Source: an uncultured Ruminococcus sp.
Lineage (GTDB): Bacteria > Bacillota > Clostridia > Oscillospirales > Ruminococcaceae
Reading direction: 5' to 3'
Assembly (NCBI GenBank): GCA_902786965.1
Contig: CADAEJ010000012.1
Coordinates: forward strand, 1-32,902
Length of the DNA stretch: 32,902 nucleotides
Below, piece after piece: positions 1 through 32,902 of the stretch (position 1 is the stretch's first letter; every line of letters starts with the position of its first letter). Made by a program: the position numbers and the translations under genes. Below the pieces are notes generated by a model, which was not told where the DNA came from, did no database searches, and saw only the letters and a list, made by a program, of their open reading frames with translations.

Positions 1-1
1 C

Positions 2-136
2 ACTATACGCAACTGCGATCGTATTCTTGTGATGGACAATGGCGGTATCGCCGAGGAGGGCAGTTACGAGGAGCTTATCCGCAAAAACGGCTATTTTGCC
101 GAGCTGGTGGACAGACAGAGGCTGGACAAGTGCTGA
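2..136 (+). CDS. ABC transporter ATP-binding/permease protein, C-terminal fragment
   Basis: This is the last 44 codons of a gene that begins before the window. The frame reads TIRNCDRILVMDNGGIAEEG and ends in YFAELVDRQRLDKC before TGA. It matches the tail of the nucleotide-binding domain of exporter-type ABC proteins: the switch-histidine region has just passed, then the 'DRILVMDNG.I.EEG.YEELI...G.FAELV' pattern. Such proteins usually fuse a six-helix membrane domain to this ATPase and act as dimers. The substrate cannot be told from the tail. An intrinsic terminator follows about 90 bp downstream, so this is the end of its transcription unit. Confidence 0.85.
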   Translation, partial: TIRNCDRILVMDNGGIAEEGSYEELIRKNGYFAELVDRQRLDKC

Positions 137-227
137 AGTGTGCCGGCAAAGACCGAAAACGAACCTGCCGCTTTAAAAACAGCTCACGGCCGTCGGTATA
201 AGTCCGACTGCCGGCTTAATAAAAACA

Positions 228-258
228 CTCCGTAGATACAACATCTGCGGAGTTTTTT
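228..258 (+). terminator. Rho-independent terminator of the ABC transporter gene
   Basis: A 10-bp stem (CTCCGTAGAT paired with ATCTGCGGAG, one G-T pair) with a 5-nt loop is followed directly by a run of six T. It lies between the ABC gene and the promoter of the next gene. Confidence 0.85.
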
Positions 259-285
259 GCTGTCCTTTTTGTTAATGCCCGCCTA

Positions 286-314
286 TTGACTTTATTAACA
301 AAATGTTGTATAAT
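286..314 (+). promoter_or_regulatory. SigA-type promoter of the 360-2438 surface-protein gene
   Basis: TTGACT at 286-291 and TATAAT at 309-314 are separated by 17 bp. An in-frame ATG at 303 lies inside this promoter, which rules it out as the start of the downstream gene. Confidence 0.8.
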
Positions 315-359
315 TTTCCTATAATTCCGCATCAGCGAAAAAGGAGGAAAAGAATAAAA

Positions 360-2438
360 ATGAAAAAGAAGATTTTATCAGGCTTGCTGGCTCTTGCTTT
401 AGTTTTCGGCTCAGCGGCGGCACTGCCGAAAGACGTGTTCACGGATAGCACAAGCATAACTGCATCTGCGGAAAGCGCACCAACATCGGGCAAGTGCGGT
501 GAGAATTTAAGCTGGTCGCTTGACTCAAAAGGTGTGCTGACTATCAGCGGAACGGGAGACATGTATGACTTTAAGTCTGAAGCGTCACCATTTTTTGGAA
601 GAGATGATATTAAGTCTGTTGTAATTAAATCGGGTGTTACAAGCATTGAAGATAGTGCATTTTATGATTGTCACAATCTTAAAAGCGTAACGTTTCCAAA
701 TAGCCTTAAACGTTTAGGCGTTGCAGCGTTTTCAGGATGCAGAGAGTTATCAAGCATAACCATACCGAGCAGTGTTACAAGCATCGGTACTAATGTGTTT
801 GGCGGTTGCGTTTCTCTTTCAGAAATAAACGTCGAAAATGGCAATGTAAAATATGGTTCTGTTGATGGAATACTTTATAACAAAGATAAGACTGAACTGA
901 TAACGTGTCCGGAGGGAAAAAATGGCGATATATCCTTACCAAGCGGAGTAAAAAGAATAAATGATTTTTCATTTACTCTCTGTAAGAACATCACAAGCGT
1001 AAAGATCCCTAATGGTACTGAAAACATAGGTGATAGTGCGTTTGAACAATGCAATAAACTTTCAAGTATAAATATACCAAACAGTATTAAAAGCATTGGA
1101 AGCAGATCATTTTTTGAATGTTACGATCTCAAAAGTATAACTATTCCTGGTAGCGTGAAAAGCATTGGTGTTTATGCTTTTTATAATTGCATAAGTCTTG
1201 CAAAAGTAAATATCCCCCAAAGCATGACCACTATAGAAGGTGGCGTATTTATGGGTTGTGATAGTCTCACCGAAATCAGCATACCAAATGGAATTAAAAG
1301 CATTGATAGCAGCGCATTTTTTAATTGCGGTAATCTTGCAAGTGTAACAATACCTAAAAGCGTTACCGAAATAGGTAGTCAGGCATTTGGCTATTATTGG
1401 GGCACTAAGGTCGATGGCTTTACTGTCATAGGTTATACCGGTTCAGCAGCAGAGAAGTACGCAAAGGACAATGGGTTTATGTTCCGTGGCATTTCCCGCC
1501 TCGCAGGCGCAGGACGCTACGCAACAGCTGCCAACATCTCAAAGGCAGGCTTCCCTGACGGAAGCGGTACGGTCATCCTTGCGTACGGCTTGAACTATGC
1601 TGACGCACTTGCAGGTGTGCCGCTTGCAAAGGCGATGAATGCACCGATACTGCTGACGACACTCAAAACTCTGCCTGCTGAAACACTTGCAGAGATCGAG
1701 CGCCTTAATGCAAAGAAGGTCATTATTCTCGGCGGAACGAGTGCGGTCAGTGCAGATGTTGAAAAGGTGCTGACAGACAAAAAGCTTGAAGTCGAGCGTA
1801 TCGCGGGCACAACACGGTTTGAAACTGCCGCGAAGATCGCAGATAAAATGCAGCAGCAGAACGAAAACAAAGCACCGACAGATGTGTTCTTTGTTTACTA
1901 CAACGGCTTTGCCGATGCGCTTTCGGTAAGCGCGGCTGCGGCGGTCAAGGGCGCACCGATAGTCTACCTCACGACAAACGGCGCACTCAACGCAGATACG
2001 GCTGCGTACCTTGCAGATCTCAAAAAGGCAGGCAGTGTCAAGAACGCCTATGTCATCGGCGGCACGAGTGTGATCTCGGACGATATGGCAACAAAGGCTG
2101 CAAATGCCCTCGGTCTTGCAAAGGCAACAAGAGTTGCCGGTGCAAACAGATTTGAAACTTGCGTTGCTGTCAACGAAAAGTTTGCAGATGTTCTTGGCGG
2201 CGACAAGCTGTGCGTTGCAACAGGTATGGATTTCCCCGATGCACTTGCAGGCGGCGTTTACGCAGCTAACAACAACGCACCGCTTTTCCTTATCAACGGC
2301 AAGCTCAAAACTTCAAATCTCAACGACAAACAGAAGGCTTATCTCATAGAGAAAAAGCCAAGCAGCATCACCGCGTTCGGCGGCACAAGCGTTGTCCCCG
2401 ATGATCATATCGCAGATATTGCTAAAAACTCGATATAA
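360..2438 (+). CDS. Secreted BspA-type LRR protein with three C-terminal CWB2 cell-wall-binding repeats
   Basis: A 692-aa exported surface protein. The start at 360 is chosen because GGAGG sits at 342-346 and the upstream in-frame ATG falls inside the promoter. Residues 1-40 are a signal peptide (MKKK, hydrophobic core, then AxA-like sites near TASAES). Residues about 45-375 are BspA/LRR_5 repeats with the recurring 'F.gC..L.sitIP.svtsIg..aF' pattern. Residues about 380-692 are three CWB2 (PF04122) repeats beginning RLAGAGRY, RIAGTTRF and RVAGANRF, each with an 'A.G..faDAL' and a 'GG...V' block. CWB2 triplets anchor Clostridioides difficile Cwp proteins non-covalently to wall polymers, so this protein probably displays its LRR on the wall. 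The ligand is unknown. It is monocistronic, with its own promoter and terminator, and converges on the histidine kinase gene. Confidence 0.93.
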   Translation: MKKKILSGLLALALVFGSAAALPKDVFTDSTSITASAESAPTSGKCGENLSWSLDSKGVLTISGTGDMYDFKSEASPFFGRDDIKSVVIKSGVTSIEDSAFYDCHNLKSVTFPNSLKRLGVAAFSGCRELSSITIPSSVTSIGTNVFGGCVSLSEINVENGNVKYGSVDGILYNKDKTELITCPEGKNGDISLPSGVKRINDFSFTLCKNITSVKIPNGTENIGDSAFEQCNKLSSINIPNSIKSIGSRSFFECYDLKSITIPGSVKSIGVYAFYNCISLAKVNIPQSMTTIEGGVFMGCDSLTEISIPNGIKSIDSSAFFNCGNLASVTIPKSVTEIGSQAFGYYWGTKVDGFTVIGYTGSAAEKYAKDNGFMFRGISRLAGAGRYATAANISKAGFPDGSGTVILAYGLNYADALAGVPLAKAMNAPILLTTLKTLPAETLAEIERLNAKKVIILGGTSAVSADVEKVLTDKKLEVERIAGTTRFETAAKIADKMQQQNENKAPTDVFFVYYNGFADALSVSAAAAVKGAPIVYLTTNGALNADTAAYLADLKKAGSVKNAYVIGGTSVISDDMATKAANALGLAKATRVAGANRFETCVAVNEKFADVLGGDKLCVATGMDFPDALAGGVYAANNNAPLFLINGKLKTSNLNDKQKAYLIEKKPSSITAFGGTSVVPDDHIADIAKNSI

Positions 2439-2444
2439 CGCAGC

Positions 2445-2474
2445 AAAGCTCCTCTGAAAAGGGGAGCTTTTTTA
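2445..2474 (+). terminator. Terminator of the 360-2438 gene
   Basis: AAAGCTCC pairs with GGAGCTTT around a short loop, followed by a T run. A near-copy lies in the inverted remnant at 22038-22063. Confidence 0.85.
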
Positions 2475-2497
2475 TATCCGAAATGTCAGGCAGACAG

Positions 2498-2530
2498 AAA
2501 AAAGCCGATCCCACGAGTGAGACCGGCTTT
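2498..2530 (-). terminator. Terminator of the histidine kinase gene
   Basis: Stem AAAGCCG(G/A)TC(T/C)CAC over a 3-nt loop. Read on the minus strand it is followed by six T and lies about 60 nt past the kinase stop codon. The same stem-loop, nearly base for base, follows the unrelated gene ending at 21972. Confidence 0.75.
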
Positions 2531-2589
2531 GATGATTATGCGAGGTTTTTGTGTCTTGTTGTGTATCCCGGCACTTGTACAGTACCTGC

Positions 2590-5580
2590 CTACTGACGTA
2601 TCAGCGTTTCCAAAGCCGAGTACAGTGCCTCGTTGTCTATCGGTTTGGTCAGATGCGCGTTCATACCTGCCTGAAGACTTCGCTGAACGTCCTCGTCAAA
2701 CGCATTTGCTGTCAGCGCGATTATCGGTACGCTCGCTGCATCGGGTCTGTCAAGCCTGCGTATCGCAGCGGTCGCTTCAAGTCCGTCCATTTCAGGCATT
2801 CTGACATCCATCAGTATCGCATCATAGTAGCCCGGTTCACTTCCTGCGAACCTTTCAAGCACAAGTCTGCCGTTCACCTCGTGGTCAACGGTCATTCCGC
2901 GGCTTTTGAGCACCATTTCCATAATGTCTGCATTTATCTGCACGTCCTCGGCAAGCAGTATATGCTTTCCGTTAAGATCGGCTTTGTGCTGCTTGATCTC
3001 GGATATGTGCTTTCGTTTGCTTGCACTTCGGAATTCTTCAAGCACGCTGCCCGACGATATCGGCTTTGAGATAAAGCTGTCAACACCTGCCTTTACAGCT
3101 TCTTCAAGTACATCGTCCCACTTATACGCCGTAATAATGATTATCGCAGATCCCGGACCGACTATATCGCGCAGCCTCTTTGCTGTTTCGACTCCGTCCA
3201 TTTCGGGCATTTTAAGGTCAATAAGAATAAGATCGTAAAGCTCGTGCCGTGCGTGCTGTACGCGCACCGCCTCGATCGTCTGCGCACCCGAAAGCACCGT
3301 GTCACAGGACATTCCTGCCTTTTCAAGTACGAGCTTTGCGTGTTCGCAGGCTATCGGGTCATCATCGACTGCAAGCACTTTCATATCATACGGCTGTACC
3401 TGTTCGTAATCGGCATCGCTGTCCTTGTGCGGTGAGTCCGTAAGCGTAACTGTCACGATAAATGTCGTACTCTTACCTTTTTCGCTGCGGACCTCAATGT
3501 TTCCGTTCATCATATCGACGATATTTTTTGTTATCGCCAGACCCAGTCCCGAGCTGCCGTACTTGTTGGTAGCAGAGCTGTCCTCCTGACTGAATGTGTC
3601 AAAGATGTGCGGGATATATTCCTTGCTCATACCTATCCCGTTATCAGTGATGGTGAAGCGAAGGGTAGATCTGCCGCCGAATTTCGCTGTGCGCTCAACG
3701 CAGAAATCAATACTTCCGCCCTTTGCAGTGAACTTTACAGCATTACCGAGAATATTGATAAGTACCTGCCGCAGCCTTGTATTGTCGCCGATATAGTGAT
3801 CGTCGATCTCTCCCTGTACGCGGCAGGAGTATGTCTGCTCATTTTCCTCGCACTGTGCGCTGAAGATAGTGTTTATCTGCTCCATAAGCTTGGTGAACGA
3901 GAAATCCTCATTTTTAAGGACCAATCTTCCCGATTCGATACGGCTCATATCAAGAATATCATTTATAAGCTCCAGCAGGTGAGTTGCCGAGCCGCCTATT
4001 TTTACAAGATACTCTCTTGTCTTTTCGGATAGCTCGGGATCGCTCAGCGCGATGTTGTCAAGTCCGATGATAGCGTTCATAGGTGTTCTTATCTCGTGGC
4101 TCATGCTTGACAGGAAAGCAGTCTTTGCCTTGCTCGCGTTTTCTGCGGCAGCAAGAGCATCGCTCAATGCCTGATTCTTTTCAAGCGAATCTCTCATTTC
4201 GCTGTCTATGTCGGAGAAGCCCGCACCTATCGCATGAATGGTATGACCGTCTGTCTTTTCTGTGCGCCGTACACCGACAAGACGAAGCATTTCATAGCTC
4301 TCTCTTCCCTCATAAACGGTCAGGTATCTGTAGGAAAGAATAGACTCGTTCTCAAGCCGTTTTTGAATGTTTTCGGGTTTAATGAAATCGAGAAATCCTT
4401 CGCGGTAGCCCTCTGCAACACGATCGTTTGCATATCTGGTGAACCCCTCCTTGAAGGAGAATTTCTCCCCGCTCTGCGGCCCGTCCTTTTCCGAGACCTT
4501 TGAGCTATAGCAAATGCTTTCATCGGTATCAAGGTCAACATAATACACACTTTTGTAATCCGATGCAAGCGCGGTTATCATATGATCCTGTCTGGTGCGC
4601 TGCTTTTCCTCCTCCAGCAGCCTGTTCTGAAGTTCAAGACGCTGTTCAAGCTCCTGCTGCTTTATACGGCTTTCTGTTTCGGTGGTCTGTTTTTCAAGCG
4701 CAAGCTTTGTGTTGGCTTTGTTCTGCCTGAATATTACGATAAATATCACAAACAGCACAGCGATAGTCAGACCGGTCTGCACAAGGTTCCTCAGAATTAT
4801 CCCGTCTGAAACGGAGCTTATCTTGTCGCTTATAACGCTTTCGCGGATAAGGTAAGTGAGCATCCAGTCAGTTCCCGCTATCGGCTTATAGGAAAGTGTC
4901 TCCTTTATCCCGTTGTATGTAAAGGAAACAACATTGCCTGTACCGCTTGCAAAATCCTCCATTACCTCCTGAACGGTATCACCGTTTTCAAAGGATGCAC
5001 GCTCAAGCGCTTCAAGAAGATTTGTTTCCTTAGCAAGACCGCCAAGCACCATATCCGTCAGGGCGGCACCGTCCTTTGTGTAGATGTTGCAGAATGTCGT
5101 GTCATTATTGCTTGATTGCAGCGACACGCCCTCAAGCATAGTGTTTATATCTATTTCCATAAAGCACACTACAAGCTTGTGATCCTCGACTGAGATGTTT
5201 TCCACAGGGATCGCGATTATTACCTTTTTCTGTTCACCCTCGGTGTCCTTCAGCGTTATGCAGGGCTTGGAAAGAGAGGCGGGGTCGATGTTGTAGGTGT
5301 CAATGTCGCTTGTCGTCCCGACAGATGTATAGATCACTCCGCTTGTGTCCACAAAAGCGAATTTGTCAAGTGTGTACAGCTTTTTCATTCGAGCCTGATA
5401 CGCCTGCAAATGCTCGATATCGCTAAGGTCGTCCTTTGTGAGGAGCCCTACGGCAGTCTGCATATTCTTGATGTTGCCCTCAAGCGCAGAGGATACCACC
5501 TGTTCACGCCGCCCTGCAAGCTCGTCAAGGTACAGCAGGCTGACGGAGTTGACCGCTTTTTTCTGTATCACGCTTTGCAA
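2590..5580 (-). CDS. Hybrid sensor histidine kinase with two receiver domains (N-terminal helix out of frame)
   Basis: 996 residues from a TTG at 5580. Residues about 15-255 resemble an extracellular dCache-type sensor, 263-284 are a transmembrane helix, 285-335 a coiled linker, and 340-465 a PAS-like region. HisKA carries the phospho-acceptor His495 in SHEIRTP. The HATPase has its N box (LINILGNAVKF, Asn613), DNGIG at 646-650 and GLGLAI at 678-683. Two receivers follow with Asp788 and Asp925, each with its conserved Lys (ISKP, LTKP). The outer sensor needs a first membrane helix, and one is encoded just upstream in another frame (5563-5683). It joins this frame cleanly if one A is removed from the A6 run at 5557-5562. 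The TTG start is therefore probably not natural. It shares a strand with an Hpt protein and a REC-GGDEF-EAL unit, which suggests a His-Asp-His-Asp phosphorelay to c-di-GMP. Two terminators separate it from the Hpt gene. Confidence 0.9.
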   Translation of the reverse strand: MQSVIQKKAVNSVSLLYLDELAGRREQVVSSALEGNIKNMQTAVGLLTKDDLSDIEHLQAYQARMKKLYTLDKFAFVDTSGVIYTSVGTTSDIDTYNIDPASLSKPCITLKDTEGEQKKVIIAIPVENISVEDHKLVVCFMEIDINTMLEGVSLQSSNNDTTFCNIYTKDGAALTDMVLGGLAKETNLLEALERASFENGDTVQEVMEDFASGTGNVVSFTYNGIKETLSYKPIAGTDWMLTYLIRESVISDKISSVSDGIILRNLVQTGLTIAVLFVIFIVIFRQNKANTKLALEKQTTETESRIKQQELEQRLELQNRLLEEEKQRTRQDHMITALASDYKSVYYVDLDTDESICYSSKVSEKDGPQSGEKFSFKEGFTRYANDRVAEGYREGFLDFIKPENIQKRLENESILSYRYLTVYEGRESYEMLRLVGVRRTEKTDGHTIHAIGAGFSDIDSEMRDSLEKNQALSDALAAAENASKAKTAFLSSMSHEIRTPMNAIIGLDNIALSDPELSEKTREYLVKIGGSATHLLELINDILDMSRIESGRLVLKNEDFSFTKLMEQINTIFSAQCEENEQTYSCRVQGEIDDHYIGDNTRLRQVLINILGNAVKFTAKGGSIDFCVERTAKFGGRSTLRFTITDNGIGMSKEYIPHIFDTFSQEDSSATNKYGSSGLGLAITKNIVDMMNGNIEVRSEKGKSTTFIVTVTLTDSPHKDSDADYEQVQPYDMKVLAVDDDPIACEHAKLVLEKAGMSCDTVLSGAQTIEAVRVQHARHELYDLILIDLKMPEMDGVETAKRLRDIVGPGSAIIIITAYKWDDVLEEAVKAGVDSFISKPISSGSVLEEFRSASKRKHISEIKQHKADLNGKHILLAEDVQINADIMEMVLKSRGMTVDHEVNGRLVLERFAGSEPGYYDAILMDVRMPEMDGLEATAAIRRLDRPDAASVPIIALTANAFDEDVQRSLQAGMNAHLTKPIDNEALYSALETLIRQ

Positions 5581-5683
5581 GATCTCCTATCCATAGCGTA
5601 CCGATCACCAGTATTATCGCTACGGCTGTAAACCCTATGATAGTTATAAATAATGTGTTTCGTTTGCGGTTCACAAAGATCAC
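5525..5683 (-). pseudogene. Out-of-frame N-terminal membrane helix of the hybrid kinase
   Basis: A frame opening at GTG 5683 or 5674 reads NRKRNTLFITIIGF followed by TAVAIILVIGTLWIGDLAKRD. That is a positively charged N-terminus plus one membrane helix, the usual beginning of a dCache kinase. It reaches TGA at 5525-5527. At the A6/T6 run (5557-5562) a one-base loss would join 'AKRDTEK' to 'AVNSVSLLYLDEL' of the kinase frame. No strong ribosome site is visible before either GTG. The break could be a real mutation, phase variation or slippage at the homopolymer, or a sequencing error. Confidence 0.7.
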
Positions 5684-5705
5684 CCGCTAAAACCATATTT
5701 CACTT

Positions 5706-5739
5706 AAAAAGCAGCGGTTCGATCGTTTTTGCTGCTTTT
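5706..5739 (-). terminator. Second of two tandem terminators between the Hpt gene and the kinase gene
   Basis: On the minus strand AAAAGCAGC pairs with GCTGCTTTT and continues into T. It lies only about 25 bp before the kinase start region, leaving no room for an obvious kinase promoter. Confidence 0.65.
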
Positions 5740-5740
5740 G

Positions 5741-5777
5741 CAAAAACGGGACAATTCCGAAGAATCGTTCCCGTTTT
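5741..5777 (-). terminator. Terminator of the c-di-GMP/Hpt operon
   Basis: On the minus strand a long hairpin, AAAACGGGA..CGATTC with a TTCG loop and GAATTG.TCCCGTTTT, ends in T residues. It lies 25 bp after the Hpt stop codon. Confidence 0.8.
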
Positions 5778-5801
5778 GATCTTTTTTTCTTTCATTGTAC
5801 A

Positions 5802-6137
5802 TTATAAGGCACACAGCGCTTCAAACTGTGCCTTTGCTTCATTAAGATAAGCAGAATAATCAACATCTTTCCTGCCGCGCAGCAGCTCCGTGATTTCACT
5901 TACGGGCTTTGTGAGCGGATCAAGAGAGAGGTTTGAATACATTCCTTTTAATGCGTGTGCCGTTTCAAATGCCGCGTCGAGCTGATGATCCGCAAGCTGC
6001 TGCCGGAGCAGATCAAGCCGCTTATCTGCGATCACCTTACCGACGAGCGTGATATAGAATGCTTCATTGTTCATACAGCGTGTAAGCCCCGCGTCAACAT
6101 CTGCCCCGAATTCCCTGAGTTTATCAGCTGTAAGCAT
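5802..6137 (-). CDS. Hpt phosphotransfer domain protein
   Basis: A 111-aa single-domain protein. The start at 6137 is preferred because GGAG at 6145-6148 lies 7 nt upstream; an in-frame ATG at 6143 is only 1 nt from it. The hallmark is the Hpt motif TAHALKG with the phosphorylatable His61, followed by a helical stretch to the C-terminus (family length about 100-120 aa). It overlaps the end of the EAL gene by 14 nt, so the two are probably translationally coupled. In a phosphorelay it would carry phosphate from a receiver of the hybrid kinase to the receiver of the REC-GGDEF-EAL protein. The partners are inferred from gene order only. Confidence 0.88.
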   Translation of the reverse strand: MLTADKLREFGADVDAGLTRCMNNEAFYITLVGKVIADKRLDLLRQQLADHQLDAAFETAHALKGMYSNLSLDPLTKPVSEITELLRGRKDVDYSAYLNEAKAQFEALCAL

Positions 6138-7029
6138 AGCCATTCTCCTTTTGCTGTTTTTCTATCAGATGCACAAATTCATCGGGCGGCAGAGGCTTTG
6201 AAAAGTAATAGCCCTGTATCACATCGCACCCGAGCGTTTTCAAAAGCTCCATTTGTTCCTTGTGTTCAACGCCCTCTGCAATTACAGGCACCTCAAGGAG
6301 CCGTGCTATCTCTATTATGATGCCGACCAGCCGTGCAGCTTTGCTGTCGCTGCAAATATTTCTGATAAAAGCCATATCCAGCTTGAGCGCATCAAATGTC
6401 AGGGAAGTCAGCATATTCAGCGATGAATACCCGCTGCCGAAATCGTCCATCTCTATTTTGAAGCCTGCCGACCTGAGCGCAGAAACCGCAGCCGATATCT
6501 GCTGTGAATTATCCGTATACGCTGATTCCGTGATCTCAAGCAGAAGCTGCGCTGCCGTGATGCCGTTGTTTGCGACTATCTCCGTCAGCTCCTCGCCGAG
6601 CGTTGGGTCAAACATATCTATCCTTGAAACATTTACCGATATTGGCAGCGTGATGCCGAACCTGTCCTTCCATTCCCTTATCTGTCCTGCTGCCTGATCC
6701 CATACAAATCTGTCAAGCTTGTGTATCAGTCCGTTGTTTTCAAACAGCGGGATAAAAACGCCCGGGCTTATCATCCCGTGATCGGGGTGGAACCATCTTA
6801 TCAGCGCCTCTGCACTTGAAAGCACAGGTGTATCGCCCGTTATATTGTACTTTGGCTGATAGTACACCCTGAACTGCTTCTCCTCAAGCGCCTTGTCCAT
6901 ATCATTGATAAGCTTTTCGTGAAAAAGCTCCTTGTCATGAAGCTCGGAATTATATAGATTATAGCAGGTCGAATAAGTATTGCGAAGCTTGCGGCATGCA
7001 AGAGCAGCGCGGTCAAAATGCAATTCCAT
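6124..7029 (-). CDS. EAL-domain c-di-GMP phosphodiesterase, probably the C-terminal half of a split REC-GGDEF-EAL protein
   Basis: 301 residues from the first ATG. The first 25 (ELHFDRAALACRKL) look like the last helix of a GGDEF domain rather than a true N-terminus. The EAL domain covers about 45-295 and keeps its metal and catalytic signatures: SAEALIRW, SVNVSR, LEITES, DDFGSGYSSL, a Lys in LKLD, AEGVE and QGYYFSKPLP. It should therefore hydrolyse c-di-GMP to pGpG. Reading this frame upstream of the ATG gives ISLRIGAFSDEGDPLD, which is the missing end of the GGDEF domain encoded just before it. A one-base insertion near 7080-7100 would merge both into a single protein of about 570 residues. 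As the sequence stands the EAL part would need its own, weak initiation. Confidence 0.88.
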   Translation of the reverse strand: MELHFDRAALACRKLRNTYSTCYNLYNSELHDKELFHEKLINDMDKALEEKQFRVYYQPKYNITGDTPVLSSAEALIRWFHPDHGMISPGVFIPLFENNGLIHKLDRFVWDQAAGQIREWKDRFGITLPISVNVSRIDMFDPTLGEELTEIVANNGITAAQLLLEITESAYTDNSQQISAAVSALRSAGFKIEMDDFGSGYSSLNMLTSLTFDALKLDMAFIRNICSDSKAARLVGIIIEIARLLEVPVIAEGVEHKEQMELLKTLGCDVIQGYYFSKPLPPDEFVHLIEKQQKENGYAYS

Positions 7030-7061
7030 ATCAAGCGGATCGCCCTCATCTGAAAAAGCAC

Positions 7062-7835
7062 CTATCCTAAGGCTGATCTTATCATCACCGACAGCGCGCT
7101 GTGTTTTTCGATGAACTGCTCTATCAGCTCGGTTATATCGTTATCGTGGGGGATATACATAAAAAAGCTGTTGCTGTCGCTGCGGCACGCAAGACCGCCG
7201 TATTCCTGTACAGCCTGATGAACACAGCTGCCTATTTTTTTGAGCAGAAGATCTCCGTAGGCTCTGCCGTAAAGCTCGTTTATGATGCGGAAGCGGTTGA
7301 TGTCGATAACAATCGCGTCCATAGCGTTGTGACCGTTCATTCTGACGATCTTTTTTCCGTATTCAAAAAAGAACTCTTTATTGAAAAGCCCCGTGAGGCT
7401 GTCTCTTTCGGTCTCGTGTATGATGATACTGTCCTCGGCAAGCTCGATAGAGCGTTCAACCCTTGCCCTTATTATCTCGGGGGCATCAAAAGGCTTTGTG
7501 ATAAAATCAGCAGCGCCGCTTTGCAGGCATTGTACCTCCGATCCTTTTTCTGAGGTCAGTACAATGACTGGGATACGCCGCAGCTCGTTGTCAGCGTGAA
7601 GCTTTTTAAGCAGGGTGAAGCCGTCAAGCTTTGGCATATGCAGATCAAGAAGCACAAGCGACAAGGTATGATACTCCCGCTTTATAACATCCATAGCTTC
7701 AAGTCCGTCCTGTGCATAGAAGGTCTTATAAAGATCACCCAGCATAGCCCCGAGAAGCTCCCTTGCTATCGGGTCATCATCAACAATTAGTATGCTTCTG
7801 TGCAGACCGTTTCTTCGTTTTAGCAGTTCCTGCAT
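7062..7835 (-). CDS. Response regulator with degenerate GGDEF domain, truncated by a frameshift
   Basis: 257 residues. The receiver domain (about 13-128) has the acidic pocket IVDDD, phospho-acceptor Asp64 in LLDLHMP, Thr in VLTS and Lys113 in ITKP. A GGDEF domain starts at about 143 (DSLTGLFNK, DINRFR.INE.YG) but reads DSNSF at 219-223 where GGDEF is expected, so cyclase activity is probably lost. The frame stops (..MIRSALG) inside the last strand of the GGDEF fold. The rest is encoded in the neighbouring EAL frame. The ATG at 7835 follows a G-rich ribosome site (AGGGGGGAT). A strong promoter lies at 7916-7944. The protein is the likely output of the phosphorelay, with receiver phosphorylation controlling the EAL phosphodiesterase. 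Confidence 0.88.
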   Translation of the reverse strand: MQELLKRRNGLHRSILIVDDDPIARELLGAMLGDLYKTFYAQDGLEAMDVIKREYHTLSLVLLDLHMPKLDGFTLLKKLHADNELRRIPVIVLTSEKGSEVQCLQSGAADFITKPFDAPEIIRARVERSIELAEDSIIIHETERDSLTGLFNKEFFFEYGKKIVRMNGHNAMDAIVIDINRFRIINELYGRAYGDLLLKKIGSCVHQAVQEYGGLACRSDSNSFFMYIPHDNDITELIEQFIEKHSALSVMIRSALG

Positions 7836-7915
7836 TAGTATCCCCCCTGTTTATGCTGATCGTTTGCCGTAATATGTTCGTATCATTCAAGTCCCGAAAA
7901 ACTTTATACACATTT

Positions 7916-7944
7916 ATTATAGCACAATTCAACTAAATAGTCAA
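7916..7944 (-). promoter_or_regulatory. SigA-type promoter of the c-di-GMP/Hpt operon
   Basis: On the minus strand TTGACT (7944-7939) and TATAAT (7921-7916) are 17 bp apart. They lie about 80 bp before the ATG of the response regulator. Confidence 0.8.
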
Positions 7945-7985
7945 TTACTGTCGCTTTGTCTGTGCCGATGTTTTTTGAGATAAAA

Positions 7986-8040
7986 AACAAAAGCTCTCCG
8001 ATCTGTCCTTTTGTGATCGAAGAGCTTTGCTTTATTGCAG
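7986..8040 (-). terminator. Terminator of an orphan minus-strand mini-transcript
   Basis: AAAGCTCT.CGAT pairs with ATCG.AGAGCTTT. On the minus strand it is followed by TTTTGTTTTTT. The only apparent upstream unit is the 8040-8150 stretch with its own promoter-like sequence and AAGGAGG site. Confidence 0.65.
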
Positions 8041-8150
8041 CACCGCCGCAGCCGAATGATCTTTGCCCGCAGTACATTTTGCGACATCTGCATTACCTCC
8101 TTTTCATCGGTAAAAGCATTATATTATAACCCTGTGCATTTTTCGATCCC
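8040..8150 (-). other. Possible tiny gene: promoter, AAGGAGG site and short reading frames before a terminator
   Basis: On the minus strand TCGAAA-17-TATAAT is followed by AAGGAGGTAATGCAGATG, a near-perfect ribosome site with ATGs. The frame from these ATGs (MSQNVLRAKIIRLRRCC..) runs through the terminator, which is unlikely. A second frame, without a start codon, reads ADVAKCTAGKDHSAAAVLQ and stops 3 nt before the terminator stem, as a real gene would. A one-base break between start and body would explain both. No family recognised. Confidence 0.35.
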
Positions 8151-8183
8151 ATATGCAAGCGAAAACACCACGATCACCTGACG

Positions 8184-8256
8184 GCAGTATACTACAATTT
8201 AAGGGGGATCTGTAGTATATGCTGCAAAACTTCCGATGAATGTAGTAAATGCTACA
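8184..8256. repeat. Cluster of TGTAGTA boxes upstream of the 27-codon gene
   Basis: Three related boxes: 8184-8196 (GCAGTATACTACA, inverted), 8211-8226 (TGTAGTATATGCTGCA) and 8241-8256 (TGTAGTAAATGCTACA). Boxes 2 and 3 match at 14 of 16 positions and start 30 bp apart. Box 1 forms an inverted repeat with box 2. This looks like a set of operator sites. TGTAGTA/TACTACA half-sites resemble BlaI/MecI-type operators, but no such regulator gene is in the window. Confidence 0.6.
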
Positions 8257-8276
8257 CAACACAGATCATCTGTCTA

Positions 8277-8305
8277 TTGTGTTTTGCGCAAAACAGATGT
8301 ATTAT
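8277..8305 (+). promoter_or_regulatory. Predicted promoter with a 14-bp palindrome in the spacer
   Basis: TTGTGT (8277-8282) and TATTAT (8300-8305) are 17 bp apart. The perfect palindrome GTTTTGCGCAAAAC occupies 8281-8294, between the two elements, where a repressor would block polymerase. It drives the small ORF at 8353. Confidence 0.55.
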
Positions 8306-8352
8306 AAAATCACAGAAAGAGACAACAACAAAAAATAAAAGGAGGAAACACA

Positions 8353-8436
8353 ATGATCTTTTCCGCATTTATTCTCTGTGCAATGGTAGGTATCGCAGCA
8401 GGCCTTATGACCGCCGCCAATGAAAGCGAAACCTAA
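8353..8436 (+). CDS. 27-aa hydrophobic small protein
   Basis: ATG at 8353 follows a strong site (AAAGGAGG, ending 8 nt upstream). The peptide begins MIFSAFILCAMVGIAAGLMT and ends AANESET, i.e. one membrane helix of about 19 residues with a short charged tail. It has its own promoter with a spacer palindrome and its own strong terminator 40 bp after the stop, so it appears to be a complete monocistronic gene although far below usual length cut-offs. No family is recognised. Small single-helix peptides include type I toxins, membrane-complex subunits and signalling peptides, and nothing here separates these. The TGTAGTA boxes upstream suggest tight regulation. Confidence 0.65.
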   Translation: MIFSAFILCAMVGIAAGLMTAANESET

Positions 8437-8475
8437 TAACCAGCTTAAAGCAGAAAGCAAATCATAATAATAAAT

Positions 8476-8519
8476 CAGCAGCTCTGTGAGGGACTACCTT
8501 AACAAAGCTGCTGTTTTTT
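8476..8519 (+). terminator. Terminator of the 27-codon gene
   Basis: CAGCAGCTCTGT pairs with ACAAAGCTGCTG (one mismatch) around a 14-nt loop, followed by six T. The reverse reading may also serve the gene ending at 8562. Confidence 0.85.
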
Positions 8520-8561
8520 CATATGTGATCGTCTGCGAAATATCGCCGCACATAAAAGCGG

Positions 8562-11492
8562 TCAGACAGAGTGCTTTGCAACCACCGTAACGTGTGCGTT
8601 GGGAACAGCACTTGTTCCGCCGAATGTGGTGATCTTATCCACTCTTTTTTGCTTGAGATAAGCTTTCTGTTTATCAAGCAGATTCAGTGTCTTTGCTTTG
8701 CCGTTGATAAGAAACAGCGGAGCATTGTTCTTTGCTGCGTAAACGCCTCCCGTAAGAGCATCGGGGAAGTCCATTCCCGTGGCAATACACAGCATATTGC
8801 CATACAGAAGGGACTTGAACATATCGTTTATTGCAGCGCAGGTCTCGAACCTGTTCGCACCTGCTGCTCTTATAGGCTTAACACCGAGTGCACCACCTGC
8901 TTTTTTCATCATATCGTCAGAGATAACGCCCGTGCCGCCGATGACATAAGCGATTTTTACTGTACCTGCCTTTTTGAGCTTGGCAAGGTACGCCGCTGTG
9001 TCTGCATTGAGGCTGCCGCTTGTTGTAAGGTAGATAACAGGCGCGTTAAGGCGCGCTGCGATCGGGCTGACAGACAAAGCATCGGCATAGTTCAGTCCGT
9101 ATACAAAGAACACTTCCACGGGTGCTTTTTTATCCTTTTCCTGCATTTTCTCAGCTATCTTCACTGCGGTCTCAAATCTTGTTTTGCCTGCGATACGCTC
9201 GGTCTTGAGCTTGTTGTCTTCAAGTATCTTTTCGACCTTTTCGCTGATAACGGCAGTGCCGCCGAGAATAATGGCTTTTGTCGCACCGAGCCGCTTGATC
9301 TCTGCAAGGGTCGCGTCCGGCAGATTGTCTTTTGCGGTCAGAAGTATCGGCGTGGAGAGCTTGACTGCAAGCGGTACACCTGCAAGCGCATCTGCGTAGT
9401 TCAAGCCGTATGCGAGTATAACAGTATCAGACTTGCCGGTGAATGAAGCACCGGAGATCTCCGCTGCTGTGGCATATCTGTCAGCACCTGCAAGGCGGAT
9501 GACAGCATCCTTGACTGTCTTGCTCTCGCTCGCCTGGCAGACCGTGCATTTTCTCGTCATTGTCGATGTGCCTTTTTCAACGTTGAACGCCGTGGTCGTC
9601 CAGTCCGAGAATTTATGTCCTGTTGCGTAGAGGATGGTCCATTCAGGGAATAACTCGTTCTTGCCGTTCTTATCCGAGAAGTACTTTTGGCATCTTGTAC
9701 AGTACCAGTAAGCAATATTGCCGTTTGCTGTACAGGTCGCAGGCTTTGCAGCAACTGCGGCAAGAGAGTGCCCTATCGGCTCGATGACCGTGCTTGCAAG
9801 GGTTATCTCGTTTCTGCCGCTGCTGTCAGAGAAACACTTATTGCAGGTCGTGCAGTACCAGTATGGCTCGTTTCCCTTTTCGGTGCAGGTCGCAGCCTTT
9901 GCTGATACGCCTGTAAGCCTCTTGTGCTTTGCCTTGATGATCACGGTATCTCTGGTTGTGCTGGTCGTGGCTATATCATTCAGGTAGTATTTTCCGTCAA
10001 GAGTCCAGTATTCAATGTTTCCGTCCTGTGTGCAGGTCTCAGCCTTGGCAGGATAATGCTTGATGCCGTCAAGCAGCCTGGTGGTAAGTCCGTTATCCGC
10101 TGCATACTTTTCGGCTGCCGTGCCTTTAAAGCATCTGATAGTATATTTGTCTTCCTTTGTATCATCACTGTATCCCAGTGCCTTGCTTCCGATAGAAGTT
10201 ACACTCGGCCTGAGGGTTATCACACGGATACCTGTGTCGTTAAATGCCATTTTGCCAATGCTTTCAACGCTTTCGGGGATCGTAACGCTTGTAAGATAAA
10301 GGCATATATGGAATGCGTAGTCCCTGATCTTTGTGACAGTCGGGAGTATCGTTACATCTCTTTTTCCGTTCGGGCAAACTACCAGTTCGGTTTTGCTCTT
10401 GTTGTACACTACACCATCGACCGAGCAAAACTGCTTGTTATCGGGGTCAACATTTATGTCCGTAAGATCTGTACACCAGGCAAACGCATCAGTGCCGATA
10501 CTTGTAACACTCTTTGGTATGGTCATGCTTGTAAGCTCACTCGCACGGAAGGCATTGTCGCCGATCTTTGTAACGGTGTCGGGTATGCTTATGCTTGTAA
10601 CGGTCGAGAAATGCGAATATGTAAGATCGTTGTCAAACGCATGTTCATTGATATATCTAACGCCGCTGGGGATAGTGACCTTGCCGCTGCATGCTGAACC
10701 GTCGATAAGTATATTATTCACAACGACCAGCGGGCTGTGCTTTTGCTGTGTCTTGAGCCATTCGGTACCCGTAAATGCGTGACCGCCGATATTTGTAAGC
10801 GTGCTTGGGATACTTATTACCGAAAGCTTTGTGCAGGCATAAAATGCATCCTGACCAAGTCTTTTAACACTGGAGGGTATCACAACGCTTGTAAGGTTCT
10901 CACAATCATAAAAAGCCTGACTGCCGATATTTACAACACCGTTTGGGATAGATATGGTTTTAAAGCCTGAACAGTGAGCAAAGGCATAATTGCCGATATT
11001 TGTAACGCTGCTCGTGACAGCTATGTCTTTGAGCGACGAGCAGTTGGAGAAGGCAAAATTGCCAATGCTCGTAACGCTGTTTGGTATATTCACATTGTAA
11101 ATATTTGTGCAGTACGAGAATGCTTGATTGCCAATGCTCGTAACGCTGCTCGGGATAGTTACGTTCCTGAGTGACTGACAGCCGTAGAACATACGGTCGC
11201 CAATGTTTGTAACACCCGATTTGATAACGATAGAGGTGATACTGTCTACATAGTCGTGAAACGGAGAAGGTACACTGTTTGTATAATTATACATCTTTCC
11301 TGTACCAACGATAGTCAGATTTCCGTCACTCAAAGACCATTTGACATTGTCACCGCACTTGCCCGTTATCGGTAAGCTTGCCGCAGATGCAGCGATGTCA
11401 CTGCTTTGCGCAAACGAGTTTTCGGGCAATGCCGCCGCGCTGCAAAGCATCATACACATCGCAAGCACTGCGGATAAAATTCTTTTTTTCAT
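8562..11492 (-). CDS. Secreted BspA-type LRR protein with cysteine-pair repeats and three CWB2 repeats
   Basis: 976 residues. The ATG at 11492 follows AAGGGGG. Residues 1-37 form a signal peptide (MKKRILSAVLAMCMMLC.., then AAS). LRR_5/BspA repeats run about 60-470, many containing 'SVTSIGN.AFS.C..L'. Residues about 485-655 hold three to four Cys-rich repeats with the pattern ATCTxxGN..YWYCTxCxKxFSD, where each CxxC pair could bind metal. Three CWB2 repeats close the protein (RLAGADRY at 666, then RIAGKTRF and RAAGANRF). The role is wall-bound display, by analogy with CWB2 proteins of C. difficile; the ligand is unknown. It is transcribed alone from a consensus promoter at 11531-11559 and points away from the MarR operon. 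Function of the Cys-pair repeats is not known to me. Confidence 0.93.
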   Translation of the reverse strand: MKKRILSAVLAMCMMLCSAAALPENSFAQSSDIAASAASLPITGKCGDNVKWSLSDGNLTIVGTGKMYNYTNSVPSPFHDYVDSITSIVIKSGVTNIGDRMFYGCQSLRNVTIPSSVTSIGNQAFSYCTNIYNVNIPNSVTSIGNFAFSNCSSLKDIAVTSSVTNIGNYAFAHCSGFKTISIPNGVVNIGSQAFYDCENLTSVVIPSSVKRLGQDAFYACTKLSVISIPSTLTNIGGHAFTGTEWLKTQQKHSPLVVVNNILIDGSACSGKVTIPSGVRYINEHAFDNDLTYSHFSTVTSISIPDTVTKIGDNAFRASELTSMTIPKSVTSIGTDAFAWCTDLTDINVDPDNKQFCSVDGVVYNKSKTELVVCPNGKRDVTILPTVTKIRDYAFHICLYLTSVTIPESVESIGKMAFNDTGIRVITLRPSVTSIGSKALGYSDDTKEDKYTIRCFKGTAAEKYAADNGLTTRLLDGIKHYPAKAETCTQDGNIEYWTLDGKYYLNDIATTSTTRDTVIIKAKHKRLTGVSAKAATCTEKGNEPYWYCTTCNKCFSDSSGRNEITLASTVIEPIGHSLAAVAAKPATCTANGNIAYWYCTRCQKYFSDKNGKNELFPEWTILYATGHKFSDWTTTAFNVEKGTSTMTRKCTVCQASESKTVKDAVIRLAGADRYATAAEISGASFTGKSDTVILAYGLNYADALAGVPLAVKLSTPILLTAKDNLPDATLAEIKRLGATKAIILGGTAVISEKVEKILEDNKLKTERIAGKTRFETAVKIAEKMQEKDKKAPVEVFFVYGLNYADALSVSPIAARLNAPVIYLTTSGSLNADTAAYLAKLKKAGTVKIAYVIGGTGVISDDMMKKAGGALGVKPIRAAGANRFETCAAINDMFKSLLYGNMLCIATGMDFPDALTGGVYAAKNNAPLFLINGKAKTLNLLDKQKAYLKQKRVDKITTFGGTSAVPNAHVTVVAKHSV

Positions 11493-11530
11493 TTATTTAC
11501 CCCCTTGGTTGTTTTTCATCAACATTTTTA

Positions 11531-11559
11531 ATTATACTATTATGATTTATAATTGTCAA
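11531..11559 (-). promoter_or_regulatory. Full-consensus SigA promoter of the 8562-11492 gene
   Basis: On the minus strand TTGACA (11559-11554) and TATAAT (11536-11531) are exactly 17 bp apart, about 40 bp from the ATG. A perfect consensus implies strong expression. Confidence 0.85.
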
Positions 11560-11671
11560 TTGGCTCCAAAGATATTTACACATTTCACAGATTTGTAAAC
11601 GCTTATGAAAAGGGAAGTGGTCACATCACCGAATGCCGCCGCATTCTTTTATGAATCATCATAATTTCGTG

Positions 11672-11700
11672 TTGAATTGTTAACAAAAGAGAGTTATAAT
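11672..11700 (+). promoter_or_regulatory. Promoter of the MarR-glutathione peroxidase-radical SAM operon
   Basis: TTGAAT (11672-11677) and TATAAT (11695-11700) with a 17-bp spacer. An in-frame ATG at 11708 lies at the expected transcription start and is not the translation start. Confidence 0.8.
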
Positions 11701-11711
11701 TTCTACAATGG

Positions 11712-11736
11712 TTGCGCACAATATTATAGCGCACAA
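11712..11736 (+). promoter_or_regulatory. Probable MarR/OhrR-type operator at the operon start
   Basis: GCGCACAA occurs at 11714-11721 and again at 11729-11736, 15 bp apart. The 25-bp block TTGCGCAC..ATT..GCGCACAA is also an imperfect palindrome. It begins 11 bp after the -10 element, so a bound repressor would block transcription. TTGCGC-type palindromes are typical of OhrR-like MarR proteins, and the first gene of the operon is a MarR protein, suggesting autorepression. Confidence 0.6.
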
Positions 11737-11764
11737 CAAGTCACTAAACAAGGAAGGTGCATCT

Positions 11765-12217
11765 ATGGCAGATATACAGAATAAATATGACTGCATAAGG
11801 CTCGGTAACCAGCTTTGCTTTCCCCTGTATGCCTGTGCAAAAGAGGTCGTGCGGCAGTACCGCAAGCCGCTTGAAGCGCTTGGGCTTACCTATACGCAGT
11901 ACGTTGTTATGATGGTTCTGTGGGAGCACGGCGCAATGACCGAGGGCGAGCTTGGCAAGCTGGTGCATCTTGATTCGGGAACACTTGCACCGCTGCTGAA
12001 GCGGCTTGAAAAGCAGGGGATGATAAACCGTACCCGCCCTGATGATAACGAGAGAAAGCTGCTCATATCGCTCACCGAGCAGGGCGAAGCACTCAAGGAA
12101 AAGGCTGTAAACTTACCGCCGTCAATGCACGGCTGCATCGACCTTGACCAGGATGAACTCATACAGTTAAAAAAGCTGCTTGATAAAGTACTTATGAGAA
12201 TGGAGGAAGAAAAATGA
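11765..12217 (+). CDS. MarR-family transcriptional regulator (OhrR-like)
   Basis: 150 residues from ATG 11765, which follows AAGGAAGG by 7-8 nt; the longer frame from 11708 would start at the transcription start itself. The protein begins MADIQNKYDCIRLGNQLCFP, then ACAKEVVRQYRKPLEALGLTY, and carries the winged-helix segment 'LTYTQYVVMMVLWE..MTEGELGK.VHLDSGTLAPLLKRLE..GMI.R.R..DNERK'. This matches OhrR/MarR regulators, including a Cys near residue 10-18 where peroxide-sensing OhrR proteins have their reactive cysteine (YDCIRL here). Its stop overlaps the start of the glutathione peroxidase gene (ATGA). Likely role: repress its own operon until peroxide oxidises it. The sensing residue is an inference. 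Confidence 0.9.
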   Translation: MADIQNKYDCIRLGNQLCFPLYACAKEVVRQYRKPLEALGLTYTQYVVMMVLWEHGAMTEGELGKLVHLDSGTLAPLLKRLEKQGMINRTRPDDNERKLLISLTEQGEALKEKAVNLPPSMHGCIDLDQDELIQLKKLLDKVLMRMEEEK

Positions 12218-12753
12218 TCTACGACTATAAGATAACCACAGGCAAGGGCGAAACAATGGACCTCTCCGACTACAAGGGCAAGGTCATTATGATCGTCAAT
12301 ACCGCAACGGGCTGCGGCTTTACGCCACAGTACGAGCCTATCGAGAAAATGTACCGTGACTATCACGATAAGGGTCTTGAGATCGTTGATATCCCGTGCA
12401 ATCAGTTCGGCGCGCAGGCACCCGGAACAGATGACGAGATACATCAGTTCTGTACACTGCATTACAACACCACATTCCCCCGGATGAAAAAGGCAGATGT
12501 CAACGGAGAAAACGAGCTGCCGCTTTATACCTACCTCAAATCCCAAAAAGGCTTTGAAGGCTTTGGCGAGCATCAGCTTTCGGCACTTCTGAGCGATATG
12601 CTCTCAAAGGCTGATCCCGATTGGGATAAAAAGCCCGATATAAAATGGAACTTCACCAAATTCATTATTGACCGCGAGGGAAATGTTGCAGCAAGATTTG
12701 AACCGACTGCTGATATGTCGCAGGTCGAAGCGTGCGTGAAAGCACTTCTTTAA
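12214..12753 (+). CDS. Glutathione peroxidase family thiol peroxidase
   Basis: 179 residues. The start ATG overlaps the MarR stop by ATGA and is preceded by GGAGG. Family signatures are intact: NTATGCGFTPQY with the peroxidatic Cys34 (the selenocysteine position in animal enzymes, here Cys), DIPCNQFGAQ with the conserved Gln, and KWNFTKFIID with the conserved Trp and Asn. Bacterial Cys enzymes of this family usually use thioredoxin rather than glutathione to reduce peroxides. Coupling with a MarR/OhrR-like regulator fits an oxidative stress response in an anaerobe. Confidence 0.95.
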   Translation: MIYDYKITTGKGETMDLSDYKGKVIMIVNTATGCGFTPQYEPIEKMYRDYHDKGLEIVDIPCNQFGAQAPGTDDEIHQFCTLHYNTTFPRMKKADVNGENELPLYTYLKSQKGFEGFGEHQLSALLSDMLSKADPDWDKKPDIKWNFTKFIIDREGNVAARFEPTADMSQVEACVKALL

Positions 12754-12787
12754 GGAGCAAAGCATATGAAGGTCACCGGTGATAAAA

Positions 12788-13888
12788 ATGAATGAGAACT
12801 TTGACTTGCAGAATTATCTCATCGAAGGCGTTGAGAGAGTTGTAAAGGAAGCGATAAAGGCAACCTTGAAAAATCCAAGAGAGAGTGCATTTATGCTGAA
12901 ATTTGCCAAGGCTGCCGGTGCTGCTTCAAAAAAGCGCCGTGCCGCCGAGGATAACGGCGAGCATATCCCGCCTTTTCTGATAGCGAGCATTACCAGCAAG
13001 TGCAATCTGCATTGTGCAGGCTGCTATTCGCGCTGCAATCATGCCACTACCGATACAGAACCCGTCTGTCAGTTGACAAGTGAGGAGTGGCTGCGCATCT
13101 TTGATGAAGCCGATGAACTCGGTATCAGCTTTATCCTGCTCGCAGGCGGTGAGCCGATGATAAGGCGCGACATCATCGAGGCGGCGGGCAAAAAGCAGAA
13201 TATCCTTTTCCCGATATTCACAAACGGCACATACATTGATGAAAAGTATTTTACCCTGCTCAACAAATGCCGCAATCTTGTACCGATAATGAGCATCGAG
13301 GGCAACAGGGAAATAACCGATAACAGACGCGGGAAAGGCATCTACGATAAGCTTATCGCAAATATGGAGGAGTTCAAAAAGCGCGGACTTGTATTCGGTG
13401 CATCTGTCACCGTCACAACGCAAAACTATAAGCAGGTCACCTCGGACGAATTCCTGAACAGCCTGTCCGAAAGAGGCTGCAAGGCTGTTATCTTTGTGGA
13501 ATATGTTCCCGTAACAACGGAAAGTGCAGAGCTTGCACCGTCAGATGAACAGCGTGAATACCTGATGTCACAGATACAGCGCCTCCGTGAGCAGCGTCCC
13601 GAAATGGTCTACATAGCATTCCCGGGCGATGAAAAAAGCTCGGGCGGCTGCGTGGCAGCAGGCAGAGGATTTTTCCATATCAACTCACACGGCGGAGCAG
13701 AGCCTTGCCCCTTCTCGCCGTATTCCGATGTCAATATCAGAAACAGCTCACTGAAGGCAGCTATGAACTCGCCGCTGTTCAAAGCGCTGCAAAGCGGAGA
13801 GATACTGCTTGACGACCACGAGGGCGGCTGTGTCCTTTACGAGAAAAGAGAGCTTGTAGAAGCTATCCTTGCCAATAGCGCAAGGTGA
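12788..13888 (+). CDS. Radical SAM protein with C-terminal cysteine cluster
   Basis: 366 residues. ATG 12788 is preferred because GGTGAT, complementary to the 16S rRNA tail, lies 4 nt before it; a GTG at 12779 in the same frame is an alternative. The radical SAM motif is SKCNLHCAGC (CxxxCxxC) near residue 70, followed by LAGGEPM for SAM binding. Later cysteines in SSGGCVAAGRG, AEPCPFSP and EGGCVLYE resemble a SPASM/twitch site for an extra cluster. The family covers peptide and cofactor maturases, and the substrate is unknown. It is third in the MarR-peroxidase operon, 34 bp after the peroxidase. A 9-codon ORF (12766-12795) with a strong GGAG site overlaps the start and could be a leader. Confidence 0.88.
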   Translation: MNENFDLQNYLIEGVERVVKEAIKATLKNPRESAFMLKFAKAAGAASKKRRAAEDNGEHIPPFLIASITSKCNLHCAGCYSRCNHATTDTEPVCQLTSEEWLRIFDEADELGISFILLAGGEPMIRRDIIEAAGKKQNILFPIFTNGTYIDEKYFTLLNKCRNLVPIMSIEGNREITDNRRGKGIYDKLIANMEEFKKRGLVFGASVTVTTQNYKQVTSDEFLNSLSERGCKAVIFVEYVPVTTESAELAPSDEQREYLMSQIQRLREQRPEMVYIAFPGDEKSSGGCVAAGRGFFHINSHGGAEPCPFSPYSDVNIRNSSLKAAMNSPLFKALQSGEILLDDHEGGCVLYEKRELVEAILANSAR

Positions 13889-13970
13889 AAACAGACCGTG
13901 GTGTGTCGTTAAGTGCGGAAATGCCTATCATTTCTATGAAAAGAAAACGCTTGACAGCGGCGCCGTATGC

Positions 13971-13999
13971 TTGACGTGACCGAAAAAATGCAGTATACT
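13971..13999 (+). promoter_or_regulatory. Promoter of the 14039-14494 gene
   Basis: TTGACG (13971-13976) and TATACT (13994-13999), 17-bp spacer, 40 bp before the ATG. Confidence 0.75.
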
Positions 14000-14038
14000 T
14001 AAAGCAGCGCCGCTATGCGTTTGAAACGGAGTGATATT

Positions 14039-14494
14039 ATGTTTATCGATCGATACAAATATATGAGGATACAGGGAAAAGCCCTTGCAAGAAACACCAT
14101 GTATGCAAAGGGCGTTTTCAGTATGTGCTGGCAGCTTATCCAGCAGGACGTAATGGATGACGAGGACAAGGAGCTGTACCTCGAGATCGACAGCTGGTTT
14201 GCCGAAAATCTCCCGTGGCCGCCGCAGTGCAAGCGCCGCGAGCCTGTCATCTGCTGGTTCAAAACAGAGAACTCCGATGAGATGCTAAAGATGATCCGCC
14301 CGGCTTTGTGGCTGCTTGAAAAGTATGACCACCCCTATTATCTGGTCTATACAAACTCCCCGGGGGAGATCGTCTACGAGGATCAGTACCAGATAGTTGC
14401 CAGGACCGACGGCTATCTTCAGATAGATGATCCCCAGCCCTCGTGGTCACCCGATGACGGCGAAGAAAGTGATGAGGCTGAAACAAACAAGTAA
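14039..14494 (+). CDS. Hypothetical protein, 151 aa, acidic C-terminus
   Basis: The ATG at 14039 follows GGAG by 9 nt; an in-frame ATG eight codons earlier (14015) lies too close to the promoter. The protein is soluble, with no signal peptide or membrane helix, rich in Trp and Tyr in the middle (SWFAENLPWPPQ, ICWFKTEN, ALWLLEKYDHPYYLVYTN) and ending in an acidic tail (SWSPDDGEESDEAETNK). It has its own promoter and a terminator 14 bp downstream, so it is monocistronic. I do not recognise a family. Confidence 0.75.
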   Translation: MFIDRYKYMRIQGKALARNTMYAKGVFSMCWQLIQQDVMDDEDKELYLEIDSWFAENLPWPPQCKRREPVICWFKTENSDEMLKMIRPALWLLEKYDHPYYLVYTNSPGEIVYEDQYQIVARTDGYLQIDDPQPSWSPDDGEESDEAETNK

Positions 14495-14507
14495 TGTACA
14501 CAAATTC

Positions 14508-14538
14508 AAAGAGCTTACCCGTGCGGATAAGCTCTTTT
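14508..14538. terminator. Bidirectional terminator
   Basis: AAGAGCTTACCC/GGATAAGCTCTT stem with a 4-nt loop. T residues follow on the plus strand and A residues precede it. It serves the gene ending at 14494 and the ptsI remnant ending at 14543. Confidence 0.8.
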
Positions 14539-14542
14539 TCAT

Positions 14543-15008
14543 TTACTTTGACAGGTCAAGCGACCGTATTTTTTCACGCAGCGGCAGTACAAACGGCGCA
14601 GATACCGAAAGCTCGTCAATATCCATCCGCAAAAATGTTTCCGTGAGCGAAAGGTCGGCTGCAAGTTCGCCGCATATGCCTATCCATGCACCGCTTGCGT
14701 GAGCATTTTTTGCCGACATCTCTATCAGGCGCAGTATCGCCTCGTGGTGCGTGTCCGCAAATTGTTCCAGCGCAGGATTTTGTCTGTCGCAGGCAAGCGT
14801 GTACTGCGTGAGGTCATTTGTGCCCACGCTGAAAAAATCGACCATCGGCGCAAGCCTGTCGCTTATTATCGCCGCCGCGGGAGTCTCTATCATAATGCCG
14901 ATCTCGACATTTTCGCAAAAGCGTATACCCTCGCCGCTAAGATCATTTCTGACCTTTTCGCAGATCTGTCTGATCCTTTCAATCTCACCGACACTTGTTA
15001 TCATCGGG
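14543..15008 (-). pseudogene. ptsI: ptsI 3' fragment (phosphotransferase system enzyme I, C-terminal part)
   Basis: About 154 residues of the PEP-binding domain of enzyme I, starting at PMITSVGEIERI (normally MFPMISSVEEI). It retains GIMIETPAA, SVGTNDLTQYTLACDR and WIGICGELAAD with the catalytic Cys, and ends SLDLSK. The open frame upstream of this point is only a wrong-frame reading of the sucrose hydrolase fragment, so the fragment has no start and lacks its phospho-His domain. Intact enzyme I is about 540-570 residues. It is fused at about 15003-15010 to the 5' part of a GH32 gene. It is a deletion remnant and is not expected to function. Confidence 0.85.
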
Positions 15009-15614
15009 GCATTCCCACATATAGCCAAGATCATCTGTGCGCACCTGCTTTTCAAGCTTCCAGCATTCAAGGTCGCGTGAGCTGTAAAACAGCACGCAGT
15101 CCTTGTCGTCCAGTGTCCTTGCACCAAGCACCATACGGTACCGTCCGTCCTGCTCCCAGACTTTCGGGTCGCGCACATGGCAGGAGCAGTAGCCCGGATA
15201 GTCACTGTTGCGCAGCACGACCTTTTTTTCGCTCATAGTCACGCCGTCCTTTGTGGTGACAAGTATGGTATTCGCACCGCGCCCTGTGGTTATCAGATCA
15301 AAGTCGCCTTGCTGCTCAACGTTGCCCGTGTAGAAAAGGTACAGCGTGTCGCCCCTGACAACTGCGCTGCCCGAGAACACACCGTCCGCATCATCGGGCG
15401 AGTCGGGGAAAAGCACCGTCCCCGTAAACTCCCAGCTTATCATATCCCTGCTTTGAAAATGCCCCCAGCATTTCTTTCCCGAGCCGTCCGCGCTGCCGGG
15501 TGCATACTGGAAATAAACGTGGTATCTGCCCTTGAAAAAGCACAGCCCGTTGGGGTCATTGAGCCAGCCGCTTTGCGGCTCAAGGTGCAATTGCTGCCGA
15601 AGATCGTTTTTCAA
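15003..15614 (-). pseudogene. scrB: Sucrose-6-phosphate hydrolase (GH32) 5' fragment, truncated
   Basis: The frame starts at a TTG (15614) and reads MKNDLRQQLHLEPQSGWLND then PNGL, the normal beginning of GH32 sucrose-6-phosphate hydrolases (nucleophile Asp in WLNDPNGL). It has the RDPKVW motif and reaches the acid/base Glu in MWECPD at about residue 200. It then runs out of frame into ptsI sequence and stops after five codons. A full enzyme is about 480-500 residues, so half of the propeller and the beta-sandwich are missing. The promoter at 15648-15675 is intact, so a truncated transcript may still be made. The loss suggests that sucrose PTS use has been abandoned here, unless intact copies exist elsewhere. 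Confidence 0.85.
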
Positions 15615-15647
15615 TCCTACCAGGCCTTTTTATCATTCTGCACGTTC

Positions 15648-15675
15648 AGTATAGCATAGCAGCATCAAAAATCAA
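15648..15675 (-). promoter_or_regulatory. Promoter of the truncated sucrose hydrolase gene
   Basis: On the minus strand TTGATT (15675-15670) and TATACT (15653-15648), 16-bp spacer, about 35 bp before the TTG start. Confidence 0.65.
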
Positions 15676-15752
15676 TTGGCTAAAAGGACAAACTTGTATT
15701 GTGTCAGTAGTAGGTTTCACACATTCCTGTCCTGAGATCTACAAACCTCCTC

Positions 15753-15782
15753 TTGACTTTTATGCTACTTAAATAGTATAAT
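15753..15782 (+). promoter_or_regulatory. Promoter of the flavin reductase gene
   Basis: TTGACT (15753-15758) and TATAAT (15777-15782), 18-bp spacer, about 55 bp before the ATG. Confidence 0.75.
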
Positions 15783-15837
15783 ATAAACAGCCCTTTTTGC
15801 AGGGCTGAAAAAACATATCATCAAGGAGGATACCGTT

Positions 15838-16401
15838 ATGAAAAAACAGATCACTACTACCGAGGCGATCTTTCCGATGCCCGTGCTGCTTATCTCGACC
15901 TTTAACGAGGACGGCACCGTTGACGTTATGAACGCTGCCTGGGGTACGATGCTTGAGCGTGATATGGTCGCGCTGAACCTTACCGAAACACATAACACCG
16001 TAAAAAACATCAAGGCAAGAAAAGGGTTTGTAATACACATCGCAGATGCAAAGCACGTTACCGAGGCTGACTGGTTCGGCGTAGTCAGCGGTGGCAAGGA
16101 GCCTGACAAGTTTGCCAGAAGCGGTATGACATTTGAAAAGTCACAGCTTGTCGATGCACCGATCATCAATGAACTGCCCATCGCTATCGAGTGCGAGTTT
16201 GTTGAGTACCAGAGCGACCCGACAGGTCTTGGCGTTATCGGCAAGGTGCTGCGCACATCAGCCGAGGAGAATTTGCTCAATGACGGCAAGCTCGATATAG
16301 ACGCACTTGAAGCGATCGCATTTGATCCGTATACCCACGGCTATTACAAGGTCGGCGGCAGGGTAGCAGATGCCTTCAAGGTCGGCTTGAAGCTCAAATA
16401 A
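15838..16401 (+). CDS. Flavin reductase family protein (flavoredoxin-like)
   Basis: 187 residues. ATG 15838 follows AAGGAGG by 8 nt. The N-terminal 'FPMPVLLISTFNEDGTVDVMNAAWGT' and 'LNLTETHNTVKNI...GFVIHIA' pattern is that of the flavin-reductase-like FMN-binding domain (PF01613), as in flavoredoxins that carry FMN and pass electrons in anaerobes. Length is typical. It has its own promoter and terminator, so it is monocistronic. The partner redox protein is not in the window. Confidence 0.88.
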   Translation: MKKQITTTEAIFPMPVLLISTFNEDGTVDVMNAAWGTMLERDMVALNLTETHNTVKNIKARKGFVIHIADAKHVTEADWFGVVSGGKEPDKFARSGMTFEKSQLVDAPIINELPIAIECEFVEYQSDPTGLGVIGKVLRTSAEENLLNDGKLDIDALEAIAFDPYTHGYYKVGGRVADAFKVGLKLK

Positions 16402-16407
16402 ACACAC

Positions 16408-16447
16408 AGACCTCCCACACAGCACAGGCTGGTGAGAGGTCTTTTTT
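16408..16447 (+). terminator. Terminator of the flavin reductase gene
   Basis: AGACCTC.CAC pairs with GTG.GAGGTCT around a 14-nt loop, followed by TTTTTT. It lies directly before the convergent XRE gene end. Confidence 0.8.
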
Positions 16448-16449
16448 GT

Positions 16450-17043
16450 CTAACTGCGCGGTATATCCTGATAAAGCAGACCGCATTTTGCGCAGTACCA
16501 TACAAGTCTTCCGCTGCGGCACATCGGAAGATGTATCTGCAAGCTCCATTCAGGGTACTGCCTGAATATAGTTACGCTGCTGTCCGAAACATATGCCGCA
16601 AAGCTGATGTAGTGCTGCTTGGTCATCTCGTGATCCGATGTTATGTACCACTCACCGCCGATGTCCTGTATGTTCAGCTGCTCGTCAGGCTCGGCTTTTC
16701 TCGCCTCAAGTGTATACAGCTTGATGCCGCAGCAGGTCACAGCCGCATCGCTTGCCGCCGTCACGATATTTCCGCAGTCCTTGCAAACGTAGAATCTTAT
16801 CTTTTTCATATCACCCTTCTCACTTTCATTTTTGTCTATCTCGCCCGAGAGCAGCACCCCGACTTCAGTGCCGAAAACACGGGCAAGCTCCCCGAGCAGT
16901 GAAATATCTGGGCAGCCGTTGCCGCATTCCCATTTTGACACTGCCTTGTCGCTTACATTTATCCGCTCGGCGAGCTGCTTTTGCGTAAGCCCGAGCTGAA
17001 CGCGCATATGCCTTATCAGCTCACCTGTCTTTACCTGATCCAT
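16450..17043 (-). CDS. XRE-family regulator with C-terminal metal-binding domain
   Basis: 197 residues. ATG 17043 follows GGAG by 7 nt. An HTH_3 domain occupies 7-60 (LGLTQKQLAERINVSDKAVSKWE). From about 80 the protein reads KIRFYVCKDCGN...TCCG, with Cys87, Cys90, Cys104 and Cys105. This resembles the rubredoxin-like N-terminal fold of desulfoferrodoxin and is known from many clostridial XRE proteins. The C-terminal part (DHEMTKQHYISFAAYV) also fits that family, and a further CAKC pair follows. It could sense metal or redox state; the target genes are unknown. It is divergent from the DUF5131 gene, with both promoters within 80 bp, so it may control that neighbour. Confidence 0.88.
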   Translation of the reverse strand: MDQVKTGELIRHMRVQLGLTQKQLAERINVSDKAVSKWECGNGCPDISLLGELARVFGTEVGVLLSGEIDKNESEKGDMKKIRFYVCKDCGNIVTAASDAAVTCCGIKLYTLEARKAEPDEQLNIQDIGGEWYITSDHEMTKQHYISFAAYVSDSSVTIFRQYPEWSLQIHLPMCRSGRLVWYCAKCGLLYQDIPRS

Positions 17044-17084
17044 TGTATCACTCCTTTTAGCTTTCCTTTGTTCCCGACAGCTTA

Positions 17085-17113
17085 ATTATACATAAAAAAC
17101 CGTGTGCCGTCAA
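17085..17113 (-). promoter_or_regulatory. Promoter of the XRE regulator gene
   Basis: On the minus strand TTGACG (17113-17108) and TATAAT (17090-17085), 17-bp spacer. Confidence 0.75.
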
Positions 17114-17136
17114 TCCACGCTCCGTAGATATAACTA

Positions 17137-17165
17137 TTGAAATCGCGGCTGATATGTGGTAAAAT
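17137..17165 (+). promoter_or_regulatory. Promoter of the DUF5131-DUF4186 / nucleotidyltransferase pair
   Basis: TTGAAA (17137-17142) and TAAAAT (17160-17165), 17-bp spacer, 22 bp before the ATG. It lies back-to-back with the XRE promoter. Confidence 0.7.
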
Positions 17166-17187
17166 AAACGCGAAAGGAGGCGGGCGT

Positions 17188-18300
17188 ATGACTATCTGGA
17201 ATATGTGGCACGGGTGTCACAAAATAAGCGCAGGCTGTGCAAACTGCTACGTTTACAGACGTGACGAAAGCATCGGCAAGGACGCATCTGTTGTGTGCAA
17301 AACGCGCACCTTTGACCTGCCGATCAAAAAGAACAGAAGCGGTGAGTACAAGCTGACCGCTTCTGACGGCATCGTGTTTGCGTGTATGACCTCCGACTTT
17401 TTCCTTGAAGACGCGGACGACTGGCGGCAGGAATGCTGGGATATGATCCGCCTGCGCAGCGACCTGCATTTTCACATCATCACCAAACGAATAGACCGCT
17501 TTGAAAAGTGCGCACCGCACGATTGGGGCGGCGGCTGGGACAACGTCACCATCTGCTCGACCTGCGAGAACCAGGACAGGACCGACTACCGTCTGCCGAT
17601 ATTTCTTTCCCTGCCGATAAAGCACCGGGAGGTCATATGCGAGCCGATGCTTGAACAGATAGATATGGAAAAATATCTTGCCTCGGGACTTATCGAGCAC
17701 GTTACCTGCGGCGGCGAATCGGGCGATAAAGCAAGGCAGTGCGACTTTCGCTGGGTGAAAGAGCTGCGAAGACAGTGTGTGCGCAGCGCCGTGCCGTTCA
17801 CCTTCAAGCAGACGGGTGCTTTGTTCGTAAAGGACGCAAGGCTCTACCGCATACCGCGCGAGCTGCAAATGTCACAGGCGAAAAAGTCGGGGTACAGCTA
17901 TACCCCCGGTATGAACAGCGGCAGCGCGATAAAGTATGCTCTCCCGCAGCGAGAGGAGCTGTTTGCGCGCCTTAAAGGGTCAAAGTTCCGAAGCGGCTTT
18001 CACCTCTCTCAAAAGGACAAGCAGTACGCCGCACAAAAGGGGATAGCCACTATCCGCACTCACGCTCTTGACTTTATTTCAAAGCGCCTTTGCGCAGAAA
18101 ACCCTGAAAATGATGGCAAGCAGACACCGCTTAAAGGTCACCCCGTTTTCATCGCACAGCACGCGACCGCCTGCTGCTGCCGTGCCTGCCTTGAAAAGTG
18201 GCACAATATCCCCTCGGGGAAGATACTGACGAGCGAGGAGCAGGCTTACATCGCAGATGTGCTTATCGACTGGATACAGCGCGAAATGAACACCACCTGA
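17188..18300 (+). CDS. DUF5131 (phage Gp37/Gp68-like) protein fused to a DUF4186 domain
   Basis: 370 residues from ATG 17188, preceded by AAAGGAGG; an in-frame ATG at 17137 overlaps the -35 element. Residues 1-260 match DUF5131: WNMWHGC.KIS.GC.NCYVYR with Cys10, Cys17 and Cys20, a CxxC-type cluster site, then FLEDADDWR and the 'HIITKR', 'GGESG' and 'FTFKQTG' blocks. Residues about 265-370 match DUF4186: FRSGFHLSQKDK, a 'NDGKQTPLKGHPVFIAQHAT' block and CCCRACLEKWHNIP, another Cys-rich site. DUF5131 proteins are usually about 240-300 residues, so this looks like a two-domain fusion. Function is unknown; a radical-SAM-like or metal-dependent role is only suggested by the cysteines. An ANT(6)-like gene follows 23 bp downstream. 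Confidence 0.88.
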   Translation: MTIWNMWHGCHKISAGCANCYVYRRDESIGKDASVVCKTRTFDLPIKKNRSGEYKLTASDGIVFACMTSDFFLEDADDWRQECWDMIRLRSDLHFHIITKRIDRFEKCAPHDWGGGWDNVTICSTCENQDRTDYRLPIFLSLPIKHREVICEPMLEQIDMEKYLASGLIEHVTCGGESGDKARQCDFRWVKELRRQCVRSAVPFTFKQTGALFVKDARLYRIPRELQMSQAKKSGYSYTPGMNSGSAIKYALPQREELFARLKGSKFRSGFHLSQKDKQYAAQKGIATIRTHALDFISKRLCAENPENDGKQTPLKGHPVFIAQHATACCCRACLEKWHNIPSGKILTSEEQAYIADVLIDWIQREMNTT

Positions 18301-18323
18301 CAAATCAAACGGAGGATAATTGT

Positions 18324-19157
18324 ATGACCGACCGATATAAAGATATAAAAAACAGACTTGTGCGCCTTGCCGAGCAGGACGAAAATATCCGCGCAGTTAT
18401 CGCAATAGGCTCGTCGGTGAGAAGCGCCGTCCCCGCTGACGAGTTTTCAGACCTTGACCTGATAATCGCCGCGCGTGATACTGAAAAATGGTACAGCGGC
18501 GAGTACCCAAATCGCTTGGGCGAGGTCAGCATTTCCTTTATCGAGCCAACTCTCGGCGGCGGAAAGGAAAGGCGCTGCATCTATGATGACGACAAAGACG
18601 TTGATATGATAATTTTCACACCGCAGCAGCTTGAAAGCGCTTTCAAAGACGGCGTTGCACAGTGGGTTATGGATCGCGGCTATGTGTTTTTGTACGATGC
18701 AGACAGCTTTGCAGAGCTTGCCAAAAAGTACGTCAGCCCCGTAACCGACAGACCGCCGATGTCCTCGGGTGAGTTTGAAAACATCGTAAATGATTTTTAC
18801 TTTCATAATATCTGGGCGGCAAAAAAGCTTCTGCGCGGCGAAATGTGGTCAGCAAAAATGTGTATAGATTCATACCTCAAGACCCGCCTGTTAAAGATCA
18901 TCGAGCAGTACCACAGCGATAAAGATGTCTGGCACGACGGCAGGTTTATCGACAAATGGGCGGATGCGCAGACACTTGACGAGCTGACACGCTGCTTTGC
19001 TCACTACGATAGAAACGACTGCGCAGCTGCACTTGCCGCAACTCACAAGCTCTTTGCGCGCCTCTCAAATGCGGTCGCTGAAAAACGCGGCTTTGTCTGT
19101 CCGCATAAGGCACAAGCCTGCGCCGCGCGGTATCTTGAAAAGTTTGCGCGTGCATAA
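18324..19157 (+). CDS. Aminoglycoside 6-adenylyltransferase-like nucleotidyltransferase
   Basis: 277 residues. ATG 18324 follows GGAGG by 8 nt, and earlier in-frame ATGs lie inside the preceding gene. The nucleotidyltransferase signature is GSSVRSAVPADEFSDLDLII (GS at 29-30, metal-binding Asp43 and Asp45). The rest follows the ANT(6)/AadE (PF04439) plan, with a helical C-terminal half (NIWAAKKLLRGEMWSAKMCID..LK..LLKIIEQY). ANT(6) enzymes add AMP to streptomycin; chromosomal homologues in gut Firmicutes are often of unproven resistance function. It is second gene after the DUF5131 fusion. Confidence 0.85.
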   Translation: MTDRYKDIKNRLVRLAEQDENIRAVIAIGSSVRSAVPADEFSDLDLIIAARDTEKWYSGEYPNRLGEVSISFIEPTLGGGKERRCIYDDDKDVDMIIFTPQQLESAFKDGVAQWVMDRGYVFLYDADSFAELAKKYVSPVTDRPPMSSGEFENIVNDFYFHNIWAAKKLLRGEMWSAKMCIDSYLKTRLLKIIEQYHSDKDVWHDGRFIDKWADAQTLDELTRCFAHYDRNDCAAALAATHKLFARLSNAVAEKRGFVCPHKAQACAARYLEKFARA

Positions 19158-19174
19158 TTGCCCTGCAAAACATC

Positions 19175-19203
19175 TTGACGAAACCGCTTTGGTGTGATAT
19201 AAT
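19175..19203 (+). promoter_or_regulatory. Promoter of the 19276-21972 gene
   Basis: TTGACG (19175-19180) and TATAAT (19198-19203), 17-bp spacer, 72 bp before the ATG. Confidence 0.78.
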
Positions 19204-19275
19204 ATCTGTGACATTTAGTCTGATTTTTTAACAATTAAAAGATCGGCGTTTGAAATAATGAAGGGGAGTATTAAA

Positions 19276-21972
19276 ATGAAAAAAACGAAAAAGAGGTCAT
19301 CACGGCTGTTTGCAGGCTTGCTTGCCGCAGTACTTGCGCTTGGCAGCACATCTGTGTCGCTCGCCGCACAGGCGTACAGTCCGCTTGCAGAGGGCATAAA
19401 GCCTGTCAAGGTCACCGAAGCGAATTTCCCTGATGACACGTTCAGAGCGTATGTGTCACAGGCTTTTGACAAGGACCATAACAATATCCTTGACCCTGAC
19501 GAGCTGCTTGTGGCAAGAAACATCCACTGCGACAAAATGGGTATCCGCTCGCTCGAGGGCATCGAGCATCTTGTAGAGCTGCGCGGTGTATATGCCTCTT
19601 TCAACGAGCTGACAGAGCTTGACCTTAGCAAAAACCCCGAGATAACAGGCGTGTGGGTGTCAAACAACAATTTCACCAAGCTTGATTTTTCGCCCAATGC
19701 CAAAACGCTTGAATGGGTATACTGCTTTGATAACCCGACTCTGCGAACACTGAATCTTAACGGCTGTTCAAAGCTTTCGTACCTTGAGTGCAGCGAGTGT
19801 AACCTGGGCAAGCTTGATGTGACAAAGTTCCCCGAGCTTGAACATCTTATCTGTGCTTCCTGCGGACTCAAAGAGCTTGATCTGAGCAAAAACCCCAAGC
19901 TCTCTCACCTTGATGCGTTCAACAATCCTGATAACGGCTTTGACTACCCGCTCAACAACAAGCTGACAAAGCTTGATCTTTCGCACAATCCAAAGATGAA
20001 GCGTCTTGATATCTGGGCAAACTACGATCTTAAATCTGTCGATATCAGCGTCTGTCCGGGACTTCAGTATTACAACTGCGCAATGATCGGCGCAACAAAG
20101 GTCGATGTCAGCAAGAACCCCGAGCTGAACAAGCTCAACTGCTCGTACAATAAAAACCTGACCTCGCTTGATCTTTCGCACAATCCAAAAATGGCGTGCC
20201 TTATCTGCAACGATTCTCCGATAAAGTCGCTTGACCTTACGCATAACCCGTATATGCGCTATCTGCACGCAGGGCTCTGCGGCTTTACAAGCCTCAACAT
20301 CGGCAGCTGTCCCTATCTTTTAAAGACCTATCAGGACGGCACATATGCAAGAGAGTATATGAGTTTCCCCGACGGTGATGTGCCCGTCGGACAGTCCTGG
20401 ACGATAAACTACGGCGGCGACGATTCCACAGGCAGCGATCAGAAGTTTTACATCTGGATCGACGATAAGGTAAAGCTCAGCACAAAGGCAGCTGTAAGCA
20501 TCGCCGACCTCTATCCCGACCAGGATAAGAATGTTACCAATACCGCAAATCTTATGACCCGTGAGGATTTCGTGCAGATGCTTTACGAGATGGCGGGCAG
20601 CCCGACACCCACGATCTCAAAGTCAAGGTTCAAGGACGTCAAAGCGGGCGCACCGTATGAGGACGCTCTGCTCTGGGGCGAGGCAAATTCTATCTGCGTA
20701 GGCTATCCTTACAGCACTGCCGATGTTTTCGGCACAGGCAAGTATATCTCCAGGCAGGACGTTGTGTTCATGCTGATGAGGTACTCCGAATATATGGATT
20801 ACAAGCGTGCTATCGACTTCGGCAGAAGCGATGAGTATCTTGATTATTATGATGTGGATTTCGAGCATTGGGAGGCTGTCTGCTGGAGCGCAACTTGGCT
20901 GATAATGCCGGGCAAGGGCGAACCGGGCGCAGAAAAATCCGAGCAGCGCATAGACCCTTACGGCAAGGCAACACTTGACGAGATCGACGAGATAATGAGC
21001 AATTTCTGCGAGGTCAACAACATCACGATCAACAAGATACCTTACAGCCGCATCTACGGCGCGAACCGATACGAGACAGCGGCTGCGATCTCAAAGAAAG
21101 CCTATCCTTCCTCTGCAAAAACAGTAGTCCTTGCAAACGGTATGAGCTATGCAGATGCCCTTGCAGGCGTGCCGCTTGCGCATAAGCTGAAAGCGCCGAT
21201 ACTGCTCACAAATACCAATGCCATAGATGCAAAGACCATTGCAGAGATAAAGCGCCTCGGTGCAAGCGAGGTCAAGATACTCGGCGGCACAGGTGCGATC
21301 AGCGCAGCGGTCGAAAAAACGCTGAAAGACCGTAAGCTTGATGTCGAGCGCATCGCGGGCAGGACAAGATTTGAAACTGCCGCGAAGATAGCCGATAAAA
21401 TGCAGCAGCTGAACAAAAAAGCACCGACAGAAGTTTTCTTTGTTTACTACAACGGCTTTGCCGATGCACTTTCGGTCAGCGCCGCAGCTGCGAAAAAGGG
21501 CGCGCCGATAATCTACCTAACGACAAAAGGAGATCTGAATGCTGACACAGCGGCTCACCTTGCAAAGCTCAAAAAGGCAGGCAGCGTCAAGAACGCTTAC
21601 GTTATCGGCGGCAAGAGTGTGATCTCGGACGATATGGCAGCAAAGGCCGCAAAGGCACTTGGTCTTTCCAAAGCAACAAGAGTTTTCGGCGCAAACAGAT
21701 ATTCTACCTGCGTTGAGGTCAATAAGGCATTCAAGTCCGTGCTCACAGGTAAGGCTGTATGCGTTGCAACGGGAATGGATTTCCCCGATGCGCTTGCAGG
21801 CGGAGTGTTCGCCGCAAAGAACAGCTCGCCGCTGTTTCTTGCATCAGGCAGTCTGAACGCCGAGCAAAGAGAATATCTCAAAGCAAGAACAACAAACATC
21901 ATCTATGTTTTCGGCGGTACGGGGGCAGTTCCCAACGCACTTGCGGATAAAATAGCTAAAGCCTCGGCATAA
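19276..21972 (+). CDS. Secreted EF-hand/LRR/SLH-like protein with three CWB2 repeats
   Basis: 898 residues from ATG 19276, preceded by AAGGGGAG; an ATG 18 nt earlier would place this site inside the gene. Residues 1-35 are a signal peptide (RRS-like basic start, LLAAVLAL, AQA). An EF-hand loop at 65-76 has every ligand position (D65, D67, N69, I71, D73, E76). Residues about 95-360 are LRRs of another type than the BspA repeats: 'LTKLDLSHNPKM..L' and 'LKELDLSKNPKLSHLDA'. Residues about 415-585 look like S-layer homology motifs (MTREDFVQMLYEMAGSP.., FKDV.AG.PYEDALLWGEANSICVGY). Three CWB2 repeats follow from about 592 (RIYGANRY, RIAGRTRF, RVFGANRY). The middle CWB2 repeat is close to that of the 360-2438 gene at DNA level. 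Likely a calcium-binding wall protein; ligand unknown. Confidence 0.92.
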   Translation: MKKTKKRSSRLFAGLLAAVLALGSTSVSLAAQAYSPLAEGIKPVKVTEANFPDDTFRAYVSQAFDKDHNNILDPDELLVARNIHCDKMGIRSLEGIEHLVELRGVYASFNELTELDLSKNPEITGVWVSNNNFTKLDFSPNAKTLEWVYCFDNPTLRTLNLNGCSKLSYLECSECNLGKLDVTKFPELEHLICASCGLKELDLSKNPKLSHLDAFNNPDNGFDYPLNNKLTKLDLSHNPKMKRLDIWANYDLKSVDISVCPGLQYYNCAMIGATKVDVSKNPELNKLNCSYNKNLTSLDLSHNPKMACLICNDSPIKSLDLTHNPYMRYLHAGLCGFTSLNIGSCPYLLKTYQDGTYAREYMSFPDGDVPVGQSWTINYGGDDSTGSDQKFYIWIDDKVKLSTKAAVSIADLYPDQDKNVTNTANLMTREDFVQMLYEMAGSPTPTISKSRFKDVKAGAPYEDALLWGEANSICVGYPYSTADVFGTGKYISRQDVVFMLMRYSEYMDYKRAIDFGRSDEYLDYYDVDFEHWEAVCWSATWLIMPGKGEPGAEKSEQRIDPYGKATLDEIDEIMSNFCEVNNITINKIPYSRIYGANRYETAAAISKKAYPSSAKTVVLANGMSYADALAGVPLAHKLKAPILLTNTNAIDAKTIAEIKRLGASEVKILGGTGAISAAVEKTLKDRKLDVERIAGRTRFETAAKIADKMQQLNKKAPTEVFFVYYNGFADALSVSAAAAKKGAPIIYLTTKGDLNADTAAHLAKLKKAGSVKNAYVIGGKSVISDDMAAKAAKALGLSKATRVFGANRYSTCVEVNKAFKSVLTGKAVCVATGMDFPDALAGGVFAAKNSSPLFLASGSLNAEQREYLKARTTNIIYVFGGTGAVPNALADKIAKASA

Positions 21973-21977
21973 TTATC

Positions 21978-22010
21978 AAAGCCGGTCTCACTCGTGGGAT
22001 CGGCTTTTTC
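21978..22010 (+). terminator. Terminator of the 19276-21972 gene
   Basis: AAAGCCGGTCTCAC pairs with GTGGGATCGGCTTT (G-T pairs included) and is followed by TTTTT. It is nearly identical to the terminator of the histidine kinase at 2498-2530. Confidence 0.82.
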
Positions 22011-22037
22011 CTGTCTGTGTGATATTCCGGATATAAA

Positions 22038-22063
22038 AAAGCTCCCATTTTCAGAGGAGCTTT
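22038..22063 (-). terminator. Terminator carried by the CWB2 remnant
   Basis: On the minus strand AAAGCTCC(TCTGAAAAT)GGGAGCTTTTTT follows the remnant's stop position, as in the intact gene at 2445-2474. Confidence 0.7.
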
Positions 22064-22069
22064 GCCGTG

Positions 22070-22175
22070 TTATATCGAGTTTTAGCAATATCTGCGATAT
22101 GATCATCGGTGACAACGCTTGTGCCGCCGAACGCAGTTACGCTGATGCGTTCTGCAATTCTTGCCTGATACCGAG
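22070..22175 (-). pseudogene. Decayed 3' end of a CWB2 gene in inverted orientation
   Basis: Read on the minus strand this encodes SVTAFGGTSVVTDDHIADIA, the final CWB2 motif of the 360-2438 protein (SITAFGGTSVVPDDHIADIA). One A is lost just before the former stop, shifting the frame. DNA identity with 2370-2530, including both terminators, looks to be around 90 percent by eye. No upstream CWB2 sequence remains, so it is a fragment left by a duplication or deletion. Confidence 0.8.
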
Positions 22176-22298
22176 CGGATAAGAAATATTGTTTTGTGCA
22201 GGTATACAAAAATGCGAAAAAAACATGTCAAACAGCTTTCTGATGAAAAATAATATGTTATACTGCTTATTACGGTGAGTTTTTTGAACATAAATCTC

Positions 22299-22327
22299 TT
22301 GACACTTCTGTAAAATAGTGGTACAAT
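22299..22327 (+). promoter_or_regulatory. Promoter of the CWB2-solute-binding fusion gene
   Basis: TTGACA (22299-22304) and TACAAT (22322-22327), 17-bp spacer. It leaves a leader of about 95 nt before the ATG at 22431. Confidence 0.78.
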
Positions 22328-22430
22328 GAAGTCAAACGGCTGTTAATAGTATGTGCATATTTCGTTTACAATTATAACTAATCTCATCGGTAGGGAATTC
22401 AATAATTTTATTTATACAGGAGGAATAACA

Positions 22431-25400
22431 ATGAAGAAAAAGATTTTGGCATCAACACTTGCTATTTGTCTGGCATTTGGCTCGGCGGCATATCTGCCCG
22501 CAGGAACGCTCACGGATAGCACCACTATCAAGGCAAGTGCCGGAGGCGTCGCGCCGGACGGTATAGAAGGCGTGTGGAATGGCTTTCAGTATCGATCCGG
22601 TATGGGTGACCTGATGATAACAGGCTACACCGGCTCAAAGACGGACATCACCATTCCGGGTTCAATCGAGGGTTACCCTGTGAGAGTGATCGCAGGAAAT
22701 GCGTTCAAGGGCAACACAACTATCAAGAGCCTGAAATTTGAAAACGCTATATTTGTTCTGGAAGACGCATTCAAAGATTGTTCAAACCTTGAAACCATTG
22801 ACTTTTCAGGAATTTCTGAAACAGATAATGAATGGATGGTTGCTGATGCTTTTGAAGGAACAAAGTGGCTGACAGAGCAGCGTAAAATGAATCCGCTGGT
22901 CGTTATTGGTTCTTATCTTTATGATGCCAAGACTGCATCGGGCAGTGTAACTATCCCAAGCGGTGTTAAAACTTTCAATGCAAGTGCCTTTAAGGATAGC
23001 AAGGTAACGAGCATAACCATACCTGCCGGCGTTGAGAGATTTTACGGTAATCCGGGCGATTGTCCTACACTTAAAAGTATGAGCGTAGCGAGCGGCAACA
23101 AGAATTTCGTTTCAGCTGACGGTATGCTGTTTGACAAGAATAAGACAGAAGTATACTTCTGTGATCGCTCCAAAAAATCGGTTACTATCCCCGGGACAGT
23201 TACAACAATAGGCAGCGGTGCATTCAAGGGATGTGTAAACCTGACAGAAGTTGAATTCCCCAAGTCAGTGACAGATATTGAGGATGAGTCTTTTATGGAT
23301 TGTAAAGGTCTGACGGAGATATATCTGCCGGACAACCTGTTTTATGTCGGGAACTATGCATTCCTCAACTGCCCGAAGTTAAAGGAAGTAACTCTTGCTG
23401 AGCGTATCGTTTTAGGAACAATGGCTTTCGGATACACCTATGACAGCAAGACAAAAGAATATAAAGCGGTCGATGGCTTCGCTCTTAACTATAAGAACGG
23501 CAGCTCTGATTATGGTCAATCTGATGATACAACTGAAAAGCCTGAACTCATCGGCAGCTCGCCTGTCAGACTTGCAGGCAGCAACAGATTTTCAACAGCA
23601 GCTGAGATATCGAAGGCAACATACGAAAAGGCTGACACGGTTATTCTTGCATACGGTCTTAATTATGCCGATGCACTTGCAGGCGTACCGCTTGCATATA
23701 AGAATAAGGCTCCGATACTGCTGACAAATACAAAGGAGCTTAACGCAGATACACTTAAAGAGATCAAACGTCTGGGTGCAAAGAATGTTATCATTATCGG
23801 CGGTGAAAGCGTTGTAGGCAAAGAGATCGAGAGCGCACTTGCAAAGGAGAAGATCTCATCAGAGCGTATTGCAGGCAAATCCCGTTTCAGTACGGCAACC
23901 CAGATCGCTCGTAAGCTAAACCCGACACCTGAGGAGGTATTCTTTGTTTATGGCCTCAACAGTGCTGATGCACTTTCGGCAGGCGCTGTTGCAGCGGTAA
24001 AGAACGCACCTATTATTTATCTTACAAAAGACGGAGAGCTTAATGCTGATACAGCTGAATATCTTGCAGAGCTGAAAAAAGCAGGCTGTGTCAAGAAAGC
24101 ATACGTTATAGGCGGAGAAAGCGTTATCACCAACGCAATGATGAATAAGGCTGCAGCCGCACTCGGACTTAAATCGGCACAGAGGATCTTTGGCAAGAAC
24201 AGATATGATACCTGCATTGAGGTCGCCAAGACATTCAGAGATTGTCTTAATGCAAAGGGCATATGCGTTGCAAAGGGACTTGATTTCCCTGATGCACTTG
24301 CAGGCGGAGTTTTTGCAGCTGTCAACAAGATGCCTTTGTTCCTTGCTGATAACAAGCTCACGGATAATCAGAAAAAGTATCTTGATAATAAGAGCGACAG
24401 GAACGTATATGTTTTCGGCGGTACAGGCGCAGTTCCCGTTGGGCTTGCCGCAAACATAAAGAAAGAGCTCAGCGGTTCTGATTCTATCCCCGGAGCTTCT
24501 GCTGATACCATCAGGATACTTTGCTGGAATTCAGAGTTCAAGCAAAGATTTGATGAGGTTTACCCCAAGTATGGTAAGTACAAGGTCGAAACGGGTAATT
24601 ACCAGATAAAAGTCGAAGACGGAAAGACTGAAACATATTCGCAGGTCACCAAGATCAATGGCAAAAAAGTCGAGTGGGTGACTATTACCAACGAAGGCAG
24701 CGCTTATCAGAATAGACTCGATGCAGATGTTGCCGTACAGAAAAATGCCGATATGAAGGTAGATATGTTCCTTATGGAAGGCGACTATGCGCAGAAGTAT
24801 GTTGGTCTTACGGGCGATAGATCGGTTGCGATAAACGTAAAGGATCTTGGCATAACCGACAATGACACAAAGAATATGTTTGCTTATACCAAGGATATCG
24901 GTACGGCAAACACTACCGGTGAGCTTAAAGCACTTTCCTGGCAGTCGTATGCTGGTGCATTCGCATTTAATACAAAGATCGCAAAAGAAGTGCTTGGTAC
25001 TGACGATCCTGCAAAGGTACAGGAATATGTAAAGGACTGGGATACCTTCAAGCAGACTGCCGCAAAGATGAAAACCAAGGGATACAAAATGCTCTCGTCT
25101 ACAGATGATACAATACGTCCGTTCTGGGGTTCCAGAACAACATCGTGGGTAGTTGACGGCAAGCTCAATATTGATGCTAATATGACCAAGTGGTTAGAGC
25201 AGGGCAAAGAGTTTACAGCCAATGGCTATAATAACCAAACGTATCAATGGGTTCCTGAATGGAATGATGATATGAAGGACGGCGCAAAGGTGTTTGGCTA
25301 CTTCTTCCCGAAATGGGGGGTTGATTTAGTCATGAACTTATATTCTTCAAACGGCAAGTGGAAGATAACCCAGGGACCTGCTGCCTGGTATTGGGGCGGA

Positions 25401-25778
25401 ACATGGCTCTGCGCAGCTGAGGGTACAGACAACAAGGATATTGTTGCGGACATCATAAAGACTGTTACCTGCGACCAAAGAGCAGCGGCTGACTTCATAA
25501 AGAAATATAACGAAATGCCAAATAACAAGGCTGCGATAGATGCGGTAAAGAATACCTACAAAAATGAGTTCCTCGGCGGACAGAACGACCTTGCGGTATA
25601 TGCGAAGAACGCTGAAAAGATAAGCCTCAAAAATGTTTGCTCTGCTTATGATGCGTACTGCACAGATGCATTTCTTTCAGTTTCACAGGATTATTTCAAT
25701 GGATTCACCGACTACAATTATCTCATAAAGAGCTTCAAAGAAAAAGTACACAAGAAATATCCGCAGATAAAGGTATAA
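22431..25778 (+). CDS. Secreted LRR-CWB2 protein with C-terminal sugar-type solute-binding domain
   Basis: 1115 residues. ATG 22431 follows CAGGAGG by 8 nt; an in-frame ATG at 22353 lacks such a site. Residues 1-38 are a signal peptide (KKKILASTLAICLAFGSAAY). Residues about 45-370 are BspA/LRR_5 repeats. Three CWB2 repeats lie at about 380-680 (RLAGSNRF, RIAGKSRF, RIFGKNRY). After a short linker (SGSDSIPGASA) a complete family 1 solute-binding protein runs 691-1115: ADTIRILCWNSEFKQRFDEV, DMKVDMFLMEGDYAQKYVG, ALSWQSYAGAFAFNTKIAKE, GTDDPAKVQEYVKDWDTFKQ, GPAAWYWGGTWLCAAEG. These are the usual features of CUT1 sugar ABC binding proteins, which are normally free lipoproteins of 400-450 residues. 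Here the domain would be held in the wall. No permease gene is nearby. Codon use looks somewhat more A/T-rich than in the 19276 gene. Confidence 0.92.
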   Translation: MKKKILASTLAICLAFGSAAYLPAGTLTDSTTIKASAGGVAPDGIEGVWNGFQYRSGMGDLMITGYTGSKTDITIPGSIEGYPVRVIAGNAFKGNTTIKSLKFENAIFVLEDAFKDCSNLETIDFSGISETDNEWMVADAFEGTKWLTEQRKMNPLVVIGSYLYDAKTASGSVTIPSGVKTFNASAFKDSKVTSITIPAGVERFYGNPGDCPTLKSMSVASGNKNFVSADGMLFDKNKTEVYFCDRSKKSVTIPGTVTTIGSGAFKGCVNLTEVEFPKSVTDIEDESFMDCKGLTEIYLPDNLFYVGNYAFLNCPKLKEVTLAERIVLGTMAFGYTYDSKTKEYKAVDGFALNYKNGSSDYGQSDDTTEKPELIGSSPVRLAGSNRFSTAAEISKATYEKADTVILAYGLNYADALAGVPLAYKNKAPILLTNTKELNADTLKEIKRLGAKNVIIIGGESVVGKEIESALAKEKISSERIAGKSRFSTATQIARKLNPTPEEVFFVYGLNSADALSAGAVAAVKNAPIIYLTKDGELNADTAEYLAELKKAGCVKKAYVIGGESVITNAMMNKAAAALGLKSAQRIFGKNRYDTCIEVAKTFRDCLNAKGICVAKGLDFPDALAGGVFAAVNKMPLFLADNKLTDNQKKYLDNKSDRNVYVFGGTGAVPVGLAANIKKELSGSDSIPGASADTIRILCWNSEFKQRFDEVYPKYGKYKVETGNYQIKVEDGKTETYSQVTKINGKKVEWVTITNEGSAYQNRLDADVAVQKNADMKVDMFLMEGDYAQKYVGLTGDRSVAINVKDLGITDNDTKNMFAYTKDIGTANTTGELKALSWQSYAGAFAFNTKIAKEVLGTDDPAKVQEYVKDWDTFKQTAAKMKTKGYKMLSSTDDTIRPFWGSRTTSWVVDGKLNIDANMTKWLEQGKEFTANGYNNQTYQWVPEWNDDMKDGAKVFGYFFPKWGVDLVMNLYSSNGKWKITQGPAAWYWGGTWLCAAEGTDNKDIVADIIKTVTCDQRAAADFIKKYNEMPNNKAAIDAVKNTYKNEFLGGQNDLAVYAKNAEKISLKNVCSAYDAYCTDAFLSVSQDYFNGFTDYNYLIKSFKEKVHKKYPQIKV

Positions 25779-25795
25779 ACAGTAATATGTTTCAC

Positions 25796-25826
25796 AAGAG
25801 CCGGTCGGAAATGACCGGCTCTTTGT
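25796..25826 (+). terminator. Terminator of the fusion gene
   Basis: AGAGCCGGTC pairs with GACCGGCTCT around a short loop, followed by TTTG. Confidence 0.8.
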
Positions 25827-25967
25827 TGCGCAGAAAGCGTGATACCGCTGCTTTCGTGTCAGCTGTCAGAATAGTGCCCTGAGTGATACGAACTGCTTGA
25901 AATTATCAGCAGAAAATATGAAACAGATAGCGTAGCACCCTGAGGCGCTTTTGTGCGTGGGCAATGG
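25827..25967. other. Intergenic stretch without recognisable gene
   Basis: Between two convergent terminators. No ORF with a ribosome site and no RNA gene was recognised. Confidence 0.5.
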
Positions 25968-25998
25968 AAAAGCTCCCCTGCATCTGCAAAGGAGCTTT
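25968..25998 (-). terminator. Terminator of the HipA-like gene
   Basis: On the minus strand AAAGCTCCTTTGCA pairs with TGCAGGGGAGCTTT. It differs at only two positions from the terminator of the CWB2 gene at 27424-27455. Confidence 0.8.
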
Positions 25999-26019
25999 AA
26001 TGCGTGATGTTTTGTTTTG

Positions 26020-27261
26020 CTATGTCATTTCCATGCCATAGCTTTCTGCTTCGTCTTCGTCTACATCATTATCGTTCATATCCATCTCATTGACAGGTGT
26101 CTGACTCTGAATGATCTGTGCAAGTCTGTCTATCCGCTGTCTTAACTCGTGAGATATCATTTCCATACGCTGAGCATCGACATACTTTTGTGTTCTTGGA
26201 TCAGACATAACCGAGCTGAAAACATCTTCTATCCCTTCGAGCTTTGAAAGGTCAAGCCAATCAAATGAAGTCACCAATTTAAGCTGTTCGCTGTGAGTCT
26301 TTTTAAACGGTTTGCACTTTATCTCATCTGCTAAGAACTGAAATGTCTGCCTGTCATACCACAGAGATGTTCCATTATCAAATAGTGGTGCAGCACCAAG
26401 CCATTCAAGAGTATCGGGATCACGGAGCAGACCAAAGTTTCCGAAATGCCTGTCTTCATTGGCGATAATATAGTCAAAAACTATCATTCTGTCAAGCATT
26501 GGTACAATATCGATACCAAGTTCCTTGCAGATATTCACCACATGGAGATACTCATTCTCGTTGTTCTCTTTTGGTCTTATCTGCAAAAGTCTTGCCGCAC
26601 TGATAAGCTCTGTGTGCTTGGTCACAAAGTTTTCGCAGGCACTGTACGGCTTGTCGTCTATCCACATCAGGGTATATGGTATATGATCGATACCGAGCTT
26701 GTCAAGGATAGCTGATGCAATGACTTCGTTGAACGGCTGCTGTCTGTAAGGCTTTGAGCCTGATTTGAACAGGCAGCGTTTCCCGTCGATTATCTTCCAG
26801 CGCTTCTGCAGATTTCCGTCGGAAGTGTTGTCCGGTGAAGAGTAGTCGAAGCTTATACTTTTGACAGTTGTTCCGAAAAGAACGTCACCGATGTCGTCGG
26901 AAAAATCGTTGTCAAAAAAGTTGACGCTTTCCCATGTCATATCATTGCCCACAGGTCTTACCCAGTAGTGATCTGAAAGACTCAGACCGAGACACTTTGT
27001 CAGCAGCATCTGTGAGCTGTGTATACCAAGCGTTTCAAGAGCATCATTGATTCCCATTCGGCTTGCAGGGATAGATCTTCCCGTCCACCATTTGTTCAGC
27101 GCCGCTTTATCTACGGTTTCTTTATGCCTAAGCGGGTGAACGACACCGATCGGGAAATGTTCCTGTGCCATAACATTATCAATATTCAGAATAACGCCGG
27201 TATCCTCGTCTATCTCAACATCGGCAACGCAGGTATTCTTGTGCATCAGGGTATATTTCAA
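26020..27261 (-). CDS. HipA-like protein kinase without a HipB partner
   Basis: 413 residues from a TTG at 27261 (reading MKYTLMHKNT), which follows the strong site GAGGTGAG; the longer open frame extends into a structured leader. The kinase core is HipA-like: KRCLFKSGS (ATP-binding Lys and glycine loop), QPFNEVIASAILDKLGI, the catalytic loop ANEDRHFGNFGLLRD (Asp and Asn) and the metal motif APLFDNGTSLW. The C-terminus is very acidic (NEMDMNDNDVDEDEAESYG). HipA toxins are normally paired with a HipB antitoxin; neither neighbour encodes a HipB-type HTH protein. Solitary HipA-domain kinases are common in Firmicutes, and their targets are mostly unknown. A good promoter lies at 27361-27389. Confidence 0.87.
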   Translation of the reverse strand: MKYTLMHKNTCVADVEIDEDTGVILNIDNVMAQEHFPIGVVHPLRHKETVDKAALNKWWTGRSIPASRMGINDALETLGIHSSQMLLTKCLGLSLSDHYWVRPVGNDMTWESVNFFDNDFSDDIGDVLFGTTVKSISFDYSSPDNTSDGNLQKRWKIIDGKRCLFKSGSKPYRQQPFNEVIASAILDKLGIDHIPYTLMWIDDKPYSACENFVTKHTELISAARLLQIRPKENNENEYLHVVNICKELGIDIVPMLDRMIVFDYIIANEDRHFGNFGLLRDPDTLEWLGAAPLFDNGTSLWYDRQTFQFLADEIKCKPFKKTHSEQLKLVTSFDWLDLSKLEGIEDVFSSVMSDPRTQKYVDAQRMEMISHELRQRIDRLAQIIQSQTPVNEMDMNDNDVDEDEAESYGMEMT

Positions 27262-27300
27262 TGTGCTCACCTCGATCCTATCAGAAATGATTAATTGCAA

Positions 27301-27344
27301 GGGCATTAGAGTAGCTGTCAAATGACGCAGACAGGCTGATGCCC
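27301..27344 (-). promoter_or_regulatory. Structured leader of the HipA-like gene
   Basis: In the leader between promoter and start, GGGCAT (27301-27306) can pair with ATGCCC (27339-27344), and inside it CTGTC (27315-27319) with GACAG (27330-27334), giving a two-step hairpin. It has no T run, so it is not a terminator. It may affect mRNA stability or translation. Confidence 0.5.
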
Positions 27345-27360
27345 CGCATTTTATGCGTTT

Positions 27361-27389
27361 ATTATACCATACCGGAATGCATTAGTCAA
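27361..27389 (-). promoter_or_regulatory. Promoter of the HipA-like gene
   Basis: On the minus strand TTGACT (27389-27384) and TATAAT (27366-27361), 17-bp spacer. Confidence 0.8.
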
Positions 27390-27423
27390 CTGCGCAATTG
27401 ATGTAACTATTTTTCTGCAAAGA

Positions 27424-27455
27424 AAAGCTCCCTTGCATTTGCAAAGGAGCTTTGT
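27424..27455 (-). terminator. Terminator of the 27460-30378 gene
   Basis: On the minus strand AAAGCTCCTTTGCAAATGCA.GGGAGCTTTTC, just after the stop codon. It is a near copy of the hairpin at 25968-25998. Confidence 0.8.
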
Positions 27456-27459
27456 TGCG

Positions 27460-30378
27460 TTAGATAGAGTTTTTGGCAATATCTGCAATGTGGTTGTCTG
27501 GTACGACACCCACGCCGCCGAAAGCTGTTATCGAGTTTGCTGCTTTTGTTTTAAGATATGTTTTCTGTTCGTCAGATAGCTTAGGTGTTTTCAGCTTGCC
27601 ATTGATGAGGAACAGCGGAGCTTTGTTCAGTGCTGCGTAAACGCCGCCTGCGAGTGCGTCTGGGAAATCCATACCTGTTGCAACGCAGAGCATATCACCA
27701 TTGAGAACATCAGCAAATTTCTCGTTGACTGCTACGCAGGTAGCGAATCTGTTTGCGCCTGCGATACGTGTTGCCTTTGAAAGACTAAGTGCCTTAGCAG
27801 CTTTGTTCATCATATCATCGCTGATAACTCCCGAGCCGCCGATGACATAAGCTGTTTTGACATTGCCCTTGACAGATTCAAGATACCTTTTAGTTGTGTT
27901 GTCAAGTTCACCTTTGGTATTGAGGTAGATTATCGGTGAACCTTTTATCGCTGCAGCTGTGCTTGCCGAAAGTGCATCTGCAAAGTCAAATGCGTAAACG
28001 AAGAACACCTCACTCGGAGCTTTGCCTGAAACAGTCTGCATCTTTTCTGCGATCTTAGTTGCTGTTTCAAATCTCGTTGAACCTGCGATCCTTTCAACTT
28101 TCAACGATTTGTCCAGAAGAGCTTTTTCAACATCTGCGCTTATCGCTCCCTCGCCGCCGAGCAGGAAAACATTTTTTGCTTTTATTCGTTTGATCTCATC
28201 AAGAGTTTCTTGCGGCAGGTCATCTTTATTAGTGAGCAGGATAGGCGCACCCAATGCGTTTGCCAGCGGAACTCCTGCAAGTGCATCGGCGTAATTCATA
28301 CCGCAGGCGATAACTACATTATCCGAAAAAGGCGTAGATACGCTTGAAATGTTTGCAGCAGTTTCATAACGGTTTTTGCCTGCCAATCGGTATATGTCTT
28401 TTACGCTCTCGTCCTTTGGCAAAAGCTCGGTAGTGGTCTTTCCGCAAACTGTGCAGCTTCTTTCTTTCAGCCCGAACTTTGATGCAGTCGGCTTTTCTGT
28501 AACTTTCCAATCGCTCCAGCTGTGCTGTGCTTTGGAAACCGATCTTGAAATGGTGAGTCCGCAGTGTTTACAAGTCCTTGAATCAGAACCCAATTTGGTG
28601 CAGCTTGGTTTTTCGGTCTGTTTCCAGTCGCTCCAGTCGTGCCCGAGAAGATCGGTGAAATTGTCCTTGAATTTTTCGCTGCACTTTTTGCAGGTGTGCA
28701 GATCGTAACCGAATTTCAAACAGGTCGCAGGGACTTTTTCCACCGAGTAATCGTGCTTGCACTCCTCAAGCAGAACGTACTTGAAACCGTTGTCCTTAGC
28801 GTATCTCTCGCCCTCGGTGTCCTTGTAGCAGTAGATAGTGAAGTCGGTGTATTTTATGGCTTCATTGTCCCAACTATAACCGAAAGCACAGTCACCTATG
28901 CGTGTAACGCTTTTTGGGATCTTTATACTTTTAAGTTTTTCACAGTCGAGAAATGCGGAGTACTCGATTTCTTTTAAGCCCTCATACAGCGTTACGCTTT
29001 CAAGCGACCTACATCTTGAAAAGGAGCGATGACCAATAGTTTTAATGTTTTGTGGTATTTCAATTGTTTTAAGTGATTGATTCTGGTTTAGTGAAGAATA
29101 GCTCAATTCCGTGAATAATGGATTGCATGAAAGCTCAATAGTTTTAAGATTATCACATCCACATATTGAGCTTTGACCTATATATGTAACACTATCCGGA
29201 ATAATTATATCTTCTAATGATGTGCATCCACTAAATCCAACAACACCGATACTTTCAAGTTTACATGGCAATGAAATATTTTTCAGTTGGCTGCATTTAT
29301 AAAAACCAAATTCATCGATCTCTTTGACTGTTTCAGGTAAGAATACATATTCAACGGTATCATTACAATCAAACATATATTTACTAATTCTGATTACACC
29401 CTCTGGAATATAACATTCTTTTTCATTCGGCGTTAATGCAAGCTCTGTCATTTCTTTATTGAAAACAACTCCATTTACACTAACGTAGTATGGATTATCT
29501 TTGCTTATATTTATCTCATCAAGTTTTTCACAGCCTGAAAAACTTGATGGATTTAGTGTCTTAACTCCGCTCCCTATATTTACGCTCGTAAGGTTGGTAC
29601 AGTTGCCAAAAGCTGTATCCTCAACCGTTTCTACATTATCAGGGATAGTTATTTCAGATAGATTTTTATTACCATAAAAAGCTCTACTATCAATAGTTTT
29701 AACACCTTTACCGATCTGCACCGACCACAGATTGCAGTCCAAAAATGCAGATGATCTAATAGTTTGCACACTATCTGGAATAATTATTGATGTGAGCTGT
29801 GAGCAGTTGGTAAATGCATTCCAGTCAATTATTTCTACGCCTTCGGGTATATTAACTTTCCAGATATCTGCATACCAAAAAGCGCTTTTACCTATTATTT
29901 TTACCGTTTGTGGTATCGTTACTTCACCTTTGCAGGTCGCTGCATCTACAAGAATATCATTTATTATAACAAACGGGCTTATCTTTCTCTGTTCATCAAG
30001 CCATTGGGTTCCTTTAAATGGATTATGACCTATATCCGTTACACTATCAGCTATGGATACTTTTTCAAGATTAGTACAACCGTTAAAAAAATCATGTGGA
30101 ATACTTGTTATACCATTTTCTATTACTACTGATCTTATTGAAAGATTATTTACAAATGTATTATCATCCCAAAAATAGCGTATTTCTCCCGTACCGCTTA
30201 TAGTCAGTTTTCCGTTCTCATCAAGTGTCCATGTAGCGTTATCATCGAGTGTTCCCGATTTGGCTTCTGCACTTGCAGTAAAGCTGAACAGTTTTGTCAG
30301 TGTTCCGCTTGGCAGGGCTGCAGCTCCTGATAATACCATACAAATGCAGGTCAGAAATGAAATGATCCTTTTCTTCAT
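27460..30378 (-). CDS. Secreted BspA-type LRR protein with cysteine-pair repeats and three CWB2 repeats, downstream of a tethered sigma factor
   Basis: 972 residues. ATG 30378 follows AGGAG by 7 nt and lies 20 nt after the sigma-factor stop, so the two form an operon. Signal peptide at 1-38 (KKRIISFLTCICMVLSG, ending ASA). BspA/LRR_5 repeats run about 45-530, the longest set in the window. Residues about 540-655 hold Cys-pair repeats (PATCLKFGYDLHTCKKCSEK, SCTKLGSDSRTCKHCG, ERSCTVCGKT) separated by H(D/S)WSDWK units. Three CWB2 repeats start at about 664 (RLAGKNRY, RIAGSTRF, RIAGANRF). The last repeat is almost the same as in the 360-2438 protein (NEKFADVL, GMDFPDALAGGVYAA, DNHIADIAKNSI). The LRR part is more A/T-rich than the CWB2 part. 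It is the likely target or partner of the sigma factor upstream. Confidence 0.93.
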   Translation of the reverse strand: MKKRIISFLTCICMVLSGAAALPSGTLTKLFSFTASAEAKSGTLDDNATWTLDENGKLTISGTGEIRYFWDDNTFVNNLSIRSVVIENGITSIPHDFFNGCTNLEKVSIADSVTDIGHNPFKGTQWLDEQRKISPFVIINDILVDAATCKGEVTIPQTVKIIGKSAFWYADIWKVNIPEGVEIIDWNAFTNCSQLTSIIIPDSVQTIRSSAFLDCNLWSVQIGKGVKTIDSRAFYGNKNLSEITIPDNVETVEDTAFGNCTNLTSVNIGSGVKTLNPSSFSGCEKLDEINISKDNPYYVSVNGVVFNKEMTELALTPNEKECYIPEGVIRISKYMFDCNDTVEYVFLPETVKEIDEFGFYKCSQLKNISLPCKLESIGVVGFSGCTSLEDIIIPDSVTYIGQSSICGCDNLKTIELSCNPLFTELSYSSLNQNQSLKTIEIPQNIKTIGHRSFSRCRSLESVTLYEGLKEIEYSAFLDCEKLKSIKIPKSVTRIGDCAFGYSWDNEAIKYTDFTIYCYKDTEGERYAKDNGFKYVLLEECKHDYSVEKVPATCLKFGYDLHTCKKCSEKFKDNFTDLLGHDWSDWKQTEKPSCTKLGSDSRTCKHCGLTISRSVSKAQHSWSDWKVTEKPTASKFGLKERSCTVCGKTTTELLPKDESVKDIYRLAGKNRYETAANISSVSTPFSDNVVIACGMNYADALAGVPLANALGAPILLTNKDDLPQETLDEIKRIKAKNVFLLGGEGAISADVEKALLDKSLKVERIAGSTRFETATKIAEKMQTVSGKAPSEVFFVYAFDFADALSASTAAAIKGSPIIYLNTKGELDNTTKRYLESVKGNVKTAYVIGGSGVISDDMMNKAAKALSLSKATRIAGANRFATCVAVNEKFADVLNGDMLCVATGMDFPDALAGGVYAALNKAPLFLINGKLKTPKLSDEQKTYLKTKAANSITAFGGVGVVPDNHIADIAKNSI

Positions 30379-30398
30379 AATGATTCTCCTGTGTGCTG

Positions 30399-32231
30399 TC
30401 AGTAAATTGGCAGCGAGTTTCTTTTGTTTGCGGCACTCTTATCTGAGTTGAGACGTGTGAATGATGTTGGGTTTGAGCGGATATAATCGACAATTGAAAG
30501 CTCTGCTGACTTGGGGATATTCCTATTGAGCAGTACCAGATTATCAAGGTCGATCTTGCTTTCAGCGTCTTGTGTCAGCCCGAAAGAAAAGCCGCCGTAG
30601 ATCGGTGCGTCCGATGAACCGATAACGATCTCTGTGCATCTCTCAACAAGCACTCCGCCACGCCCGCTCTCACGTTCCCTGTAAATATATCCCTGTGTGC
30701 TGACCTCGCCGTTTTTAGTGGGGAACGGGTTGAGCCCGTTATAGCTGTCATAAGCATTTGCCGAGCTGTAATTGTGTCGGTAGCTTAGCCAGCTTGTTAT
30801 GTAATAACAGCTATTTTGCGATTTGTTTATCTTCTTTGTCGGCAGCATAAAGACGTAGATATCGTCCGACTGATCGGTCGTTCCGCCATCGTAATAACAG
30901 AAATAGCCTCCTGCCGGCAGGTAGTTGTTTTCTGTAAATGAGAATATATCATTGGTCAATGTATTTATATTGGCTCGTTTTAACTCTGATATGCTCCCTG
31001 CATTTCCGAGGATCGAACAATACTCACTGTCTGTTCTTGGGAAAGCCTTATTTATAACTGCCTGCTGTGCAGAGATCAGAGAACTTGGAACAACGCTGTT
31101 GATCGGTGCTTCGCTGGTGCTTGTCTGAGTTTGTCTTTGGACTTGAGGATTTTGCGGAGCCGCTGTAACTGCTTGTCGTTGACGTGTGGTTGATGCTGTT
31201 GCGGCGTTTGTTCCTATACCATTTCTGCCGGTGGTGGTTCGTGTCTGGGTTTCGCTTTCTCTGGCTGTGACCGATGTTGTGGCATTGCCGCTTGCTAACG
31301 GGTTTTGATCCTGAGGTTTTTCAGCATCGGAGATCAAAGCGTTTGTTTGCTGTGAAACGCTTTCGGATTTTTCAGAGAAATCTGATCTTTCCGTCACCGA
31401 CTGGGAAGTGGTCACAGTTTCTGAGGCACTGTTGTCAGGCAGTCTGACATCTCCAAGAGTATTGTTTCTGAAAAGCAAATGTGCATATATACCTCCGCCG
31501 ATAGCAAGTGCTGCAGCGGCAGAAACGATAACTCGCCTCACAGAAGATCCTGCAACCGCTGCTATCGTACTGCGCCCGACGAATGCTGAGCCGCCGCTAC
31601 AATCTGCTGCATCCTCAATAGCCTGCATGACCAATGGCAGCGGAACAAGCGCCAGATTCTTACCGCCGAGCGCTTTGAGCTTTTTGCTGATCTGTTTGCG
31701 TGCCTCTGTAAGTCTGTGTCCAACAGCATTCTCATTTATGTTCATTGCTGCGGCGATCTCTTTCATTCTCATGTTTTCAAAGTAAAACATTATCAGAATA
31801 GAACGCCTGTCGGGTGAAAGATCATCTATCGCCTTCCTGACTTCCATTTGTGTTTCCTTATTATCAAGGTAATCGTGAGGTACATACATCGGCTCGGAGT
31901 ATTCCTCAGCCTGTTCAAGTACGCTATCCAGTTCTTCACTCGTTTCGTAGCTGGAAAAATGATTGATCTCTTTAAAATAGTTGTTTGTGATATTGTTGGC
32001 AATAGTGTAGAGCCATACTTTGAAGGCCTCTGGACTTTTAAGATCCTTGATCTTTTCCATTGCCGTTACAAATGTATCCTGTGCAAGATCCTTTGCCTGA
32101 TCGACGTTTCCGATGCGTTTCGCAATATAGAATCTCATAGGTTCGTAGAATTCATCATATAGTTTTTCAAATGCGGAGATATCACCCTTTTGACCGGAGA
32201 TGACTGTTTCATTCAGTTCCTTTACATTCAT
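30399..32231 (-). CDS. Membrane-tethered ECF-type sigma factor with extracellular domain
   Basis: 610 residues from ATG 32231; the frame extends seven codons up to a TTG at 32252 that overlaps the ribosome site AAGGAG. Sigma-70 region 2 lies near residues 10-78 (FEKLYDEFYEPMRFYIAKR, DLAQDTFVTAMEKI, WLYTIANN) and region 4 near 125-178 (AIDDLSPDRRSILIMFYFEN, MKEIAAAMNINENAVGHRL). One transmembrane helix follows at about 233-251 (VIVSAAAALAIGGGIYAHLL). Then come a long Ser/Thr/Gln-rich linker and a C-terminal domain of about 210 residues (GGYFCYYDGGTTDQSDDIYV, CYYITSWLSYRHNYSS, GGVLVERCTEIVIG). Ordinary ECF factors are about 160-200 residues with a separate anti-sigma. Here the sensor appears fused to the sigma factor itself. 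It overlaps a 51-aa ORF upstream and precedes a surface protein gene. Confidence 0.9.
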   Translation of the reverse strand: MNVKELNETVISGQKGDISAFEKLYDEFYEPMRFYIAKRIGNVDQAKDLAQDTFVTAMEKIKDLKSPEAFKVWLYTIANNITNNYFKEINHFSSYETSEELDSVLEQAEEYSEPMYVPHDYLDNKETQMEVRKAIDDLSPDRRSILIMFYFENMRMKEIAAAMNINENAVGHRLTEARKQISKKLKALGGKNLALVPLPLVMQAIEDAADCSGGSAFVGRSTIAAVAGSSVRRVIVSAAAALAIGGGIYAHLLFRNNTLGDVRLPDNSASETVTTSQSVTERSDFSEKSESVSQQTNALISDAEKPQDQNPLASGNATTSVTARESETQTRTTTGRNGIGTNAATASTTRQRQAVTAAPQNPQVQRQTQTSTSEAPINSVVPSSLISAQQAVINKAFPRTDSEYCSILGNAGSISELKRANINTLTNDIFSFTENNYLPAGGYFCYYDGGTTDQSDDIYVFMLPTKKINKSQNSCYYITSWLSYRHNYSSANAYDSYNGLNPFPTKNGEVSTQGYIYRERESGRGGVLVERCTEIVIGSSDAPIYGGFSFGLTQDAESKIDLDNLVLLNRNIPKSAELSIVDYIRSNPTSFTRLNSDKSAANKRNSLPIY

Positions 32232-32364
32232 TCTCCGCCCACTCCTTTTCAAGCTTTGTTCTGATCTCGTTGCGCCAGTAGTTTTTTTCCTCCTGTGACA
32301 TCAGCATTTCCTGCTGCATCTGTTCGAGTATCCTTTCGATCATAATATCTATTGGTATTTCCAT
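32209..32364 (-). CDS. 51-aa charged small protein overlapping the sigma-factor start
   Basis: ATG 32364 follows GGGAG by 6 nt. The protein starts MEIPIDIMIERILEQMQQEM and ends KEWAENECKGTE; it is highly charged, probably one long helix, with no membrane segment. Its last 23 nt overlap the start of the sigma gene in another frame, a common arrangement for translational coupling. A TTGAAA-17-TATAAT promoter lies so close that the transcript would have only about 6-8 leader bases. No family recognised. A role as a partner or modulator of the sigma factor is inferred from position only. Confidence 0.7.
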   Translation of the reverse strand: MEIPIDIMIERILEQMQQEMLMSQEEKNYWRNEIRTKLEKEWAENECKGTE

Positions 32365-32377
32365 CACGCACTCCCAA

Positions 32378-32406
32378 ATTATAGCACATTAAATTCGGTT
32401 TTTCAA
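32378..32406 (-). promoter_or_regulatory. Promoter of the small protein-sigma factor-surface protein operon
   Basis: On the minus strand TTGAAA (32406-32401) and TATAAT (32383-32378), 17-bp spacer. The -35 element lies inside one copy of the repeat described at 32396-32582. Confidence 0.7.
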
Positions 32407-32582
32407 GTTCTATATATAAGATGTAACAATAAAAGAAACTTGCAGATATTTTTAGATGTAATACTTCACGAAAACCGCAGGTTGATTTTGTGCGATATGA
32501 CGAATTTCTGAAAATCTTTAAAATTAACTGCAAGTTTTTGCGTTTGTGGTGTCTTATATGCGTAACGGTTTTCAAGTTCTAA
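32396..32582. repeat. Pair of CGGTTTT(T)CAAGTTCTA direct repeats
   Basis: Copies at about 32396-32412 and 32566-32581 differ by one T. One covers the -35 of the sigma operon; the other is about 55 bp upstream of the lipoprotein start. They lie in the divergent region between the two genes and may be a shared regulator site. Confidence 0.55.
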
Positions 32583-32633
32583 AACTGTTTGATTATCGAA
32601 AATAATATGGAGGAAGAACAAGTATGAAAACAA

Positions 32634-32902
32634 CAGTATTAAAAAGATTAACAGCATTTGTGTGTGCTATGAGCCTATGCTTTGCAATGGCAGGCTGCGG
32701 AAAGAGCAACCCTGAGGACATCACCGAGAGTGAAGCAAACGCAGCTCTTGAACAGATGGACGGCAAAAAGAACCCAACACCTCCAAAGGATGGTCAGGAG
32801 GTTGTAGATCCATTTGAAACATTGTCGGTTGATTTTTCCGGTGTGGCTCCAAATGGTTATGTAATTCTAAAAGATAACAATGAGCGTTTCAGGTATGGTA
32901 AT
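32634..32902 (+). CDS. Lipoprotein of unknown function, 5' part
   Basis: ATG 32634 follows GGAGG, and the gene runs off the window after 89 codons. The N-terminus is a lipoprotein signal: MKTTVLKRLTAFVCAMSLCF then AMAGC, with lipidated Cys25 followed by GKSNPEDITES. The mature part is acidic and Pro-rich (NPTPPKDGQEVVDPFETLSV, then DFSGVAPNGYVILKDN). It is divergent from the sigma-factor operon. No clear TTGACA/TATAAT pair is visible upstream, unlike most other units here, so another sigma factor might be used. Confidence 0.85.

Follow-up and report, generated by a model that had tools for sequence, protein, structure and literature searches.

Our analysis points to a sigma factor built into a putative surface receptor. 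In the window (the whole stretch of DNA analyzed, 32,902 nucleotides from an uncultured Ruminococcus sp.), a single gene, P0001, joins an ECF-type sigma domain to a predicted membrane helix, a linker, and an outside domain. Its start is overlapped by a microORF, P0002, and its stop is closely followed by the gene for a secreted wall protein, P0003. At roughly even odds (a probability of about 0.5), P0001 would be a one-chain signaling protein in which the tether, an in-chain clamp, and perhaps the microprotein hold the sigma domain until an event outside the cell frees it. The sigma gene is laid out as follows.

30399..32231, minus strand: membrane-tethered (as predicted) ECF-type sigma factor P0001, 610 aa (ORF, Pfam, orthologs, hydropathy)
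31665..32231, minus strand: sigma domain, residues 1-189, regions 2 and 4 (Pfam, model, dN/dS)
31596..31664, minus strand: post-sigma4 segment, residues 190-212, with the conserved Pro197 (LALVP) and a helix (alignments, model)
31476..31532, minus strand: predicted membrane helix, residues 234-252 (hydropathy; low-confidence model helix)
31077..31466, minus strand: Thr/Ser/Gln-rich linker, residues 256-385 (composition)
30402..31076, minus strand: putative outside domain, residues 386-610, without a Pfam match and confined to the ortholog group

The frame begins MNVKELNE at an ATG; starting instead from the TTG at 32252 would lengthen the chain by 7 residues. A first-pass annotation had proposed sigma regions 2 and 4, a single membrane helix (233-251), a Ser/Thr-rich linker of about 130 residues, and a predicted extracellular domain in one chain, and each of these parts was recovered. 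Both sigma regions match Pfam above cut-off (Sigma70_r2, 4.7e-9, residues 29-86; Sigma70_r4_2, 1.8e-13, residues 129-181), and a score of 88.6 bits against TIGR02937 (cut-off 42.9) places the protein in the ECF superfamily. Residues 190-610 match no Pfam family. The single structure model has a pLDDT of 75-95 per 10-residue block in the sigma domain (42-70 for residues 91-120) and is poor beyond it (mean pLDDT 48.7, pTM 0.26). Membrane topology is predicted from one Kyte-Doolittle segment (234-252, mean 1.78, with RR just before) and one low-confidence model helix at 234-253. The linker contains 22 Thr, 19 Ser, and 13 Gln per 130 residues.

Full-length orthologs are present in RUG060 (G016, 97% identity) and Ruminococcus sp. 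UBA3767 (G004, 80%), that is, in 2 of 60 other relatives among the matches listed. Relative to the UBA3767 ortholog, dN/dS is 0.04 in the sigma domain, 0.40 in the linker (51% identity), and 0.22 in the outside domain. Together, the full-length orthologs and the low dN/dS along the whole chain rule out a chance origin, and the predicted sigma-membrane-outside architecture is confirmed as real. It is also very improbable that P0001 is a decayed or silent fusion without signaling function. The outside domain has no known match and relic-like loci exist elsewhere (L111, with a 59-aa sigma remnant, and L110, with a microORF without sigma), but the dN/dS values of the sigma and outside domains and the four open-frame genes of the same architecture in this genome argue against it.

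P0001 is, judging from its relatives, a member of a Ruminococcus-centered family of sigma-membrane proteins. The 129 loci that we fetched were picked by sigma-domain match (best 80 of 129 candidates), and counts among them are not natural frequencies. They yielded 135 sigma-like frames, 106 of them distinct after double-fetched contigs were merged by identical protein. The sigma-membrane set comprises 92 distinct proteins of at least 290 aa with at least one hydrophobic helix, some of them cut by contig ends; 14 of the 106 frames were left out as short, cut off, or without a helix. The window's own genome has 10 sites that match P0001, several of which are ordinary short ECF genes. Four genes share the single-helix architecture: the window gene, two on contig C8, and one on C30. 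Contig C8 carries, in addition, a gene fused to a permease. That the genome holds four such genes and a permease fusion, and that the small ORF is a conserved partner, had escaped the first-pass annotation. Long sigma frames are present outside the genus too, and we looked at a few of these.

Beyond the sigma domain, the family is diverse. In the 88 proteins whose sequence allowed a cut past the helix, the outside parts formed 28 clusters. Among 29 distinct proteins, Pfam matches above cut-off beyond sigma were to LRR_5 in 2 (L082, L186), Big_14 in 1 (L179), and FtsX in 2 (L011, L132). The two proteins with an LRR_5 outside part (L082:3971-7270, minus strand; L186:4454-7156, plus strand) had no microORF that we found. 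The outside part of L163:852-2798 has no Pfam match and looks by eye like a solute-binding protein. Its relative L161 was rejected as an ABC-ATPase fusion: PF00005 (ABC_tran) is above cut-off but from profile position 34 onward, with no visible Walker A, and L163 continues in-sequence to the contig end where L161 switches to ATPase, so that we attribute the L161 frame to a deletion or a misassembly. Among the 84 complete members, 40 have a downstream ORF of 100 aa or longer that begins no more than 60 nt past the end of sigma. By manual count, 30 of these 40 encode envelope proteins: 18 ABC-transporter parts (12 ATPases, 5 permeases, and 1 assigned by eye), 7 lipobox lipoproteins (one by eye), and 5 LRR-type secreted proteins.

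In 12 distinct proteins, sigma is fused in-frame to an FtsX/MacB-type ABC permease with at least six hydrophobic helices, which replaces the outside domain.

L011:5417-8686, minus strand: sigma-permease fusion on contig C8 of the window's own genome
L065, L066, L068, L069, L072, L073, L132, L147, L150, L162, L167: other sigma-permease fusions

Two of the fusions (L011 and L132) were called by Pfam and the remainder by BLAST similarity. They are preceded by a microORF (weak in L072), and an ABC ATPase gene, recognized by motif, follows 12 of 12, with a 4-nt overlap in 11 and 91 nt on in the own-genome case. At their junction, the fusions align with the beginnings of three stand-alone permeases encoded after single-helix sigma genes (L047, L012, L052). 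The same sigma-permease pair thus exists in a fused and an unfused form, and this speaks for a working link between the two. In the fusions, the hydrophobic segment after sigma directly adjoins the permease's first helix, and that segment may not span the membrane.

A second conserved element lies at the start of the operon.

32209..32364, minus strand: microORF P0002, 51 aa, of a previously undescribed microprotein family (ORF, profile, selection)
32209..32231, minus strand: 23 nt shared by the end of the microORF and the beginning of the sigma gene (coordinates)
32378..32406, minus strand: sigma-A-like promoter candidate, TTGAAA-17-TATAAT with TG, 11 of 12 matches (consensus match just before the microORF ATG)

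The 51-aa ORF had been noted upstream of sigma; it overlaps the sigma ATG and proves to be a conserved partner rather than a bystander. Its homologues, of about 35-60 aa, share an N-terminal consensus, LDELI...L.QM, that is helix-like by eye. A first profile of 9 seeds, run on 8,796 frames of the fetched loci, gave 24 matches at E < 0.01, seeds included, and 24 of 24 were upstream of sigma. A second profile was built from 25 sequences, all drawn from the genus genomes that were then scanned, and gave 46 matches spread over 22 of the 29 genomes; an internal stop interrupts 3 of the matches. By comparison of coordinates with the sigma matches listed, at least 41 of the 46 lie directly before a sigma match. 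These 41 include all 25 model sequences; among the other 21 matches, at least 16 are upstream of sigma and 5 are not. The five comprise G018:C23, without adjacent sigma; G007:C5, beside the sigma remnant of L111; G027:C26, a weak match (E 0.008) embedded in a long frame; and G019:C54 and G014:C43, without neighboring sigma among the sigma matches listed. A microORF copy without an adjacent sigma gene (L110:1444-1632, minus strand) lies opposite an ORF that looks surface-protein-like by eye and is likely a relic.

In the fetched loci (19,529 frames), 86 of 87 microORF matches at i-E ≤0.01 fall at a sigma start, model sequences and double-fetched contigs included. Across 394 genomes drawn from the order, the profile matched the window's own genome only, and the microprotein seems confined to the genus at the profile sensitivity used. 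A microORF overlaps or abuts the sigma start in 56 members of the set of 92 at i-E 0.01. At i-E 1 the count rises to 60 of 92, which leaves 32 without one, including L013 of the own genome. On a rapidly built tree covering 95 sigma domains, the microORF label, set at a looser i-E of 10, changes 10 times versus 29.4 when shuffled, and none of 500 shuffles came as low. In this tree, the window gene and its ortholog fall together with a long branch to which they are unrelated, and their placement is unsure. Furthermore, with the overlap excluded, 51 of 55 microORF pairs gave a dN/dS value; it is at most 0.64 in 49 and about 1.1 in two, the other four pairs being saturated, and the pairs are not independent. 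For the window microORF versus UBA3767, dN/dS is 0.16 (dS 0.23, dN 0.04, 44 codons). By these substitution patterns, the microORF is shown to be a selected coding gene, mostly under purifying selection.

The 23-nt overlap likely reflects translational coupling of the microORF to sigma, and a Shine-Dalgarno-like stretch for sigma is located within the microORF 3' end. These features, together with overlap as the rule in the family and a promoter-like site that in the window would give a very short leader, would be expected if the microORF were a mere translation leader that couples and limits sigma synthesis. We regard that explanation as improbable, given that the amino-acid sequence of the microORF is recognizable in distant members and that purifying selection acts outside the overlap in most pairs. 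The promoter-like site itself is only suggestive, because three such sites were found in the scanned region versus 1.5 expected; its -10 box is kept in both orthologs, and its -35 box differs by one base in UBA3767. A direct repeat, AGAACTTGAAAA(A)CCG, is also found before the operon (window 32400-32411 and 32569-32580, minus strand), kept in RUG060 and partly in UBA3767. We rejected AGAACTTGAAAA, present twice before the operon, as a promoter for the protein's own sigma domain: counts were 3+2 in the own genome, 4+2 in G016, and 2+0 in G004 versus 0+2, 0+0, and 2+1 for reversed-pattern controls, the other sites have no common layout, and we claim no regulon.

What might the microprotein do? 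The first-pass annotation had stated that no anti-sigma gene is present. This holds for recognizable families, as both neighbors of sigma (the microORF and the LRR/CWB2 gene) are below cut-off for anti-sigma families in Pfam and NCBIfam, unlike a canonical ECF/anti-sigma pair; the microORF is a candidate for such a gene. In the strongest form of that idea, the microprotein is a true anti-sigma factor, a two-helix, CnrY-like wrap made in step with sigma, and the tether only positions the complex. CnrY wraps its sigma factor with two helices (PMC7406223). The small size, the conserved N-terminus with helices judged by eye, the coding overlap with sigma (most commonly 14 nt, in 29 of 60), and the selection on most pairs are consistent with such a role. 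It is nevertheless doubtful, since no sequence relation links the microprotein to known anti-sigma factors in NCBIfam, Pfam, or the PDB, a third of the family or so (the 32 members above) has no microORF match, and the two pairs near 1.1 and four saturated pairs depart from the pattern of constraint. Specifically, 2 of 25 members is the most that any NCBIfam or Pfam family matches (best E 0.0014 and 0.0026, respectively), and the best PDB matches are calmodulins, at E 0.053 or worse. A resemblance to RsiV in 2 members (best E 0.046) was rejected as chance.

Our preferred reading, in which the tether does more than position sigma, draws on the segment that follows region 4. Pro197 of LALVP is invariant in 28 of 28 aligned sequences and at least 90% conserved in an alignment of 37. 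The only strands in the sigma part of the P0001 model are residues 115-118 and 193-196 (pLDDT about 70), from which we infer that the two pair and clamp the linker between regions 2 and 4. A loose pattern finds the post-region-4 motif in 80 of 92 sigma-membrane proteins, and the region 2-4 linker pattern P.DY is present in 52 of 92, both counts being without a chance control. At rest, the tether would withhold a cytoplasmic sigma domain from RNA polymerase, the clamp would join the region 2-4 linker (115-118) to the LALVP segment, and the co-translated microprotein would possibly serve as a small anti-sigma factor or assembly partner. One helix would cross the membrane, and a stalk would bear the outside domain, which would sense a surface condition, perhaps via the co-encoded LRR/CWB2 wall protein. 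An outside event would then cause site-1/site-2 proteases to cut within or close to the Ala/Gly-rich helix, probably by intramembrane proteolysis, and the freed sigma domain would transcribe its target genes. We infer this scheme from sequence throughout: topology, clamp, microprotein role, cleavage, signal, and targets.

Some features would suit release by proteolysis. The helix of many relatives contains a Pro (AVGVP) and that of P0001 contains Gly-Gly-Gly, either of which would weaken the helix and suit intramembrane cleavage. In Bacillus subtilis, RsiW is cleaved by PrsW and RasP (PMC10202637), and the window's own genome encodes an S2P-type Peptidase_M50 (1.2e-58) and a PrsW (1.7e-36). 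These candidate proteases support release only weakly, because M50 proteases are present in 14 of 14 control genomes and PrsW in 4 of 14. Alternatively, like the membrane-bound ToxR/CadC-type activators, the protein may act uncut, with the outside domain changing its conformation or oligomeric state and the anchored sigma recruiting RNA polymerase at the membrane. The cleavage site in P0001 is hypothetical, and for the 12 permease fusions a conformational link to transport appears no less natural than proteolysis. Still, we consider uncut action unlikely: an anchor should hinder sigma from entering the RNA polymerase-promoter complex, and the described precedents are freed or proposed to be freed by proteolysis (PMC8999054, PMC5826349). 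The one-component outside-to-promoter switch envisaged in the first-pass annotation thus retains its one-chain architecture and gains support from family conservation, mostly envelope operon partners, and, weakly, the S2P and PrsW proteases.

A sigma factor, a membrane helix, and an outside domain in one chain is an already known kind of protein. Fused sigma-membrane proteins have been described or predicted for IutY, ECF48, ECF52, ECF53, and some ECF36 (PMC8999054). ECF52, as in SCO4117 of Streptomyces, likewise has sigma, a membrane region, a low-complexity linker, and an outside module in one chain, and its release by proteolysis has been proposed (PMC5826349). P0001 shares the membrane region (by hydropathy), linker, and outside module, but its linker is Thr/Ser-rich rather than Pro-rich. 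In that account, a zinc-finger domain separates the sigma and membrane parts of ECF52, which is stated to be exclusive to Actinobacteria, whereas P0001 has no Pfam zinc finger, the zinc anti-sigma motif HxxxCxxC is found within residues 171-290 in 0 of 92 members of the family here, and a microORF is often upstream. IutY (ECF243) of Pseudomonas putida similarly has sigma fused to a membrane part and is activated by regulated proteolysis, being freed by Prc and RseP, but it carries a fused anti-sigma of iron cell-surface signaling (PMC8999054); P0001 has no such Pfam domain. ECF262 (SFB89493.1, Ruminococcus albus) is tabulated under regulatory extensions with the mechanism "others" (PMC8999054). 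The family here may be ECF262; R. albus strains hold members of it (L126, L127, L145, L155). The portion of the ECF262 account available to us mentions neither the microORF nor permease fusions (PMC8999054).

New here, within the open-access library searched, are the microprotein and the sigma-FtsX fusion, for which we found no published account. In BceAB/MacAB-type FtsX systems, an envelope ABC permease acts as a sensor for a regulator and is coupled to a histidine kinase. The fusions resemble these systems in tying an envelope ABC permease to a regulator and differ from them in that the partner is a sigma factor. If this reading is right, they would tie a transporter to promoter choice more directly than any system known to us. 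Tentatively, and with less confidence than in the mechanism proposed for P0001, we suggest that Ruminococcus has developed modular "sigma receptors," in which a constant sigma-juxtamembrane module is combined with some dozens of exchangeable outside sensors, including whole ABC permeases. One large branch would add a new microprotein regulator, and neither a kinase nor a separate classical anti-sigma factor would be involved. If so, surface binding or transporter state would be passed straight to promoter choice, many rumen Ruminococcus species would sense their surface through membrane-tethered sigma factors, commonly with several in one genome, and an unrecognized microprotein family would be their built-in partner. 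As named R. albus strains carry family members, these ideas can be tested in culture.

The wall-protein partner and a patch of the outside domain lie as follows.

27460..30378, minus strand: secreted LRR_5 and CWB2 cell-wall-binding protein P0003, 972 aa, operon partner (Pfam, gene spacing)
30594..30788, minus strand: outside-domain patch, about residues 482-546, where the window has mostly UBA3767-type residues versus the otherwise near-identical RUG060

The downstream surface-protein gene reported earlier matches LRR_5 (4.4e-100) and CW_binding_2 (4.5e-58) and starts 20 nt past the sigma stop. The order small ORF-sigma-LRR/CWB2, whose conservation had been proposed as a check, is kept in its first half by the 60 of 92 family members counted above, but a CWB2/LRR gene directly 3' of sigma is found in three orthologs only among the fetched loci. 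In L074 such a gene is one gene further downstream, and L184 and L185 have secreted-looking ORFs after sigma that BLAST groups with window-type LRR genes. A search for relatives of the outside domain, made in 393 further genomes from the order, gave just four matches, all weak (E 8e-4 to 7e-3) and one of them interrupted by a stop; we rejected these as chance.

Compared with RUG060 in 100-nt bins of the sigma gene, the window is 97-100% identical up to about nt 1400; identity falls to 85-94% in bins 1400-1600, returns to 99-100% in bins 1700-1800, and is 65-86% for the LRR part. Compared with UBA3767, the first 600 nt of the sigma gene are 83-93% identical, bins 1400-1600 are at 90-98%, and the LRR part reaches 99-100%. 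The patch and the LRR part are two separate tracts, because the stretch between them is RUG060-like. Their joint exchange fits a receptor-ligand pairing, as a single case. Against L045 and L046, the P0003 gene (27460-30378) is a mosaic, its LRR part identical to UBA3767 at the two-decimal precision of the comparison (1.00, dS 0.00) and its CWB2 part at dS 0.67; the LRR cassette is, on this comparison, a recent exchange. Downstream of the LRR gene, an ORF at window 26020-27321 (minus strand) is HipA-like by eye.
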